64,000 bases of DNA from Nitrospirales bacterium (GTDB lineage Bacteria; Nitrospirota; Nitrospiria; Nitrospirales; UBA8639): assembly GCA_022828225.1 (NCBI GenBank), contig JAJEJG010000008.1, positions 62,001-126,000 on the forward strand. Reading direction: 5' to 3'. This document shows, piece by piece, positions 1-64,000 of this stretch. Positions within the stretch are counted from its first letter, which is position 1. Each line of letters starts with the position of its first letter. Position numbers and translations under genes: made by a program. Under the pieces are notes generated by a model that saw only the letters and a program-made list of their open reading frames with translations, made no database searches and was not told the origin of the DNA.

Positions 1-1461
1 TGTCACGGCCCCGAGGCGCGAGGCGGGCTTCCCTTTCAGGAAACCACCGGGTACCCCGTGATTTCCCGGGACCTGACGGCCCCCTGGACCTTTCGCGGAG
101 GAAGCGACCCTGAACAGGTCTGGTTGCGAGTGACGACCGGCCTGCCCCCCGGACCGATGCCGGCCTTTGAGAGTGCGCTGACTCCTGACCAGCGATGGGA
201 CGCGGTGAATTACGTGCTGTCGCTCGCCCGGGTGCCGCCGTGGGAGCCGGGCGGACGGCTCGCGGGTCCCGGACACGACCCGGATTTGCTGAAACGCGGA
301 CGGTATCTGCTCCACGCGCAGATGTGCGGGATCTGTCATACCCAGACGAATCCGATCGGGATCTATCGTGGGGACGACTTTTATTTGGCGGGTGGGATGC
401 GGGTTGGGGTCTATCCGCACGGCGTCTATATTGCCCGCAACTTAACCCCGGACGACGAAACCGGATTGGGCACCTGGACTGAAAACGAGATTGCGACGGC
501 GTTGCGCACGGGCCGCACTCCGGACCGGCTGCTGAATCCGTGGGCCATGATTTGGGCCTTCTTTCATAGCTTGACCGACGACGATGCCCTCGCCATTGCC
601 CGTTACCTGAAGTCGCGGCCCGCCGTGCGCAATCATATCCCCCCGCCGTTGCATTACGGCGTGCTGGAAACACTCGCGGTCAAACTTGCCGGTCCCCTGC
701 CGGAAGGCCGGCCGCGGGTGCTGACCTATGCGGCCGGAAACTACGGCCAACCCGATTCGGGTGCGTACCCGGATCTTCCTCAACGACTGCTGATCTGGGG
801 ACAAGGGGGCGTCCTCCTGGCTGGTCTGGCGTTCCTGTTTGCCGGGCCACGAGGCCGTCGTTTTCCAAAAAATGCGAAGGGACGGCTCCTGGCCGGACTC
901 GCGGCGACGGGAATCGGGGTCGGTGGGCTCGTGGGGGCTTTCCTGTACTTCACCCCGACGTTACACCTCATTCCCCCGGAAGAGATTGCGGCCGGGGTCA
1001 CGGCTGGTATGCCGCAGATCGACCCGGCCGCCCTCCGTAGCCCCGAACAGGTCGCATTGGCGAAGCGCGGGCAATATCTCTATAAAATCATCTCATGCAA
1101 CAACTGTCACGGGCCTGACGGTAGCGGAGGGCAGAAAATCAGTTGGTTGCCGGCCGGCTCGCATTGGACTCGTAATCTCACGCCGGATCCTACGGCCGGG
1201 ATCGGAGCTTGGAGTGACCGGGAAATCGCCCGGGCGATTCGTAGCGGCGTCGCGCGAGACGGCAGGCCGTTACACTGGCAGGGTATGGTCTGGGACCATG
1301 CCTCGAATTTGGATGAGGAAGACGTGCGCGCGCTCATTGCATATCTCCGCTCGCTGCCGCCCGTGACCCAAGCGGTGCCGCCGTTCCGTCCTCCGGACGG
1401 ACGTGACTGCGCACGGGCCACCGTGTATCTGATCGAAGACCGGACCCCCGGCTGCCGGTAG
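1..1461 (+). CDS. Multihaem c-type cytochrome, 3' part (5' end outside window)
   Basis: The frame is open from base 1 and begins with the Cys-His end of a haem motif, so the gene starts upstream of the window. Two complete CXXCH haem sites follow: CGICH at 324-338 and CNNCH at 1096-1110, giving at least three haems. Two hydrophobic segments lie between the last two haem domains (about 787-845 and 886-955), so the protein is probably membrane anchored with the haem domains in the periplasm. The domain arrangement resembles the triple-haem cytochrome subunits of membrane dehydrogenases, which pass electrons from a periplasmic dehydrogenase to the respiratory chain. The partner enzyme is not visible, so the electron donor is unknown. 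The stop is TAG. Confidence 0.85.
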   Translation, partial: CHGPEARGGLPFQETTGYPVISRDLTAPWTFRGGSDPEQVWLRVTTGLPPGPMPAFESALTPDQRWDAVNYVLSLARVPPWEPGGRLAGPGHDPDLLKRGRYLLHAQMCGICHTQTNPIGIYRGDDFYLAGGMRVGVYPHGVYIARNLTPDDETGLGTWTENEIATALRTGRTPDRLLNPWAMIWAFFHSLTDDDALAIARYLKSRPAVRNHIPPPLHYGVLETLAVKLAGPLPEGRPRVLTYAAGNYGQPDSGAYPDLPQRLLIWGQGGVLLAGLAFLFAGPRGRRFPKNAKGRLLAGLAATGIGVGGLVGAFLYFTPTLHLIPPEEIAAGVTAGMPQIDPAALRSPEQVALAKRGQYLYKIISCNNCHGPDGSGGQKISWLPAGSHWTRNLTPDPTAGIGAWSDREIARAIRSGVARDGRPLHWQGMVWDHASNLDEEDVRALIAYLRSLPPVTQAVPPFRPPDGRDCARATVYLIEDRTPGCR

Positions 1462-1553
1462 CAGGGCGGCTGGCGGCACATCAGGCGCCATCACGGGATG
1501 GTCAATGTTCGGCCGCTCGTTGACCAAAGGAAACAACGACGCCGGACCTTGGA

Positions 1554-2243
1554 TCAGCTTTTCGGAAGAAAATCTTCGACGATGACGACGCCTTCGGGGG
1601 GAGTGAGGGTGACGACGGTGTCATCCAGACCCTTGTCGACCTTGAAGGCGGAGAACCGGAAGGTGGACACGTTACCGTTCTTCTCATGCAAGGCGAGGGC
1701 TTGAATCATATACGTTCGCGGTTGGATTTCCGCCACGATCTTGACGAGGGACGACGGCGGCCCACCGGCGACGGGTTTGGGGATCAGCGTCACCAACGGC
1801 AACCCGCCTTCCCCTTTCTTGCCGTCTCCCGTGGGTTGCGGGGTAAAGTGTTCGGCCAGCTTGCCGACGCCCTGAAGCAACCGGAGCGGGGCCTTGGTCG
1901 AGACCATCATCGTGAGACTGCCCTTCAGCACCTGATTGTGGGCAGGCACGTACATGGCTACCTGATCCTCATGCACGTAGATGTGCTCCAACGAGGGTTC
2001 CAGGTAATCCCAGCGGAGCCGGCCGGGTTTCTTGAGATAGACGCGGCCGGAGGAACGGATCGGCGTATCGAATCCTCGAATGCGCGTTTCCTGAACAAAG
2101 TCCGCCTGGAAATCCTCGATCTGGGCGTATTGCGCATCGATGCGATCGACCAACGCTTCAAGCTCGTCGCCCGCCTTGGCCTGCACGAGCGCCGGGACCA
2201 TCACCAACGCACAGCCCATCACGATCCATACCGATCGCTTCAT
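1554..2243 (-). CDS. lolA: Outer-membrane lipoprotein carrier protein LolA
   Basis: This 229-aa protein has an N-terminal Sec signal peptide (basic start, hydrophobic core, cleavage near VQAKA). The mature part has the LolA pattern: an early ADFVQ strand, a GRVYLKKPGRLRWDY strand and a C-terminal Asp/Pro-rich end. LolA is the periplasmic chaperone that carries lipoproteins from the LolCDE complex to the outer membrane. The ATG overlaps the ftsK stop (ATGA), so the two genes are probably translated together. ftsK-lolA adjacency is common in diderm bacteria. An insertion of about 15 residues (GDGKKGEGG region) is slightly unusual. Confidence 0.9.
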   Translation of the reverse strand: MKRSVWIVMGCALVMVPALVQAKAGDELEALVDRIDAQYAQIEDFQADFVQETRIRGFDTPIRSSGRVYLKKPGRLRWDYLEPSLEHIYVHEDQVAMYVPAHNQVLKGSLTMMVSTKAPLRLLQGVGKLAEHFTPQPTGDGKKGEGGLPLVTLIPKPVAGGPPSSLVKIVAEIQPRTYMIQALALHEKNGNVSTFRFSAFKVDKGLDDTVVTLTPPEGVVIVEDFLPKS

Positions 2244-4612
2244 CCCACCTCCTCTTCGAGTGCCATCCGGCGACCCAGGACTTCACGACGGCCATCTCGT
2301 CCGGGGGCGCTCACCAGGCCTTCTTCTTCCATCTGTTCGATCATCCGTGCCGCGCGGGGATAGCCCAGCCGCAAGCGCCGTTGAATAAGCGACGCGGAGG
2401 CCTGCCCGGAGGTCAACACGACTTCCCTGGCCTGCTCATAGATTTCGTCGCGCTCCTGATTTTCTTCAACGATGACTTGTTCCTGGAACGCCGGTTCGTT
2501 GCAGAAATCCGGACCGGCTTGCGCCTTCACGTACTCGACGACCCGGCGGACTTCGTCGTCCGAGACGTAAGATCCGTGTAACCGCGTCAGACGGCCGGTG
2601 CCCGGCGGTAAATAGAGCATGTCTCCCCACCCGAGCAAGGATTCGGCCCCATTGGCATCGAGGATGGTCCGGGAGTCGGTTTTGGACGAGACCTGATAGG
2701 CGATCCTGGTGGGGAAATTGGCTTTGATAAGGCCGGTCACGACGTCCACCGAGGGGCGTTGGGTCGCCAGGATCAGGTGGATCCCCGATGCCCGGGCCAT
2801 TTGCGCCAGCCTGGCGATTTTTTCTTCCACTTCTTTGGGCGCCGTCATCATAAGATCGGCGAATTCGTCAACCACCACCACGATGTAGGGGAGCGGTTGC
2901 GGGATCTCGTCGAGCTCTTGGTCGCCGGTGTCTTCGACCGGTTTTTGAGGGACGGCATGGGGGCCGTCCCCTACGGCCAGGTCGATTCTCTCGTTGTAAG
3001 CCTGGATATTGCGCACTCCGTATTCCGCGAGCAGGCGATAGCGACGCTCCATTTCCTGGAGGACCCAGGTCAGTCCGCGCGCCGCGGCTTTCGGAGACGT
3101 CAACACCGGATGCAACAGATGCGGGATCCCGTCATAAACCTGGAGTTCCAGGACCTTGGGATCGATGAGCAACAACTTGACATCGTCGGGATGGGCGGAA
3201 AAGAGGAGACTGAGCAACATGCTGTTCAATCCCACGCTCTTGCCTGATCCCGTTGCCCCGGCCACCAGGAGGTGCGGCATGGTTTTCAGGTCTGCGACGC
3301 ATGGCCGGCCGAAAATGTCCTTTCCCAAAGCCAGCGTCAATTTGGACCGGGACCGGGTGTAGGCCTCATTGGTCAGGATTTCCCGCAAGGCCACGGTTTC
3401 TCGCACCGGGTTGGGGACTTCGATCCCCACCGTGGATTTTCCGGGCAGCGGGACGACGATCCGCACGCTCGGGGCTTTCAAGGCCATGGCCAAATCGTGG
3501 GCCAGCGTGACGATCCGCGCGACTTTGATGCCGGGCCCCGGTGCGAATTCATACATGGTAATGACCGGCCCCGGATGGACTTCGGTGACCTTTCCGGCAA
3601 TGCCGAAGTTCTGCAAGGTGGCGGTCAGGATTTGGGACTGTGACTCCAGGATCTGGTCAGTCTGCTGCGTGTTTGACACCGGGGGCGCCTCAAGCAGGGC
3701 TACGGGGTCCGGCAGGTGATAGCCCTTCGCCACTCTCCGGACCGGTTCGGGTCGCCCCACGTCGGATCGTGTCATGGCACGGGGTCCGTTTTCGACGGGG
3801 AAATCGATCTCAGCCGAAGCCGGAGCGTCTTGTTCCAAGGGCTGCTCATCTTCCGGGTCGTCTTCCTTGAGAAACGAAAAGGCCGGCCGCTGTTTTTTCC
3901 ATTCGCGGTTGATCTTGAGCGGTTTGTTGGCCTTGGGTTGCGAGCGGTCTTTCCACCAGGCCGGCCACTGCCACGAGGGAAGCCGGACCCATTGTCCCAT
4001 CTGTCCCACGCTCTTGGGAATGCTTCCGACCCCGGCAGAGAGAGAAAAGGGCGTGACGAGCAAAAGGGAAACGAGCAGCAAGGCTCCCAGGAGGATCGTG
4101 GTGCCCCATCGGCCGAACAAGGGTTCCAGCTTGCCGGCTGTCCAGGCGCCCGCATGCCCGGCATAGACGCCCGCGGTGATCCCGTCCTTTAAAACCTGTA
4201 CGGAGACAGGATGATGCAGCCACACGAGCGTGCTCAATCCCAGGATGAGCAGCACGGAACCCAGGATCGTTGTGACGGCTTTGCGCTCCGCCAGGAACAT
4301 GCGAATGTCGAACACGAGGATGACAAACGGGATCGCCAAGGCTGCTGAGCCCACGAGCCAAATCAGCCCCTTGGCAACGTAGGCCCCCACCAGCCCGACC
4401 AGATTCTGCGGACTGCCGCGTTCGATCACCGTGTCACTCTCCGGGAGTCCGGACCAGCCAACGTCAAGGAGTGAAAAGGACCACAGACTCAGAAAGATCA
4501 ACGCGGCCAGCGTGACAAGCAGAATACCGACAATTTCCCGGTTGATTGGAAAGGCGGGGCGCGGCGCTGCCGGCCTGACGGACTTCTTGGCGGGCCTGAA
4601 AAATAGGCGCAT
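2240..4612 (-). CDS. ftsK: DNA translocase FtsK/SpoIIIE
   Basis: The 790-aa protein has about four N-terminal transmembrane helices (roughly residues 27-200), an Asp/Glu/Pro-rich linker and a C-terminal RecA-like motor with a Walker A motif GATGSGKS near residue 450 and a Walker B stretch ending VVVDEFADL. The last 65 residues form the winged-helix gamma domain that reads KOPS-like sites. FtsK sits at the division septum, pumps chromosome termini and activates XerCD recombination. The linker is short compared with the E. coli protein but normal for many phyla. It lies between rsmA and lolA on the same strand and its stop overlaps the lolA start. Confidence 0.95.
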   Translation of the reverse strand: MRLFFRPAKKSVRPAAPRPAFPINREIVGILLVTLAALIFLSLWSFSLLDVGWSGLPESDTVIERGSPQNLVGLVGAYVAKGLIWLVGSAALAIPFVILVFDIRMFLAERKAVTTILGSVLLILGLSTLVWLHHPVSVQVLKDGITAGVYAGHAGAWTAGKLEPLFGRWGTTILLGALLLVSLLLVTPFSLSAGVGSIPKSVGQMGQWVRLPSWQWPAWWKDRSQPKANKPLKINREWKKQRPAFSFLKEDDPEDEQPLEQDAPASAEIDFPVENGPRAMTRSDVGRPEPVRRVAKGYHLPDPVALLEAPPVSNTQQTDQILESQSQILTATLQNFGIAGKVTEVHPGPVITMYEFAPGPGIKVARIVTLAHDLAMALKAPSVRIVVPLPGKSTVGIEVPNPVRETVALREILTNEAYTRSRSKLTLALGKDIFGRPCVADLKTMPHLLVAGATGSGKSVGLNSMLLSLLFSAHPDDVKLLLIDPKVLELQVYDGIPHLLHPVLTSPKAAARGLTWVLQEMERRYRLLAEYGVRNIQAYNERIDLAVGDGPHAVPQKPVEDTGDQELDEIPQPLPYIVVVVDEFADLMMTAPKEVEEKIARLAQMARASGIHLILATQRPSVDVVTGLIKANFPTRIAYQVSSKTDSRTILDANGAESLLGWGDMLYLPPGTGRLTRLHGSYVSDDEVRRVVEYVKAQAGPDFCNEPAFQEQVIVEENQERDEIYEQAREVVLTSGQASASLIQRRLRLGYPRAARMIEQMEEEGLVSAPGRDGRREVLGRRMALEEEVG

Positions 4613-4689
4613 AGATTCACGTTAGCATAGCGGGAGGGCATTTATCAATCGAAATACCTAGTGAAGATTCGGTAATTCACGCAGGCGTG

Positions 4690-4711
4690 GGGAACAACGA
4701 TCGTTGCTCCC
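4690..4711. repeat. 22-bp perfect-type palindrome, copy 1
   Basis: A palindrome with arms GGGAACAACGA and its complement (one mismatch), followed by CTACTG, lies in the gap between rsmA and ftsK. A second, perfect copy with the same CTACTG tail lies at 14456-14477. It may be a small mobile repeat or a bidirectional hairpin. Function is unknown. Confidence 0.6.
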
Positions 4712-4749
4712 TACTGGTCGAAGACAGGGATGAAAGAAGGGAAAACGGG

Positions 4750-5550
4750 TCAGGAAAAAACCCGGATGGCATGCGCCAAGGCGATGAATTCCTTGACCGT
4801 GAGCGTTTCGGCGCGGCGGCGCGGGTCGATCTTGGTTTCTTCCATGGCCCGTCGGAGCACGGGTTCTTCCCAGCCTTCTTCCCGGCAAGAGTTGATGAGC
4901 GTCTTGCGCCGGTGCGCGAACGCGCTCCGGACGACTTTCATGAAGACTTCCTCGAATCGGGCATCGTCGGGGTTCGACGCGGCCCGGTCCGACAGGCACA
5001 CGACCGCCGAGTCCACTTGCGGGACCGGACGGAAACAACTGGCCGGCACGACGAACGCCTTGCTGGGGTTCGTCAAGTATTGGGTGACGACGGACAAGAG
5101 GCCATAGTCCCGTGAGCCGGGCGCCGCGATCATGCGCTCGGCCACTTCGCGTTGCAGCATGAGGACCATCCGGTCGATCCGGTCGCGTTCCTCCAGCAAC
5201 CGGAAGACCAGAGGCGTGGATACATAGTAAGGTAAATTGGCGATGACGACCGTGCCCGCGGGCAGGGTATCATAGGGAAACGCCAGGGCGTCTCCATGAT
5301 GCAATTCCAACGCGTCCTGTTGCGCGCAGGTTTGCGCCAGATATTCGACCAGCAGCCGGTCGATCTCCACGGCAATCACCCTGGCGACGCGTTCGCACAA
5401 CGCGTGCGTGAGGGCGCCCCGTCCGGGGCCGATTTCAAAGACGACGTCTTCCGGATTCAACGCCGCGACTTTCAGTATCTTGCGGACGATATTGGGGTCG
5501 ATGAGAAAATGTTGCCCGAGGCGTTTTCGCGGGCGAGGGAGAACGGGCAT
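4750..5550 (-). CDS. rsmA: 16S rRNA (adenine1518-N6/adenine1519-N6)-dimethyltransferase
   Basis: The 266-aa protein is full length for RsmA/KsgA. It starts with the family signature KRLGQHFLIDPNI, carries the SAM-binding motif EIGPGRGALT near residue 40 and the catalytic NLPYYVSTPL motif near residue 105. It dimethylates two adjacent adenines in helix 45 of 16S rRNA late in 30S assembly. It lies 5 nt downstream of the hypothetical gene that ends at 5556 and upstream of ftsK on the same strand. Confidence 0.95.
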   Translation of the reverse strand: MPVLPRPRKRLGQHFLIDPNIVRKILKVAALNPEDVVFEIGPGRGALTHALCERVARVIAVEIDRLLVEYLAQTCAQQDALELHHGDALAFPYDTLPAGTVVIANLPYYVSTPLVFRLLEERDRIDRMVLMLQREVAERMIAAPGSRDYGLLSVVTQYLTNPSKAFVVPASCFRPVPQVDSAVVCLSDRAASNPDDARFEEVFMKVVRSAFAHRRKTLINSCREEGWEEPVLRRAMEETKIDPRRRAETLTVKEFIALAHAIRVFS

Positions 5551-5555
5551 TGGTA

Positions 5556-5894
5556 TCAGGTTGACAGGGTTTCGTCCGGGCCTTGGAGTCCCTTGGCTTC
5601 AATTTCCTGGGAGAGTTGGTAGAGGTGGCGGAGGCACATTTCGATGTCGTCACTCAATTCGTCGTACATATCCGCTCCGGCAAAGGCCGTTTCCAACCAA
5701 TCCTTGGCCAATCGTTTCCGGTAGCCGTCGCCGAGTTTTTCTCCCACCAGCGCGACTACCTGTTTTTTCCATTTGTAGAATTGTTCTTTTGCCAGGATCG
5801 CGTTCACGGCCTCCAGCAGGTGCGGCTGAATGATTTTGAGTTCGCGGATTTGCTTTCCGATGAATTCCAATGCCTGTTTGGTTTGGTCACTCAT
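5556..5894 (-). CDS. Conserved hypothetical protein upstream of rsmA
   Basis: This 112-aa soluble, mostly helical protein has no signal peptide or membrane segment and no motif I recognise. It is rich in Lys, Glu and Leu, with a central KWKKQVVALVGEKLGDGYRKRL stretch region. It starts with ATG preceded by a weak purine-rich site and ends 5 nt before rsmA, so it is probably co-transcribed with it. Codon use matches its neighbours. No function is assigned. Confidence 0.7.
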   Translation of the reverse strand: MSDQTKQALEFIGKQIRELKIIQPHLLEAVNAILAKEQFYKWKKQVVALVGEKLGDGYRKRLAKDWLETAFAGADMYDELSDDIEMCLRHLYQLSQEIEAKGLQGPDETLST

Positions 5895-5959
5895 AGTATC
5901 CTCTATTGTGCCGCCACGTGGTCACACGATCTGTTAGAAAACGCAATCCTTCGCTACGC

Positions 5960-6952
5960 TCAGGACAGGCTCGGCTGCGGACTGAGCGTGTCTTGTGCTC
6001 GGAGCGCATATCCTAGCAGAAACTGTTCAACGGCCATGCGTTTTTTATTCGCGGGTTGCACTTCCAGCACCTCGATCCTGCCCTCACCCGTCTCCACCCA
6101 AAAGGATTTCGGACCCACGGCCAGGATGGTGCCGGGTCGTTGCCCGCCGCCGGCCGGGCCGCCTTGTGCATCGACACGGCCTTTGCAGATGATCAGGCGA
6201 TGTTTCCTTCCCTCCGCTCCGCTCCGCTCAGGACAGGCATGATGAAAGGTGTAGGACCCGGGCCACGGCGAGAGGCCCCGGATCCGGTTGGCGATTTCCG
6301 TGGCCGATTGCGTCCAATCGATCACGCCGTCTTCTTTTTTCAGTAACGGGGCTATCGTGGCCAAGCTATGATCCTGCGCGCGAGGGAAGACCGTTTGCGC
6401 TGCCAGGCGCGTCAGCGTCTCCACCAGGAGCGCGCCGCCGGCCTGCGCCATCCGGGCGCCCAATTCCAAGGCGGTATCATCGGGTTCGATCAGGACGTGT
6501 TGCTGAAGCAACACGTCTCCCGTATCCATGCCTTCATCCATCAACATCGTGGTGATCCCGGTTTCCGTATCCCCATGAATGAGCGCCCACTGGATCGGGG
6601 CGGCGCCCCGGTACGCGGGTAACAGGGACCCATGCACGTTGACGCACCCCATGGGCGGGAGATCCAGTATGGTCTTGGGCAGGATCCGGCCGAAAGCCGT
6701 TACGGCGATGACGTCCGGTTTCCACTCGGCGAGTTGTTGCAGGAATTCCGGGCTTTTGATCTTGTCGGGTTGCCGCACGGGTAATCCCTTGGACAACGCC
6801 AGTTCTTTGACCGGGCACGCTACTACTGCTTGGCCTCTTCCCTTGGGGCGGTCGGGCTGCGTGACCACGCCAACCACCTCATGATCCGAGTCGGCCAGGG
6901 CTTCCAGAGACGGCACCGCAAACGCGGGGGTTCCCATGAATACGACACGCAT
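5960..6952 (-). CDS. fmt: Methionyl-tRNA formyltransferase, with an in-frame repeat insertion
   Basis: The 330-aa enzyme formylates initiator Met-tRNA using 10-formyl-tetrahydrofolate. The N-terminal formyltransferase fold has the catalytic N105/H107 (NVHGSLLP), the AYRGAAPI loop and D144 in MDEGMDTGDV; the C-terminal OB-like domain follows. Residues about 238-250 (ACPERSGAEGRK) are translated from a CTGTCCTGAGCG-type palindromic repeat inserted in frame in the linker to the C-terminal domain, and the last residues also read through similar repeat sequence. No def gene is next to it. It is the first gene of the minus-strand run and is divergent from yebC. Confidence 0.93.
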   Translation of the reverse strand: MRVVFMGTPAFAVPSLEALADSDHEVVGVVTQPDRPKGRGQAVVACPVKELALSKGLPVRQPDKIKSPEFLQQLAEWKPDVIAVTAFGRILPKTILDLPPMGCVNVHGSLLPAYRGAAPIQWALIHGDTETGITTMLMDEGMDTGDVLLQQHVLIEPDDTALELGARMAQAGGALLVETLTRLAAQTVFPRAQDHSLATIAPLLKKEDGVIDWTQSATEIANRIRGLSPWPGSYTFHHACPERSGAEGRKHRLIICKGRVDAQGGPAGGGQRPGTILAVGPKSFWVETGEGRIEVLEVQPANKKRMAVEQFLLGYALRAQDTLSPQPSLS

Positions 6953-7089
6953 GCCGGTTCCTTATCATCCTCCCTGCCTTCGCGCAACTTCCTGGTGTTC
7001 CTCGATCCACATGAACTGATGCGCCCGGCTTGTGAGGAGCAGACAGCAAGATGCCTTGCCATGTCCTAGTATTAATTACGTAACTCTCA

Positions 7090-7119
7090 TTGACACAATC
7101 GAAAGCCCTGCCCTATGCT
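7090..7119 (+). promoter_or_regulatory. Candidate sigma70-type promoter for yebC-ruvA
   Basis: A perfect -35 hexamer TTGACA at 7090-7095 is followed by an 18-bp spacer and TATGCT at 7114-7119. It is about 70 bp upstream of the yebC start, in the gap divergent from fmt. No operator-like repeat is obvious. Confidence 0.5.
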
Positions 7120-7188
7120 ACAAACCAAGTGATGCCTTCTGGCACGATTCGAATTCATCGTAGGAACTTTTCACGAGGGAACGACGGC

Positions 7189-7941
7189 ATGGGCGGTCAT
7201 AGTCATTGGTCCACAATCAAACGGCATAAAGCCGGGGTGGACGCCAAACGCGGAAAAGTCTTCACCAAATTGATTCGCGACCTGACCATCGCGGCCCGCG
7301 GAGGCGGCGATCCCGACGCGAACCCGAGCCTGCGGACCTGTATCGCCAAGGCCAAGGAATCCAATATGCCGGCCGATACCATCAAACGCGCCATCCAGCG
7401 TGGCACGGGGGAACTGCCGGGCGCCAGTTATGAGGAGTTCACGCTCGAAGGCTACGGGCCCGGTGGCACCGCTATCCTCATCGAGGTCATGACGGATAAT
7501 CGCAACCGCACGGTGTCGGAAATTCGCAGCATGCTGGGGAAGAATCACGGGACCATGGCCGAAGCCGGGGCGGTGGCGTGGCAGTTCCACCAGAAAGGGC
7601 TCCTGGTCGCGGACGGGCCGTCGCTCGATGAAGATCAGCTCTTGAACGTCGTCCTGGACGCCGGCGCGAAGGACGTGAAACAGACCGGCGCCGGCTTTGA
7701 AATCACCACGGAGATCGCCGCGTTCGAAGCGGTCAAGGCGGCCTTGCAGGAGGCCGGCATTCAGACTTCGCTGGCTGAACTCACCTATCTCTCGCAGAAC
7801 CAGATCCGGCTCGAGGAAAAACCGGCCGAGCAGATGTTGAAATTGATGGAAATCCTGGACGACCATGACGACGTCCAAAAAGTGCATGCCAACTTCGACA
7901 TTTCGGATGAGGTCATGGAAAAAGTCGCGGCCTCCGGCTGA
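7189..7941 (+). CDS. yebC: YebC/PmpR-family translational/transcriptional regulator
   Basis: The 250-aa protein begins with the family hallmark MGGHSHWSTIKRHKAG; a longer frame upstream is open, but this ATG fits the family and has a GAGGGA ribosome site. Further family blocks are KGKVFTKLIRDL, TIKRAIQRGTGE and YEGYGPGG-type residues. YebC proteins have been reported as DNA-binding regulators and, in more recent work, as factors that help ribosomes at difficult sequences such as proline stretches. It is followed 33 nt later by ruvA. A ruvC gene, often found between the two, is absent here. Confidence 0.93.
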   Translation: MGGHSHWSTIKRHKAGVDAKRGKVFTKLIRDLTIAARGGGDPDANPSLRTCIAKAKESNMPADTIKRAIQRGTGELPGASYEEFTLEGYGPGGTAILIEVMTDNRNRTVSEIRSMLGKNHGTMAEAGAVAWQFHQKGLLVADGPSLDEDQLLNVVLDAGAKDVKQTGAGFEITTEIAAFEAVKAALQEAGIQTSLAELTYLSQNQIRLEEKPAEQMLKLMEILDDHDDVQKVHANFDISDEVMEKVAASG

Positions 7942-7974
7942 CGTGCGCCCACCCCTCTCACGTGGCCTCGCTAC

Positions 7975-8580
7975 ATGATTGCCAACCTCACGGGAATCCT
8001 GGCGGCGAAAGACCCGGCTCGGGTCGTGATCGACGTCAACGGCGTGGGCTATGAAGTGCTCATCCCGCTCAGCACGTATTTCGCCCTCCCCGACCTGCAT
8101 GCGTCCCTGACGCTGCACGTCTTCACGCACCTGCGGGATGACGCCATTCAATTGTTCGGGTTCCTGACGCCTGCCGAGAAAACGGCCTTTACCCTGCTGA
8201 CCAAGATTTCCGGCGTGGGCGGGAAACTGGCCCTGAGCGTGTTGTCCGCCTTGAAGATTGACGACCTGCGGGCAGCCGTGCTTGCCGGTGACGTGGATAA
8301 GCTCGCATCCGTTCCGGGCATCGGGAAGAAATCCGCGGGCCGCATTGCCTTGGAACTGAAGGACTCCATCGCCTGTCTCGGGGATGACACGCCGGAGATG
8401 CCTGACTCGCCGGCTTCGGTGGACGCGCCGATGGACGATGCCCTGTCCGCGCTCGTCAACCTGGGATACCGGCATCGCGACGTCAAAAACGCCCTCGACC
8501 GGGTGAGCCGAATGAACCCTGCCCCCACGTCGCTCGACGAATTGATCCGGGAAGGCTTGAAACTACTCTCGAAAGGCTAG
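7975..8580 (+). CDS. ruvA: Holliday junction DNA helicase subunit RuvA
   Basis: The 201-aa protein has the N-terminal OB fold (MIANLTGILAAKDPARVVIDV), two helix-hairpin-helix motifs in the middle (GVGGKLALS; GIGKKSAGRIALELKD) and the C-terminal domain III that contacts RuvB. RuvA tetramers hold four-way junctions for RuvB branch migration. ruvB and ruvC are not in the window. It is probably the second gene of the yebC operon, and a cluster of palindromic repeats follows it. Confidence 0.95.
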   Translation: MIANLTGILAAKDPARVVIDVNGVGYEVLIPLSTYFALPDLHASLTLHVFTHLRDDAIQLFGFLTPAEKTAFTLLTKISGVGGKLALSVLSALKIDDLRAAVLAGDVDKLASVPGIGKKSAGRIALELKDSIACLGDDTPEMPDSPASVDAPMDDALSALVNLGYRHRDVKNALDRVSRMNPAPTSLDELIREGLKLLSKG

Positions 8581-8630
8581 CCGGCTGCTTGCAGGAAGGT
8601 CTTGTTCCTCCCACTCAGACTAACCCCTCT

Positions 8631-8731
8631 GTCATCCTCGACATCCTTAATCGAGGATCCAGCGTCTTTGCTTTTTAATTCATTTGTGAAGAAACGACAC
8701 TGGATTCCCGATTACTAACGTCGGGAATGAC
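8631..8731. repeat. Two short palindromic repeats (TCGAGGAT / TCCCGA type)
   Basis: Two hairpin-forming units of one dispersed family lie head to tail: the first pairs ATCCTCGA with TCGAGGAT and the second pairs ATTCCCGA with TCGGGAAT. Both carry the linker (C)AGTGTCTTTG or its complement. Other family members occur near 12230-12320, 31872-31916, 32909-32941, 41543-41580, 42056-42150, 42714-42770, 50561-50745 and 56876-56921, always outside genes. They resemble REP-type elements. Confidence 0.8.
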
Positions 8732-8798
8732 AAATTTGAGGGGAGAGGAGTTCGGCCATCCCCCTGAGAAGGGGGATTGAGGGGGTTGTCCCTCACAC

Positions 8799-11700
8799 TC
8801 AGAAGCCCCACTGCACCTGGAGCCGGACCCCCTGGTTCACCGGCTGCGGGCCGACTGGCTCTTGCCGCGTGCCTTCCAGGTTCAGGGTTAGCCCGGTCAC
8901 GCTGGCCCATCGCGTGCCCACCTGGTACGTGCGATCGGCTCCATCCGCTAAGATAGTCCCGGCATACGGCGTCAGCAGCCCGGCATCGAACGCCGCGAAT
9001 CCATAACCCATCTCCGCGTTCACTCGTCCGGCCTGCCTCGCGCCAGCCCCCAATCCCGTGGCCGTCTGTTGGGACCACAGGGCGTCGACCCCACTGGCCG
9101 CCACGCCCCACGTCGGGGAGAGCGTCAGCGATAAGCCATGACCGCCCACGCCAGGGGCTAGGCGCACCGTCCCACTGGCTCCCCATTCGTCGTAGTCATC
9201 GTCCTCATGGGCCACCAAGCCACGGATCGAGGCCTCCACGGTCAACCCGAGTCGAGGATCGGCATAGTGCACACGGCCGCCCACTTCGAGGCCAAAGCCC
9301 GTCTCGGCATCGCCCCAGTCGTGTCGGACTCCTACTTCCATCGTCGGGGTGAGGCTTCGGCCATCCGCCCACGTGATACCCTGTGAGCCTTCCAGGACCA
9401 CCCGCACCCGATGGGCATCGGCATCCGCCGCGTCCATGCCCTGCACGGCATCCGAACTCGTATTCGTGAACATGGCATCGGTCCTGGTGGCCAGTTGGAA
9501 GGTACCAGACGACAGCACTACGCCTCGTCCCCCGACAGCCCCCATCATGAACTGCGTATCGGTTTCGTAGCGGCCGCCGTTGTCCTGCACCAACTCCGTT
9601 TCGCCCCAGCCATAGCCTATTGAGCCCCAAATATCGAGCCGATCGGTCACGGCATAGCGCACATACGGATGCAGACTCGTGAGGCTGTTTTCCAAGTCGC
9701 CCGTGTCTTCCTTGCCCCCGTAGGTGCCATCCCCACGGGTATGCGCCACGGCCAGTCCTACGAGGAGCCGATCCCAGGTGCCATCCACGCCGACCGTGCC
9801 CGTGAACACGTCGCCGTCCAAGTCCAGGTCGCCATCCTGCCCGTTGAACGTAGTGCCCGCGAACCGACCCCACGCCGTCAGGTGCGGAGAGGAGGAGTCA
9901 CCGCCCCCCGCACCCATATTCAGGCGGAACGAACTCCCTAAGAGGAGTTGTCGGAGATCGACGGTGGGAGCCTGTCCTGACTGAACCCCAAAGAGATTCG
10001 CGAACCCTGCCATGGTCTCCGATTGCCCGAGCTTCTGCCCGCCGATGGTCAGGTGAGTCTCGCCTTGATCGGTGCGTAAGCGTGTGCTGATGGCGTCCGT
10101 GACGTGGGTGCCCACGGTACGGCCGAAGCGGGCGAGCCAGGCTTTCGGGAGGGGATCGTCGTTAGTGATCGTACCTGTAGCAGTAGGCGTCTTGATGTAA
10201 ATGGGGTGCCGATTGCCAGAAAACAGTCCTAGCTCATAGGCTTCGGTGATTTCCATGACCACGGTCTTGCCGCTATTGTTGATCGCATCATCTATGATCT
10301 TCACGCCGACGACCTTGCTGGTTTCTCTTGGCCCGAACAACATCGGTACATCGCCGCTCGCATGGAAATTGATACCCGCACGTGCCGACCCAGCATCGGT
10401 GGTACGTACCACCACTTTATGCACTTTTCCGCTTGACCTCGATAGCGTAACGGTGAAGTGCAGCACCCCGCGTTCCTCATCAGCGGTCGCGTCCGCGATG
10501 GATACCGATAACTCAGGCTCTTGTGGTACCAACTCGATTGTGGCGGTTTCGTTCAACGGTCGTCCGTCTGTCGCACAGATGGCTCCGCTCCTGATTCCGC
10601 TTTCGGAGCAGGTACGGTTGCCGGCAAGCGTCAGGGTGACGGTCCCATTAGGCTCATTCGGCTTGACTTCGAGCTTCCACTCCGCCGTCACGGACTTGGT
10701 CCCACCGTAAACCTCCATCTTTTCCTTTCGGAACCGCTTTGCACTGACGATCACTCCGCCAGCCACCTCGAAGGCATCCTCTTTCATGGTGCGCCACGGC
10801 ATCCACATTTTTTCGCTTAATGTGAGTCTAGCCGTGTATCGCATCTCGCCTTCAGCATCGATGATTTGGCCGGTTTGACGAAGGGATGCGGTCAGTGGGA
10901 CGAACTCCACGAGGGCATCGCCCGACGGAAAGGCAACGCTGGTTAGCTCATTCTCAAACCCTGTATCGTCGGTAAACCGCACCCGAACCTTGATCTTCTT
11001 GCCATCATCGTCTGCACTTAGCGTGTACGTGCTCGATGTGGCGCCAGTGATGTCGATTTCCTCGGAGCCGTCCACCCTGATCCACTGGTATTCGTAGCTA
11101 ACCCCAGTCAGACCGTTAAGGTCGACAATATCGCTTGTCAAAGCGGTCAGTCTGTGACCTACCACGTCACCGATCGTCGGTGCCCCGGTAGACGGGATGT
11201 CAACCGCGCCACTAATTGCAAACCCGAAGGAATTCGCCCAGTCCGTCCAATCCCTACCGTTCGTGCTAAATCTTGAACTATTGGCAATGCTCCAATCATC
11301 CTCGGTTCCAGTTTCTCCATCAGAACCTGCCCTGAGCCTTAGGGAAGAAGTGCTGCTGTGCACCCGAATAAAGTATGTGCCTGCGGCAAGCACCGCCCTG
11401 TTGTTTGCTGTAAAGGTGTTCGATCCGGTCGATAGTGAGCCTGAAAGGGTAAAAGCGGTCACGCGACCCCCAGGCCTTGAGCTATCGTTAGAGTGTGGGC
11501 GGTGGAGGGAGACCTCAACGTTCGCCCCGCTGGGCACCGAGTTGAACGCAAGTATTACCGAGGCAACCCTGACATTCTCATCACTATTGATCGTAAAAGA
11601 CTGAGTGAAGTATTGGCGGCCAAAGAAAGAGATAAAACTCCCAGTAGAAATATTGCTGACTAAGGTTGTATATTCTTGTGCGTGAGCAGGCTCCCCCAGA

Positions 11701-11858
11701 AACACGAACACGGCCGTCAGCGTGAGCAGAATCAGTAGGGATGCGGTGAGAAAGCGAAACATGGCGGGAAGGTGTGCCTCGGCAACAGATGGGGCTAGGT
11801 CTTCTCTCTCTCTCTCTCTCTCTCTCGCTCTCTCTCTCTTCACGAAACGTGCCAGCAT
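8799..11858 (-). CDS. Large surface protein: Ig-like, Calx-beta and C-terminal outer-membrane barrel
   Basis: The 1019-aa protein has a hydrophobic signal core (residues about 36-60, ending AHAQ). It continues with beta-rich repeats, an Ig-like segment (about 215-310), a Calx-beta type domain (about 450-565, ending GTITNDD) and a C-terminal autotransporter-like barrel of about 330 residues ending in Phe. It is probably inserted in the outer membrane with the repeats exposed. The ATG at 11858 has a strong GGAGGGGAGG ribosome site; a second in-frame ATG at 11762 sits directly before the signal core but lacks a good site. Between them a CT/GA dinucleotide tract encodes Arg-Glu repeats, so copy-number change would switch the frame. 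Adhesion or a barrier role is possible but unproven. Confidence 0.8.
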   Translation of the reverse strand: MLARFVKRERAREREREREDLAPSVAEAHLPAMFRFLTASLLILLTLTAVFVFLGEPAHAQEYTTLVSNISTGSFISFFGRQYFTQSFTINSDENVRVASVILAFNSVPSGANVEVSLHRPHSNDSSRPGGRVTAFTLSGSLSTGSNTFTANNRAVLAAGTYFIRVHSSTSSLRLRAGSDGETGTEDDWSIANSSRFSTNGRDWTDWANSFGFAISGAVDIPSTGAPTIGDVVGHRLTALTSDIVDLNGLTGVSYEYQWIRVDGSEEIDITGATSSTYTLSADDDGKKIKVRVRFTDDTGFENELTSVAFPSGDALVEFVPLTASLRQTGQIIDAEGEMRYTARLTLSEKMWMPWRTMKEDAFEVAGGVIVSAKRFRKEKMEVYGGTKSVTAEWKLEVKPNEPNGTVTLTLAGNRTCSESGIRSGAICATDGRPLNETATIELVPQEPELSVSIADATADEERGVLHFTVTLSRSSGKVHKVVVRTTDAGSARAGINFHASGDVPMLFGPRETSKVVGVKIIDDAINNSGKTVVMEITEAYELGLFSGNRHPIYIKTPTATGTITNDDPLPKAWLARFGRTVGTHVTDAISTRLRTDQGETHLTIGGQKLGQSETMAGFANLFGVQSGQAPTVDLRQLLLGSSFRLNMGAGGGDSSSPHLTAWGRFAGTTFNGQDGDLDLDGDVFTGTVGVDGTWDRLLVGLAVAHTRGDGTYGGKEDTGDLENSLTSLHPYVRYAVTDRLDIWGSIGYGWGETELVQDNGGRYETDTQFMMGAVGGRGVVLSSGTFQLATRTDAMFTNTSSDAVQGMDAADADAHRVRVVLEGSQGITWADGRSLTPTMEVGVRHDWGDAETGFGLEVGGRVHYADPRLGLTVEASIRGLVAHEDDDYDEWGASGTVRLAPGVGGHGLSLTLSPTWGVAASGVDALWSQQTATGLGAGARQAGRVNAEMGYGFAAFDAGLLTPYAGTILADGADRTYQVGTRWASVTGLTLNLEGTRQEPVGPQPVNQGVRLQVQWGF
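11803..11839. repeat. Dinucleotide microsatellite (TC)12-G-(CT)6
   Basis: Twelve uninterrupted TC units (11803-11826), one G, then six CT units (11828-11839) lie inside the start region of the surface-protein gene. On the coding strand this is a GA/AG run of Arg-Glu codons. Such tracts are prone to slipped-strand mispairing. Confidence 0.95.
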
Positions 11859-11945
11859 GGCGACCCTCCCCTCCGTTGGCCTCAGGGATCCGCTGAGGAA
11901 ACTCCCGCGACATATTAGACTGCAGAGTCAGACTCGGTGATGGGG

Positions 11946-11974
11946 AATGTATTATAATTTGATCTATAAGTCAA
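11946..11974 (-). promoter_or_regulatory. Candidate promoter of the surface-protein gene
   Basis: Reading the minus strand, TTGACT (11974-11969), a 17-bp spacer and TACATT (11951-11946) fit a sigma70-type promoter. The start would leave a leader of about 80 nt before the ATG at 11858. A TATAAT also lies in the spacer. Confidence 0.4.
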
Positions 11975-12347
11975 GAACGTGGGAGCTTCTCCTGTTCACC
12001 TGACATGAGGCCGGAGGGCATTATGGTAGGGTTCCCCGGAAAAATCAGTATGCTTTCTATGATGACGATCCCATGCTTAAGTTCCTCAGGACGCCACACC
12101 GCCACCAGATCGGCGTCATGTTCAAGGGAGCCGTCCCATGATTCGTCCGGATTCAGGCTGACGGCTTGACGCCATTCAACAAGTTGCGCGGTGACGGCTT
12201 TGGTTGGTTTGATTCAGCAGGAAAAAGACACTGGATTCTCGCGTTCGCAAGAATGACAGAAGGAAAAAGAAGGAAAAGCAAAGACGCTGGATTCTCGATA
12301 AAAGCTGTCGGAAATGACGGTAAATCGTGTAAGGGGAACAGAGAGGC
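11975..12347. other. Intergenic stretch between surface protein and zinc-ribbon gene
   Basis: It holds two dispersed palindromic repeats (near 12230-12260 and 12280-12320). On the minus strand there is an open frame of about 80 codons (11971 to about 12211) without any usable start codon; its translation (for example ADLVAVWRPEELKHG) looks protein-like and may be a gene remnant. Nothing else is recognisable. Confidence 0.4.
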
Positions 12348-12530
12348 TTACAGCGTTTCCCGGATTTTGGCTCCGTGATAGCCGTTTCGCACGACTCGAT
12401 GGAAAAATCTGAGCACGTCCACCAAGTCAAACCAGAATCCGCAATTGAGGCACTTGGCGTAGAGGTGTTTGGTCATCGTGGTGTAATGCCGTTCCACCAT
12501 CATCAGCCCCTGACATCTGAGACATTGCAT
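12348..12530 (-). CDS. Small zinc-ribbon protein
   Basis: About 60 aa with two CXXC pairs (CLRC near the start and CLNC about 22 residues later), the classic treble-clef or zinc-ribbon spacing, then a basic, hydrophobic tail. The frame is open further upstream to 12629, but the ATG at 12530 places the first CXXC right at the N terminus, as in similar small zinc-ribbon proteins; its ribosome site (GGAAA) is weak. It may bind nucleic acid or act as a metal-sensing adaptor; no function is assigned. Confidence 0.5.
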   Translation of the reverse strand: MQCLRCQGLMMVERHYTTMTKHLYAKCLNCGFWFDLVDVLRFFHRVVRNGYHGAKIRETL

Positions 12531-12631
12531 GATCCGTTTCCATCGGGTGTTCCTGCCGTGGTTCACCCATTGCCCTTTCGTCCGGTCAGGTCGCGGCCGG
12601 CTCCTTGCCCCCCGCTTTCGCAGGGGCAAGC

Positions 12632-13798
12632 CTAGCTCTGTTCCCTGAATTTTAACCCATGGTGCAGGAAAATCGATACACTATTTTCCGCGTTATTGAC
12701 AACCGCCAAGCCGGGTTCTTCGCCCCGGTCCGGTGCGACGATCAGCGTCGTCAGGGCAAACGGTCCCCGGGGCGTGCGATAGTGCCGCGGGGGATAGTGA
12801 AAGGTGCCGTCGCCGTTGCCGAACAACACCGAGATGCTGCCCGATTGAATGTTCACGACCGCGGCATCGGGCATATCGTCTCCGTTGAAATCCTGGGCCA
12901 AGCCGTCATTGGGCCCGGCGTCACCGCCTGAATCCATGCCCTCCTGAAACGTGCCGTCGCCGTTGCCCAAAAAGACGGTGATCGTGTTCATCTGCCCGTT
13001 CACCACCAGGAGGTCCAACACGCCGTCATTGTTGAAGTCGGCGCAGGAGACGGACAAGGGCCGCTTGCCCGTCCGGTAATCCGTGGGCAGAAGAAAGGTG
13101 CCGTCGCCCTGGCCCAACCAGATCGAAACGGCACTGCTCATGGGCCCGCCGTTGGTGACTGCCATATCCACGTGCCCATCCTGGTTGAAATCCGCGGTGG
13201 TCACCGAGGTGGGGGTATCCCCATATTCATACAACGGCCCGATCCGGAACTTCCCGTTCCCGTTTCCGAACAGCAGTTGCAGCTTGTCGTTGCGAAGGGC
13301 CGCCACCAAATCCACCTGTCCGTCGCTGTTGAAATCCCCACTGGCAATGGAGACCGGCGTCCGGTTGACAGGATACAGTCCGTCTTTCTCGAACGTCCCA
13401 CCGCCCCGACCCGTGAAAATCGCAACCTGGTTGCTCCCGGAACAGGCGATCGCCAGATCCTCATGACCGTCACCGTTCAAATCCAGGACCTCCAGGTTCC
13501 GTGGTTCCTTGCACACCCGAATAGACACTTGCGCCTGGAAGCTCCCGTCCCCGTTCCCCAGCAGGAGGGACAGGTTATTCGCCGAGATGTTGCTGGTCAG
13601 CAGGTCCGAAAATCCATCCTCATTGAAGTCCCCGGCTCTTACGGCGGTCGGGTTTTTCCCGACGTCATAACTGGCAAAGAGATAGAGCAGGTCCGGGGGC
13701 ACGTAGGGATCCTTGGGCGAGCACCCGGGCAGAAACAGTATTCCACACAACGTGAGAAACCGGAGTATGTTGCCTGCCACCAGGCGGGGAACAGCCAT
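12632..13798 (-). CDS. FG-GAP/VCBS-repeat lipoprotein
   Basis: The 388-aa protein has a lipoprotein signal with lipobox LPGC about 25 residues in, so it should be lipid-anchored. The mature protein is about seven repeats containing Asp-rich calcium loops of the form DFNxDGxxDL and LGNGDGTF, the FG-GAP/VCBS pattern that folds into a beta-propeller. Such propellers bind calcium and mediate protein or polysaccharide contacts. The start at 13798 is chosen because AAGGGG precedes it by about 7 nt; the longer frame to 13837 has no ribosome site. It stands alone; no partner gene suggests its ligand. Confidence 0.8.
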   Translation of the reverse strand: MAVPRLVAGNILRFLTLCGILFLPGCSPKDPYVPPDLLYLFASYDVGKNPTAVRAGDFNEDGFSDLLTSNISANNLSLLLGNGDGSFQAQVSIRVCKEPRNLEVLDLNGDGHEDLAIACSGSNQVAIFTGRGGGTFEKDGLYPVNRTPVSIASGDFNSDGQVDLVAALRNDKLQLLFGNGNGKFRIGPLYEYGDTPTSVTTADFNQDGHVDMAVTNGGPMSSAVSIWLGQGDGTFLLPTDYRTGKRPLSVSCADFNNDGVLDLLVVNGQMNTITVFLGNGDGTFQEGMDSGGDAGPNDGLAQDFNGDDMPDAAVVNIQSGSISVLFGNGDGTFHYPPRHYRTPRGPFALTTLIVAPDRGEEPGLAVVNNAENSVSIFLHHGLKFREQS

Positions 13799-14069
13799 TT
13801 CAGCACCCCTTCTCGGAACGCTTCTCTCCCGGAGCATGCGTCCGGGATGGTCAGCACATCCGCACGGAAGAGATCAGTATATGAGCTTTGGCCAGGCTAC
13901 ACAATGGGTTATTCCTGAATCACCGGAAGGCTCGATTCACGATTTTTCCTCGCGGCCCACGGGATTTCCACGGGATTTTCCCTGAATCCCGCAATTTTCC
14001 GGTCAAACGACTGGAAGAGTTTTACAAGAATGTGCTATAGATTTCCTCTTTGGAAGGAGGAGGACTCTC

Positions 14070-14396
14070 ATGTCGGAAACAAACTCAGGTAAAGTCAAAA
14101 TCGAACTCACCATGTATGGAGTCGCCGAGATCCTGAAATGGTGCGTGGACAAAAATAACGGCCGGATCCCGAATGTGGATACCGAAGGCTTCAAGGACAT
14201 GCAGGCCGCGATCGCCGACAAACCGGAAAAAGGGGATTATTTCACCTTTGACAAATTCTGGAAGATGTCGAAGGTCTTCGAGTTCACGAAGGACGAAGTC
14301 GCCACCATCGACCGCTGCCTGTACGACATTCCCAACTTCGAAGGCAAACAACTCCCTCAAATCCGCTACAAATTCTGGCCCGCCCAAGCCGACTGA
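14070..14396 (+). CDS. Hypothetical soluble protein
   Basis: The 108-aa protein starts with an ATG preceded by a near-perfect GGAAGGAGGAGG ribosome site, which suggests strong translation. It is acidic-to-neutral, lacks signal and membrane segments, and alternates short helices with Lys/Asp-rich loops. No motif is recognised. It is a single gene flanked by the FG-GAP gene (divergent) and the VapC gene (convergent). Confidence 0.75.
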   Translation: MSETNSGKVKIELTMYGVAEILKWCVDKNNGRIPNVDTEGFKDMQAAIADKPEKGDYFTFDKFWKMSKVFEFTKDEVATIDRCLYDIPNFEGKQLPQIRYKFWPAQAD

Positions 14397-14455
14397 GCCT
14401 CATCATCCTTTGGATTGACGGGATTCGTCACGATTGCATTGATCTCGAGATCGCT

Positions 14456-14477
14456 GGGAACAACGATCGTTGTTCCC
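14456..14477. repeat. 22-bp perfect palindrome, copy 2
   Basis: This is a perfect palindrome with arms GGGAACAACGA, followed by CTACTG, the same as the element at 4690-4711. It lies between two convergent genes, so it could also work as a terminator hairpin in both directions, although no T-run follows. Confidence 0.6.
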
Positions 14478-14495
14478 TACTGATCGCGTCTTCCC

Positions 14496-14894
14496 TCATT
14501 CCGTGGCTCGCAGCCGGCTCAGCCGTCCCCTCCAACCGAGAATGCGTTCGTCGGCGGTGACGAGCCGGTGGCCTGCAAGCGCGGTTGCGACGATCAGGCG
14601 GTCGGCCGGGTCGGCATGAAAATCGCCAAGGCTGGTCGCCCGGATTCCGATCTCTCCGTCGACGGCGATTTCGATCAGACCCTGTTCCAATTGCTCCCGA
14701 CGCCACAGGCCGACGTCTTCGGGGAAACTGATCCGTCCCCTGTCCTTGAGCATCGCCAGTTCCCAGAACGAGATCGCAGACACGCCGACTTCACCGGATT
14801 GCCAAGCCCGGTCGATCTCGCGTCGGGCCTTGGTTCCCAATCGCGCCTCACCCGTTCTCAGCCACAGCAAGACGTGGGTATCGAGGAGCATCAC
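14496..14894 (-). CDS. PIN-domain toxin (VapC-like)
   Basis: The 132-aa PIN protein shows the ordered acidic residues of the family: D5 in LLDTHVLLW, the Glu of SFWELAML near residue 65, and D-x-D-R near residue 97 (HADPADRLIVATAL). VapC toxins cleave specific RNAs, often initiator tRNA or the rRNA sarcin loop. Its start overlaps the antitoxin stop by 4 nt (ATGA), so synthesis is coupled. Confidence 0.85.
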   Translation of the reverse strand: MMLLDTHVLLWLRTGEARLGTKARREIDRAWQSGEVGVSAISFWELAMLKDRGRISFPEDVGLWRREQLEQGLIEIAVDGEIGIRATSLGDFHADPADRLIVATALAGHRLVTADERILGWRGRLSRLRATE

Positions 14895-15166
14895 CTGTTA
14901 CCATCCCGGGTCGCGCCGGTGTTGGCTTCCCACTCCACGTCCAAAGGCTCGATAATGTCGCCAAGGATCTTGATGCGTCCCTTGTCGATGCCAAACAGAC
15001 TCTTCGGCTTCTCCCGGTAGGGCACCAGCCGCGAAACAGGCTGGCCGTTCTTGGTGATGACAATCTCTTTGCCGCTGTCAGCCACCTCGTCCATCAGCTT
15101 CAGACACTTCGCCTTGAACTCGGACGCCTTGACCGTGCGGGCACCAGCGACTCTATCGTTACTCAT
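14891..15166 (-). CDS. Phd/YefM-family antitoxin paired with the PIN toxin
   Basis: The 91-aa protein has the Phd/YefM N-terminal DNA-binding fold (VKASEFKAKCLKLMDEVADSG, then IVITKNGQPVSRLVPY) and a C-terminal Asp/Glu/Trp-rich tail that would wrap the toxin. Such antitoxins repress their own operon. A near-perfect inverted repeat inside the promoter spacer at 15209-15228 is the likely operator. Confidence 0.85.
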   Translation of the reverse strand: MSNDRVAGARTVKASEFKAKCLKLMDEVADSGKEIVITKNGQPVSRLVPYREKPKSLFGIDKGRIKILGDIIEPLDVEWEANTGATRDGNR

Positions 15167-15194
15167 CTCCGCAAACCCTTTCCTTTTCGTTGGT

Positions 15195-15239
15195 CATATC
15201 GTTATATTACTATAGTCATGACCATAGTTACAACACGGT
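15195..15239 (-). promoter_or_regulatory. Promoter with embedded operator for the antitoxin-toxin operon
   Basis: On the minus strand TTGTAA and TAATAT are separated by 18 bp. The spacer holds an inverted repeat with half-sites ACTAT-R-GTCA centred on TCATGA (15209-15228; 18 of 20 positions symmetric). This fits autoregulation by the Phd-type antitoxin. Confidence 0.5.
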
Positions 15240-15328
15240 CTTTTTATAGTTATCTTATTTATCGTCCGCTTCGAAGATGAGTGATGGAGCCACCCCGCTC
15301 GCGAGACGTCATGAAGGATGCCAATAAT

Positions 15329-15476
15329 CTATCCGCTGCCTTGCAGGATATCGAACGGGGAGAAATCATCGGTCAAGATGAGACCGGGGTTCCAGGCCGG
15401 GGCTCTGGCGGCATTCAAGAAGGGCAGGACTTCGGGCGGCATTTTGCCTTGGTTTAGCAGGGGAATCGTCGCCAGG
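15329..15476 (-). pseudogene. Orphan 3'-end fragment of a spermidine-synthase-like gene
   Basis: These 148 bp match the last 148 bp (stop codon included) of the intact gene at 22602-24149 at about 88% identity by eye. The encoded 48 residues differ at only about five positions, and most nucleotide changes are synonymous. The match starts exactly at the stop codon and ends abruptly, with unrelated sequence on both sides. The fragment therefore diverged as part of a working gene and was placed here later, as at one end of an inserted island. Confidence 0.85.
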
Positions 15477-15791
15477 GAATTGCGCCTGCCGGGCACCAAG
15501 ACCGAGATGGTTGGGAAGGCCCCTGTACTCGCATGACCCGCAGCCCGATGTTCAATGCGAACCTCGGACGACACCGACCAGTTCATAACCTTACATCGGG
15601 AAATCGCAAAGTGATCTTATGAGCGAACCTGACGGACACTACCGTCATGATCAAAGAATGTACGGTCCCACCTCCAGCACTGCGCCCTATTCGGGCGTCA
15701 GATCCACCGTCGATTCCATGATACGGTGAAGCAAAAGACAGATGGCTCTGGTAGCGAGGCTCGTCACAATGAACTCTTAGGCTATATCGCA
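15477..15791. other. Intergenic stretch inside left end of the putative island
   Basis: No gene with a credible start or motif is seen. It separates the orphan fragment from the end of the nitrilase-domain gene. Confidence 0.4.
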
Positions 15792-17813
15792 CTACAGCCC
15801 TGCAGGAGGATACTTCCACGAAGCAGTTCGGTCGTGGCGTTCCAAAAACGTACTGATATCGTCGATATCGAGAAAGGCAATCAATGCCTGCGGTTGACCA
15901 TGCGTGTGGAAGATCTGCCTGACATGCTCGGAATCTCTGGGCCAGTATGCGTTGCTCCCACCGTACTGACCATTGTTGGCCACAATTACCAATTGGAACA
16001 TGTGGTAGTGAAGAGCTAGGGCCATCTGGTCGAACGTCTTTACGTCCTTGTTGAGCGCCGGGATTGCGAAGACATCTGACAGGCCCCTAAGATCTGCGGC
16101 CAATCCGAGGTCCGTCGCGTCGTAACACACGGCCGCCGTCAGCCAGACTGGCTTGGCGCTTGGCTCGTCCGACCACGGATAGCCTACCAACCACTGACAT
16201 GGTCGAAAACCCTGGAGACGGGGCACACCGCCGTTAAAAACCTGTTCATCTGGTGCGAGATTCGCCTTTCCCTGACGACAAATTCTGACCTGCAGCCCGT
16301 ACGCGTTGGACCACTCCGGAATGATCCACAAGGCCGAATTAACAAGAGGCTGACCGACCAATAACCGTTCGTACGTCAACCCGGTCAGGATCATAGCCCT
16401 GTGAGCCCGCGCAAAAGGGACCAGATGAGTACGAACGTCGCTCGGATGGACGGCCAGTTCCGGAAGAATCAGCCAATCGAGGTGCCCATTGCCCGTATGC
16501 GTCTCTCTCAACACCAGCATGCGGTCCACAGCAGCAAGAGCCGCCGATAGATGGTTGCGGTGCCTTTTTCGAATAGTGGGATCGTCAAGCGCTAGATCGG
16601 GTTTCTTGAAGTCGTCGCCCCCCGGAATGACTGTCTGGACCACACAGGCGCGTAAAGTTCGAGTGTCTTGCATGGTGGTCGGGCGCTCCAGTATCATAGG
16701 CAGCATCAGCGTCCCGGTGGCCTTTCCCAAATATTTCTCGAGTTCTTTGATCCTCTTTGTGATTTGTGTGATCACACCGTCAAGGCCATGTTCGATCGAC
16801 TCAAATCCTTCGGAAACGCGGCACCCTGGCCAACGAAGGAGGGACAATAGAAATCGCTCCATCCAATCGGTGATGGGTAGCCAATCATCTCCGAAGGCCT
16901 GCTGACCACTGAAGAGACCGTACAGCCTTTGGTACCAATGGCTCTCGGCTTGGCGATAGACCGACTCATTCTCTTTCCAGTGCAACGGGCGTATTGGACG
17001 GGTGAAATCTAGATGCCCAGACAAGATAAACCGCAACAAATATCCGAGATGGAATCGCCACTGTTCGGTTTCTGCACACCACCTTGGAGGCTCATATAAA
17101 AAAACCAAGGGGGCGCCCCGACTGGCCAGGATCCTCACCTCCTCTACATCAGCAATCCCATTGCGATCCACCAACTTCAGGTGTACTTGCACTGGCATTA
17201 TTGCGCGTAGCGGATGTTCCTGTTGCCGCCACTCCTTCAAGAAAGCATTCCCAAAACGCAGTAGAGACAGTTCGTTCCGGAGGCAACTGTTCGGATGGTC
17301 ACGTAAGACTATTTTTTCAAGAGTCTCCGACTCACCGGTCGGACTCCGTGCGACGCGGGACAAATCCCCAAGGAGATTTGCTGGAAGGTCGTCGAAGAGG
17401 AGTTCATCGGTATTGGTTAGCTCCATGAAAAATGAAGGGTCCCTACGTGCGATCTGCCGCTCGCGCAAGGTATTGAGACTCGACCGTGTAAGCTCAATGG
17501 CTCTCTGGCGATCGACAAATGCACGCCTAGCAAGAATCGCGAGTATCGAAAATTCTGTACTGTCGAGCCAGTCACTCTCGCCACGGAGGAACCGAATCAG
17601 TTCCCGGTAATGGCGCATTTCTGAACCAGATCCCGTGCGTACGATTGGTGCGCTAGAGGGAGCAAAGGCAGCCAAAAACAGTAACGCCTGTTGGCGCAGG
17701 TACCAAGGAATTGTCCGCCCCGGCAAGGCTACCAGACGAGATGCTTCCTCGCGAAGGGCTTCACGATAGGATTGCAGATCAATGCCAAATGGCAGCAATT
17801 CACCGTCTGCCAC
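15792..17813 (-). CDS. C-terminal nitrilase-domain protein encoded with a reverse transcriptase (split DRT1-like)
   Basis: The 673-aa protein has a helical N-terminal region without recognised motifs (1-380) and a C-terminal carbon-nitrogen hydrolase fold (about 386-650). The nitrilase triad appears intact: E452 in ILPELAVHP, K516 in RQGKANLAP and C563 in AVCYDATD. In the known DRT1 (UG1) defence systems a nitrilase domain is fused to the C terminus of a reverse transcriptase; here the two are separate genes. The GTG start lies 14 nt inside the end of the RT gene in another frame, and the nitrilase frame stays open upstream of the GTG, so coupling or an old frameshift-split fusion are both possible. 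Antiviral function is inferred. Confidence 0.8.
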   Translation of the reverse strand: MADGELLPFGIDLQSYREALREEASRLVALPGRTIPWYLRQQALLFLAAFAPSSAPIVRTGSGSEMRHYRELIRFLRGESDWLDSTEFSILAILARRAFVDRQRAIELTRSSLNTLRERQIARRDPSFFMELTNTDELLFDDLPANLLGDLSRVARSPTGESETLEKIVLRDHPNSCLRNELSLLRFGNAFLKEWRQQEHPLRAIMPVQVHLKLVDRNGIADVEEVRILASRGAPLVFLYEPPRWCAETEQWRFHLGYLLRFILSGHLDFTRPIRPLHWKENESVYRQAESHWYQRLYGLFSGQQAFGDDWLPITDWMERFLLSLLRWPGCRVSEGFESIEHGLDGVITQITKRIKELEKYLGKATGTLMLPMILERPTTMQDTRTLRACVVQTVIPGGDDFKKPDLALDDPTIRKRHRNHLSAALAAVDRMLVLRETHTGNGHLDWLILPELAVHPSDVRTHLVPFARAHRAMILTGLTYERLLVGQPLVNSALWIIPEWSNAYGLQVRICRQGKANLAPDEQVFNGGVPRLQGFRPCQWLVGYPWSDEPSAKPVWLTAAVCYDATDLGLAADLRGLSDVFAIPALNKDVKTFDQMALALHYHMFQLVIVANNGQYGGSNAYWPRDSEHVRQIFHTHGQPQALIAFLDIDDISTFLERHDRTASWKYPPAGL

Positions 17814-19464
17814 TAGCCCCGTCTCGGTTGCTCCGGCTCTCAGGATCTCCGAAAGGCAATACCAAGCGACCCTTCTGGGCGCCTTGCGCCGTCCGCCCTT
17901 CTCCGTGAAGGGTCGAAGCAGGCCAGAGATCTAGACCGATTCGCAACAGTCTAACGTTCGACGGGTCCTCCATCCAGCGCTGGATCAAGCCGAGCGCGAA
18001 AGCTTGGGCATCCTCATCCAAATCTTGTCGAGTCCGCGCCGGGCGCCCGAGTCCAACCGTTTTGTTTGCCACTCCGTCTGTATCGGCCGCATCCGCAAGC
18101 AAAGGCCTAATAGACCGGAAAGTCGTCCGAAAACGGGCCGCCGCGAATCTAGCCACCGTCTCGTCACGTACGTCGGAAACCGGGGATAGTTGCCAACCGC
18201 TATCGTCCGCCATACTGAGCGCCTCTTGAGAGCGCATCAGACCCTGAATCGCATCAAGAATATCTTCGCCACCGAGTGCATCGAACCCTCCAGAGACCGC
18301 GGTCTGGATTCGACGCATTCTCGCGCTTTGACGAACCAACGGGCGCTCATCGCCGCCAAAGACCGTGATCTTGGTCTTCTCAGCAGACAACGTAAGGCAA
18401 GTGGACTCCTCGTTGAGGATCTCATCCAACCAAGCGCAGACCTCATTTTTGACATGTTCGGCTGTAGCCTCTGCTGGTGCCCCAACAACAACCGTAAGGC
18501 GTAGGTCATCGACGTACCGGCATGCGTCAGCCAACTTAATCTCCGGTCGGATTTCGGTTCCAATGGCCTGTTGCAAACGGGCATCGAAAGACAGCAGGAA
18601 GACGTTCGCAAAGAATCCTGAAGCGACAAGTCCCTGTGGCAGAGCAACTCGTTTGAAGTCGCTAAGTTCGGCTTGCTTTGCATAGATCCCAACCTCCTGT
18701 ACGTCACGCGAATCCCAAGTCCAATCCAGCACGGATGTCGCAAGATCGAAGAAGTCTGAATCATCCCCTTCTCGATGGATACGTCTCATTGCTGAGGCAA
18801 GGAAATTCGGACGGACACGGTCGTAAAACTGACGGAAATCCGAATGGACCACGAACACCCGATTCCCGTTCGCGTTGAAGTTAGCCTCGGCTGCTACTTC
18901 GGGGCGCGCAAGAAATGTCCGGTAGTCCTGAAAGTATGACCGGTACAGTTTGGCGGATCCCCACCGGTGGTGCAGCTCACCCTCGTTAGCGTCGCAGAAC
19001 AGGCGATTGCCGTATGACACGACCCGCTTTCGAGATTGTTCGTGGCCTATCGGGCTCCGGGGATCCCCTTGAGAGGATTCAACGCGATCAGCCAAGCACA
19101 GCATGAGCGCCGTGGCGACCACTTGGTCGGCGAGATCGACATGGGCCAACGGCCGAAGTCGCCCCGCAGTCGAACTTTTTTCAACAGGCTCCCAGGCACC
19201 GGATGCAGAGCGGACGCTCCAGCGCTGGCTCTTTGGCGCCGGGATGATACGAAGGGGACTGTTCTGCCAACTTTCTGGCGACTGCAAACGCTCACGAAGT
19301 TCACCAAGAAACTGTGGAAGGTTCACTGCGGCGCGGTCGAGCGCAAGTGTGTCCGAGAACCAATTGTGGTAACGAATGTAAGCGGCAGTCTTCTTCCAAG
19401 CTTGGACAAGAACATACTCCTCGCAGAGTAGATCCCGCCGGGGGCAGAGCGTCACCGGAATCAT
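17800..19464 (-). CDS. Reverse transcriptase of the UG/Abi (defence) type
   Basis: The 554-aa protein has the RT catalytic core: motif A SDFRQFYDRV with D209, motif B-like LPQGLVASGFF (275-285) and the active site YVDD at 317-320, followed by AEKTKITVFG. It lacks maturase X and HNH domains, so it is not a group II intron protein, and no msr/msd or CRISPR array is nearby. Together with the overlapping nitrilase gene it resembles DRT1-type anti-phage systems. The ATG has an AGGGGC ribosome site. The C-terminal 170 residues are helical and of unknown role. Confidence 0.88.
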   Translation of the reverse strand: MIPVTLCPRRDLLCEEYVLVQAWKKTAAYIRYHNWFSDTLALDRAAVNLPQFLGELRERLQSPESWQNSPLRIIPAPKSQRWSVRSASGAWEPVEKSSTAGRLRPLAHVDLADQVVATALMLCLADRVESSQGDPRSPIGHEQSRKRVVSYGNRLFCDANEGELHHRWGSAKLYRSYFQDYRTFLARPEVAAEANFNANGNRVFVVHSDFRQFYDRVRPNFLASAMRRIHREGDDSDFFDLATSVLDWTWDSRDVQEVGIYAKQAELSDFKRVALPQGLVASGFFANVFLLSFDARLQQAIGTEIRPEIKLADACRYVDDLRLTVVVGAPAEATAEHVKNEVCAWLDEILNEESTCLTLSAEKTKITVFGGDERPLVRQSARMRRIQTAVSGGFDALGGEDILDAIQGLMRSQEALSMADDSGWQLSPVSDVRDETVARFAAARFRTTFRSIRPLLADAADTDGVANKTVGLGRPARTRQDLDEDAQAFALGLIQRWMEDPSNVRLLRIGLDLWPASTLHGEGRTAQGAQKGRLVLPFGDPESRSNRDGASGRR

Positions 19465-19603
19465 GATGGAGCCCCTGGATGCAGTTGGGTGTGAGACATT
19501 GACCTCTCAGCGGGAAACCAGATCAACAGTTTTGCGTGCGCACCAGCGCCGCACCGACGCGCCGAATATAGTCCCGTCTCACCGGCTATATGATCGACAG
19601 TAT

Positions 19604-20025
19604 CTATAGGCACGAGGATGACCGTCCTTCGCGCGCCCGGACGACAGCCGGGCACCGTTCACTCACAATGAGGGAAGCGCCGTATCTCCTATTCTGGCGG
19701 TCCGAGGCGTCATCAAGGAAGGCCTTGAGGGCACCCGTCCCGGAATCGAGGAACTCATCCCATTTCTGGACATATTCCTCGTAGCGCTCGGCAAAGCCTG
19801 GAAAACAACCGTGCAAAATTTTCAGCATGTCGTCACCATTGCAGGACAACTGCCGCACCTCGGGCATCTTTTCGATGTGTTGCCCCGCATAGTACAGCGC
19901 CTCTTCGATCAGAAATCTGCCTTCTGGGGCTCTACCATGAGTTCCATGGGCGTCATGTCTTCGAAGCTCTTCAGAATTCCGGTCGTCGCAGTCTCCAGCA
20001 AGTTGGTCTCATCAAGACTTATCAT
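19604..20025 (-). pseudogene. Frameshifted hypothetical gene upstream of the RT
   Basis: An ATG at 20025 with a GGGAG ribosome site opens a frame that ends at a TGA (19911-19909) after QKADF. Reading one base back (adding one C) continues directly into FLIEEALYYAGQHIEK and then an 87-codon frame ending at 19604. Together they give a coherent helical protein of about 140 aa. A one-base deletion, a sequencing error or a programmed -1 shift could explain it. It is co-directional with and just upstream of the RT, so it may be a lost third component. Confidence 0.45.
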
Positions 20026-20299
20026 GATTGCCGGTGCTCCCGCCACGACAAAAAAACGCCACGCCGCCCGATGAACTATGATCGTAGAGCGTGCGCTATC
20101 AATCCGGCGCGCCATGGCACGTTTCGCCAGCCACTCTCCCCGCCTCCTTCTTTTTCATAAGAGAACGAGAACAAGGGGGACATCACAATCTTGCACAAAA
20201 GGAGACATTTCAAAATTGCGTTGACAGACGTCGTGCGGGGTCTTGACGCAACTCTTGAACCGTTTTAAGCTTAGTCGGGCTTAGCTCTATGAGGATCCA

Positions 20300-20554
20300 A
20301 TGAAAGTGAACATGCACGAGGCCAAATCTCAGCTTTCGAAGTTGGGCAAACTGGCGTGGGAAGGTGAAGAGATCGTGATTGCCAAGGCTGGCGAACCTTA
20401 CCTGCGGTTAGAGCCGTACAGAAAACCGAAGGGCAAGCGCAAGCTTGGAGCGTTGAAGGGGCAGATCTGGATTGCTCCGGACTTTGACGAGACACCCAAG
20501 GACATTATCGATTCGTTTTGGAATTCGAAGATATTCCCGGATGAAGAGGAATAG
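20300..20554 (+). CDS. Phd-family antitoxin
   Basis: The 84-aa protein shows the prevent-host-death pattern (MKVNMHEAKSQLSKL, then IVIAKAGEPYLRLEPY) followed by an acidic C-terminal tail (DEEE) that would neutralise the toxin. Its stop overlaps the toxin GTG by one base. A TTGACA-like element lies upstream in a region rich in short repeats. Confidence 0.85.
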   Translation: MKVNMHEAKSQLSKLGKLAWEGEEIVIAKAGEPYLRLEPYRKPKGKRKLGALKGQIWIAPDFDETPKDIIDSFWNSKIFPDEEE

Positions 20555-20934
20555 TGGCACGCTTACTACTGGATACCCATGTCCTCCTGTGGTCGCTCAC
20601 TGAACCGCAGAGGTTAAGCAAGCGTGCTCGTGAAGTCGTCGAAGACCCTCGAAGCGAAGTCTTCGTCAGTTCTGTCAGCAGCTGGGAGATCGTCGCCAAA
20701 CACGCGTTGGGGAAGTTGCAAGCTCCGGAGAACCTGGAAGCGAGTATCAAGAAACAGGGCTTCACGCCACTCTCTCTCACGTTTGGTCACGCGGAACAGG
20801 CGGGTGCTCTTCCGCCGCACCACGGCGACCCGTTCGACCGGATGCTGGTCGCCCAAGCCCAAATCGAAGGACTCATCGTTGTCACCAGAGACCGCCATAT
20901 CTCCCGCTACGACGTGCCCACGATGGCGGCGTAG
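20554..20934 (+). CDS. PIN-domain toxin (VapC-like)
   Basis: The 126-aa protein has D6 in LLDTHVLLW, a Glu in SSWEIVAKHALGKL and D-P-F-D-R near residue 93, the usual PIN metal-binding set. The GTG start overlaps the antitoxin stop. It is the second such module within 6 kb, but the protein is clearly different from the one at 14496-14894. Confidence 0.87.
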   Translation: MARLLLDTHVLLWSLTEPQRLSKRAREVVEDPRSEVFVSSVSSWEIVAKHALGKLQAPENLEASIKKQGFTPLSLTFGHAEQAGALPPHHGDPFDRMLVAQAQIEGLIVVTRDRHISRYDVPTMAA

Positions 20935-21194
20935 ACGAACGTCCACCCCTACGCGACCAAGTCCGATGACGTATCCGGCACGTGTTCCATGTCTACCCGA
21001 CGGTGCCGTCACCATACTATGAAAGCGGGGCAGGAGCATGACGGGAGAGCAACGCGGCGCAATCACTTTGTACTCGTCGCTCTCATCGGATCAGCCACAC
21101 AAGTGAAAGGTCCATCGCAACCACGCTCCGTTCTCATTCCTCTCGCGCAACGCTCCATGCTGATGGACAATGAGAGAAGGGAGTTCTTGCCATT

Positions 21195-22559
21195 GTGACA
21201 CGACATCGCCCCCGGCATCACAGCGGCCCGTCAGGCTTCCGCACGGTCGAGGAGCGTAGCCAGGACTTGGCTCAGATTGATCTCAACGCCGAGTTTCAAT
21301 ACACCATCGACTTAATTGAGCAAGGCTGTCCGTGCCTATTTCTGACCGGTAAGGCCGGAACGGGAAAATCGACCCTGTTGCACCACATACACAAGACGAC
21401 CACCAAGGCCACGGCTGTCCTGGCTCCGACCGGTGTGGCCGCCCTCAACGTTGGCGGCCAGACGATCCATTCCTTTTTTCAGTTTCCGCCTACGCCGATT
21501 GATCCGAACAATATTCGTAAACACCGGAATGCAAAACTGCTGCAAAAATTGGAGACCCTGATCATCGACGAGGTGTCCATGGGCCGGGCCGACGTGATGG
21601 ATGGAATTGATAAGGCCCTGCGTCTCCACCGGGACGACAGTGATACGCCGTTTGGTGGGGTTCAGGTTATCTTGTGTGGCGACCTCTTCCAACTCCCGCC
21701 CATCGTCAGAGATGGAGAGATGAAAACCTTCTTTGACGAGGAGTACGGGGGGCCTTACTTCTTTTATGCCAAGGTTTTTGCAGAGTTGGAGCCCTATTCG
21801 GTCGAACTCACGACCGTCTACCGCCAACACGACGAGGATTTCATTTACGTGCTGAATAAAATTCGCGAAAACAACGTCGATGCCGAACTGTTCGCGATGC
21901 TAAACACCAGGGTGCAACGCGACAAAGAACCGTCACAAGACGAATCTTTCATTACGCTGACTGCCACCAACCAGGCCGCATTTCTGAAGAATCAAGCCTG
22001 TTTGGATCGCCTGCCGAAGCGGGCGTACACCTACCCGGCAGAGGTCAGCGGGCAGTTTGAGGAATCCATCTTTCCGACCGAAGAACTGCTGGAGCTGAAA
22101 CCCGATGCCCAGGTCATGCTGATCAGAAATGATCCGTACAAACGCTGGGTCAACGGCAGCATCGGGCGGATCAGTACATTGACTGATGAAAAAATCTGCG
22201 TTGAGATTGGCGGGACGTCCTACGAGGTGACACCGGAAACCTGGCAAAATATCCGATACCGCTACAATCGGGAGACGAACCAGATTGAAAAAGAGGAAGT
22301 TGGCAGCTTTACCCAGTACCCGCTTCGGTTAGCCTGGGCCATCACCATTCACAAAAGCCAGGGCCAAACCTTTGACAAGGTCATGATTGATCTGGGACGC
22401 GGCGCGTTCGCGCATGGGCAGACGTATGTGGCGCTCAGTCGCTGTACGTCATTAGAAGGGCTCACCTTCAGTCGCCCGTTAACGCACAGGGATATTCTGT
22501 GTGATGAACGGGTGTACGATTGCACCCGGGTGTTTCCTCCGGCTCCCAGGCCGGGCTAA
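21195..22559 (+). CDS. PIF1/RecD-like helicase
   Basis: The 454-aa protein has Walker A GKAGTGKST near residue 55, motif Ia (APTGVAALNVGGQTIHSFF), Walker B LIIDEVSM, a Gln motif in DLFQLPP, and the C-terminal signature (AITIHKSQGQTFDKV, then YVALSRC) of superfamily 1B helicases. PIF1-like enzymes unwind DNA 5' to 3' and resolve G-quadruplexes and R-loops. In bacteria they often occur on mobile islands. The GTG start is chosen as the longest frame; its ribosome site is poorly spaced. It is the last gene before the right-hand repeat of the putative island. Confidence 0.88.
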   Translation: MTRHRPRHHSGPSGFRTVEERSQDLAQIDLNAEFQYTIDLIEQGCPCLFLTGKAGTGKSTLLHHIHKTTTKATAVLAPTGVAALNVGGQTIHSFFQFPPTPIDPNNIRKHRNAKLLQKLETLIIDEVSMGRADVMDGIDKALRLHRDDSDTPFGGVQVILCGDLFQLPPIVRDGEMKTFFDEEYGGPYFFYAKVFAELEPYSVELTTVYRQHDEDFIYVLNKIRENNVDAELFAMLNTRVQRDKEPSQDESFITLTATNQAAFLKNQACLDRLPKRAYTYPAEVSGQFEESIFPTEELLELKPDAQVMLIRNDPYKRWVNGSIGRISTLTDEKICVEIGGTSYEVTPETWQNIRYRYNRETNQIEKEEVGSFTQYPLRLAWAITIHKSQGQTFDKVMIDLGRGAFAHGQTYVALSRCTSLEGLTFSRPLTHRDILCDERVYDCTRVFPPAPRPG

Positions 22560-22601
22560 CGGCCACATATTTTTGCTCCCTCGCCATGGCCTGGTAGAGT
22601 G

Positions 22602-22749
22602 CTACCCGCTGCCTTGCAGGATGTCGAAGGGGGAGAAGTCGTCGGTCAGGATGAGGCCGGGGTTCCAGTCCGGGCCTCTGGCGGCATTCAGGAAGGGGAT
22701 GACTTCAGGCGGCATTTTGCCTTGATTCAGCAGGATCATCGTCGCCAGG
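22602..22749. repeat. Right copy of the 148-bp direct repeat (putative island end)
   Basis: It matches 15329-15476 at about 88% identity in the same orientation, beginning exactly at the stop codon of the spermidine-synthase-like gene. The 7.1 kb between the copies holds the RT-nitrilase genes, a VapC module and the helicase. Confidence 0.8.
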
Positions 22750-24149
22750 CCAAACTCGTCGGAGTCCATGTGCAACGGACGGGGACCGGCGAAGAAGATC
22801 AGGTTGACCGAGCCTGGTTTGGTACGCAACCAGGTCGGGGCGGGGATACTGTACGTTTCCACGTGCGGGAACGAGGTTTTCATCGTGGAGACCACGGCCT
22901 CGGCCCTGATCCGGTCCAGATCCGAATCCGAGGACGCCAGGTTCACCGCTACCACGCCGTCCGGGTTCAGGTGTGCCCGTAATTCCGTAAAAAATTCCGT
23001 CGTCGTCAGGTGAAACGGGATTTGGTGCCGGGCAAAGACGTCCACCCAGACGACGTCGTATTGCGTGGCCTTCCGTGCCAAAAAGACGCGCGCGTCCTGG
23101 ACGTGCACGTGGTGGTTGGCGGGCGTCTGATATTCAAAAAATTGCTCGGCCGCTTCGACGACGGACGGATCCATTTCGACCACGTCCACTTCCAATTCCG
23201 GCCAATGCCGCTCCAGCCATTTGGCAATGGACCCGCCGCCCTGCCCCAGAATCAGTCCCCGTTGCGGCTCGGGATGTAACGCCAGGGCCGCCATCATCAT
23301 TTGACTGTACGGCAGCGCCAATCTTACCGGATCGGGCTGCCACATGATCGCGTGGAAGGTATTGTCGAGCACGAGAAGTCGCAGGCCTTTCTCGTCGCGG
23401 ACCTGCACCTGCTGATATGGGCTGTCTTCCTGGTGGATCACCGGCGGATAGATGAGAACCGGGTGGAAGCTCAGCCAGACCAGCCCGCCCAGTATCCCGG
23501 CGACCGGTACCAGCGCCGCTCCTTTGACCCGGCGGCTCCACCACAACCAGCCCAAACCCAGGACCACCAGCACGACGCCCAGGACCGCGACCAGGGTCAA
23601 GCTCCCCAACCACGTCAACAGGAAAAACGACGTACCCCAGGTCCCGACCAGGCTGCCGACGGTGGAGATGGCGATCATCGCCCCGGTGTGCCGGCCCAGA
23701 TGTCCCATATCGGCGATAGCCAACCGCAGAAGCACGGGAAGGACACCGCTTAACCCGAAGGCCGGAACCGCCAGCAGGACGCTGGCCGCCAGACAGGGAC
23801 CCCATCGCGGGTCCGTGGTCCATTGCGAGACCGTAAACACGATCGGTTGCCCCACCCCGGCCAACAGGAGGGTCCACGCGCCCGAGCCCAACAGCAACCA
23901 GGGCAACACCGCGCCGGGCGTACGCCGGTCGGCCAGCCAGCCGCCGGTGGAATAGCCGCTGCTCATGGCCGCAAGGACGACCCCGATCAGCGCCCCCCAG
24001 ACGAACAACGAAGTGCCGAACACCGGGGCGAGCAGGCGACTGCCCAGAATTTCGAGAGCCATGACCACGGCTCCCGTGGTAAAGGCCGTGCCGAAAAACC
24101 ACAACCGGCCCCACGGGTCAGGCGATGCGGGAGTTACGTTCTCGTCCAT
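22602..24149 (-). CDS. Membrane-fused spermidine-synthase-like protein
   Basis: The 515-aa protein has six to seven transmembrane helices (about residues 15-225) followed by a spermidine-synthase-type Rossmann domain with the motif LILGQGGGSIAKWL and VDVVEMDPSVVEAA. This architecture is annotated as fused MFS/spermidine synthase; the real substrate is usually unknown, and the Gln in GQGGG deviates from the usual GGG. Its last 148 bp are duplicated at 15329-15476, so its 3' end probably served as a recombination or attachment site. Confidence 0.85.
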   Translation of the reverse strand: MDENVTPASPDPWGRLWFFGTAFTTGAVVMALEILGSRLLAPVFGTSLFVWGALIGVVLAAMSSGYSTGGWLADRRTPGAVLPWLLLGSGAWTLLLAGVGQPIVFTVSQWTTDPRWGPCLAASVLLAVPAFGLSGVLPVLLRLAIADMGHLGRHTGAMIAISTVGSLVGTWGTSFFLLTWLGSLTLVAVLGVVLVVLGLGWLWWSRRVKGAALVPVAGILGGLVWLSFHPVLIYPPVIHQEDSPYQQVQVRDEKGLRLLVLDNTFHAIMWQPDPVRLALPYSQMMMAALALHPEPQRGLILGQGGGSIAKWLERHWPELEVDVVEMDPSVVEAAEQFFEYQTPANHHVHVQDARVFLARKATQYDVVWVDVFARHQIPFHLTTTEFFTELRAHLNPDGVVAVNLASSDSDLDRIRAEAVVSTMKTSFPHVETYSIPAPTWLRTKPGSVNLIFFAGPRPLHMDSDEFGLATMILLNQGKMPPEVIPFLNAARGPDWNPGLILTDDFSPFDILQGSG

Positions 24150-24319
24150 CTAATCTATTATGTAGGGGCGGACCTGCGTGTCCGCCCTCTTGGTTACAGA
24201 CCCATTCATTCGTCCTCGTTAATACGGTCTTTTCCAAAGACAAAAAGCTCCGAAAGATGCTATAGAAAGGGTCGTTTGAGTGTCAATGAAACAATGCGGC
24301 CGTGAGCAATGGAGGATGC

Positions 24320-25261
24320 ATGGCGACCAAGGATTTTATTCTGGATCTGGGGAAATTGATGATCGGCATCGCATGGATCGACGGCCGGCTCGAACAGGAC
24401 GAAATCAATGCAATGAAGGAACTCCTGTTCATGCTCCCCGACATTTCCGGGGAAGATTGGATGCAACTGGAACTCTACATGACGCACACGGTGAGCGACA
24501 CCGAACGCCGGGACTTGCTGGACCGCGTCCTGTCCGGCATTCGATCTTCCAGGGACAAACAACTCGTGCTTGAAACCCTGAAGAAACTGGTCGCGGGCGA
24601 CGGGACTGACCGGGGGGCTGTAGGGGACGCCTCCCGTGGCGTCCCGGAGTCGGCGCTTGTGGAGGACATTCGTCGGGACATCGAAGGACGTAGCACCGGC
24701 CTGCTGGGGCACCTTACCGCGCCCTTTCGACAAACCCTGAAACGCAAGTCCGGTCAGGGGGCACGCGAGGACCGGATCGAGGATTTCATCAAGAACACGA
24801 TTTACTTCCAGTTGACGTCGGAGTTGGAGCAGCAGGGACGTACCCTGTCGTTTCCCGAGACGGAAGCACGGAAAATCTGTTTGGCCGCGGGCCTGATGGC
24901 CCACGTGGCATGGGTGGACAACGAGGTGTGTCACCGCGAACGCGAAGCCATGAGTCTCGCCCTCCGGGAACTCTGGAACGTACCCGACGACGAGGCCCGG
25001 TTGATTACCGAGATGAGTCACGCCCGGATCATGCAAGGTCTGGATCTCGTCCGGCTCACCAGGGGGTTTTGCGACCACACTACCATCGAGGAGCGAAAAG
25101 CCTTTCTGCGGTGCCTGTTCGCCATTGCCAATGCCGCGGAGGCCACCTCGCATGCCGAGATTGAAGCGATTCGCCAGATCGCCAAATCGTTCGAACTGCC
25201 GCATCAGGAATTCATCGAGGCGAAATTGACGATCCCGCGCCAAGATCGTGGTGGCCTATAA
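24320..25261 (+). CDS. TerB-like double-domain protein
   Basis: The 313-aa protein has two helical TerB-type segments (about 1-95 and 165-310), each with the MIGIAWIDGRLEQDE or MAHVAWVDNEVCHRE pattern of acidic residues that binds metals in TerB. The middle linker contains a short GC-rich palindrome (near 24620-24645). The ATG is chosen because GGAGG lies 4 nt upstream. TerB-domain proteins sense or respond to stress at the inner membrane, but the precise role is unknown. Confidence 0.75.
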   Translation: MATKDFILDLGKLMIGIAWIDGRLEQDEINAMKELLFMLPDISGEDWMQLELYMTHTVSDTERRDLLDRVLSGIRSSRDKQLVLETLKKLVAGDGTDRGAVGDASRGVPESALVEDIRRDIEGRSTGLLGHLTAPFRQTLKRKSGQGAREDRIEDFIKNTIYFQLTSELEQQGRTLSFPETEARKICLAAGLMAHVAWVDNEVCHREREAMSLALRELWNVPDDEARLITEMSHARIMQGLDLVRLTRGFCDHTTIEERKAFLRCLFAIANAAEATSHAEIEAIRQIAKSFELPHQEFIEAKLTIPRQDRGGL

Positions 25262-25336
25262 GAAGACACGACTCCGGTTCGGCTCATCCTCTTCGCTTCC
25301 TGGATTCCCCGGTCTCGTTCGTCTAGAATCCCTTTC

Positions 25337-26941
25337 ATGTCTTCGGAACCCCAATCGCCGAACGCCGACGAGCACCGCTCTATCGCCGGAGCCGCCGGTC
25401 TCATCGGTACAGCCACCTTGTCCAGCCGTATCCTGGGGCTGGTACGCGATATCCTGCTCGCGCGACTGTTGGGGGCGACGATTGCGGCTGACGCGTTCTT
25501 CGTGGCCTATCGCATTCCCAACCTGTTGCGTGAACTTTTGGCCGAGGGCTCCATGTCCTCCGCCTTTATCCCCGTCTTCACCGAATACCACACCCTGCGC
25601 AGCAAAAAAGAAACCTGGGAACTGGCCAGCGCCGCGTTTACCACGTTGCTGACCATTGTCACGCTGATCACCCTGCTCGGCGTGATCGCCGCCCCGGGCC
25701 TGGTGTGGGTACTGGCGCCCGGGTTTCACGATGACCCCGAACGATTGAGTCTCACGACCATCCTGACCCGGATCATGTTCCCGTATCTGATCTTCATCAG
25801 CCTGGCGGCCTTGACCATGGGCATGCTGAATTCCCTGCGCGCCTTTGCCGCCCCGGCTCTGGGTCCGGTGTTTTTCAACGTCTGCATTATCCTCTCGGCG
25901 CTCGTTCTCGCCCCGGTATTGGAGGAACCGGCTTTGGGCATCGCCCTCGGGGTTGTGGCGGGCGGGTTGACGCAGTTCATCATGCAACTGCCCGGCATTC
26001 AGAAACGCGGCCTGCTCTTCCAGTGGCGATTCAACCCCGGACATGCCGGCGTGCGGAAGATCGGCACCTTGATTATCCCGTCGTTGCTTGGGCTCTCCGT
26101 GGTGCAGATCAACATTACCGTGAGCACGATCCTGGCGTCGTATTTCCCCGGCGGGCCCACGTACCTGTTTTACGGCATGCGCTTGATCCAATTCCCTTTG
26201 GGGATTTTCGGGGTGGCCCTGGCCACGGCCATTCTGCCCACCCTGTCGGACCAGGCGTCGCGCGGCGCCTTGGATGAACTGCGTGAAACGTTGGGATTCG
26301 GCCTTCGCATGATCGGCTTCATGATCCTGCCCGCTATGATCGGGATTATTTTTCTTCGGGGCCCCATCGTGCACCTGTTGTTTGAACACGGCGCCTTTTC
26401 CGCGGCCGATACCCAAGCGACCGCCGCGGCCGTGTTGGCCTACGCGGTCGGGCTGTGGGCCTTCGCGGGCATCCGTATCATCGTCACGGCCTTTTACTCG
26501 CTCCAGGATACGAAGACCCCGGCTTTGGCCGCCGTGGCCGCCATGCTCATCAATGTCATCCTCGCGTTACTCCTGATGCAGCCTTTGGAACATGCCGGCC
26601 TCGCTCTGGCGACAGCGCTCTCGGCCATGGTGAACATCGGCGTGTTGATCGGCATTCTCACGCATCGACTGGGCGGCATTGATTGGCGAGGAATCGGCCG
26701 CTCACTCGGCCAAGCCGGGCTCGCGACCATCCCCGTGATTCTGAGCTGTCTCTGGATTGCAGATTTGGCGGTCTGGCATCGAGAGGACGAATGGATCGCC
26801 AAGGGCATCATGCTGATGGTCGGCATCGGCTTGAGCGCGACCGGCTACATCGGCATACAGGCCTTGTTTCACTCCAAAGAACTGGAAGTCCTATGGAAGC
26901 TGGTTCAACGCCATGTTCCGTTCTTGCGCCTCCAGGCTTAG
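25337..26941 (+). CDS. murJ: Lipid II flippase MurJ
   Basis: The 534-aa protein has about 14 transmembrane helices and the MurJ/MviN pattern at the N terminus (LSRILGLVRDILLARLLGA, then ADAFFVAYRIPNLLRELLAEGSMSSAFIP). It moves lipid-linked peptidoglycan precursor to the outer face of the inner membrane. Full length for the family. It overlaps the open frame upstream of dtd, and the two are probably co-transcribed. Confidence 0.95.
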   Translation: MSSEPQSPNADEHRSIAGAAGLIGTATLSSRILGLVRDILLARLLGATIAADAFFVAYRIPNLLRELLAEGSMSSAFIPVFTEYHTLRSKKETWELASAAFTTLLTIVTLITLLGVIAAPGLVWVLAPGFHDDPERLSLTTILTRIMFPYLIFISLAALTMGMLNSLRAFAAPALGPVFFNVCIILSALVLAPVLEEPALGIALGVVAGGLTQFIMQLPGIQKRGLLFQWRFNPGHAGVRKIGTLIIPSLLGLSVVQINITVSTILASYFPGGPTYLFYGMRLIQFPLGIFGVALATAILPTLSDQASRGALDELRETLGFGLRMIGFMILPAMIGIIFLRGPIVHLLFEHGAFSAADTQATAAAVLAYAVGLWAFAGIRIIVTAFYSLQDTKTPALAAVAAMLINVILALLLMQPLEHAGLALATALSAMVNIGVLIGILTHRLGGIDWRGIGRSLGQAGLATIPVILSCLWIADLAVWHREDEWIAKGIMLMVGIGLSATGYIGIQALFHSKELEVLWKLVQRHVPFLRLQA

Positions 26942-27143
26942 CCCGGATTACTCACCAGACTCCTGCTACGGGAGCCGGTTCACTCGCTGTGCCGGGGCGT
27001 ACTCCCGCAAGCCACTTCGACATAGCGGCAACTATGCCTTCAGCGTCTTGCAGTCCGTGCGCACCATCACAACGGTGTCTCGACGCCCTCGCGACGAAGT
27101 CTGGCGAGAAATCCGGGCTGACGTCGCAGAGGAGTGCGCACGC

Positions 27144-27608
27144 ATGAAAGCCGTGCTCCAACGGGTCCGCTCGGCTGCCGTCACGGTCGAGGGCGACACC
27201 ATCGCGTCCATTGCGCAAGGGCTCGTGGTCCTGTTGGGCGTGGCGAAAGACGATTCCGAGGACGACGTCTCCTATATGGCTGACAAGATCCCGCAACTCC
27301 GCATCTTCTCCGACGAAGCGGGGAAGATGAACCGGTCGATCACGGACGTGAAAGGGGAACTGCTGATGGTCTCGCAATTTACGTTGTTGGGCGACACCCA
27401 TCGTGGCCGGCGTCCGGGCTTCGATGCGGCCGCGCCGCCCGACGTGGCGCAGCGACTCTATGAATCCGCGGCGCACGCCATTCGAGAACAGGGCGTTCAG
27501 GTGCAAACAGGCAAGTTCGGTGCCAATATGGTCGTGACGTTGGAAAATGACGGCCCGGTGACATTTGTTCTTGACAGCCACCGGAGGCAATCAGGGAAAA
27601 TAGAGTAG
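27144..27608 (+). CDS. dtd: D-aminoacyl-tRNA deacylase
   Basis: The 154-aa enzyme hydrolyses D-amino acids wrongly attached to tRNA. It starts MKAVLQRVRSAAVTVEG and contains the two family motifs SQFTL near residue 78 and NDGPVTF near the C terminus. The frame is open about 77 codons upstream, but this ATG with GAGGAG about 10 nt before it fits the family length. Confidence 0.93.
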   Translation: MKAVLQRVRSAAVTVEGDTIASIAQGLVVLLGVAKDDSEDDVSYMADKIPQLRIFSDEAGKMNRSITDVKGELLMVSQFTLLGDTHRGRRPGFDAAAPPDVAQRLYESAAHAIREQGVQVQTGKFGANMVVTLENDGPVTFVLDSHRRQSGKIE

Positions 27609-27650
27609 GTGTTGAACGGACCCGGGCACGAACGGGTCAATGGGGGGCAG

Positions 27651-28217
27651 ATGACAACCGCCGTTTCTCAACATCATCCACTCAGGCGACTATTCGGGGC
27701 GCTGACGGAACGTAGCTTTACCGAATCACTGGGCTGGCCCGATTTCAACGTCACCGCCTACCTCTCCAACCTGCTCGTCGAATTCTCCCACGTCGACCAA
27801 CTCCGGCACATCAAGAACCAGCGCGGGCAACCCGTCGAAACGGTGGCAGAACTGTTATACGAATCCGAACTCGCGACGGACTCCCCCGATCCGGACCGGG
27901 AACGGACCATTCACCGGCACATCGGCGACTTGACGCTGTTTATCGCGGGGCTGTTTCCGGAATATCTCCGCTATCTCAAAACCGGCGGGCTGATTTACCA
28001 CAAGGATCATCTCGTGAATTACGTGAAAGCCGGGAAACGCTCATACCGGATTGTCGCCGCCTTCCAACACGACGAACGCAGGGATCCGCCGGTGCTGTTT
28101 CAAAAACTCTCCTCGAACTTCGAACTGTGCGTGACCGGGCTGGGCCTCGTACGCCAGGACCTGGACCGCATGCAGCATCCTCCGCATCAACACGCCAAAG
28201 ACATTTTGTTGCATTAA
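27651..28217 (+). CDS. Conserved hypothetical protein
   Basis: The 188-aa protein starts at an ATG preceded by GGGGGG. It is helical and soluble, with conserved-looking blocks SFTESLGWPDFNVTAYLSNLL, a HVDQLRHIKN stretch and a His/Lys-rich C terminus. It lies 42 nt after dtd and just before the VOC gene, on the same strand. I do not recognise a family. Confidence 0.7.
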   Translation: MTTAVSQHHPLRRLFGALTERSFTESLGWPDFNVTAYLSNLLVEFSHVDQLRHIKNQRGQPVETVAELLYESELATDSPDPDRERTIHRHIGDLTLFIAGLFPEYLRYLKTGGLIYHKDHLVNYVKAGKRSYRIVAAFQHDERRDPPVLFQKLSSNFELCVTGLGLVRQDLDRMQHPPHQHAKDILLH

Positions 28218-28244
28218 TGCATGATAGCACCGAGTGAGCGCGGG

Positions 28245-28685
28245 ATGGGATCCGTCATCTTTCATTTGGCCTTTCCCGTACACGATCTGGAAGCAGCCAG
28301 GGGATTTTACGTCGATGGTTTAGGCTGCACGCTGGGGCGCCAGTCGCCGCACGCCATGCTGCTGAAATTCAAGGACCATCAAATCGTGGCTCAATTGACG
28401 ACGGAGCCGCTTCCCCGGCAGAAAGGCATCTACCCGCGACATTTCGGCTTGGTGTTTACGAACGAGGAGGAGTGGCAAGCAATAGTGGATCGGGCCAAGG
28501 CCCACGGGCTCAAGTTCTACCAACAACCCCGTCGTCGATTTCCAGGCACCCGGCTGGAACACCAGACGTTTTTTCTCGAAGACCCGTCACACAATTTGCT
28601 GGAGTTCAAACACTACACGCATGATAGCGCGATCTTCGGCGAGCACGACGCGTCCGTGATCGGCGACGAACACGAGCCGCGGTAG
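28245..28685 (+). CDS. VOC (glyoxalase/dioxygenase) family protein
   Basis: About 146 aa with two beta-alpha-beta-beta-beta units. Putative metal ligands are H in FHLAFPV, H in YPRHFGLVF and E in NLLEFKHY, the usual vicinal-oxygen-chelate positions. The family includes glyoxalases, dioxygenases and resistance proteins; the substrate here is unknown. An in-frame ATG at 28221 is also possible; neither start has a strong ribosome site. Confidence 0.8.
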   Translation: MGSVIFHLAFPVHDLEAARGFYVDGLGCTLGRQSPHAMLLKFKDHQIVAQLTTEPLPRQKGIYPRHFGLVFTNEEEWQAIVDRAKAHGLKFYQQPRRRFPGTRLEHQTFFLEDPSHNLLEFKHYTHDSAIFGEHDASVIGDEHEPR

Positions 28686-28716
28686 CCCCCAAGCGTGATT
28701 CTGATTTCTTGATTTT

Positions 28717-28745
28717 TTGACATCTGGATAAAAATCATGCAATAT
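28717..28745 (+). promoter_or_regulatory. Candidate promoter of the AAA/DUF4143 gene
   Basis: TTGACA, a 17-bp A/T-rich spacer and CAATAT lie about 40 bp upstream of the ATG at 28786, in a clearly AT-rich gap. Confidence 0.4.
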
Positions 28746-28785
28746 TTTTAGACAGGTATATAAAAAACTTGATTCATCACAGAAC

Positions 28786-29898
28786 ATGAAACGTTATCTT
28801 GAGTCTCAGGTTCGCCAGGATCTGAAGCGTAAAATGGTCTTCGTCGGCGGCCCCCGGCAGGTCGGTAAAACAACGCTTGCTCGTAAGATCCTGGGAAGAT
28901 CCAAGGCGGGTTACTTGAATTGGGACATCCCCGATCACCGGGATCGTATCTTGCGTCGGACGTTCCCCAGGTCCGGGCTCTGGGTCTTCGATGAAATTCA
29001 CAAATACCGGCGCTGGCGCAACTATGTAAAAGGACTGTACGATGCTCGCGAAGCGGGGCAACAGATTCTCGTCACCGGTAGTGCCCGACTCGACTATTAT
29101 CGATTCGGTGGCGACTCCCTGCAGGGGAGGTATCACTACCTCCGGCTTCATCCACTGAGTGTCGCTGAACTCAAACTGACCTCAGCAGAGGATTTTGAAT
29201 CATTGCTTAACCTGGGCGGCTTTCCCGAACCGTTCCTGGGCGGATCGGAAAGAGAAGCGCGCCGCTGGTCCAATGAATACCGCAGCCGTCTGGTGCGCGA
29301 GGATCTCCTGAGTCTGGAACAGGTGCAGGACTTGGGCAGCATTGAATTATTGATGACCCGATTACCCGATCTCACCGGCAACCCGCTTTCAGTCAATGGG
29401 CTCGCTGAACAAATACGGATCAGCCACAAGACGGTGAGCAAATGGCTTGATATTTTGGAGAGACTCTATGCGATCTTCTTCACGTTGCCGTTCGGCTCTC
29501 CGAAGATCAAGGCGGTAAAAAAGGCCCGTAAACATTATCATTTTGATTGGTCTTTAATTCCGGACGCCGCATTCCGATTTGAAAATCTCGTGGCCTCCCA
29601 TCTATTGAAGTGGGTCCATTTCCGGGAAGATACGGAAGGTGTTCCGACCGAGTTACGCTATTTTCGCGACATTGAAGGACGGGAAGTCGATTTCGTGGTG
29701 GTTGAAAAGGGCAAGCCGGTACTCTTTGTCGAATGCAAGTCGTCGGACCGCGCGGTCAGTCTCTCACTGAGATACCTGAAACGGCGTTTTCCCGACGCGG
29801 CCGCATGGCAAGTCTCAGCGCAAGGGAAGAAGGACTACGTCACCCGCGAAGGTATTCGTGTCGCGCCGGCGCTTACGTTGCTTGCGACGTTGAGGTAG
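28786..29898 (+). CDS. AAA-family ATPase with C-terminal DUF4143
   Basis: The 370-aa protein has Walker A GGPRQVGKTT near residue 21, Walker B LWVFDEIHKYRRW, a sensor stretch ILVTGSARLD and, C-terminally, the DUF4143 fold with a nuclease-like core (GREVDFVVVEKGKPVLFVECKSS). This is a large family in bacteria and archaea, often in accessory DNA; some members behave like toxin or defence ATPases, but function is not established. Gene and upstream region have lower GC than neighbours. Confidence 0.85.
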   Translation: MKRYLESQVRQDLKRKMVFVGGPRQVGKTTLARKILGRSKAGYLNWDIPDHRDRILRRTFPRSGLWVFDEIHKYRRWRNYVKGLYDAREAGQQILVTGSARLDYYRFGGDSLQGRYHYLRLHPLSVAELKLTSAEDFESLLNLGGFPEPFLGGSEREARRWSNEYRSRLVREDLLSLEQVQDLGSIELLMTRLPDLTGNPLSVNGLAEQIRISHKTVSKWLDILERLYAIFFTLPFGSPKIKAVKKARKHYHFDWSLIPDAAFRFENLVASHLLKWVHFREDTEGVPTELRYFRDIEGREVDFVVVEKGKPVLFVECKSSDRAVSLSLRYLKRRFPDAAAWQVSAQGKKDYVTREGIRVAPALTLLATLR

Positions 29899-29907
29899 AG
29901 GCACGAG

Positions 29908-30510
29908 CTAGGGCATGACGTCGAGTTCTGCCAGGACTTCCTCCAGGTGGCCGTCTACTTTGACCTTTTGGAAGATATCGTCAAGCTTGCTCTGTTCGTC
30001 GATAATGAACGTCGTGCGCTCGATGCCCATAAATTTCCGGCCGTACAACGATTTCTCTTTCCACACCCCGTAGGCCTGCACCACGGTTTTCTGTTCGTCA
30101 CTGAGTAATGGGAAATTCAGGTTGAACTTTTTCACAAATTTCTTGTGCGAGTCCACGGAATCTGCGCTGATCCCCAGCACCACGGCACCGCTGGCATGAA
30201 TTTCCTCCAGGCCGTCACGAAAGGCGCAGGACTCTTTGGTGCAACCCGGCGTATCGTCTTTCGGGTAAAAATATAGCACGACTTTCTTGCCCTTGAAATC
30301 GGACAACTTTACGATTTTCCCATCCTGATTCGGCAAGGAAAAGGTCGGAGCCTTTTGTCCGATTTTCATCTGTTTGGTCGAAGGTCCCGGGGAGGCCTGT
30401 ACGGTTTTCTTCGTTTTCGCTTTGGCCGGTGCGGTCGTTTTCTTGGCGACGGCCTTTTTCGTTCGTCCGGATGCCGTTGGTTTTTTCGTTGCCTTACTTC
30501 TCTCGGCCAT
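29908..30510 (-). CDS. bcp: Peroxiredoxin (Bcp/PrxQ type) with a Lys/Ala-rich N-terminal tail
   Basis: The C-terminal 150 residues are a PrxQ-type thioredoxin-dependent thiol peroxidase with the catalytic PGCTKESC motif, where the first Cys is peroxidatic and the second, five residues on, resolving. The first 46 or so residues are a histone-H1-like tail of repeated Lys-Lys, Ala-Lys and Thr-Lys. The ATG at 30510 has GAGGGGGAAG before it; an ATG at 30528 is also in frame. The tail could bind DNA or polyphosphate, which is inference. Confidence 0.9.
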   Translation of the reverse strand: MAERSKATKKPTASGRTKKAVAKKTTAPAKAKTKKTVQASPGPSTKQMKIGQKAPTFSLPNQDGKIVKLSDFKGKKVVLYFYPKDDTPGCTKESCAFRDGLEEIHASGAVVLGISADSVDSHKKFVKKFNLNFPLLSDEQKTVVQAYGVWKEKSLYGRKFMGIERTTFIIDEQSKLDDIFQKVKVDGHLEEVLAELDVMP

Positions 30511-30655
30511 TACTTCCCCCTCTGTCATGAATTCGGAATAATCATTCAGGCACCCGAGGTTTTCACCAGCGTCCCTTCTTCCCCGAGCACTCGTAAAATT
30601 TTATGATATACCAGTGCCAAAAGAAAAGAGAAAATCCTGGCACCGTAAGGAACAC

Positions 30656-31819
30656 GTGCAAGTCGTCGTCGATGAAAATATTCCGTTTGCCCGGGAAGCG
30701 TTTTCGCATCTTGGGTCCGTGACCCTGCTCCCGGGACGAGCCATCACCCGTGAGACGATTCGGAAAGCCCACGCGCTGATCGTCCGGTCCGTCACCAAAG
30801 TGGATGCCGCGCTGTTGACCGATACCGACGTGCAATTCGTGGGAACGGCGACCACGGGCGTCGAGCATATCGACCGCGAGTATCTGGCCGCCCGCAACCT
30901 CGGGTTTGCCGCGGCCCTCGGGTGCAATGCAAACGCCGTGGCGGAATACGTGCTGACGGCCCTGCTCGTGACGGCTCGCACCAAGGGACTGAGCCTCAGC
31001 GGAAAAACCCTCGGGATCATCGGCGCGGGCCGGATCGGCGGCATTGTGGCGGCCAAGGCGCCCGCGCTGGGCATGAAGACGCTTCTGCATGATCCGCCAT
31101 TGGCGCGAGCAACCGGCGAACCACGATACCGGTCACTGGCTGAAACCCTGCAAGCCGACTTCATCACCTTGCACGTCCCGTTGACGTACGACGGACCCGA
31201 CGCCACGTTTCATTTAATCGGAGCCGATGAACTGGCGCACATAACGCCCTCTGCCATTCTGATCAATACCGCACGCGGTGAAGTCGTGGATAACGCAGTC
31301 CTGCTTGAGACATTGACCAAGGGAACGATAGGAGGCGCGGTCCTGGACGTCTGGGAACGGGAGCCTGCCATCAACTGGGATCTTCTGAACCGGGTGACGC
31401 TCGGCACACCACACGTTGCCGGCTATTCTTCCGACGGAAAAATCAATGGAACGGTGATGGTGTATCACGCCTGCTGTGGCTTTTGGGGAATCGAGCCGGC
31501 CTGGGTTCCTCCTTCTGATCCACCGGCTGCACCGGCACCCGGCTCTTTGCCCCATCTTCAATTCGATGCCACCGGCAAAGATTTCCAAACCCTGGCCCAT
31601 GACATTCTCACGACCCTGTACGACCTACCCGCAGACCACGCGCGAATGCGTGACCTACTCGCCCTTCCCGAGCCATTGCGCCCTCAGGCATTCGACCGGC
31701 TCCGAAGAGATTATCCGCACCGCCGGGAATTCGCCGGTTCACCGATCTCCATCACGGGTGGAGACCAACACCTCTTAACCCGCCTTCAAACATTGGAAAT
31801 CCACACCGATGAACCCTGA
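30656..31819 (+). CDS. pdxB: 4-phosphoerythronate dehydrogenase-like
   Basis: The 387-aa protein matches PdxB closely: VDENIPFAREAF at the start, GTATTGVEHID, GCNANAVAEYV, Rossmann motif GIIGAGRIGG, and catalytic Arg (INTARGEVVDN), Glu (WEREP) and His (PHVAGYS). PdxB oxidises 4-phosphoerythronate in the DXP-dependent pyridoxal-phosphate pathway. The C-terminal dimerisation domain is present. The GTG at 30656 is chosen because AAGGA lies 5 nt before it and because it aligns with the family start; a GTG at 30614 is also in frame. Confidence 0.9.
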   Translation: MQVVVDENIPFAREAFSHLGSVTLLPGRAITRETIRKAHALIVRSVTKVDAALLTDTDVQFVGTATTGVEHIDREYLAARNLGFAAALGCNANAVAEYVLTALLVTARTKGLSLSGKTLGIIGAGRIGGIVAAKAPALGMKTLLHDPPLARATGEPRYRSLAETLQADFITLHVPLTYDGPDATFHLIGADELAHITPSAILINTARGEVVDNAVLLETLTKGTIGGAVLDVWEREPAINWDLLNRVTLGTPHVAGYSSDGKINGTVMVYHACCGFWGIEPAWVPPSDPPAAPAPGSLPHLQFDATGKDFQTLAHDILTTLYDLPADHARMRDLLALPEPLRPQAFDRLRRDYPHRREFAGSPISITGGDQHLLTRLQTLEIHTDEP

Positions 31820-32058
31820 GCTGTGGATCCAAATTGCCTGTTAACTCTTGTCCGATCAATGACCTCTTTCCGTCATTCCTGACATTTTTAATCGGGAATC
31901 CAGTGTCTTTGTCTTGATTATGTTGCAACCGGTTGTCATGACGCTGGCGGCCAAAGGACTCCCCGTTGAGAAGTTGCAGGGACGGGAGAGATGAACTACC
32001 GTTTATAGTCTTCTTCACCGCAAACAAAAGAGGAACGTACTACTAGGACGCAACCGTT

Positions 32059-32883
32059 ATGAAGTCATTCTTGTTTCCCATTCTGGTCCTCTCATGCTGT
32101 CTGGCAACGGCCCTGCCGGCTGCGGAGTTGGAGACCATCGAGAACGCTACGCTTGTCGAGGCCGGACTGAACGACGGGGACAGTTTCAAGGTCAAGGCCG
32201 ACGGCAAGGAACTGCACCTGCGGCTCTACTACGTGGATTGCTTGGAAACCGCCGCCGGCACCGATGCCGAATTGGAAAGAATCCGCGAACAACAATACCA
32301 TTTCGGCCTCGAAGACCCCGCTGCCGTTGTGCGCTTCGGCAAACAGGCCACCGATTACGTCAAACGGGTTCTATCCCGGCCGTTCGCCATTCACACCAGC
32401 TATGCGAAAGCACCAGGAGGGTCGGCCATAGGGCGCCACTATGCCTTTATCGAAACCCAAGACGGCCGTGATCTCGGGCACCTCCTCGTCGAACAGGGCC
32501 TGGCCAGAGTACACGGCGAAAGCCACCAAGCCCCTGACAGAACGCCAAGCAAATTCGTATGGAAAGAACTCCGGGATGTCCTCGATTTCGCCATGTTGAA
32601 GCGCAATGGAATATGGAAGGAAACCGATCCTGAACGCCTCCTTGAACTGCGCAAAATCCTGCTGGAAGAAGAGATGAAATGGGAGAAAAAATGCGACAAA
32701 CCTATCGACCTGAATACTGCATCAAATGAACAGCTCCAGGAAATTCCAAGGGTTGGTCCGGCTACAGCTGCCAAAATCACCGCCGGCAGGCCCTACGAGT
32801 CCGTCGAAGACCTGTTGAAGATTCCGGGCATCGGGCCGAAAACATTGGCGAAGATCAGGCCGTGCGTGACCGTCAGGCACTGA
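32059..32883 (+). CDS. Secreted nuclease-like (SNase) protein with C-terminal ComEA-type HhH
   Basis: The 274-aa protein has a signal peptide (cleavage near LPAAE), a staphylococcal-nuclease-like OB fold (about 25-165, with DGDSFKV and the LLVEQGLARVHG end) and a C-terminal double helix-hairpin-helix (IDLNTASNEQLQEIPRVG and LLKIPGIGPKTL) of the ComEA type that binds DNA. The usual SNase catalytic Arg/Glu set is only partly visible. It probably binds or degrades DNA in the periplasm; a role in DNA uptake is possible. Confidence 0.8.
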   Translation: MKSFLFPILVLSCCLATALPAAELETIENATLVEAGLNDGDSFKVKADGKELHLRLYYVDCLETAAGTDAELERIREQQYHFGLEDPAAVVRFGKQATDYVKRVLSRPFAIHTSYAKAPGGSAIGRHYAFIETQDGRDLGHLLVEQGLARVHGESHQAPDRTPSKFVWKELRDVLDFAMLKRNGIWKETDPERLLELRKILLEEEMKWEKKCDKPIDLNTASNEQLQEIPRVGPATAAKITAGRPYESVEDLLKIPGIGPKTLAKIRPCVTVRH

Positions 32884-32960
32884 ACGGATAAACAACGAAG
32901 AGAAAGACGCTGGATCCCCGATCGGGTCGGGGATGACAGGAAATGCAGACGCTCTGTCCC

Positions 32961-33026
32961 GGCGCCTTCGGGCGTGGCTGCGCCCCAGTCCCGAAACCTC
33001 TATTTGGGGGCGAGGACTGTCTGAGA
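32961..33026. repeat. Partial copy of the long GGCGCC...GAGGACTGTCTGAG repeat
   Basis: It begins GGCGCCTTCGGGCGTGGC and runs through GGGGCGAGGACTGTCTGAG, matching the longer copies at 42168-42340 and 56669-56845, then stops before their second half. Confidence 0.75.
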
Positions 33027-33056
33027 AAGGGCTCTTCTATGGGGTACTATGGGGTA

Positions 33057-33093
33057 TTGACATAATATGGACGAATTTCTATAATTCTATAAT
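33057..33093 (+). promoter_or_regulatory. Consensus promoter of the Rrf2-sulfate operon
   Basis: TTGACA (33057-33062), exactly 17 bp, then TATAAT (33080-33085) is a perfect sigma70 consensus. A second TATAAT follows at 33088-33093, forming a tandem TATAATTC repeat. The A/T-rich stretch after it is a plausible site for the Rrf2 protein encoded just downstream. Confidence 0.75.
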
Positions 33094-33118
33094 TCCTATC
33101 GGAAATGTATGAATTGAG

Positions 33119-33574
33119 ATGTTGAAGATTCCGCTGAAAGTGACGTATGCGATTTTTGCGACGCTGGATCTCGCCTTGCGATACGGGGAGGGGCCGGTGC
33201 AGGCCAAGACGATTGCCCGGCGGCAGACCATTCCTCCGCGGTTTATCGAGCAGGTGCTGCACGCCTTGAAGCAGGGCGGCATCGTTGACAGCATAAGGGG
33301 GCCGCAGGGAGGATACGTGCTGCGACAGCCCCCGGCGGAAGTATCCGTGGCCGCCATCGTCGAAACGATGAACGGGCAAGTTGAGCCGGAAACCCGAGAG
33401 GCCGGCACGAACGGGCGGGCCTTGCGGCCTCCCCATCGCGAGGCGTTATTATCAAGGCTCTGGGATCGCGTGTACCAGGCCGAGCGGGAGATTTTGAGTG
33501 CGGTCACGCTGCAATCCCTGATTGAACAATATACGGAGCTCGAACAGCAACGAGCGCCGATGTATCACATTTAA
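33119..33574 (+). CDS. Rrf2-family transcriptional regulator (CymR-like)
   Basis: The 151-aa protein has the Rrf2 winged helix (KVTYAIFATLDLALRYGEG, then RFIEQVLHALKQGGIVDSIRGPQGGYVL). It lacks the three-Cys cluster of IscR/NsrR, as do CymR-type Rrf2 proteins that control sulfur genes. It lies 48 nt upstream of the sulfite reductase gene, so it most likely regulates this operon, perhaps in response to O-acetylserine or cysteine supply (inference). Confidence 0.88.
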   Translation: MLKIPLKVTYAIFATLDLALRYGEGPVQAKTIARRQTIPPRFIEQVLHALKQGGIVDSIRGPQGGYVLRQPPAEVSVAAIVETMNGQVEPETREAGTNGRALRPPHREALLSRLWDRVYQAEREILSAVTLQSLIEQYTELEQQRAPMYHI

Positions 33575-33622
33575 CGTTGAAGGTGTCGGGAACATATTCC
33601 CCATTTCATCCGGAGGCACATC

Positions 33623-36079
33623 ATGAGCACGGGCCGTTCCACCACGTTTCCTGAGATTCATACCATCCCCATCCCTCAAGAGATTCAAGAGGAAATCGAA
33701 ACGTTTGAAGACGAGGTCAAACGGTTACAGGCCGGCGACGTCACCCTGGACCTGTTCAAGCCGTTCCGGCTGCAATACGGCATCTATGGGCAACGGCAGG
33801 CGGACGTGCAAATGGTGCGCATCAAAATTCCCTTTGGCGGGATGACGTCCAACCAGGTACGCCGCGTCGCCGAACTGGCCGAGACTTACGCCACGGGCGT
33901 CGGCCACGTGACGACCCGGCAGGATATTCAATTGCACTTCGTGCCCCTGCCGCAGGTCAGCACGGTCATGCGCAAACTGGAAGAAGTGGGATTCACCACG
34001 CGCGAAGCCTGCGCCAACACCGTCCGCAACGTCACGGCCTGCCACCTGGCCGGCGTCTGCCAGGGCGAAGTCTTCGACGTGACACCCTACGCGAACACCG
34101 TGGCGCGGCACCTGTTGCGCAACCCGCTCAACCAGAGCCTGCCGCGCAAATTCAAGATCGCGTTTTCCGGCTGCAATCACGATTGCGCCATGACGCCCAT
34201 TCACGACGTGGGCTTATTGGCGAAGAAAGCGGAGGACGGCACGATCGGCTTTCGCATGGTGGTCGGCGGCGGATTGGGCGCGGCCCCGCGCATCGCGCAC
34301 CTGCTCCGGGAATTCGTGCCCATGGATGACCTGATCCCGTCCATCGAAGCCGTCATCAAGGTCTTCGACAATCTGGGCAATCGGAAGAACCGCAGCAAAG
34401 CCCGCATGAAATTCGTGATCGAAAAACTGGGGTTTGAAGAATTCAAGCGCCGGTGGGAAGCAGCCTATGAAGAGATGTTCGGCGCCAAGCCCGCGCATCA
34501 GCCGATGAAACTCCTCCCGCATGCCGACCCGGCTCCCCTCATCATGCCGGCCAAGAACGGGGGCAACGGCAATGGCGGTCACCCTGACGGGGCACAGGCC
34601 TCGCCGTTCGCCACGTGGAGACGCACGAACGTGGTGAAGCAACGGCAGGACGGGTTTTCCGCGGCCGTGCTGCGACTGCCGACGGGGGATATCACCGCCG
34701 AGCAAATGCTGGTGGTGGCTGATCTGGCCGAACGCTATTCCAACGGCAACGTTCGCACCACGATCGGGCAGAACCTGATTATTCGCTGGGTGGCCGATGA
34801 ACAGCTCGAGGCCTTCCACGAGGAATTGGATGCCCACGGATTGAGCCAGCCCGGCGCGAATAAAACCGAAGACATCGTGGCCTGCCCGGGAACCGATACC
34901 TGCGGTCTGGGCATTACCTCATCCAAGGGCGTCGCCCGCGCGTTGGCCGAAGTGTTTCCGCCCGGCCAGGTCCCCGAGGATTTGAAAGGGACCACGATCC
35001 ACATCAGCGGCTGTCATAATTCGTGCGCCCAGCATCATATCTCGACCATCGGGCTGCACGGGGTGGGCAAACGCGTCGGCGATCACATCGCCCCGGTCTA
35101 TGAACTGCATCTGGGCGGGCGGGTCAACGGGACAGCGGAAGTCGGACACATGACGATCAAACTCCCGGCCAAGAACGTCCCGGCCGCGGTGTCGCACTTG
35201 CTCGACGTGTATCGACGCGACCGCCAGGAGGGCGAAAGCCTGCACACCTTTGTCAAACGGGTCGGCAAGAACGCACTCAAGGAAGAACTGATCGGGCATT
35301 CCATTCTGCCGTCCTATGACGACGATCCGTCGTACTACTTCGATTGGGAAGCGGATGAAGAATTTACGCTCGAAGATCTCGGTCCCGGTGAATGTGCCGG
35401 CGGCGCCATCGAGATGATCGACAACCGGATCCTGGAAGCCGAGCAGGAACTCTATCAGGCTCGCATCCTGGCCGAGAAACATCAGTACGCCATGGCCATC
35501 AACAAGTCCTATCGCGCCGTGGTGGCCGGAGCCAAGGCGTTGCTCGTGACCGAGGGCATCGATCCGAACACCGATGCCGACACGCTGGCGGAATTCGATC
35601 AATTCGCCGACCGGCAAAACGGGCTCATTCCGCAAACGTATCGCGGGTTGGCCCGAACCGTCAGCGACCTGGGCACCAAAAACAACTCCGCCGAGTTCAC
35701 GAAGCAGAAGATGGCCTTTGCCAAAGGGTTCGTGGAACACTGCCGGAAATTGACCGAAGCCATTGACGAGGATCTGAAACTCGGAACCGTTGAAGAGAGC
35801 CCGGCTGAAAGCGAACCGGCCCCGGCCGCGGAACCCGTTCAGGACGTGACCGTGCTGGATCTTCGAGGGGTCATGTGCCCGCTGAATTACGTCAAGACCA
35901 AGTTGAAATTGGAAATGATGGACGAGGGCGAACGTTTGGAAGTCTGGCTGGATGCCGGAGAGCCCATCAAGAACGTGCCCATGAGTCTGCGCAATGACGG
36001 CCACAAGGTGCTCGGCGAGGACCCGTTGGAAGCCGACGAACAACACTTCAAGGTGCTTGTTGAAAAGGTTGAGGCATAG
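33623..36079 (+). CDS. Sulfite/nitrite reductase haemoprotein fused to HEPN-like and TusA-like domains
   Basis: The 818-aa protein has two ferredoxin-like/sirohaem half-repeats (about 45-285 and 330-560). Cysteine sets of the C-X5-C and C-X3-C form occur in both halves (C140, C146, C184, C188 and C421, C427, C464, C468), although usually one half is degenerate. An alpha-helical HEPN-like segment (about 600-715) and a TusA-like domain with the CPLN motif at C752 follow. It should reduce sulfite (from the adjacent APS reductase) to sulfide; the TusA domain may receive or relay the sulfur. The ATG has GGAGG about 8 nt upstream. Confidence 0.88.
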   Translation: MSTGRSTTFPEIHTIPIPQEIQEEIETFEDEVKRLQAGDVTLDLFKPFRLQYGIYGQRQADVQMVRIKIPFGGMTSNQVRRVAELAETYATGVGHVTTRQDIQLHFVPLPQVSTVMRKLEEVGFTTREACANTVRNVTACHLAGVCQGEVFDVTPYANTVARHLLRNPLNQSLPRKFKIAFSGCNHDCAMTPIHDVGLLAKKAEDGTIGFRMVVGGGLGAAPRIAHLLREFVPMDDLIPSIEAVIKVFDNLGNRKNRSKARMKFVIEKLGFEEFKRRWEAAYEEMFGAKPAHQPMKLLPHADPAPLIMPAKNGGNGNGGHPDGAQASPFATWRRTNVVKQRQDGFSAAVLRLPTGDITAEQMLVVADLAERYSNGNVRTTIGQNLIIRWVADEQLEAFHEELDAHGLSQPGANKTEDIVACPGTDTCGLGITSSKGVARALAEVFPPGQVPEDLKGTTIHISGCHNSCAQHHISTIGLHGVGKRVGDHIAPVYELHLGGRVNGTAEVGHMTIKLPAKNVPAAVSHLLDVYRRDRQEGESLHTFVKRVGKNALKEELIGHSILPSYDDDPSYYFDWEADEEFTLEDLGPGECAGGAIEMIDNRILEAEQELYQARILAEKHQYAMAINKSYRAVVAGAKALLVTEGIDPNTDADTLAEFDQFADRQNGLIPQTYRGLARTVSDLGTKNNSAEFTKQKMAFAKGFVEHCRKLTEAIDEDLKLGTVEESPAESEPAPAAEPVQDVTVLDLRGVMCPLNYVKTKLKLEMMDEGERLEVWLDAGEPIKNVPMSLRNDGHKVLGEDPLEADEQHFKVLVEKVEA

Positions 36080-36080
36080 G

Positions 36081-36173
36081 CTCTACCTCCCCTCGCCCCT
36101 CCTTACAAAGGAGGGGGAAGGAAAAAGACGCCTTCATCCCTCCCCTTTGTAAGGGGAGGATAGGTGGGGTAGA
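36081..36173. repeat. MITE-like palindromic element, copy 1
   Basis: The arms CTCTACCTCCCCT...CCTTACAAAGG and CCTTTGTAAGG...GGGGTAGA are inverted, enclosing a short AT-poor core. It lies in the gap between the reductase gene and cysH. Related copies are at 38258-38370 and 41348-41483, with a lone arm near 42777-42806. Confidence 0.8.
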
Positions 36174-36194
36174 AGAAGCAGAAATGGTCATCAA

Positions 36195-36911
36195 ATGACG
36201 GAAACGGCGCAAGAAAATCTTTCAGCAGAGACCCTTCAGGAACTGAACCGGCGCTTCGAAGGCCAGTCGCCGCAAGAGGTCCTGGCCTACGCCTTGGAAC
36301 GGTTTTTCCCCAGGGTCGTGTTGGCGTGCAGTTTCGGTGCGGAGGACGTGGTGCTGTGGGACATGATGCACCGCATCAATCCGCAAGCCTCGCTTTTTTA
36401 TCTGGACACGGATTTTCTCTTTCCGGAAACCCACGCCGTGCGCGACCGCCTGATCGACCGGTACAAGGTTGCTCCCGAGCAGGTGATTCGCGTCGCGCCG
36501 GCGCTCACGCCCGCGGAGCAGGCGAAAGAATTCGGAGACCTGTTATGGGTCCGGCAGCCGGATGAATGCTGCCGGATTCGGAAAGTCGAGCCGTTGACCA
36601 AGACGTTGAAGAACTACTCAGCGTGGGTGACCGGCATTCGTCGCGACCAGTCACCCACGCGCGCCACCGCGGGGCTGGTGGAATGGGACACCCGGTTCGG
36701 TCTCGTCAAATTCAATCCCCTGGCAGCCTGGACCAGCGAGGAGGTCTGGGCCTACATCAGGACGCATGACGTGCCGTACAACGCGCTTCATGACCAGGAC
36801 TATCCCAGCATCGGATGCACGCACTGCACCGCGCCCGTTCAACCGGGCGCCGACCCCCGTTCCGGACGATGGCAGAGTTCTGAAAAAATCGAATGTGGGC
36901 TGCACAAGTAA
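36195..36911 (+). CDS. cysH: Fe-S type phosphoadenylyl/adenylyl-sulfate reductase (probably APS reductase)
   Basis: The 238-aa protein has the PP-loop ACSFGAEDVVL near residue 45, the DTDFLFPET motif and the active-site end ECGLHK with C234. C125-C126 and C208-x-x-C211 form the four ligands of a [4Fe-4S] cluster, which is typical of bacterial APS (or dual) reductases. It reduces APS to sulfite with thioredoxin. It sits between the sulfite reductase and the ATP sulfurylase genes. Confidence 0.93.
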   Translation: MTETAQENLSAETLQELNRRFEGQSPQEVLAYALERFFPRVVLACSFGAEDVVLWDMMHRINPQASLFYLDTDFLFPETHAVRDRLIDRYKVAPEQVIRVAPALTPAEQAKEFGDLLWVRQPDECCRIRKVEPLTKTLKNYSAWVTGIRRDQSPTRATAGLVEWDTRFGLVKFNPLAAWTSEEVWAYIRTHDVPYNALHDQDYPSIGCTHCTAPVQPGADPRSGRWQSSEKIECGLHK

Positions 36912-36985
36912 CCATCGTCCCGGAAAGTCACCGTAAACCAACACTGGAATTCAACCGTACGTTTCATTGACCGCAGGCGCCGCTG

Positions 36986-38220
36986 ATGCATCAACTCATC
37001 ACCAAAATCGGGAAAGGGCAACGGGGGGTCAGAGACCTCTCGTGGGACGAAGCCAAACAGGCCGCCCGGGCGATGATCGAGGGCACTGCCACACCCCAGC
37101 AGACCGGGGCTTTCCTGATGGCCATGCGGATCAAGCTGGAAGGCGTGACGGAATTGGCCTCGTTCACCGCGGCCACGCGCAGTTATGTGGCGCCGATCGC
37201 CACACCAGCCGGCCTCAACGTGGTAGACGTGCCGGTCTATGCCGAAAAGCACAACACGCATCACGTGTGCCTGCCCGCGGCCATTGTCGCCGCCGCCGCC
37301 GGGGCCGCTATCCTGTTTCACGGCGTCGACAATCCCGCGGTGTCTTCCGACCTGCCGCGAGTGTTGGCGCAACTGGGCATTCCCGTCGAGTTACAGGGAG
37401 ACGACCTGACCGGCACGTTGCAAAGCGAAGGCGTCGCGTACCTGGACCTCGCGTTGTATCACCCTCCCCTGGCCGGGTTACTGGCATTGCGCGAACAACT
37501 GGGCGCCCAAAACCTGTTCCATCAGGTCGCCCGGCTCCTGAATCCCATGCGGGCGCACTCGCAAGTGGTGGGCGTGGCTCATCCGCCGTACCTCGAAAAG
37601 ATCCCGGAAGTCGTGAACATGATCGGTGGGCGCAGACTCCTGGTCTTTCAGGGCGTGGAAGGATTTCCCGAACTCTCGATGACGACCCTGACGAACATGC
37701 GGGAACTGCGTGACAACCGCGTGACCCCCTTGTCGCTCAAACCCGAGGACGTCCGGCTTTCCCCGGCCGCGTTCCAGCACATGGCCGTTCTTCCCCAGGC
37801 CCTTCGACAGGACTCAGGACCGACGTCTTCTCCCTCCGTTCGTCCTGAGCGTAGCGTGAGCGAAGTCGAAGGGCGACAAGGCTCAGGACAGGCCCCGAAC
37901 GACGTCCCGGCCCTGGAGGCGGAGATGATACATCGCGTCCTGAACGAGCAAACCCATCGACGCCCAGGGCAAACCCAATTCCGCGATTGGGTCATCTACA
38001 ACGCCGCCATGTTCCTGTATGCCGGAGGGCAGGCCCCGTCCATCGCCGAAGGCGTGCCGTTGGCGAAAAGAGCATTGGACTCCGGCGCGGCCGCGAAAAA
38101 ACTCGCGGCTCTTTCATCAACGATGAATCCCCCCTCACCCCAGCCCTTCGACAAAGCTCAGGACAGGTCCTCTCCCTCCGGGGGAGAGGGAGTCGAACAG
38201 CCAAAGGTCGTGCACGCATG
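36986..38220 (+). CDS. TrpD2-like (anthranilate phosphoribosyltransferase family) protein carrying repeat-derived insertions
   Basis: The 411-aa protein has the glycosyltransferase-family-3 fold: helical N-terminal domain (HQLITKIGKG, then GAFLMAMRIKLEG), AEKHNTHHVCLPAAI in place of the KHGNR loop, and LNPMRAHSQVVGVAHP. It resembles the YbiB/TrpD2 group, which binds nucleic acid, rather than a tryptophan enzyme. No other trp genes are present. Residues about 272-305 (SVRPERSVSEVEG) and about 378-398 (PFDKAQDRSSPSGGEG) read through dispersed palindromic repeats. Linkage to sulfate genes is unexplained. Confidence 0.8.
37801..37893. repeat. Coding-region CTTCGAC...CTCAGGACAGG repeat pair
   Basis: The palindromic family with CTTCGACAGGACTCAGGAC and GTCCTGAGCGTAGCG arms lies inside the TrpD2-like gene and is translated in frame. 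Related units are in fmt near 6208-6238 and 5947-5975 and near 42655-42695. Confidence 0.75.
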
Positions 38221-38494
38221 AGACATCTGCGACCCTCTGTGATTTCTGCCTTTCCCTTCCCCTCCTTTGTAAGGAGGGGCGAAGGGGAGGTAGAGGCTGG
38301 GACCAGGATGCCCCTGTGCTTCATGGACGGTTGGCTCTACCCCACCTGGCCTCCCCTTACAAAGGGGAGGAATAATGTTGGGTCTACCCCACCCGCATTC
38401 CCTCTTCCGAAATGCGCCCCTTACAAAGGGAAAGGAGCCAAAACCGTTGCACAGAAACAACCGGAACCAAAGGTCGTGCACGCATGAGACATCT
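38201..38494. repeat. 28-bp direct repeats flanking an insertion between the trpD2-like gene and cysD
   Basis: The same 28 bp (starting CCAAAGGTCGTGCACGC and ending ATGAGACATCT) occurs at 38201-38228 and 38467-38494. Each copy holds both the end of the TrpD2-like gene (PKVVHA, TGA) and the cysD start (ATG AGA CAT). Between them lie 238 bp containing a MITE-like element (38258-38370). The duplication keeps both genes intact and separates a former ATGA overlap. Confidence 0.9.
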
Positions 38495-39281
38495 TCGGCA
38501 ACTGGAAGATCAAAGCGTCTACATCTTTCGCGAGGCCTACAAACACTTCGATAACCTGGGCATGCTCTGGTCCATGGGGAAGGATTCCACGGTGCTCCTG
38601 TGGTTGGCCCGCAAGGCCTTCTTCGGGCACGTCCCGTTTCCGCTCCTACACGTGGACACCAGTTACAAGATTCCCGCGATGATCGAGTACCGGGACCGGC
38701 TGGCGCGCGAATGGCGCCTCAACCTGGTGGTCGGGCAGAACAAGCAAGCCCTGGCCGAAGGGATGAACCACGAGCGCGGCCGGGTCGAATGCTGCACCGC
38801 GCTCAAGACCAACGGGCTCAAACTGTTGCTGGAGGAGAAAGGGTACACGGGCATCATCCTGGGCGTCCGCGCGGATGAGGAAAGCACGCGCGCCAAGGAA
38901 CGGTATTTCTCCCCGCGCGACAAAAACAACGACTGGGATTTTCGCGACCAGCCCCCGGAACTGTGGGATCAATTCAAAACCTCGTTCCCGCCGAACACCC
39001 ACATCCGGATTCATCCTCTGCTGGACTGGACGGAGATCAACATCTGGGAATACATCAAGCTCGAAAACATTCCCTTCATGGACTTGTACCTCGACAGGGG
39101 CGACGGCACCCGGTACCGGAGCCTGGGGTGCGCCCCCTGTACCTTCCCCATCAAATCCACCGCGTCTACGGTCGATGAAATCATCGAAGAACTGCGCGCC
39201 ACGAAGGTGGCCGAACGCGCCGGCCGCGCGCAGGACGAAGGCCGGGGCATGGAGTTACTCCGCAAAGATGGCTACATGTAA
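38484..39281 (+). CDS. cysD: Sulfate adenylyltransferase subunit 2
   Basis: The 265-aa protein has the ATP pyrophosphatase loop [27 protein letters not shown], the [21 protein letters not shown] stretch region and a C-terminal CAPCTFPI. It makes APS from sulfate and ATP with CysN as GTPase partner. The ATG at 38484 is chosen by family alignment; it lies in the second copy of the 28-bp duplication. The stop overlaps cysN by 14 nt. Confidence 0.95.
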
Positions 39282-41127
39282 GACCGAGACAGAGGCCGCC
39301 GTCGACGTCCGCGACCGCATGAACATCGTCATCGTGGGCAGCGTGGACCACGGCAAATCGACTTTGTTGGGGCGCCTGTACGCGGACACGGGCACGTTGC
39401 CGGAAGGCAAGGTCGAAAAGATCCAGGCCATCTGCAAACAGCAGGGCAAGGAGTTTGAGTACGCCTTCCTGTTCGACGCGTTCCTGGAAGAACAGCAGCA
39501 GGGCGTGACGATCGACACCGCGCGCACGTTTTTCCAATGGGCGGGACGTCAATACATCATCATCGACGCGCCCGGGCATAAGGAATTCCTGAAGAACATG
39601 ATCTCCGGCGCCGCGCGCGCCGAAGCCGCGCTCCTGCTGATCGACGCCCTGGAAGGGGTCAAGGATCAATCCAAACGGCACGGCCTGTTGCTCTCGATGT
39701 TGGGCGTGAAACAAGTCACCGTGGTCGTGAACAAAATGGACCTCGTGGACTACAGCCAGGAGACGTTCGCGCTCATTGAAAAGGAGTATCGCGCGTTCCT
39801 GGCTCAACTCGACGTGACGCCCCAATTCGTGATCCCCGCCAGCGCCAAACGCGGGGACAACATCGCCACGCCCAGTCCGCAGATGGCCTGGCACACCGGT
39901 CCGACGGTGCTGGAATCGCTGGCGCAATTTTCCTCGGAATCCGAACAAGCCGAACAACCCCTGCGGTTCCCGCTGCAGGACGTCTACAAATTCGATGCCC
40001 GCCGCATCCTGACGGGACGCATCGCGTCCGGACGACTCAAAGTGGGCGATCAGGTGATTTTTTCGCCGTCGAATAAAAGCGCGGTCGTGCAAACGCTGGA
40101 AGCATTCAACATCGAACCGCCCCCGACGCAAGCCCAGGCCGGGCAATCCGTGGGCATTACCCTGGACGAACAGATTTTCGTCGAGCGCGGGGAGATCGTC
40201 AGTCACGAGAGTTCTTTGCCGCTCGTCTCCACGACCTTTCGCGCCAACCTGTTCTGGCTCGGGCGCCGGCCATTGGAAATGGACAAATCCTATCTGGTCC
40301 GGTTGGCCACGCACGAAGTCGAATGCCGCGTCGCGGAGATCCATCGCATCGTGGACGCCGACAACCTCTCTCTGGATCAGCAACAGACCAACGCGGTCGT
40401 GAAGCGGAACGAAGTGGCAGACGTGACCATCCAGACCAGGGCCCCGCTCGCCTTCGACCTGTATTCCGATTTCGAAACCACGGGCCGGTTCGTCCTGGTC
40501 GATGACTACGACGTGTCCGGGGGCGGCATCATCACCGAGATGGTGGCGGACCGTGAAGAGACCCTGCGGATCGAGGCCCGGCAACGGGATTTCGCCTGGG
40601 TCACGGGCGACGTCACCCTGGCGGATCGCGCCAAGCACTACGGCCACCGCGCGGCGCTCGTCCTCCTCATCGGCCCCGATACCACGGGAAAAACCTTCCT
40701 GGCCAAAAAAGTGGAATCCACGCTCGTGGCCGAAGGCCGGCACGTCTACATGCTGGACCCGGAAAACCTGCGCCGCGGGCTCGACGCCGATTTGCAGGAA
40801 GGCGATGCCCGGGAAATGATCCGCCGCTACGGCGAGGTGGCGCGGCTGCTCATCGATACCGGCGTCCTGCTGATTTCAACCACGAACTCGTTCAACTTGC
40901 CGGCGGATCAAACCGTCGAAGCCATCCGCACCCTGGTGCATCCCGCGCCGGTGCTCACCGTTTACATGAGCCAGGAGACGACGCCCTCCCCCATCGAAGC
41001 CGATCTCTCCTTCACCGGCCCCGAAGACTTCACCAGCACGGCCCACGCCGTCCTGACCGCGCTCAAAGAAAAAGGCATCATCGCCGAAACCATCGGCAAC
41101 CAACCCGTCTTCCAATTTTCAATCTAA
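39268..41127 (+). CDS. cysN: Sulfate adenylyltransferase subunit 1 fused to a degenerate APS-kinase domain
   Basis: The 619-aa protein has the GTPase motifs [17 protein letters not shown] and NKMDLV, the two EF-Tu-like beta domains, and then a C-terminal CysC-like domain (about 460-619). That domain keeps a P-loop (GPDTTGKT) but changes the usual DGDxxR to LDPENLR, lacks the FISPF serine loop and the KGLY lid, and is short. It may no longer phosphorylate APS, consistent with direct APS reduction by the neighbouring CysH. The start at 39268 overlaps cysD. Confidence 0.92.
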
Positions 41128-41638
41128 CGCCTCAATAAAATCACTCCCACAATCACTCCCTCCTTGAGGGGGAGTCGCAGAAGCCAAGCCGCCAGGCGCC
41201 GGCTGATGCGGTGAGGGGCAAGGCGATTGACGCCTCGCCTGCATCTCCTCTCCCTTGACGGGAGAGAATCAAGGTGAGGGTGGCTGTCATCCCTGTATGT
41301 GTTCAGTCATTCGTTGACAATTTCTGCCCGTTTCTTCTGTGCTCTAATTCCCCTCCTTTGTAAGGAGGGGCGAGGGGAGGTAGAGTTTGGGCCAGAGCGA
41401 ACAAGCCGCGTGTTGTATTCGCTGTCGCTGCTCTTTGGTACGCGACTCTACCCCACCTATCCTCCCCTTACAAAGGGGAGGAATACAACACCATCTCCCC
41501 CACTCAGGCTAACCCTTCTGTCAACGAATTAGTGAACATCTACAATCCCCGACCTAATCGGGGATCCAGCGTCTTTGCCTTTCGTATTTCTTTCTCTCCC
41601 TTGACGGGAGAGGACAAAGGTGAGGGTGAGAAATCCAC
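41128..41638. repeat. Repeat-filled intergenic region, with MITE-like copy at 41348-41483
   Basis: It contains CTCCC...GGGAG inverted pairs (near 41240-41285 and 41590-41632), a full copy of the CCTTTGTAAGG/CTCTACC element at 41348-41483 and a GATCGGGG-type REP at 41543-41580. No gene is seen. Confidence 0.75.
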
Positions 41639-41959
41639 CTAACCCGGCGTAGACAATTTCAACCCCACCACCCCCGACACAATCAGCACGATAAACAACA
41701 CACGCGCCACGTCGCGCGGCTCATTGAACAGGATCATACCCATAATCGCCGCGCCCGCCGCGCCGATGCCGGTCCAGACGGCATACGCCGTCCCGATCGG
41801 GATGACACGCACGGCCAACGACAGACACACCATGCTCACGCTCATCGCCACGACCGTCCCCACACTCGGCCACAGCCGCGTAAACCCGTCCGCATATTTG
41901 ATCCCGGTAATCCAAACAATCTCAAAAACCCCGGCGACAAACACATACACCCACGCCAT
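41639..41959 (-). CDS. sugE: Small multidrug resistance transporter, guanidinium exporter (Gdx/SugE) type
   Basis: The 106-aa protein has four transmembrane helices and the Gdx signature: E13 in FEIVW, and GTAYAVWTGIGAAG in helix 3. Gdx proteins are dual-topology dimers that export guanidinium in exchange for protons. The ATG has a strong AGGAGG site. I see no guanidine riboswitch upstream. It is a single gene in a repeat-rich region. Confidence 0.88.
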   Translation of the reverse strand: MAWVYVFVAGVFEIVWITGIKYADGFTRLWPSVGTVVAMSVSMVCLSLAVRVIPIGTAYAVWTGIGAAGAAIMGMILFNEPRDVARVLFIVLIVSGVVGLKLSTPG

Positions 41960-42055
41960 AAACGCCTCCTATTCGTGAAAGGAACTGCGAAGGCCTTTTT
42001 TGTAACACGCACAGGCTTCAGATGACCACTCCCGCCATCCCCGCCTTTTCTCCTT

Positions 42056-42150
42056 CTGTCATCCTCGACATTCTTAATCGAGGATCCAGTGTCTTTGTTG
42101 TTCGTCTTTTGTCTGTCATGCCCGACTTGATCGGGCATCCAGAGTTTTTA
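42056..42150. repeat. Two REP-type palindromes
   Basis: One TCGAGGAT-type and one TGATCGGGCA-type hairpin unit of the dispersed family (see 8631-8731) lie in tandem. Confidence 0.75.
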
Positions 42151-42167
42151 TCCTTTGCAGTTCTCCC

Positions 42168-42340
42168 GGCGCCTCCGGGCGTGGCGGCGCCCCGGTCCCG
42201 CAAACTCTATATGGGGGCGAGGACTGTCTGAGCGAAGCGAGTTCCGCAGCCCACACAACCGGGACTGGGGCAAAGGCACCCGGAGGGCCACGCCCGGGCG
42301 CCAATGGTTTTGGGTCCTTTTGCCGAAACAAAAGGACCTC
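42168..42340. repeat. Long dispersed repeat, full copy
   Basis: It starts GGCGCCTCCGGGCGTGGC and its inner end near 42282-42302 is the inverted GCCACGCCC..GGCGCC, so the unit has terminal inverted repeats. A second hairpin (GGTCCTTTT / AAAAGGACC) follows. It closely matches 56669-56845. Confidence 0.8.
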
Positions 42341-42420
42341 GGCGTGTGGGGCCGAAACCCCACAAGCATCCTTTCCCTCGTCGTGCGGGGCCGAAACCCC
42401 GCGAGAACCTTTCTCCTGCC

Positions 42421-42574
42421 TGCTATATTTTTGCTATGTCATGCTATGTTTCTGCTATGCCTTTGCTATGCTTGCTATGATCTTGCTATGTTTTGTTGCG
42501 CTGCTGCTATGTAATGCTATACCATGCTATGGATTGCTATGTTTTCTGCTATGTCCTGCTATGATTTTGCTATG
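42421..42574 (+). repeat. Array of TGCTATG heptamers at helical-turn spacing
   Basis: TGCTATG, or TGCTATA in two cases, starts at 42421, 42432, 42442, 42453, 42464, 42473, 42484, 42505, 42515, 42525, 42535, 42547, 42557 and 42568. Steps are 9-12 bp with one double step of 21 bp, an average of exactly 10.5 bp per turn over 147 bp. Spacer bases vary, so only the heptamer and the phase are kept. No gene explains it. Confidence 0.9.
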
Positions 42575-43183
42575 TTCTGCAAAGCGGGCGAACAACGGAG
42601 AGGAACAGGACACGGTCACGCCCGACGCAGGCTACCTATTCTGTCAACGCCTGTCCTGCCTGTCCTGAGCGAAGCGAAGGAAGCGCAGTCGAAGGGAATG
42701 ACAGAACACATACAATCCCCGATCCTCGTTCTTGTCATCCCCGACTTGATCGGGGATCCAGTGTCTTTGTGTTCCCATCATTTGTAAGGATGGGCGAGGG
42801 GAGGTAGAGGCAGTTGTAGCCGCGCCATCTCAGGGCGCTTTTTTCTCAGAAGTGGTCATTCCGAACGAAGCGAGGAATCTCGACGTTCTCCTACACTTTT
42901 ACGCTTACCTTCACGGACCGTTGTACGGTCTCTCATTGACACGTTCCGTATCCTGCCGCATACTGTAATTGCCAGTAACCTTACAGGTTGCCCGTATTGG
43001 TCGGGCTTCCTGCCGAATACAACAGCCTGACATCATGGCACCAGGTAGCTCCTGGAGTTGATGGTGTCCTTACTTCCGGTAAATACGCAGGGTTTCCTAC
43101 GCAACCTGTAGGGTACTGGCTGGCCCGACCTATGTGCAGTGGTCAGGCCAATCATAAATTCGTACCCTCATGAGGAGCCTGCC
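42575..43183. other. Intergenic region upstream of the glycosyltransferase
   Basis: It holds a coding-type CTGTCCTGAGCG repeat (near 42650-42695), a REP pair (42714-42770) and a single MITE arm (42777-42806). Further on, the 9-bp inverted pair ACAGGTTGC (42983-42991) and GCAACCTGT (43101-43109) encloses a short open frame without recognisable product. Confidence 0.5.
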
Positions 43184-44110
43184 ATGCAAGTCATTTATGG
43201 CGTCAATGCCGCCTATGTTCTGCCTGCCTTGGTGTCGATCTATTCCCTGTGGAAGAATGCCAGCCAGCCCGTTGATGTCACGATGTATGTTGACGGGATC
43301 ACGGAACAGAACCAGTACGCGATTCAGGGCGTCAACGAAACTTGCGGAATGTCCATTCAAGTGAAAGACTTTGATGGAACGGGGTTGGAAAACTACGTCA
43401 ACTCACGCTTCCCAACAGTCAGTCTACTCCCACTCCTTCTCCCAAGCCTTGTGAAAGAAAAATGCTTGTTCATTGATGCTGATACGTTGGTGAAGGGTGA
43501 CGTATGGGAACTCTTGTCAGCCGATCTCGGCGGGATGCCGATTGGAGCCTGTATCGATATGGGCCAAGTGACGTTCCTAGAACGTCGGATTCTGAATACA
43601 CGAGTCTCAGACGTGCTGCGGCCTGCTCGTACTCGCCGGAAGAGAAAGGTCTACATTGATCGTCTTGTCGGTTTGGGATTTGTTCCAAGGGAGAACTACT
43701 TCAATTCCGGTGTGTTGGTGATGGATTGTGAGGCGATTCGTCAGTGTCCCGCTTACACTGATCTTGCCAGTATCGATAAGCTCCGGCCTTTTAAAGAGTT
43801 TCCCGATCAGGACCGATTGAATGAGTTTTTTGCCGACCGATGGCATAGATTGCCTCTCAAATGGAACATCCGTCCTGGCATCACGCGAGATGTGGAAAAG
43901 CGCAAATACAAGTTTAGGGACATTTCGGATGAGTTACGTGAGCAGATGCGAGACGCCACGGTTGACCCCAAACTCTGGCACTTCATGGGTGGGAAAAAGC
44001 CGTGGATCAAACGGTGGAGACAGTTCTTGAGAGTTCGACGAGCCTATCAAGAGTATGCCAATACTTGTCTGGAGTTTCGGAATGAGACGGGGATTAGGTT
44101 TGGCATATAA
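43184..44110 (+). CDS. Glycosyltransferase family 8-like protein
   Basis: The 308-aa protein has the GT-A fold pattern of GT8: VIYGVNAAYVLPALVSIYSL at the start, the D-x-D metal site FIDADTLVKGD (98-100) and the late W-H-F-M-G-G-K-K-P-W block, where the His binds the metal. Such enzymes transfer glucose or galactose to lipopolysaccharide or other acceptors. The ATG has GAGGAG 6 nt upstream. It is isolated from other sugar genes and AT-richer than the core, so it is probably acquired. Confidence 0.82.
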   Translation: MQVIYGVNAAYVLPALVSIYSLWKNASQPVDVTMYVDGITEQNQYAIQGVNETCGMSIQVKDFDGTGLENYVNSRFPTVSLLPLLLPSLVKEKCLFIDADTLVKGDVWELLSADLGGMPIGACIDMGQVTFLERRILNTRVSDVLRPARTRRKRKVYIDRLVGLGFVPRENYFNSGVLVMDCEAIRQCPAYTDLASIDKLRPFKEFPDQDRLNEFFADRWHRLPLKWNIRPGITRDVEKRKYKFRDISDELREQMRDATVDPKLWHFMGGKKPWIKRWRQFLRVRRAYQEYANTCLEFRNETGIRFGI

Positions 44111-44149
44111 CCCACGACTTCCTGTTTCTACACTCCGATCATAGGAATA

Positions 44150-44170
44150 GACTGCATTATTGCAGTCTTT
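44150..44170 (+). terminator. Putative terminator after the glycosyltransferase gene
   Basis: A GACTGCA/TGCAGTC stem with a four-base loop is followed by a short TTT run, 40 bp past the stop codon. Confidence 0.4.
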
Positions 44171-44334
44171 CCAACCATACGTTGAAACCAATTAAATCTT
44201 GGGTAAACCGGTATATAAGTCCTATGACTGAACACATTTTTAGGTGAAATCCATAATTTCCTAGTTTAAGGTATAGATAATATTTTGTGGTTCATGTAAT
44301 ATGTCCCTAAACTTATTAGCAAGGGGTATATAGC

Positions 44335-45207
44335 ATGAACATTATCGAAATCGTCAGCCGCTTTGAAAATCAATCGGATTGCATCGCCCGCCTGGAACGG
44401 ATGCGCTGGGGCGATACGCCCGTCTGTCCGTACTGCAAATCCACTCAGACCACGCGCAATCAGAACCGTCACTACTGTTACAACTGCAAAACATCATTCA
44501 GCGTGACGGTTGGGACGATCTTTCACAAAACCCACCTGCCCTTACAGAAATGGTTGTTGGCCGTATCCTTGGTCCTGAATGCGAAGAAAGAGCTATCGGC
44601 CATGCAACTCTCCCGCGATCTGCAAGTAAACAAAAATACAGCGTGGCGGATCAACATGCAGATTCGGAAAGCCATGACGCAACGCGAACACCGAGAACTC
44701 CTGGCGAGTATCGTTGAAATGGACGAAACCTACGTGTGCGGCAAACCGAGAAAGAGACGGTACAGCCCACCCTCGAAGAAGGGTGTGACGAACAAAGCCC
44801 CCGTGGTGGGAGCGGTCGAACGCGGTGGCGACGTGACGGCCAAGGCCGTGCGAAAAGATCGGATGCAACGGCAATACATGCGAGCCTTTGTGAAGGAACG
44901 CATTGACACGACGAAAACCATGCTGGGCACCGATGAGGCCAAAGCCTATCGAAGCATGAATCGCGTGTTACCGCATGCCGTCATTAAGCATTCCGACTGG
45001 TACATGAATGGCCACATTCACACCAATACCATTAAAGGCTTTTGGTCGCTTCTGAAACACGGGATGTTCGGGCAGTATCATTCGGTTAGCCGGAAGCACC
45101 TGCAACGCTATGTCGATGAATTTTGTTTCCGCTACAATCGACGGAGGATGCCACCGATGGTGGCCTTTGAATCAACCCTTAAACGTGGAGTTGGAATATT
45201 CGCATGA
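44335..45207 (+). CDS. IS1595-family (ISXO2-like) transposase
   Basis: The 290-aa protein has an N-terminal zinc ribbon (CPYC...CYNC), a helix-turn-helix and a DDE-type core: MDETYV, GTDEAKAYRS and HTNTIKGFWSLLKHG. It looks complete. The left inverted repeat ends 62 bp upstream. The stop overlaps the next gene (ATGA). Confidence 0.93.
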   Translation: MNIIEIVSRFENQSDCIARLERMRWGDTPVCPYCKSTQTTRNQNRHYCYNCKTSFSVTVGTIFHKTHLPLQKWLLAVSLVLNAKKELSAMQLSRDLQVNKNTAWRINMQIRKAMTQREHRELLASIVEMDETYVCGKPRKRRYSPPSKKGVTNKAPVVGAVERGGDVTAKAVRKDRMQRQYMRAFVKERIDTTKTMLGTDEAKAYRSMNRVLPHAVIKHSDWYMNGHIHTNTIKGFWSLLKHGMFGQYHSVSRKHLQRYVDEFCFRYNRRRMPPMVAFESTLKRGVGIFA

Positions 45208-46106
45208 AACAAAAACAACTATTAAAAGCCATTGCAGGAGCCCCTGATCGCCCTCTTATCATTGGAGATTTACAAGTCCAGTGCTACGTCTTGGAAGATG
45301 AAACACGAGTCATAACACAGGATGGGTTTCTTCGAGCCATTGGGCGATCAGGGAAGCCCGCCGTAGGGAGAGGATCTGAGTTCGAAAAGGTCGCCCCTTT
45401 TCTAGCGTTAGACAACCTAAAACCCTATATTTCCAAGGAGTTAGAGTCTTCGACATACCCCATCCTTTTTAGTGCTCCTGGTGTTCCTAAGGCCTGGGGA
45501 TATAGGGCAGAGTTATTGCCGCAGGTTTGTGACGTTTATCTCGCAGCAAATGACGATGGGGCATTATTGAAAACGCAAGAAAAATTTGCCAAGGCTTGCT
45601 ACATCCTCATGCGCGGCTTGGCTAAGGTTGGCATTATTGCTCTCGTAGATGAAGCCACAGGGTACCAAGAGGTTAGGGAGCAGCGAGCTCTTGCCACGAT
45701 CCTTGAAAAATTCATTGCAAAAGAATTACAGCCATGGACGCGGACATTCCCGTATGATTTTTATAGAGAAATTTTCAGGCTAAAGAGGTGGCCGGGACCT
45801 GACGGGTTTAAGAAAAAGCCAATAATAATTGGTCGTTACACAAACGATATTGTCTATGATCGATTGGGACCTGGAATCCTTGACGAGTTAAAGAGAATTA
45901 ATCCCATTCTTCCAAGCGGTGGACGAAAAAGTCATCACCACCGTTGGTTTACTCCTGATATCGGACATCCAAAACTGAAAGAACACTTAGCCGCAGTCGT
46001 TGCGCTAATGAGGGCTTCTTCAAACTGGGAAGGATTTATGAGAAATTTGCGAAGAGCCTTTCCAAAGCCAACCGAACAGGTTCCTATGCCATTAGGTGAT
46101 GATTGA
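45204..46106 (+). CDS. P63C-domain protein encoded in the transposon
   Basis: The 300-aa protein carries a C-terminal P63C domain (about 150-270: LVDEATGYQEVREQRAL, ELQPWTRTFPYDFYREIFRL, then GRKSHHHRWFTPDIGHP). The domain has no settled function and is found in phage and mobile DNA. Its ATG overlaps the transposase stop, so both come from one message and it may serve transposition or its control. Confidence 0.8.
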   Translation: MKQKQLLKAIAGAPDRPLIIGDLQVQCYVLEDETRVITQDGFLRAIGRSGKPAVGRGSEFEKVAPFLALDNLKPYISKELESSTYPILFSAPGVPKAWGYRAELLPQVCDVYLAANDDGALLKTQEKFAKACYILMRGLAKVGIIALVDEATGYQEVREQRALATILEKFIAKELQPWTRTFPYDFYREIFRLKRWPGPDGFKKKPIIIGRYTNDIVYDRLGPGILDELKRINPILPSGGRKSHHHRWFTPDIGHPKLKEHLAAVVALMRASSNWEGFMRNLRRAFPKPTEQVPMPLGDD

Positions 46107-46113
46107 TGTTCAA

Positions 46114-46512
46114 TTAGTTTTTCTTCTTCTGCTGCTTTGGGAATAAATAAGTAACAACTATTCCAAACAAGCCAAGTAGATTAATGGTCGTTGTGGTAAT
46201 TAGGGCAAGCAGAACATTTTCTGAAAGTTTGAAATTATTCAGAGCATCTCCACGGACCATGATTTTAATATTGAAACCCTGAAAAAGGACAACCGCAACG
46301 ATAAAGATCACCCACCATACCATCAAAAGAAATAGATTATGAGCATATTTTTTGCGTTCATCAAGGTCTTGCCGGAGCTTCTCATTTTCCAGCCTTCTTC
46401 TTTCATTCTCAATGTCATCTTCTTCGATTCGCTGAGAAACAAGGGAGGCGACTTCTGCCGCCACCTGATCTTCAATCTGCCGAGGCGGTCTAATCCGTCG
46501 TCTAATCGTCAT
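46114..46512 (-). CDS. Two-helix membrane protein, candidate toxin of a Panacea pair
   Basis: The 132-aa protein has a charged coiled-coil-like N terminus (Arg/Glu-rich, residues about 10-58) followed by two transmembrane segments (about 59-80 and 100-123) and a Lys-rich end. Its start overlaps the antitoxin-like gene by 11 nt. Panacea-domain antitoxins neutralise many unrelated toxins, some of them membrane-active, so a toxin role is likely but untested. Confidence 0.65.
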   Translation of the reverse strand: MTIRRRIRPPRQIEDQVAAEVASLVSQRIEEDDIENERRRLENEKLRQDLDERKKYAHNLFLLMVWWVIFIVAVVLFQGFNIKIMVRGDALNNFKLSENVLLALITTTTINLLGLFGIVVTYLFPKQQKKKN

Positions 46513-47008
46513 CTGAGTCTTCGTCGGCTAGCCGCTCATAATACTTTTTAATGTCATAATCATCGATCACATCTTTAGATTGTTTCCATGCGTTTCTCCA
46601 TGGCGTACCTTTCTGATGCGTTAAGTTAGAGAGTTCCATGGGACTATAATGTTTATAGGCTTCCCACACACCTTCGATCACATCAATGGCCTTTTCGTCT
46701 TCCCCTATTTCTGGCTCAAAGTCTTCGACCTGATAGGTATCATCAAATCCTACTTTTTTCAGAATTGTTCCCCTGCTTGTAATCGGTTGATTTCCAAAGC
46801 GTTTAAATTCTCGATAGACCTCTTCAATTACAGGCCCCCATTGCCAAGCCTGAACACGCTCAAATATTAACGGCTCTTCATTGATACAGAGATTCCAACC
46901 ATGAGCAATGTACACGAGCTTTTGAAGCTTAAGAGGGGTAATTACTTCGCCGTCTTTATCGGCAAGATCGAGAATGTAATTTGCGACAGCAAGAGCTCGA
47001 TGAGTCAT
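46502..47008 (-). CDS. Panacea (DUF4065/SocA-like) antitoxin-type protein
   Basis: The 168-aa protein starts with the family core: ANYILDLADKDGEVITPLKLQKLVYIAHGW, then QAWQWGPVIEEVYREFKRFG, and ends in an acidic tail. This domain (DUF4065) defines the PanAT antitoxins and SocA. It lies just inside the right transposon end and overlaps its partner. Confidence 0.88.
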   Translation of the reverse strand: MTHRALAVANYILDLADKDGEVITPLKLQKLVYIAHGWNLCINEEPLIFERVQAWQWGPVIEEVYREFKRFGNQPITSRGTILKKVGFDDTYQVEDFEPEIGEDEKAIDVIEGVWEAYKHYSPMELSNLTHQKGTPWRNAWKQSKDVIDDYDIKKYYERLADEDSDDD

Positions 47009-47323
47009 AATGGATCTCTTTCGGGGCTAAAAATTATATAGAAACCCTCCAGCATTTTACATCAACACCTTAAACTAGGAAATTGCGAGGAAATCCAGCG
47101 TCGTCCCTGCTTTTCCTGTCATCCGCATGAACGCAGGAATGAGGCCATTTACCAAACCGCAGATAGCTGAAAAATCCGAGCTGGCACATACGGCAAGGGT
47201 TAGGATAGATTGAGATAGTTGAGACTCACTCGATTGTACTGTATATGGCAGACAGGCGAGCCAATCAGTGAGCTGCAAAAGCGTAAATTTTGTCTGGCGG
47301 CAATTGGCCCACAAACTTACACC

Positions 47324-48313
47324 GTGAAACGAAACGAATTTCTTCAGAAACTCGGGCGAGTGAAATTCTGGCGCACACAGGGGGAGCGTGCGCCTCATAA
47401 ACCGCTGCTGGTTCTGCTTGCACTTGCGCGAGTCGCTCAGGGAAGAGAGCGCTTGGCTCGCTACAAAGATGACATCGCACCCCTACTGACCGATCTGTTG
47501 AAGCGCTTCGGACCGCCCCGCAAAGCAATTCATCCTGAGTATCCATTCAGCCGACTGAGCAAGGATGGGTTGTGGGAAATCCCAGGGGGAAAATCACTGC
47601 CAGCCACGAAGCAAGGAGACTTACATAAGAGTGAGCTCATCAAACATAATGCGAAGGGCGGTTTCCCCAAACCAATCTATGATCTTCTTCGCTCTGATTC
47701 AGGGCTTGTGCAACAGGCTGCCCAAGCGCTTCTATATGAACATTTTCCCTATTCATTACACGACGACATCCGTGCCGCCACCGGCTTTCCTTCAGAATTT
47801 CTGATGTGGGACTCTCCAGGCCTTCCCTACGCCCTGACGGCAAAGCAAATATACATCCGCAAGCGTGATCCAGATTTTCGCCACAGCGTCTTAGACGCGT
47901 ACGAGTACCGTTGCGCCGTGTGCAGCTTTGATCTTCGTTTGGAAGATGAACTCTTGGGATTGGAGGCTGCCCACATCAAATGGCACTCGCATGGTGGCCC
48001 TGATGAGGTTCCAAACGGATTGGCGCTGTGCATGATGCACCACAAGGCGCTTGACCGTGGTGCCCTCGGCTTGGAGCAAACTGACGACGGCTTTAAGGTG
48101 GTCATTTCTGACAATGTTCGCGGTAATAGGGATGCGACACGATGGTTCTGGGATTGTCATAAGAGACTGCTTCGACATCCTGTGAGTAGTGCGTCCAAGC
48201 CGAGAATCGAATATGTGCGATGGCATACTAGCCAAGTCTTCCGTAAGCCCCCGTGCGATGCACAAAACCAGCCGATTCGGGGTAGCGCATCAAAACAGAC
48301 AGGAGCTGGCTAA
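47324..48313 (+). CDS. HNH endonuclease resembling phosphorothioated-DNA-dependent restriction enzymes
   Basis: About 329 aa. The N-terminal half has the RAPHKPLLVLLAL and FGPPRKAIHPEYPFSRLSKDGLWE blocks of the sulfur-binding domain found in type IV enzymes that cut phosphorothioate DNA. The C-terminal half is an HNH nuclease (YRCAVCSFDLRL, LEAAHIKWHSHGGPDEVPNGLALC, HHKALDRG). It would cut incoming DNA carrying Dnd modification; no dnd genes are in the window. The start is uncertain: the GTG at 47324 fits the family length; a TTG at 47219 is in frame. The transposon lies 135-240 bp upstream and may affect its expression. Confidence 0.8.
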   Translation: MKRNEFLQKLGRVKFWRTQGERAPHKPLLVLLALARVAQGRERLARYKDDIAPLLTDLLKRFGPPRKAIHPEYPFSRLSKDGLWEIPGGKSLPATKQGDLHKSELIKHNAKGGFPKPIYDLLRSDSGLVQQAAQALLYEHFPYSLHDDIRAATGFPSEFLMWDSPGLPYALTAKQIYIRKRDPDFRHSVLDAYEYRCAVCSFDLRLEDELLGLEAAHIKWHSHGGPDEVPNGLALCMMHHKALDRGALGLEQTDDGFKVVISDNVRGNRDATRWFWDCHKRLLRHPVSSASKPRIEYVRWHTSQVFRKPPCDAQNQPIRGSASKQTGAG

Positions 48314-48482
48314 CTATTGGGATTGCAACGGCAGTAAGAAGTTCAGAACCAGCCAGCACTGATTTTGTCCTATTTCCTTTCGTCTCTCTGATCTTTTTCC
48401 TATCACTTTAACCTTTTTAAGCTATAAGTTATGATGATATTTTACCGACTGCTGGTCTAGCCTTAAAAGGAATGGTGGTCAT

Positions 48483-49268
48483 ATGGCGCACAAAATCATT
48501 CTTAATTTAAAAGGAGATTTTATCCCCATAGAGAGATTCGCTCAGGCTGTTTCCCAATTACAAGACATTCTTGCTGAACTAGATGTATCGATTTCCGGCA
48601 AAGAGCGGGTGCAGTGGTGTGTAAATCGACTAAGAAGAGGTAGCGCAATTCTTGAAGCTGTTCCAAGGGTAACTAAAGAAACAGAATATGATCGTAGCGA
48701 TGACATTATTACATCTTTTGTTAAAGGCATAAAGGAAATCCAAAAAGGCGCAGTGAGACCTGAATATTTTTCGGATGAAGTTTTGGATTCTACAAAAAAA
48801 TTAGTCAACATCAAGGATCAAGACATTGAAACCATTTCGGTAACGGGCTCTATCAACGGACGATCGCCAAGACCAGTTCATTTGACTCTTAAAGTAATCT
48901 CCCATATCAATCAGGTCTTGGGTCCGCAATATCATTTCATTGGTTCTGTAGAGGGGAAACTGGAAACAATCTCTATTCACAAAATTCCTCGCGTTACGAT
49001 TTATCACAGCAGGACCAATAAACCAATAAGATGCAAGTTTTCTGACCAACAATTAGATGATATTAAGGTCGCTCTAGGTAAAAGAGTTGTAGTTTCTGGA
49101 ATCGTGTTTTGCAATGCGCAGGGAGATCCTATTCGCGTGAACCTTGAACACCTTAGAATTTTAGGAAAAGAACCCTTGCCAACAACTGAAGAGCTTAGCG
49201 GCTATTTAGACTTTTCCAGCGGAGACATAACTACCGGAGAATTGATAAGGAGCATGCGAGGTGGGTAA
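48483..49268 (+). CDS. Unrecognised 261-aa partner of a PIN protein
   Basis: A soluble, mixed alpha/beta protein without known motif: an early LKGDFIPIERFAQAVSQLQ helix, a central SVTGSINGRSPRPVHLTLKV region and an acidic C terminus. Base composition is AT-rich. It overlaps the following PIN gene by 8 nt, so the pair is co-translated like a toxin-antitoxin module, although it is about three times the size of a usual VapB antitoxin. Confidence 0.65.
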   Translation: MAHKIILNLKGDFIPIERFAQAVSQLQDILAELDVSISGKERVQWCVNRLRRGSAILEAVPRVTKETEYDRSDDIITSFVKGIKEIQKGAVRPEYFSDEVLDSTKKLVNIKDQDIETISVTGSINGRSPRPVHLTLKVISHINQVLGPQYHFIGSVEGKLETISIHKIPRVTIYHSRTNKPIRCKFSDQQLDDIKVALGKRVVVSGIVFCNAQGDPIRVNLEHLRILGKEPLPTTEELSGYLDFSSGDITTGELIRSMRGG

Positions 49269-49755
49269 TCTATATGTAAAACCTTACCTTGACTCTAGTG
49301 TGTTCCTTGGTTGGGTTAAGAATCCTCCAGAAGTTGTTAATGGCATTAACCGTCAGGATGTAGGAAGGCATGTAATATCTTTGGCCGAAAACGGCAAATA
49401 TGACATTTACACTTCAACTTTTACTTTAGCTGAAGTCCATAAGTTGCGGGCTGGTCCAGTTACAGATAATGAGCAAAACGACTTACTTTTAAAGTATTTT
49501 GAACATTCATTTATTCAACTTATTGAAGTAGACCGTCTAATTGGAGAGCACGCCAACCGACTTTGCAGACAATTCAATATTTATCCTCCCGATGCAGTTC
49601 ATATGGCCTGCGCTATCAGAGCAGGTTGTGATGTACTTTTAGCTTGGGATGGAAGGTTTTCAAAGGCTTCCTATTCTGGGTTAAGAATTGAAGAGCCTGA
49701 TATTTTAGGGCAACAACCTTTACCCTTACCCTCAGAGGAACTCCTAGAACCTTAA
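49261..49755 (+). CDS. PIN-domain protein
   Basis: The 164-aa protein has D11 in YLDSSVFLGW, E of TLAEVHKL, D of PPDAVHMACAIRAG and D of LLAWDGRF, the four acidic positions of a PIN ribonuclease. It starts with GTG inside the upstream gene. AT-rich composition matches its partner and suggests recent gain. Confidence 0.8.
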   Translation: MGNLYVKPYLDSSVFLGWVKNPPEVVNGINRQDVGRHVISLAENGKYDIYTSTFTLAEVHKLRAGPVTDNEQNDLLLKYFEHSFIQLIEVDRLIGEHANRLCRQFNIYPPDAVHMACAIRAGCDVLLAWDGRFSKASYSGLRIEEPDILGQQPLPLPSEELLEP

Positions 49756-49830
49756 AAAGAAACAAAGGGGAACTTAAAGGAGATTGATACAGACCACATT
49801 AGATGCGAAATTTGGTGGTGGATCTCACCA

Positions 49831-49859
49831 GGTAAATTCATTTTCTTAGTGAATTTACC
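49831..49859. other. Perfect hairpin before the tRNA-like gene
   Basis: GGTAAATTCA and TGAATTTACC form a 10-bp stem with a 9-nt loop, 2 bp upstream of the tRNA-like sequence. It has no T-run, so it is not a typical terminator; it may be an element end or a processing signal. Confidence 0.5.
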
Positions 49860-49861
49860 AT

Positions 49862-49945
49862 GAGGGTGTGGCGGAACTGGTAGACGCGCTAGCTTGGCAA
49901 GCTAGTGGCCGAAAGGTCGTGTGGGGTCGAGTCCCACCACCTGAT
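49862..49945 (+). tRNA. Leu-type tRNA-like gene with GGC anticodon, possibly degenerate
   Basis: The D-arm (TGGCGGAACTGGTAGACGC), long variable arm and T-arm (GTGGG, loop GTCGAGT, CCCAC) are those of a leucine tRNA. The anticodon loop is TTGGCAA on a five-pair CTAGC/GCTAG stem, giving anticodon GGC, which reads alanine codons. The outer two pairs of the acceptor stem (G1, A2 against G71, A72) do not match and no CCA follows. It is either a decayed tRNA or an unusual chimeric one. Confidence 0.6.
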
Positions 49946-50100
49946 TTCGTATTTAGGCCTTATCGTGATCTCCCTAATACCTGCCGATAGGGGATAAATA
50001 CCTAATTTGATTCTTCTGCCTGTTTTCAGCATTTGGTAATCAACGCAAGGTTGGGCTATAGTAGAGAATGCAGATCAGCAATGTGCCAACTCAAAACAAA

Positions 50101-50452
50101 GGGGGTGACTGGCTTCGACGGGGATCAGGAGGTCAACGGTGCGTGTCGAGCTCTCGGAGTCTCGTTAAACCTTCGGGAACCTTATAATTGCCAACCAAGA
50201 ATTGGCTCTCGCAGCTTAATTGACTGCGACGTCTCCCCATTCTTTGTCTGCGGGCATGGATGAGGCGCCACTTCAGCAGGCTGGTCCAATGTTGGTGCTC
50301 AGCAACGGCGGATGAGACTTTTCTGGGCTAGCGAACGCTCTAAGCCGGTCAGTGGGCGTGGGCGGTTGCGAATCCTAAAACATTGACTACGCACGTAGGA
50401 CCGTTGTGCTGAATATCTTCGGACGCGGGTTCAACTCCCGCCACCTCCACCA
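50101..50452 (+). ncRNA. ssrA: Transfer-messenger RNA
   Basis: The 5' end GGGGGTGACTGGCTTCGACG and 3' end ...TTCAACTCCCGCCACCTCCACCA pattern form the tRNA-like domain; the seven acceptor pairs match with one G-U. The tag frame at 50190-50219 reads ANQELALAA followed by TAA, a normal proteolysis tag. tmRNA with SmpB rescues stalled ribosomes. Genomic islands often insert at the 3' end of ssrA; here the accessory DNA lies on its 5' side. Confidence 0.97.
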
Positions 50453-50456
50453 TACG

Positions 50457-50490
50457 GGCCTCTGGATTATTTGATTCAGAGGCCTTTTTT
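50457..50490 (+). terminator. Rho-independent terminator of ssrA
   Basis: GGCCTCTG and CAGAGGCC form an 8-bp stem followed directly by six T residues, 4 bp after the CCA end. Confidence 0.85.
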
Positions 50491-50560
50491 GTTGAAAGTT
50501 GATGGGTGCGCTCATTCGTTGACGGCCTGAGTCGCGCGACGAAAAAGACAAAAAGCAAAG

Positions 50561-50745
50561 ACACTGGATTCCCGATTACTAATGTCGGGAATGACAGGAA
50601 AAGAAATGACACAAAGACAAAGACGCTGAATCCTCGATTAAAATAGCCTGTCCTTGACGTTAGTAATCGAGGCTCGAGGATGACAGAAGGAAAGAAAAGG
50701 CAAACAGCAAAGACACTGGATTCCCGATCTGGTCGGGAATGACGG
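50561..50745. repeat. Cluster of four REP-type palindromes
   Basis: Four units of the TCCCGA/TCGGGA and TCGAGGAT hairpin family stand in tandem with GACA(C/A)TGGATTC linkers. It fills most of the 317-bp gap between ssrA and the permease gene. Confidence 0.8.
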
Positions 50746-50769
50746 CAGGGAAGGAGAAGAAGAAGCACC

Positions 50770-52521
50770 ATGACTACCGACGAGGCCGGACTGCGCAAGG
50801 GCATTCGCTACCAGCCGGATGAAACGCCGCCGGTGCCGCTCGCCTTCGGGCTTGGGCTGCAACTCGTGGTGCTCTGCGTCGCCGGTATCGTCCTGACCCC
50901 GGCGATCGTGATCCGGGCGGCCGGCGGGAGCGAAGCCTTCCTGTCATGGGCCGTGTTTGCCGCGATCCTGGTCAGCGGTACAACCACGCTGATCCAGGCC
51001 GTCCGGTTCGGCCGGTTCGGTGCGGGATACGTCCTGCTGATGGGCACCTCCGGGGCCTTCATCGCGGTCTGCGTCGCGGCGATCGCCCAAGGCGGGCCGG
51101 CGATGCTCGCCACCCTGGTGGTCATCTCCTCGCTCTTCCAGTTCATCTTTTCCACGTGGCTGTCGCTGTTCAGGCGCATCCTGACCCCGGCCGTGGCCGG
51201 CACGGTCATCATGCTGGTGGCGGTCACGGTGATGCCGATCATCTTCAACATGCTGAAGGCCGTCCCGGACGGCGTCCCCGCATCGGCCGCTCCAGTCAGC
51301 GCCCTTGTCACGATGCTCGTCATCGTCGTGATCGCGCTGAAGGCGACGGGCACGTTGCGGCTCTGGGCGCCGGTTATCGGCGTGGTCGTGGGTTCGGTGG
51401 TGGCCGCGTTTTTTGGTCTTTACGACGTGGACCGCGTGGCCGAGGCGTCATGGATCGGACTGCCGGACGGCGCATGGCCGGGCTTCGACCTGGAATTCGG
51501 ACCGGTGTTCTGGGGGCTGCTGCCGGCGTTCGTGTTCGTGACCCTGGTAGGCGCCATCGAAACCGTGGGCGACGCCGTCGCCATCCAGCGCATAGCCTGG
51601 CGCCGTCCCCGGGCCGTGGATTTCCGCGCGGTGCAGGGGGCGGTGGCCGCAGACGGCGTGGGCAACCTGCTGTCCGGTCTCGCGGGGACCGTGCCGAACA
51701 CGACCTATTCCACGAGCGTGTCCGTCGCCGAACTCACCGGCGTCGGCGCCCGTCGCGTGGGCGTGGCCGTGGGGCTCCTGTTCCTCGCGATGGCATTCTT
51801 CCCCAAGGTGTTGGCCGTGATCCTGGCGATCCCGGGTCCCGTCGCCTCGGCCTATCTCACCGTGTTGCTGTCGATGCTCTTCGTGGTCGGCATGCGGGTG
51901 GTCTTCCAGGACGGGATCGACTACCGCAAAGGTTTGGTCTGCGGCGTCTCGTTCTGGATCGGCGTCGGGTTCCAGAACGGCGTGATCTTCCCCGAATACT
52001 TCGCGGAGTTCGCCGGCGGCCTGCTTCAGAACGGCATGACGGCCGGCGGGCTCGTGGCCATCCTGATGACCCTGTTCGTGGAACTGACGGGCTCCCGGCG
52101 CAGCCGGATCCAGATCGCGTTCGACGTGTCGTCCCTGCCGCAGATCAGCGAATTTCTGCGCGCCTTCGCCTCCCGCATGGGGTGGGACGCGGCGATGGCC
52201 GACCGTCTCGACGCCGTGGGCGAGGAGGGGTTGCTGACGCTGCTGCAGGACAAGAGCGAAGCCGAGCGCGGACAACGGCGCCTGCTGCTCATTGCGTACG
52301 AGGAAGACGGCGGGGCGCATCTCGAATTCATAGCCGCCACCGGCGAGGAAAACCTTCAGGACCGGATGGCGCTACTGGGCGCACAAACCTCGGGGGAGTT
52401 AGTCGAGATCGAACAGGAAGTCTCGCTCCGGCTGCTGCGGCACTTGGCGTCCTCGGTGCGCCACCAGCAATACTATGACACGGACATCGTGACCGTCCGC
52501 GTGGACAGACCTTCCGCCTGA
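50770..52521 (+). CDS. NCS2-family (uracil/xanthine) permease with a cytoplasmic C-terminal domain
   Basis: The 583-aa protein has 12-14 transmembrane helices and NCS2 features such as GFVTLVGAIETVGDAVAIQRIAW-type and SGLAGTVPNTTYSTSV blocks (the proline-containing NTTYS helix break). A C-terminal domain of about 130 residues follows (RIQIAFDVSSLPQISEFLRAF onward), resembling anti-sigma-factor/HATPase-like regulatory domains. It probably imports a nucleobase with protons; the tail may regulate transport. Confidence 0.85.
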   Translation: MTTDEAGLRKGIRYQPDETPPVPLAFGLGLQLVVLCVAGIVLTPAIVIRAAGGSEAFLSWAVFAAILVSGTTTLIQAVRFGRFGAGYVLLMGTSGAFIAVCVAAIAQGGPAMLATLVVISSLFQFIFSTWLSLFRRILTPAVAGTVIMLVAVTVMPIIFNMLKAVPDGVPASAAPVSALVTMLVIVVIALKATGTLRLWAPVIGVVVGSVVAAFFGLYDVDRVAEASWIGLPDGAWPGFDLEFGPVFWGLLPAFVFVTLVGAIETVGDAVAIQRIAWRRPRAVDFRAVQGAVAADGVGNLLSGLAGTVPNTTYSTSVSVAELTGVGARRVGVAVGLLFLAMAFFPKVLAVILAIPGPVASAYLTVLLSMLFVVGMRVVFQDGIDYRKGLVCGVSFWIGVGFQNGVIFPEYFAEFAGGLLQNGMTAGGLVAILMTLFVELTGSRRSRIQIAFDVSSLPQISEFLRAFASRMGWDAAMADRLDAVGEEGLLTLLQDKSEAERGQRRLLLIAYEEDGGAHLEFIAATGEENLQDRMALLGAQTSGELVEIEQEVSLRLLRHLASSVRHQQYYDTDIVTVRVDRPSA

Positions 52522-52534
52522 AACACGCCGCCCC

Positions 52535-52894
52535 CTAGCTCTCCATCATTTCCAGGCGGGCGTCGAACTCGTGGCCGCAGGACACACAGCGGATGCAATC
52601 GGATTCGACCATGGGTTCGTCGTCGCGAATCCCCATGCCGCCGCAATCCGGGCAGCGAGACAGGTGCAGGACTTCGTCTTTGAGGTTTTCGTACCGCGTG
52701 CCCCGCAGGCAATAGACGGGTTCGCCGTCGATCAGCCAAGGTTGGCATGACTTATCCACCACCGGGAGGGTGATGTAATGGTGATCGACGTAGTCCCGAA
52801 CCGCGTCATGGGTCGTGAGCCCGTCCTTGAGCAACTTCCCGGTCCTGGCATCGTAGATGGCTCCATCCTTGATAATGGCTTTGGTCGGTCCCAT
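52535..52894 (-). CDS. Zinc-finger hypothetical protein
   Basis: The 119-aa protein has a C-terminal zinc ribbon with two CXXC pairs (CPDC and, 18 residues later, CVSC) after a domain with an HHYITLPVVDKSCQPWL segment. The ATG has a strong AAGGAGG site. It may be a nucleic-acid-binding protein; no function is assigned. Confidence 0.75.
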   Translation of the reverse strand: MGPTKAIIKDGAIYDARTGKLLKDGLTTHDAVRDYVDHHYITLPVVDKSCQPWLIDGEPVYCLRGTRYENLKDEVLHLSRCPDCGGMGIRDDEPMVESDCIRCVSCGHEFDARLEMMES

Positions 52895-52922
52895 GTGACA
52901 CCTCCTTGGAGTAAAGGGTCGA

Positions 52923-53081
52923 TCAGGGCTTTATGAGTACGACTTTGCCGTCCTTCCAAACGCAGATCGGTGTGTTATGCATACGCGCGGTTTTCCGGGC
53001 GACTTTAGCGGCCCGACGCAAGGCTCGCCCAACAGCACGCGACAACGCTTGCGTCTCTTTTTGGGCCTTCTTAGGTTTCAT
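52923..53081 (-). CDS. 52-aa basic protein downstream of zeta-like kinase, probable antitoxin
   Basis: A short gene beginning ATG AAA CCT AAG, whose ATG overlaps the stop of the kinase gene (ATGA). The product is very basic, with an Arg/Lys/Ala helix (about residues 14-33) and a C-terminal MHNTPICVWKDGKVVLIKP block. The same C-terminal pattern (TPIxVWxDGKVVxIxP) is what I expect from small proteins paired with zeta-like ATPases. Order is toxin first, partner second. Confidence 0.72.
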   Translation of the reverse strand: MKPKKAQKETQALSRAVGRALRRAAKVARKTARMHNTPICVWKDGKVVLIKP

Positions 53082-53647
53082 GGCCCCTCCTCTATGAGCC
53101 GAGGGGTTTCCTCGGAATTGTCATACACCATCCAGGTATCGGCTAACGAGCGATACACGGCATGAAAATTCTTCCAGCCTCGATCAAAACGCCGTAACAC
53201 CTCATGCCGGGGGACGTCATGGCCACCCTGACGTACACGCATTGCAATCCTCCGGAGGGCAACCTGCGGTGAAGAAAGCCAAAGAAAAATAATTTCGATG
53301 CGGTACCCTGCCGATTTCAAATTCTTGAGCCGCTGCACGTACGTCAGCCCGCTCAATGTGCTTTCAAAGGCAAAGTCCTTCCGTCCATGCGCGAGACGGT
53401 CCAGTTCTTCCAGCACGAGCCGGCCCGCCGTTCGTCCAGCCAAGTTGGGATCGAGCGGCGAAAGGCCACTTGCAATGAGGTCGGCGTTTACAAAGTGCAC
53501 CACACTGGCTTCCTTAGGGAGAAATTCTTTTGCAAAGGTGGTCTTGCCCGCACCATTGGGTCCCGCGATCACAATGCAACGCGGGGATTTCGCGGTTTGC
53601 TTTTTCACGTCAGCATGACCAAGACCCGGGTTTCCTCCTCTTGGCAC
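53078..53647 (-). CDS. Zeta-toxin-like P-loop kinase
   Basis: The 189-aa protein has Walker A GPNGAGKTTF, then NADLIASGLSPLDP, FESTLSG and a late IFLWLSSPQVALRRIAMRVRQGG region, as in zeta/PezT-like kinases. Zeta toxins phosphorylate UDP-N-acetylglucosamine; this shorter relative may have another target. The GTG at 53647 lacks a good ribosome site; an in-frame GTG at 53608 is also possible. The small gene overlapping its 3' end is its likely antitoxin. Confidence 0.82.
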   Translation of the reverse strand: MPRGGNPGLGHADVKKQTAKSPRCIVIAGPNGAGKTTFAKEFLPKEASVVHFVNADLIASGLSPLDPNLAGRTAGRLVLEELDRLAHGRKDFAFESTLSGLTYVQRLKNLKSAGYRIEIIFLWLSSPQVALRRIAMRVRQGGHDVPRHEVLRRFDRGWKNFHAVYRSLADTWMVYDNSEETPRLIEEGP

Positions 53648-53810
53648 TCAAAGCTCAGCAAATTATCCGTCTTTGAAGCCGAAAAAGAAAGAGAATCTTT
53701 GAAGCGGCCCCATTTGTGCCTTGCCATTTGGGAGACTATAATTCTTGTTTTACACCCTCACCTTAATCCTCTCCCGTCAAGGGAGAGGAGAGTATACGAG
53801 GAGGATGCTC

Positions 53811-54149
53811 ATGAGTTTGGCTGATAAGCAATGTGTGCCGTGTCGCGGGGGGGTGCCGCCGTTGGAAACGGCGAAGGTGCAGGAGTTGTTGGGGCAATTG
53901 GAGCAGGGCTGGTCTCTGAATGGCGACGGGCATATCGAGCGCCAGTACGAATTCAAGGACTTTGCGGAGGCCCTGGCGTTCGTGAATGCGGTGGGCGCGA
54001 TTGCCGAGACAGAAGGCCATCATCCCGACCTGTATCTGGCGTGGGGCCGGTGCAAGGTGGAAATCTGGACGCACAAGATTCACGGGCTCACGGAAAGCGA
54101 TTTTTACCTGGCGGCCAAGGCCGACCGGGTCTTTGCGGGCAATGGCTGA
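53811..54149 (+). CDS. phhB: Pterin-4a-carbinolamine dehydratase
   Basis: The 112-aa protein has the family block EGHHPDLYLAWGRCKVEIWTH region with the active-site His-His-Pro and a later H of THKIHGLT, plus the D of LAAKADRVF. The enzyme dehydrates 4a-hydroxytetrahydropterin or acts as a structural partner in transcription. The ATG is chosen because GAGGAGG precedes it; the frame is open upstream. The stop overlaps the radical SAM gene by 8 nt. Confidence 0.88.
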   Translation: MSLADKQCVPCRGGVPPLETAKVQELLGQLEQGWSLNGDGHIERQYEFKDFAEALAFVNAVGAIAETEGHHPDLYLAWGRCKVEIWTHKIHGLTESDFYLAAKADRVFAGNG

Positions 54150-56070
54150 GTCGCTCATCACGATTGAGCCAGCCGCTCAAACCGGCGCTGCGGTCGCGGA
54201 AGAACCCTGGGGCGACCCGGACGGCGTCCCGCAGGTGGCCCTGGTCACCATGCCGTTCGGGTATTCCAAATTCCCGTCCATTCAGCTCGGTACCCTGTCC
54301 CGGGTATTGAAGAACCACGGCATCGGGTCCAAGAGCCATCACTTCAATCTGCTGTTTGCCCATCGCATCGGGCTCCCGCTCTACGAAGTGTTGTGCGAAA
54401 AGCGCGGCATGATCGGCGAGTGGCTGTTCTCGTCCATTTTGTTTCGGGACAACCCGAAGCACGCCCAATATCCCGACGTGTTCAAACCCGTGTTCGAAAG
54501 CACGGCTCAGGAGGCTGGTTGTTCCACGGGGTATCTGGAAGAGATCTGCCACACCATTGCGCCGCAGTTTCTGACCGAGGTGCTGACCTCGTACGATTGG
54601 GGGCAATTCAAGGTCGTCGGTTTCACGTCCACCTTCGACCAGAACGTGGCGAGCCTGACCCTGGCCAAATTGATCAAGGAGTTGTATCCCGCGGTCCGCA
54701 TCGTCTTCGGCGGGGCCAACTTCGACGGCGAGATGGGCCTGGAATATTTCCGGGCGTTTCCGTGGATCGATTACGTGGTGGTCGGCGAAGGTGAGGAGGT
54801 GTTTCCCGCTTTGGCGAAGAACGTGTTGCGCAGTCAGGAAGACGCGCTCCCCACCGGGGTGGCCTTTCGCAAGGACGGGGAGATCCGGTTCCAACCCAAC
54901 ACGGCCCTCTTTTCCGATTTCTCCGAAGTCGGGCCGCCGGACTACGACGATTATTTTGACATGGTCCGGGAACTGGAAGGACAGGGCTCGACCGGGCTCA
55001 ACCGGATTTTGCTGTACGAGGGGTCGCGCGGGTGCTGGTGGGGCGAAAAACATCATTGCACGTTTTGCGGGTTGAACGCCCAGTCCATGCAGTTTCGCGC
55101 CAAGACGTCAGACCAGGTGGCCCGGGAAATGGACGGCCTCTCCAGTCGCTATAACACCACGCGCTTCCGTCTGGTCGATAACATCATCGACCTGAAGTAC
55201 ATCGACAATCTATTCGGTCGGTTCGCCGCCGGTCACTATGACCTGGACGTATTCATGGAAACCAAGGCCAACCTGACCAAGCAACAGATTCAGACCCTGG
55301 CCCAGGGCGGGGTGAAGTGTATGCAGCCGGGCATCGAAAGCCTGAGCGCCGCGCAACTCAAGGAGATGGATAAAGGCGTCAGCCCGCTCCAGAACGTCCA
55401 GTGTCTGAAATGGAGCCGCTATTACAACCTGGATATCAACTGGAACATCCTGCTGGGCTTTCCGCAGGAGACCGACGCGGACTACAAGCGCCAGATTGCG
55501 CTCATCCCCTCGCTGTTTCACCTGCAACCGCCGGAAAGCACCGGTAAACTGTGGCTGGAACGGTTCAGCCCGTATTTCATGCGGCCCGAAGAATACGGCG
55601 TGCGCATTACCGGACCGGGCGCGGCGTACGAATACGTATATGACGCGAGGAAAGTGGACCTGAACAAGATCGCGTACGATTTCGAATATGAAATCGATTG
55701 GAAGGTGGCCCCGGCCCTCTACGAACAGTTGTGCGGCCTCGTGCAGGAATGGCGGGCCCGGTATTTTTCGCAGGACCGCCCGTTTCTATTCTATTCCAAG
55801 GCCATGAGTTACGTGACGGTCTACGACGGCCGGACCGATCAGCCCACGAGCGAACGGTTCGATTGGCCGTTTTCGTTCGTCATCGAGTATTGCAACGAGA
55901 CCCCGAAAACGCTGGAGCAGATCCGGCGGGCTTCAGCGGACGATCCCGCAGCGTTGCCGGCGGCGACTTCCATCGACGACGCGGTCGCCACGCTCACGGC
56001 CAAACGCATCCTGGTTGAGGACAAGGGGCGCTACCTGACTCTGGCCCTGCCGGTCAATCCGCATTTATAG
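54142..56070 (+). CDS. B12-dependent radical SAM protein of the RiPP-maturation type (rSAM_ocin_1-like)
   Basis: The 642-aa protein has an N-terminal cobalamin-binding-like domain (about 30-230, with FGGANFDGEMG and VGEGE) and a radical SAM core whose cluster motif is RGCWWGEKHHCTFCGLN (C298, C306, C309, that is C-x7-C-x2-C), the hallmark of ribosomal-peptide maturation radical SAM protein 1. Such enzymes methylate or modify leader-guided peptides. It is coupled to phhB; no clear precursor peptide or transporter is adjacent. Confidence 0.85.
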   Translation: MAESLITIEPAAQTGAAVAEEPWGDPDGVPQVALVTMPFGYSKFPSIQLGTLSRVLKNHGIGSKSHHFNLLFAHRIGLPLYEVLCEKRGMIGEWLFSSILFRDNPKHAQYPDVFKPVFESTAQEAGCSTGYLEEICHTIAPQFLTEVLTSYDWGQFKVVGFTSTFDQNVASLTLAKLIKELYPAVRIVFGGANFDGEMGLEYFRAFPWIDYVVVGEGEEVFPALAKNVLRSQEDALPTGVAFRKDGEIRFQPNTALFSDFSEVGPPDYDDYFDMVRELEGQGSTGLNRILLYEGSRGCWWGEKHHCTFCGLNAQSMQFRAKTSDQVAREMDGLSSRYNTTRFRLVDNIIDLKYIDNLFGRFAAGHYDLDVFMETKANLTKQQIQTLAQGGVKCMQPGIESLSAAQLKEMDKGVSPLQNVQCLKWSRYYNLDINWNILLGFPQETDADYKRQIALIPSLFHLQPPESTGKLWLERFSPYFMRPEEYGVRITGPGAAYEYVYDARKVDLNKIAYDFEYEIDWKVAPALYEQLCGLVQEWRARYFSQDRPFLFYSKAMSYVTVYDGRTDQPTSERFDWPFSFVIEYCNETPKTLEQIRRASADDPAALPAATSIDDAVATLTAKRILVEDKGRYLTLALPVNPHL

Positions 56071-56123
56071 GTTAAGATTGGGCGCACAAGCGCCGGGGAT
56101 CGGGGACAATCCGCGTGCTTAGG

Positions 56124-56262
56124 AACCTCTGCTTTATGGTGATAGCGGGATGCAGGGCAAGGCGTCCCGCAGCGAAACCCGAGGCTTATCAAACTAGATA
56201 GGTGAGGGTTGAGCGAGGACACAACGCCGCCATGCGCCCGATATCACCATAAAGCAGAGGTT
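56124..56262. repeat. Element bounded by perfect 21-bp inverted repeats
   Basis: AACCTCTGCTTTATGG...GATA (56124-56144) is repeated in inverted orientation at 56242-56262; the roughly 95-bp core includes further short palindromes (CGGGAT and GTCCCG). It fills the gap between two convergent genes and looks like a MITE or a bidirectional terminator. Confidence 0.8.
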
Positions 56263-56265
56263 TCT

Positions 56266-56526
56266 TTATGCGGTTCCGCCGGCTTCGGTCGGCCCTTGCG
56301 CCAGCATTTCCGAAAACCGTTTCCCTACGATGTCGGTGACTTTTCCCATGATGTCCGTCACCTCTTTCCATTCCTCGGGAGTCAATTCTTCTTTCAGTCT
56401 CGGATTGAGTCCCCATTTGGCGCTGACTTGCTGGCCTTCACGCTCGACGTGGACCGTCAGGATTTCGGTGTCGAGAGGACCTTTTGATTTGGAGGACGGT
56501 TTCCGCGATGAGGTTTCGCCTGCCAC
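56266..56526 (-). CDS. Small hypothetical protein convergent with the radical SAM gene
   Basis: About 86 aa from a GTG with AAAGG about 9 nt upstream; the frame is open to 56868 but that part is repeat DNA. The protein has a Ser/Lys-rich start, a VHVEREGQQVSAKWGL strand region, a KEELTPEEWKEVTDIMGKV helix and a Gly-rich end (AQGPTEAGGTA). It may be an unrelated small protein; a precursor role for the radical SAM enzyme is only a possibility. Confidence 0.5.
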   Translation of the reverse strand: MAGETSSRKPSSKSKGPLDTEILTVHVEREGQQVSAKWGLNPRLKEELTPEEWKEVTDIMGKVTDIVGKRFSEMLAQGPTEAGGTA

Positions 56527-56668
56527 GACGTGCGCCTTTCTGCATGGGGTGGATAAATCCGTGCTGTGAATTCTACTCTGACGGGTTGTTCTATCGAGTG
56601 TCAAATTGACGTGAGGATTCGCGGCCTCTCCACAGTTGTAGCAGCGGCATCTCATGCCGCCAAGTTCT

Positions 56669-56845
56669 GGCGCCTTCGGGCGTGGCTGCGCCCCGGTCCC
56701 GCAAATGCTATATAGAGGCGAGGACTGTCTGAGCGAAGCGAGTTCCGCAGCCCAAGCAAAAGGGATTGGGGCACAGGCACCCCCTTGGGGCCACGCCAGG
56801 GCGCCAATGGTTTTGGGTCCTTTTGGCGAAACAAAAGGACCTCGT
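56669..56845. repeat. Long dispersed repeat, second full copy
   Basis: It matches 42168-42340 along its length (GGCGCC...GTGGC ends, GAGGACTGTCTGAGCG core, GGTCCTTTTGGCG hairpin). A REP unit follows at 56876-56921. Together they fill the gap before the DUF502 gene, in which I see no other gene. Confidence 0.8.
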
Positions 56846-57082
56846 CGTGCGGGGGCGAAACCCCGCATGAGAAAAACAAAGACTCTGGATCCTCGATTAA
56901 AAATGTCGAGGATGACAGAGAGGGAGAAGGCTTGGCCCCTCCCAAGAGCCGAACGCCGTTAGCGACAAATTCCCTACGGCAAACCCTTGTCTCAAGGCCT
57001 TCTCTCCGGTTAGAGTCAAGGAATGGAGCAATGCTCCGTATGAAGCGTAGCCGCTTCACGTCTTGATCCAACGGCCGTTCCG

Positions 57083-57784
57083 ATGAGTGTTGACTGGAAA
57101 GAAGTTCTCAAATCCCTCAAAGAAGAGGCCATTCCCAAACGCTGGGACATGCAGGAGTTGGCGCGGAACTTCTTTGAAGGTCTGTTCCTCGTGGTCCCGG
57201 TGGCCGTCACCATCTACGTCGTCTTCCTGGTGTTCAATTTCATCGACGGCTGGCTGAACATCCCCATTCCGGGGATCGGGTTTCTCATCACTATCGCTAT
57301 GCTCGTCCTGGTCGGCCGCCTGGCCTCGAACGTGTTCTTCCGCGGCGCCTTGGGTTCCCTCGAAAAGGTTCTGACCCGCACGCCCTTTGTCAAACTGGTC
57401 TACACGTCGCTCAAGGATCTCATCGAAGCCTTCATGGGTGAAAAAAAGCGGTTCGATCAACCCGTCCTCGTCTCACTGATGCCGGGCGGACATGCCGAGG
57501 CGATCGGGTTCGTCACGCGCCAGAACCTGGACCTGTTGGGGCTGGAAGACCGGGTCGCCGTGTACTTTCCGCAATCCTACAACTTTGCCGGCAACCTGCT
57601 GGTCGTACCTCGCAGTCAAATCCGCCCGCTTGACGCCGACAGCGCGGACATCATGGCCTTCATCGTCTCGGGCGGGGTCTCGGGCGGCGCAGCCAACGGG
57701 AAGTCCGGCAAACCGGCTCCCGGCGACACCCCGGCGTTACCGTCCCCGGCCGATTCGCCAAAGTCTCCCGATTCATTGCAATAA
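57083..57784 (+). CDS. DUF502-family membrane protein
   Basis: The 233-aa protein has two N-terminal transmembrane helices (about 28-50 and 62-85) with the DUF502 pattern NFFEGLFLVVPVAVTIYV and TRTPFVKLVYTSLKD, and a C-terminal Pro/Ser-rich tail. Members occur in bacteria and plants (LIKE-COV); the biochemical role is unknown. A single gene. Confidence 0.85.
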   Translation: MSVDWKEVLKSLKEEAIPKRWDMQELARNFFEGLFLVVPVAVTIYVVFLVFNFIDGWLNIPIPGIGFLITIAMLVLVGRLASNVFFRGALGSLEKVLTRTPFVKLVYTSLKDLIEAFMGEKKRFDQPVLVSLMPGGHAEAIGFVTRQNLDLLGLEDRVAVYFPQSYNFAGNLLVVPRSQIRPLDADSADIMAFIVSGGVSGGAANGKSGKPAPGDTPALPSPADSPKSPDSLQ

Positions 57785-57846
57785 CCGGCATTGTCGCTTC
57801 TTCGTTTCGAGCGAGAGTTGCAAACACCTAAATGCGTGTTCTAATT

Positions 57847-57874
57847 TTGACGTGGGGTTTTCATATAGTAGAAT
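57847..57874 (+). promoter_or_regulatory. Candidate promoter of the efflux operon
   Basis: TTGACG, a 16-bp spacer and TAGAAT lie about 40 bp upstream of the first start codon of the membrane-fusion gene, in an AT-rich stretch. Confidence 0.45.
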
Positions 57875-57916
57875 ATCCTTATTATTGACTGAGGGATATG
57901 ATTTTCGACTTCGTTG

Positions 57917-59065
57917 ATGTGTCCCGTTATGACGATCCTGCACCCGTTTCAGCGATGGTTTCGCAAGGCCTGCCGGAGTCTTCCCGTGGTCTTGTGCCTG
58001 ATCACACTCCAGGCATGTGACGAACAACAAGCCGCGCCTCCACCTTCGGGGCCTCCGCCGGCGCCGGTCCGCGTCGCCCCGGTCCTTCAACAAGAGGTAA
58101 AGCAAACCGTCACGCTGGTCGGGACCGTCGAACCCTGGAAACGAAGCGTCGTGGCCAGCGAAGTCGAGGGGCTGGTCCAGGCTTTTCCCGCGGAAGAAGG
58201 GATGGCGGTCAAACGCGGGCAACTGCTGGCGAGTCTGCGCACGGATACGCTACGGATCCGATTCGATTCGGCTTCGGCCCTCTATCGAGAGGCCGCGGCT
58301 CGCTATCAACGAGCCAAACGGGATTTGAACCGGATCCGCATCCTCTTCAAACGGGAACTCGTTACGCAGAAAGACTTTGATGACGCCCTGGCCGAGGAAA
58401 CGGCGCTGAAAGAACGTCTGTCTCAATTGGGCGCCGACATCAGGACGGTCAGAGACTCCCTGAATAAGTCCAAAATCCTCGCACCGTTCGACGGATGGAT
58501 TACGCAAGAATTTACGGAAGTCGGCCAATGGGTGGAAGAAGGCGGAGCGGTTATCGAGATGGTCGACCTGTCGCACGTGCAAGTCGAGATTCCGCTTCCG
58601 GAACGATACGTGAGCAACGTGCAAACCCGGGACCCCGTCACCGCCACCTTCGACGGTCTCCCGGCGTTTGAGGCGCAAGGGCGGGTCTTTTCTCTCGTGG
58701 CCCAAGCCGACCGGAACGCGCGCACCTTCCCGATCAAGGTAGAGATCCCCAATCCCGACCTGGCGATCAAGAGCGGTATGGTATCCCGCGTCACGTTCCA
58801 GGTCGGCCGGCCCCACCAAGGTTTCATGGTCCCCAAGGACGCTTTGGTCCTCCGGGGCGGGAATGAGTTCGTGTTCCAGGTGAATGGAGACACGGTCGAA
58901 CAAATTCCGGTGACCGCCGTCCTTCACGTCGAAGACCTTGTTGAAATTACGGGGCAGATCCAGGAGGGGATGACCGTCGTGGTGGAAGGCAACGAACGCC
59001 TGTTCCCCGGCCAACCCGTACGCGTACTGGATGCCCCCGGAGAGGCTCCCGGCAACACCCCATGA
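57917..59065 (+). CDS. RND efflux membrane-fusion lipoprotein
   Basis: About 382 aa with a lipobox (LITLQAC) after a basic start, then the adaptor order: lipoyl half (VASEVEGLVQAFPAEEGMAVKRGQLLA), a coiled-coil hairpin (about 110-175), second lipoyl half (ILAPFDGWITQEFTEVGQWV) and beta-barrel. It joins the RND pump to TolC in the periplasm. Two near ATGs (57917 and 57929) are possible starts. The stop overlaps the RND gene (ATGA). Confidence 0.9.
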   Translation: MCPVMTILHPFQRWFRKACRSLPVVLCLITLQACDEQQAAPPPSGPPPAPVRVAPVLQQEVKQTVTLVGTVEPWKRSVVASEVEGLVQAFPAEEGMAVKRGQLLASLRTDTLRIRFDSASALYREAAARYQRAKRDLNRIRILFKRELVTQKDFDDALAEETALKERLSQLGADIRTVRDSLNKSKILAPFDGWITQEFTEVGQWVEEGGAVIEMVDLSHVQVEIPLPERYVSNVQTRDPVTATFDGLPAFEAQGRVFSLVAQADRNARTFPIKVEIPNPDLAIKSGMVSRVTFQVGRPHQGFMVPKDALVLRGGNEFVFQVNGDTVEQIPVTAVLHVEDLVEITGQIQEGMTVVVEGNERLFPGQPVRVLDAPGEAPGNTP

Positions 59066-62000
59066 ACATCATTCAATTCGCCATCCGGTACCCGGTCACC
59101 ACGACCGTGGGCGTGATTCTCATGTTCCTGTTCGGGCTGGTGTCGCTTATCCAGTTGCCCATCCAACTCACGCCCGACGTGTCCAAACCCCAGGTCACGA
59201 TTTCCACCCGGTGGCAGGGCGCCAGCCCCAAGGAAGTGGAACGCGAAATCGTGGATAAGCAGGAAGAGCAAGTCAAAGGTGTCGAGGGGTTGGAGAAGAT
59301 GTACGGCGAAAGTTCTTACGATTCCGCAAAAATCATCCTTCGCTTTCCCGCCGGCACCAATATCGATACGGCGCTCCTGCGCGTCTCCAATCGACTCAAT
59401 CAAGTCAAGGAATACCCCGACGAAGTCGACGAACCCGTGATCAGCAGTGCCGATACGGCCGGCAGCGCCATGGCGTGGTTTATTTTTGAGCCGTTGGAAG
59501 ACAATCCCATTGAGATCGATACCATGCGGGATTTCGCGGAAGACGTGATCAAGGCGCGTTTCGAACGCGTTCCGGGCGTGGCCGCGTCCAACGTGTATGG
59601 TGGTCGCAAACGGGAGCTGCAAGTACTCGTGGACCCTTTGAAACTGGCCATCCGTTCCCTGACGGTTCTGGAACTGGCGCAGGCGCTGGATCAGGAAAAT
59701 CGAGACTACAGCGCGGGGGATTTCGATGAAGGCAAACGATCGTACATCGTCAGGACCACCGGCGATTATCAGAGCCCCGAGGACGTGGCCAACGTCATTA
59801 TTGCCAGACGGGACGGGGCGCCGGTGTACGTACGGGACATTGCAAGCGTCAGCGTCGCGTATCAGGAGCCTGATCACGTCGTTCGGGAAATGGGACGCAA
59901 TTCCATTGCCGTCAATGCCATCCGCGAGACGGGCTCCAATACCCTGGAAGCGATGCAGCAACTTCGTGACGCCGTTCAGACCTTGAACGACGAGATCCTC
60001 CAACGACGAGGCTTCAAGCTGTTTCAAGTCTACGACGAAACGGACTACATTTACAGTTCCATCAACCTGGTCCAAAAAAATCTGATCATCGGCAGCATCC
60101 TGGCCGTGACGATTCTCTTCCTGTTCCTGCGCACGGCCAGTACGACCTTCGTCATCGGGCTGGCCATTCCCATCAGCATCATGGGCACGTTTGTCGCCTT
60201 GTGGGCATTGGACCGGAACGTGAACGTGATCAGTCTCGCCGGCATGACGTTGGCCGGGGGCATGTTGGTCGATAATTCCATCGTCGTCCTGGAAAACATT
60301 TATCGCCACCGGGAGTTGGGCAAACCGTTGTGGCAAGCCGCCTATGACGGCACCTCCGAAGTCTGGGGAGCGGTGCTGGCCAGCACGCTCACGACCATTG
60401 CCGTGTTCGTGCCCATCGTGTTCGTCGAGGAGCAAGCCGGCCAACTCTTCCGTGACATTGCCATCGCCATCAGCGCCGGAGTCGGGCTGAGTCTCCTGGT
60501 GTCCATTACCGTGATCCCGTGCCTGTCCGCACGCATTTTGACGACGACGAACCATGGACCGCGCGCCTCCTCCCGCTCGGAGCCGGGCTTGCCGGGTCGC
60601 GGGAACCGGGCCGGCAGGCGGCGGGGAATCAATCCCGGCCGGGTCGGTGATTTCGTGTATTGGATGTGCGGCAGCGTGGGCTTGCGCCTGATGGTCGTGT
60701 TCGGACTCACCGCGTTCGCCATCGGCGTCACCGCGCTGTTGTTACCCAAAGCCGAATACCTTCCCAGCGGGAATCGCAATCTGATCGTCGGTGTCGTGCT
60801 GCCGCCGCCCGGGTATAACACGGAGAAGTTCGTGCACCTGGGAAAATCCATTGAGCACGTCCTGACTCCCCATTGGGAAGCCCAACCCGGATCCCCGGAA
60901 GAGGCCGCGCTCGATGGTCCCAGTATTCGCAATTTCTTCTACGTGGCATTCGGACGTTCCGTGTTCATGGGCGCCCGCACAAACGACGACGCGGAAATTC
61001 GCGGCTTGATGCCGGTGTTCCGCAGAGCCATGGCCGATATTCCCGGGATCATCGGGATCGTGACCCAAAGCAGCCTGTTTCAACGCGGGTTGGGCGAAGG
61101 ACGAAACATCGATATCGAAATTACCGGACCGGATCTGGACAAACTCCTCGCCTTGGGCGGGCAGGTCTTCGGACAGGTAAGCTCCATCCTTCCTGGCGCA
61201 CAGGTTCGTCCTAAGCCCAGCCTCGACCTGGGCAGCCCGGAAGTGCGCGTCCACCTGAAGCGGGACCGGGCGGCCGACGTGCAAATGACGAATCAGGAAC
61301 TCGGGTTTACCATCGATGCGTTGGTGGACGGGGCCAAGGCGAGCGATTACCACTTTGAGGGAGACGAAATCGATCTCACGATCCAGGGCCTTGATGCCTA
61401 TGCCGACCGAACGCAGGATCTGGGCAACCTTCCCATTTTCACTCGCGGGGGCCGCCTCGCCACGGTGGGCGATATCGCCGACATTTCACTCGTTGCGGGT
61501 CCCGAACAAATCAACCATATCGAACGGGAACGGGCCATCACCGTCCAGGTCATTCCGCCCAGTCAAATGCCGCTGGAGACGGCCATGGAAATGATCGAAC
61601 AGCAGATTATTCTGCCGATCAAGGAAACGGGAACCCTCGGGCGTCTCTATAACATTCACCTGTCGGGCACCGCGGACGACCTGACGAAAACCTATGACGC
61701 CCTGAAATACAATCTTCTCCTGGCCTTGCTCATTACCTATCTGTTGATGGCCGCCCTGTTCGAAAGTTTCCTCTATCCTTTTGTCATTATCTTCAGCGTA
61801 CCCTTGGCCGCGGCCGGAGGCATTCTCGGCTTGTTTGTCGTCAATCACACCATTGCCTATCAACCGATGGACGTCCTGACCATGTTGGGATTCATCATTC
61901 TGATCGGCGTCGTGGTCAATAATGCGATCCTGGTCGTGCATCAAGCCTTGAACTTCATGGATCCGAAGCGGCGTACTCATTGGGAATCGGACGAAGACCA

Positions 62001-62265
62001 GTCCACCGGCATGCCGGCCCGTCAAGCCATCGCCGAATCCGTGCGATCACGCGTCAGGCCCATCATGATGAGCATGTTGACCACGACCTTCGGTCTCCTG
62101 CCGCTGGTCCTGTCCTCGGGCGCCGGATCGGAGTTGTACCGGGGTATCGGCAGCGTGGTGCTCGGCGGCCTCATCCTGTCAACCGTGTTCACGAGCCTGC
62201 TGGTTCCGGCCGTCTTCAGTCTCATGATGGACTGGAAACTCAAGAGGCAGCGCGTGCCTTCGTGA
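59062..62265 (+). CDS. RND-family efflux transporter permease (HAE1-like)
   Basis: The 1067-aa protein has the RND layout: one helix, a large periplasmic loop, six helices (about 335-540), a second loop and five helices. It contains typical blocks such as GLAIPISIMGTFVALWALDRNVNVISLAGMTLAGGMLVDNSIVVLENI region with the helix-4 Asp pair. It is driven by protons and exports drugs or lipids. An Arg/Gly-rich loop (about 495-525) joins the halves of the first bundle. Confidence 0.93.
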   Translation: MNIIQFAIRYPVTTTVGVILMFLFGLVSLIQLPIQLTPDVSKPQVTISTRWQGASPKEVEREIVDKQEEQVKGVEGLEKMYGESSYDSAKIILRFPAGTNIDTALLRVSNRLNQVKEYPDEVDEPVISSADTAGSAMAWFIFEPLEDNPIEIDTMRDFAEDVIKARFERVPGVAASNVYGGRKRELQVLVDPLKLAIRSLTVLELAQALDQENRDYSAGDFDEGKRSYIVRTTGDYQSPEDVANVIIARRDGAPVYVRDIASVSVAYQEPDHVVREMGRNSIAVNAIRETGSNTLEAMQQLRDAVQTLNDEILQRRGFKLFQVYDETDYIYSSINLVQKNLIIGSILAVTILFLFLRTASTTFVIGLAIPISIMGTFVALWALDRNVNVISLAGMTLAGGMLVDNSIVVLENIYRHRELGKPLWQAAYDGTSEVWGAVLASTLTTIAVFVPIVFVEEQAGQLFRDIAIAISAGVGLSLLVSITVIPCLSARILTTTNHGPRASSRSEPGLPGRGNRAGRRRGINPGRVGDFVYWMCGSVGLRLMVVFGLTAFAIGVTALLLPKAEYLPSGNRNLIVGVVLPPPGYNTEKFVHLGKSIEHVLTPHWEAQPGSPEEAALDGPSIRNFFYVAFGRSVFMGARTNDDAEIRGLMPVFRRAMADIPGIIGIVTQSSLFQRGLGEGRNIDIEITGPDLDKLLALGGQVFGQVSSILPGAQVRPKPSLDLGSPEVRVHLKRDRAADVQMTNQELGFTIDALVDGAKASDYHFEGDEIDLTIQGLDAYADRTQDLGNLPIFTRGGRLATVGDIADISLVAGPEQINHIERERAITVQVIPPSQMPLETAMEMIEQQIILPIKETGTLGRLYNIHLSGTADDLTKTYDALKYNLLLALLITYLLMAALFESFLYPFVIIFSVPLAAAGGILGLFVVNHTIAYQPMDVLTMLGFIILIGVVVNNAILVVHQALNFMDPKRRTHWESDEDQSTGMPARQAIAESVRSRVRPIMMSMLTTTFGLLPLVLSSGAGSELYRGIGSVVLGGLILSTVFTSLLVPAVFSLMMDWKLKRQRVPS

Positions 62266-62310
62266 GAGAACCTGGTTCCGGGAGTACGCGAGACCTTATT
62301 GAAGGGAAGT

Positions 62311-63669
62311 ATGTCTGACATCGTTGCAACAACCCGTTCCACGATCGGCATCATCTTCGCCGGTATCATGTGTTTGTCGGGAACGGCGACCGTCGTTTGG
62401 GCTGAAGACGTAAAGGATAAAGACGCCTCACGCCCACGCCCGCCCGAACTCCGGTTGAGCATGCAGGACGCGATGCAGGCGGCGATCGATAACAATCCCT
62501 CGGTGCAGATTTTTAAAGAACGCGTGGCCCAGGCACAAGAGCAGGCCTTTACGCAACGCGGAGCCCTGCTGCCGAACCTGTCCGCCCGGGTCAGCGGAGC
62601 GAGAAGGCGATTCTTTCTCGGCGCATTTGGCGGACTTGGCGCCGGTGTGTCCGACCCCATCAATTTTTATGAAAGCCGTGTGGCATTGACCCAAAACCTG
62701 TTCAGCATGAGCCTGATCCAGAAATGGCGCGCGGCTCGCACAAACATCGAAGTGGCCAGCCTGGACTCGGAAACCCAGAAAATGGACACCATGGCCTTGG
62801 TGGCCCTGGCCTACCTGGAGGCCTTGCGGGTGAAAAAATCCGTCAAGGCCCGCCTGGCCGGCGTCAAGCTCAACCGGGAGCTGTTGCGCTTGGCCATGGA
62901 ACGCAAGTCGGTCGGCATGGCCACCAAGCTGGACGTCACGCGCGCGAAAGTGCAACTCGAAAACGAAAAACAACGCCTGCTCATCGCTCGCACCGACTAT
63001 GGGAGCGCCAAACTCAACCTGAGCCGCGGCATCGGGATCTCGTTCGACGTGGCGTTAAAACTCACGGACGAACTGAAACTCGTGCCTGTCACGTCTCAGA
63101 CCGTGGACCAAGCGTTAGAGGTCGCCAGAGCACAGCGGGTCGAACTTAAAGCCCAAAAGAAACGGGAACGGTTGGCTGAACTGACCTTGAGTTCGGTGGT
63201 CATGGAACGGATGCCCTCTGTCACGGGCAGCGGAGACGTAGGCCTGATCGGGAATCAACCCAGCAGGTCGTTAACCACCGACAACGTGCAAATCCTGCTC
63301 TCCGTTCCCCTGTTCGATGGAGGCCAGCGCGAGGGTCGCATTTCCGAGCGGCGCAGTTTGCTGCGCATGGAGTCCATCAAGACGCGAGACGTCGAAAAGC
63401 AAATCGGCTTGGAGGTGCGGGACGCGCTGTTGACCCTGGAATCGACTCAACAACAAGTCGCCGTAGCCAAGGAAGGGCTCCGGTTGGCGTTCCTGGAACT
63501 CCATCTTGCCCGGCGGCGGTTTGCCGTGGGCATGGCGACCAACATCGAAGTCACCGACGCCCAAACGTCGGTGACGCAGGCCCGGGACAACCTCATCGAA
63601 GCGCTGTTCAATTTCAACGCGTCGCGCGTGGACCTCGCCAGAGCCCAGGGTCGACTCGAAGAACTCTAA
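62311..63669 (+). CDS. TolC-family outer-membrane efflux protein
   Basis: The 452-aa protein has a signal peptide (cleavage near VWAED), then two structural repeats of long helices ([49 protein letters not shown]). It forms the outer channel for the preceding RND pump. The ATG at 62311 has GAAGGGAAG before it. The gene ends 5 nt before prfC. Confidence 0.92.
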
Positions 63670-63674
63670 TTTCC

Positions 63675-64000
63675 ATGGTTACGGACGACCAGCACATTCA
63701 AAACGACGTTCGGGCCCAGGCGAAGAAACGCCGGACCTTCGCCATTATCAGTCATCCCGACGCGGGGAAAACCACCGTCACGGAAAAACTGCTGCTCTAT
63801 TCCGGAATGGTCCGGACGGCGGGTATGGTCGGCAGCCGGAAAAGTTCGAAGACGGCGACGTCCGATTGGATGGAAATGGAACAGGAACGCGGGATCTCGA
63901 TCACCGCGTCGGCCATGCAGTTCCAATACAAGGACACCGTTATCAACGTGCTCGATACGCCGGGGCACGAAGATTTCTGCGAAGATACCTACCGGACGCT
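63675..64000 (+). CDS. prfC: Peptide chain release factor 3, N-terminal part (3' end outside window)
   Basis: The translated 108 residues have the RF3 GTPase motifs: [11 protein letters not shown] (G1), a switch I region with [23 protein letters not shown] and LDTPGHEDF (G3). RF3 helps RF1/RF2 leave the ribosome. The gene continues beyond the window. Confidence 0.92.

Follow-up and report, generated by a model that had tools for sequence, protein, structure and literature searches.

The closest described relatives of the locus considered here are the DRT1 systems, built around a reverse transcriptase (RT) of the UG1 group. In DRT1 the RT, a domain of alpha-helical repeats and a nitrilase belong to one chain. 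The protein carries out protein-primed, template-free synthesis of semirandom DNA on its own serine, and this synthesis drives the formation of nitrilase tetramers and dormant filaments (PMC13275509). Phage factors, including the T4 helicase Dda, activate the system, with nitrilase toxicity and abortive infection as the outcome, and mutation of the D324/D325 or C1116 residues abolishes defence (PMC13275509). An RT is also paired with a nitrilase among the UG5-type RTs and RT-associated nitrilases, covered in PADLOC by the models RT_UG5-nitrilase, RT_UG5_small and RTasNitrilase, the last being a separate nitrilase model.

Here we describe a drt1 locus in a stretch of 64,000 nucleotides from a Nitrospirales bacterium (contig JAJEJG010000008.1, positions 62,001 to 126,000), below called the window. 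A sequence-only reading had proposed that its RT and nitrilase, encoded in separate frames, form a two-gene variant of DRT1. Our data indicate that no new two-gene variant is present and that, most probably, a copy of the known defence gene has been broken here recently.

Two Halves of One DRT1 Protein

The architecture given in the sequence-only reading, with two frames overlapping by 14 nt, a YVDD site at RT residues 317-320 and the nitrilase residues E452, K516 and C563, was confirmed on the minus strand:

17800..19464, minus: RT half of drt1 (UG1), a 554-aa frame with YVDD at 317-320 and Ser391 in a VSGGFD motif
17800..17919, minus: out-of-frame tail of the RT frame, without homology to DRT1 relatives
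15792..17930, minus: second half of drt1, alpha-helical repeats and C-terminal nitrilase, with E452, K516 and C563 intact
15792-17813, minus: nitrilase protein as called from the open reading frame, 673 aa, GTG start

With the PADLOC Drt1a model, the RT aligns to profile positions 4-490 (E 1e-179, 598 bits) and the nitrilase protein to positions 535-1176 (E 7e-182, 605 bits); the two proteins are consecutive, complementary halves of one Drt1a profile, and the homology is full-length across RT, helical repeats and nitrilase. In the PDB, the DRT1 filament 9YFD was the only solved relative matched by either half. The assignment to the DRT1/UG1 family is thus upheld by both the profile and the 9YFD matches. 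The large helical N-terminal region of the nitrilase protein, earlier regarded as being of unknown role, is matched by the same profile and corresponds to the alpha-helical repeat domain of ordinary DRT1, a domain named as part of the published system (PMC13275509). Of the general-purpose models, RVT_1 of Pfam was barely over its cut-off for the window RT, and no NCBIfam model came near its cut-off for the proteins of the locus.

Other families were rejected on their scores. Membership among the UG5-small RTs or the RT-associated nitrilases was ruled out by PADLOC scores far below those of Drt1a (598 bits for the RT and 605 for the nitrilase): the UG5-nitrilase model gave 48 and 59 bits, respectively, RT_UG5_small gave 28 bits for the RT, and RTasNitrilase gave 203 bits for the nitrilase. 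The group II intron RT model scored 41 bits against a family cut-off of 300, and the retron St85 model 29 bits against a cut-off of 235; with both below their curated cut-offs, the earlier description of the enzyme as a non-intron RT holds.

Both active sites are intact, as previously claimed. D319/D320 of the RT align with D324/D325 of 9YFD, C563 of the nitrilase aligns with C1116, and the YVDD site as well as E452, K516 and C563 align with residues kept in every complete relative. All relatives have the serine of the motif V/I-S-G-G-F-D without exception, and the window RT has it too, as Ser391; in the pairwise alignment with 9YFD it sits two residues off the priming serine S402, and Ser391 may be the priming serine of the window RT. 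The C-terminal tail is shared with DRT1 as well, and all catalytic parts of the system are still encoded in the window. In contrast to the known system, the chain that joins the UG1 RT domain with its YxDD site to the C-terminal nitrilase with its catalytic E, K and C is interrupted here by a frameshifting deletion of 32 nt, and we therefore file the locus as a disrupted drt1 gene and not as a working DRT1 system.

A 32-nt Deletion inside the Helical Repeats

DNA alignment with the 10 nearest relatives reveals a clean gap of 32 nt in the window alone, directly after the conserved DLWP motif:

17921..17922, minus: site of the 32-nt deletion, with a position ambiguous by about a base

As 32 is not a multiple of three, the reading frame changes on passing from the RT part to the helical-repeat part. 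RT residues 1-515 are homologous to DRT1, and the last approximately 39 residues are an out-of-frame run-on. Downstream of the gap the nitrilase frame resumes DRT1 homology at once: it is open from 17930, with homology beginning at about 17921, so that the similarity to the fused protein extends about 36 codons upstream of the GTG at 17813. This upstream part reads LLRPFTEKGGRRKAPRRVAWYCLSEILRAGATETGLV, matching fused relatives, and the GTG itself encodes a valine within the fused protein (the valine of GLV, found in fused relatives). The 14-nt overlap exists because the shifted frame happens to reach a stop there, and is merely a consequence of the frameshift. In an AlphaFold2 model of this region, built from 21 relatives (mean pLDDT 76.7, about 84-93 near the site), the missing residues correspond to one complete predicted helix (102-112 of the modelled fragment) in a row of helices. 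According to the model, the break falls inside the folded helical-repeat domain, not at a linker.

Both frames are open together for about 130 nt, and a programmed frameshift could in principle restore one chain there. It would have to be a net +1 shift, the overlap contains no homopolymer run or canonical slippery heptamer, relatives need no shift, and the product would still be short of about 11 residues. For lack of a signal in the overlap we reject programmed frameshifting, which we consider barely conceivable.

Fused Genes in the Relatives

A genome scan yielded 24 drt1 relatives from several phyla. Each of the 23 that could be judged has one uninterrupted frame, 1216-1323 aa from stop to stop, with the RT motif; in the remaining one (L022) the contig ends after 599 aa, and it was left out of the fused count. 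The other drt1 copy in the same genus, from genome G010, is a single frame of 1284 aa, and a phylum-wide search of 396 genomes found only these two copies in the genus and no further ones. Two plasmid copies of drt1 are each annotated as a single long protein (1288 and 1235 aa by the annotated coordinates), and a search of viral contigs found no relative with the query used. In trees constructed for each half separately, the window groups with the same fused relatives, L024 and L001, inside the fused group, with modest support for its exact sister group in the RT tree. Its place inside the fused group in both trees indicates that the split is derived. We reject the two-gene variant on the fused state of all 23 judgeable relatives and of the G010 copy, together with the deletion in the window. 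As a separate observation, drt1 on a Sphingopyxis plasmid (L057, NZ_CP009431.1, 4492-6885) is annotated at only 797 aa and is apparently truncated, with an IS256 element located just downstream.

Could the two frames of the window nevertheless yield two polypeptides from one mRNA, translationally coupled and assembled via the RT/helical-repeat interface into a working two-chain DRT1? The stop of the RT frame lies 14 nt past the GTG start, a geometry that suits coupling, a GGGG stands a few nucleotides ahead of the GTG, neither half carries extra mutations, and PADLOC has separate RT and nitrilase models (RT_UG5_small and RTasNitrilase). However, no other locus is split among the relatives compared, the cut lies within a folded repeat domain and removes a helix, and the GTG is an ordinary conserved valine codon, a start at which loses about 36 more conserved residues. 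A search for a Shine-Dalgarno-like site ahead of GTG 17813 gave nothing better than the GGGG. We regard such a two-chain system as quite improbable.

Selection and the Age of the Break

In the RT half, none of the 116 columns invariant in relatives is violated; in the second half, 3 of 145 are, one of the three being the gap at the deletion. Violations in the window are about as many as in intact relatives. In both halves pairwise dN lies clearly below dS; as dS is near saturation, this contrast reflects long-term evolution rather than the period after the deletion. The lack of damage besides the deletion implies that the gene was lost only recently, that the sequence is wrong at this point or, as the least likely case, that the halves remain functional and under selection. 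An assembly or consensus error would mean that the organism has an intact fused drt1 from which 32 nt were lost in assembly. The genome is a draft in 24 contigs, and the otherwise undamaged halves would fit such an error as well; against this, a loss of 32 nt exceeds what base-calling or homopolymer errors usually produce, and there is no tandem repeat at the deletion junction. An error of this kind appears unlikely. Very probably, what the window carries is one drt1 gene (UG1 RT-nitrilase), located on a 7.3-kb defence island and disrupted by the frameshifting deletion.

Defence Island and Hotspot

The genomic island setting is a further feature shared with DRT1. The sequence-only reading had placed the locus among toxin modules and a helicase between island-like repeats, and the surroundings agree with this description:

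15329..15476: left 148-bp direct repeat, in which the 3' end of a spermidine-synthase-like gene is present a second time
20300..20934, plus: antitoxin-like frame and PIN-domain toxin (VapBC-like), on the island
21195..22559, plus: PIF1-like SF1 helicase of 454 aa, carried by the island
22602..22749: right 148-bp direct repeat, forming the 3' end of the spermidine-synthase-like gene (22602-24149), which is intact

The two direct repeats are 88% identical and enclose the 7.3-kb island (15329-22602), the cargo of which consists of drt1, the VapBC-like pair and the PIF1-like helicase; no integrase was identified on it. The spermidine-synthase-like gene is present in all 14 genomes of the genus, and the site was compared in loci L042-L050. 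Neither G003 nor G008 has a drt1 segment there, and the gene continues at its 3' end into the backbone. In G009 (L044) the site is occupied by type I restriction-modification genes together with a type II-like methylase and nuclease, in G005 (L050) by a type I restriction subunit, and in G010 (L042) by other cargo and an incomplete copy of the repeat. Within this genus, the spermidine-synthase-like gene thus has an integration/defence hotspot at its 3' end.

Two other observations concern the neighborhood. A second toxin-antitoxin pair, PIN/Phd-YefM, lies at 14496-15166, just outside the left repeat, and is also found at the site in several sister genomes. At approximately 8600-12330 the window has a 1019-aa Calx-beta/autotransporter-like gene (8799-11858) with a RERERERE stretch; several sister genomes lack it at the syntenic position, with 8581 adjoining approximately 12346, which makes it a second species-specific insertion.

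DRT1-Helicase Pairs

In three relatives drt1 is followed, with an overlap or within a few bases, by a gene for a RecD-like SF1 helicase of approximately 1260 aa, from the family of the defence candidate PDC-S68:

L003:11740-15525: RecD-like SF1 helicase beside drt1
L007:7968-11753: RecD-like SF1 helicase beside drt1
L005:11699-15508: RecD-like SF1 helicase beside drt1

L008 and L024 have fragments resembling the start of the PDC-S68 helicase, near 11664-11834 and near 11810-12092, respectively; in the window no remnant of it was found directly downstream of drt1. Dda, the T4 trigger of DRT1, is a 5'-3' helicase (PMC13275509). Since the trigger is itself a helicase, an operon of DRT1 with a helicase is worth attention.

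Discussion

By analogy, the intact ancestral gene would have worked like published DRT1. The deletion, by shifting the frame, would uncouple the RT chain with its DNA adduct from the nitrilase that it must assemble, and one helix of the repeat domain would also be lost from the product. With the RT chain no longer joined to the nitrilase and this helix missing, we infer that the window allele is inactive. Should the two frames after all make a two-chain DRT1, a quite improbable outcome as argued above, the DNA-adducted RT would not need to be covalently joined to its nitrilase effector.

The locus carries a warning, as ORF callers and readers would list it as a split RT and nitrilase system, although what they would be seeing is a single, already published defence gene that has suffered a deletion. 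The DRT1-helicase gene pairs of the relatives are a more useful lead than the window locus itself. The broken drt1 is also a further example of defence-gene turnover, at a hotspot whose content varies among the species of the genus.
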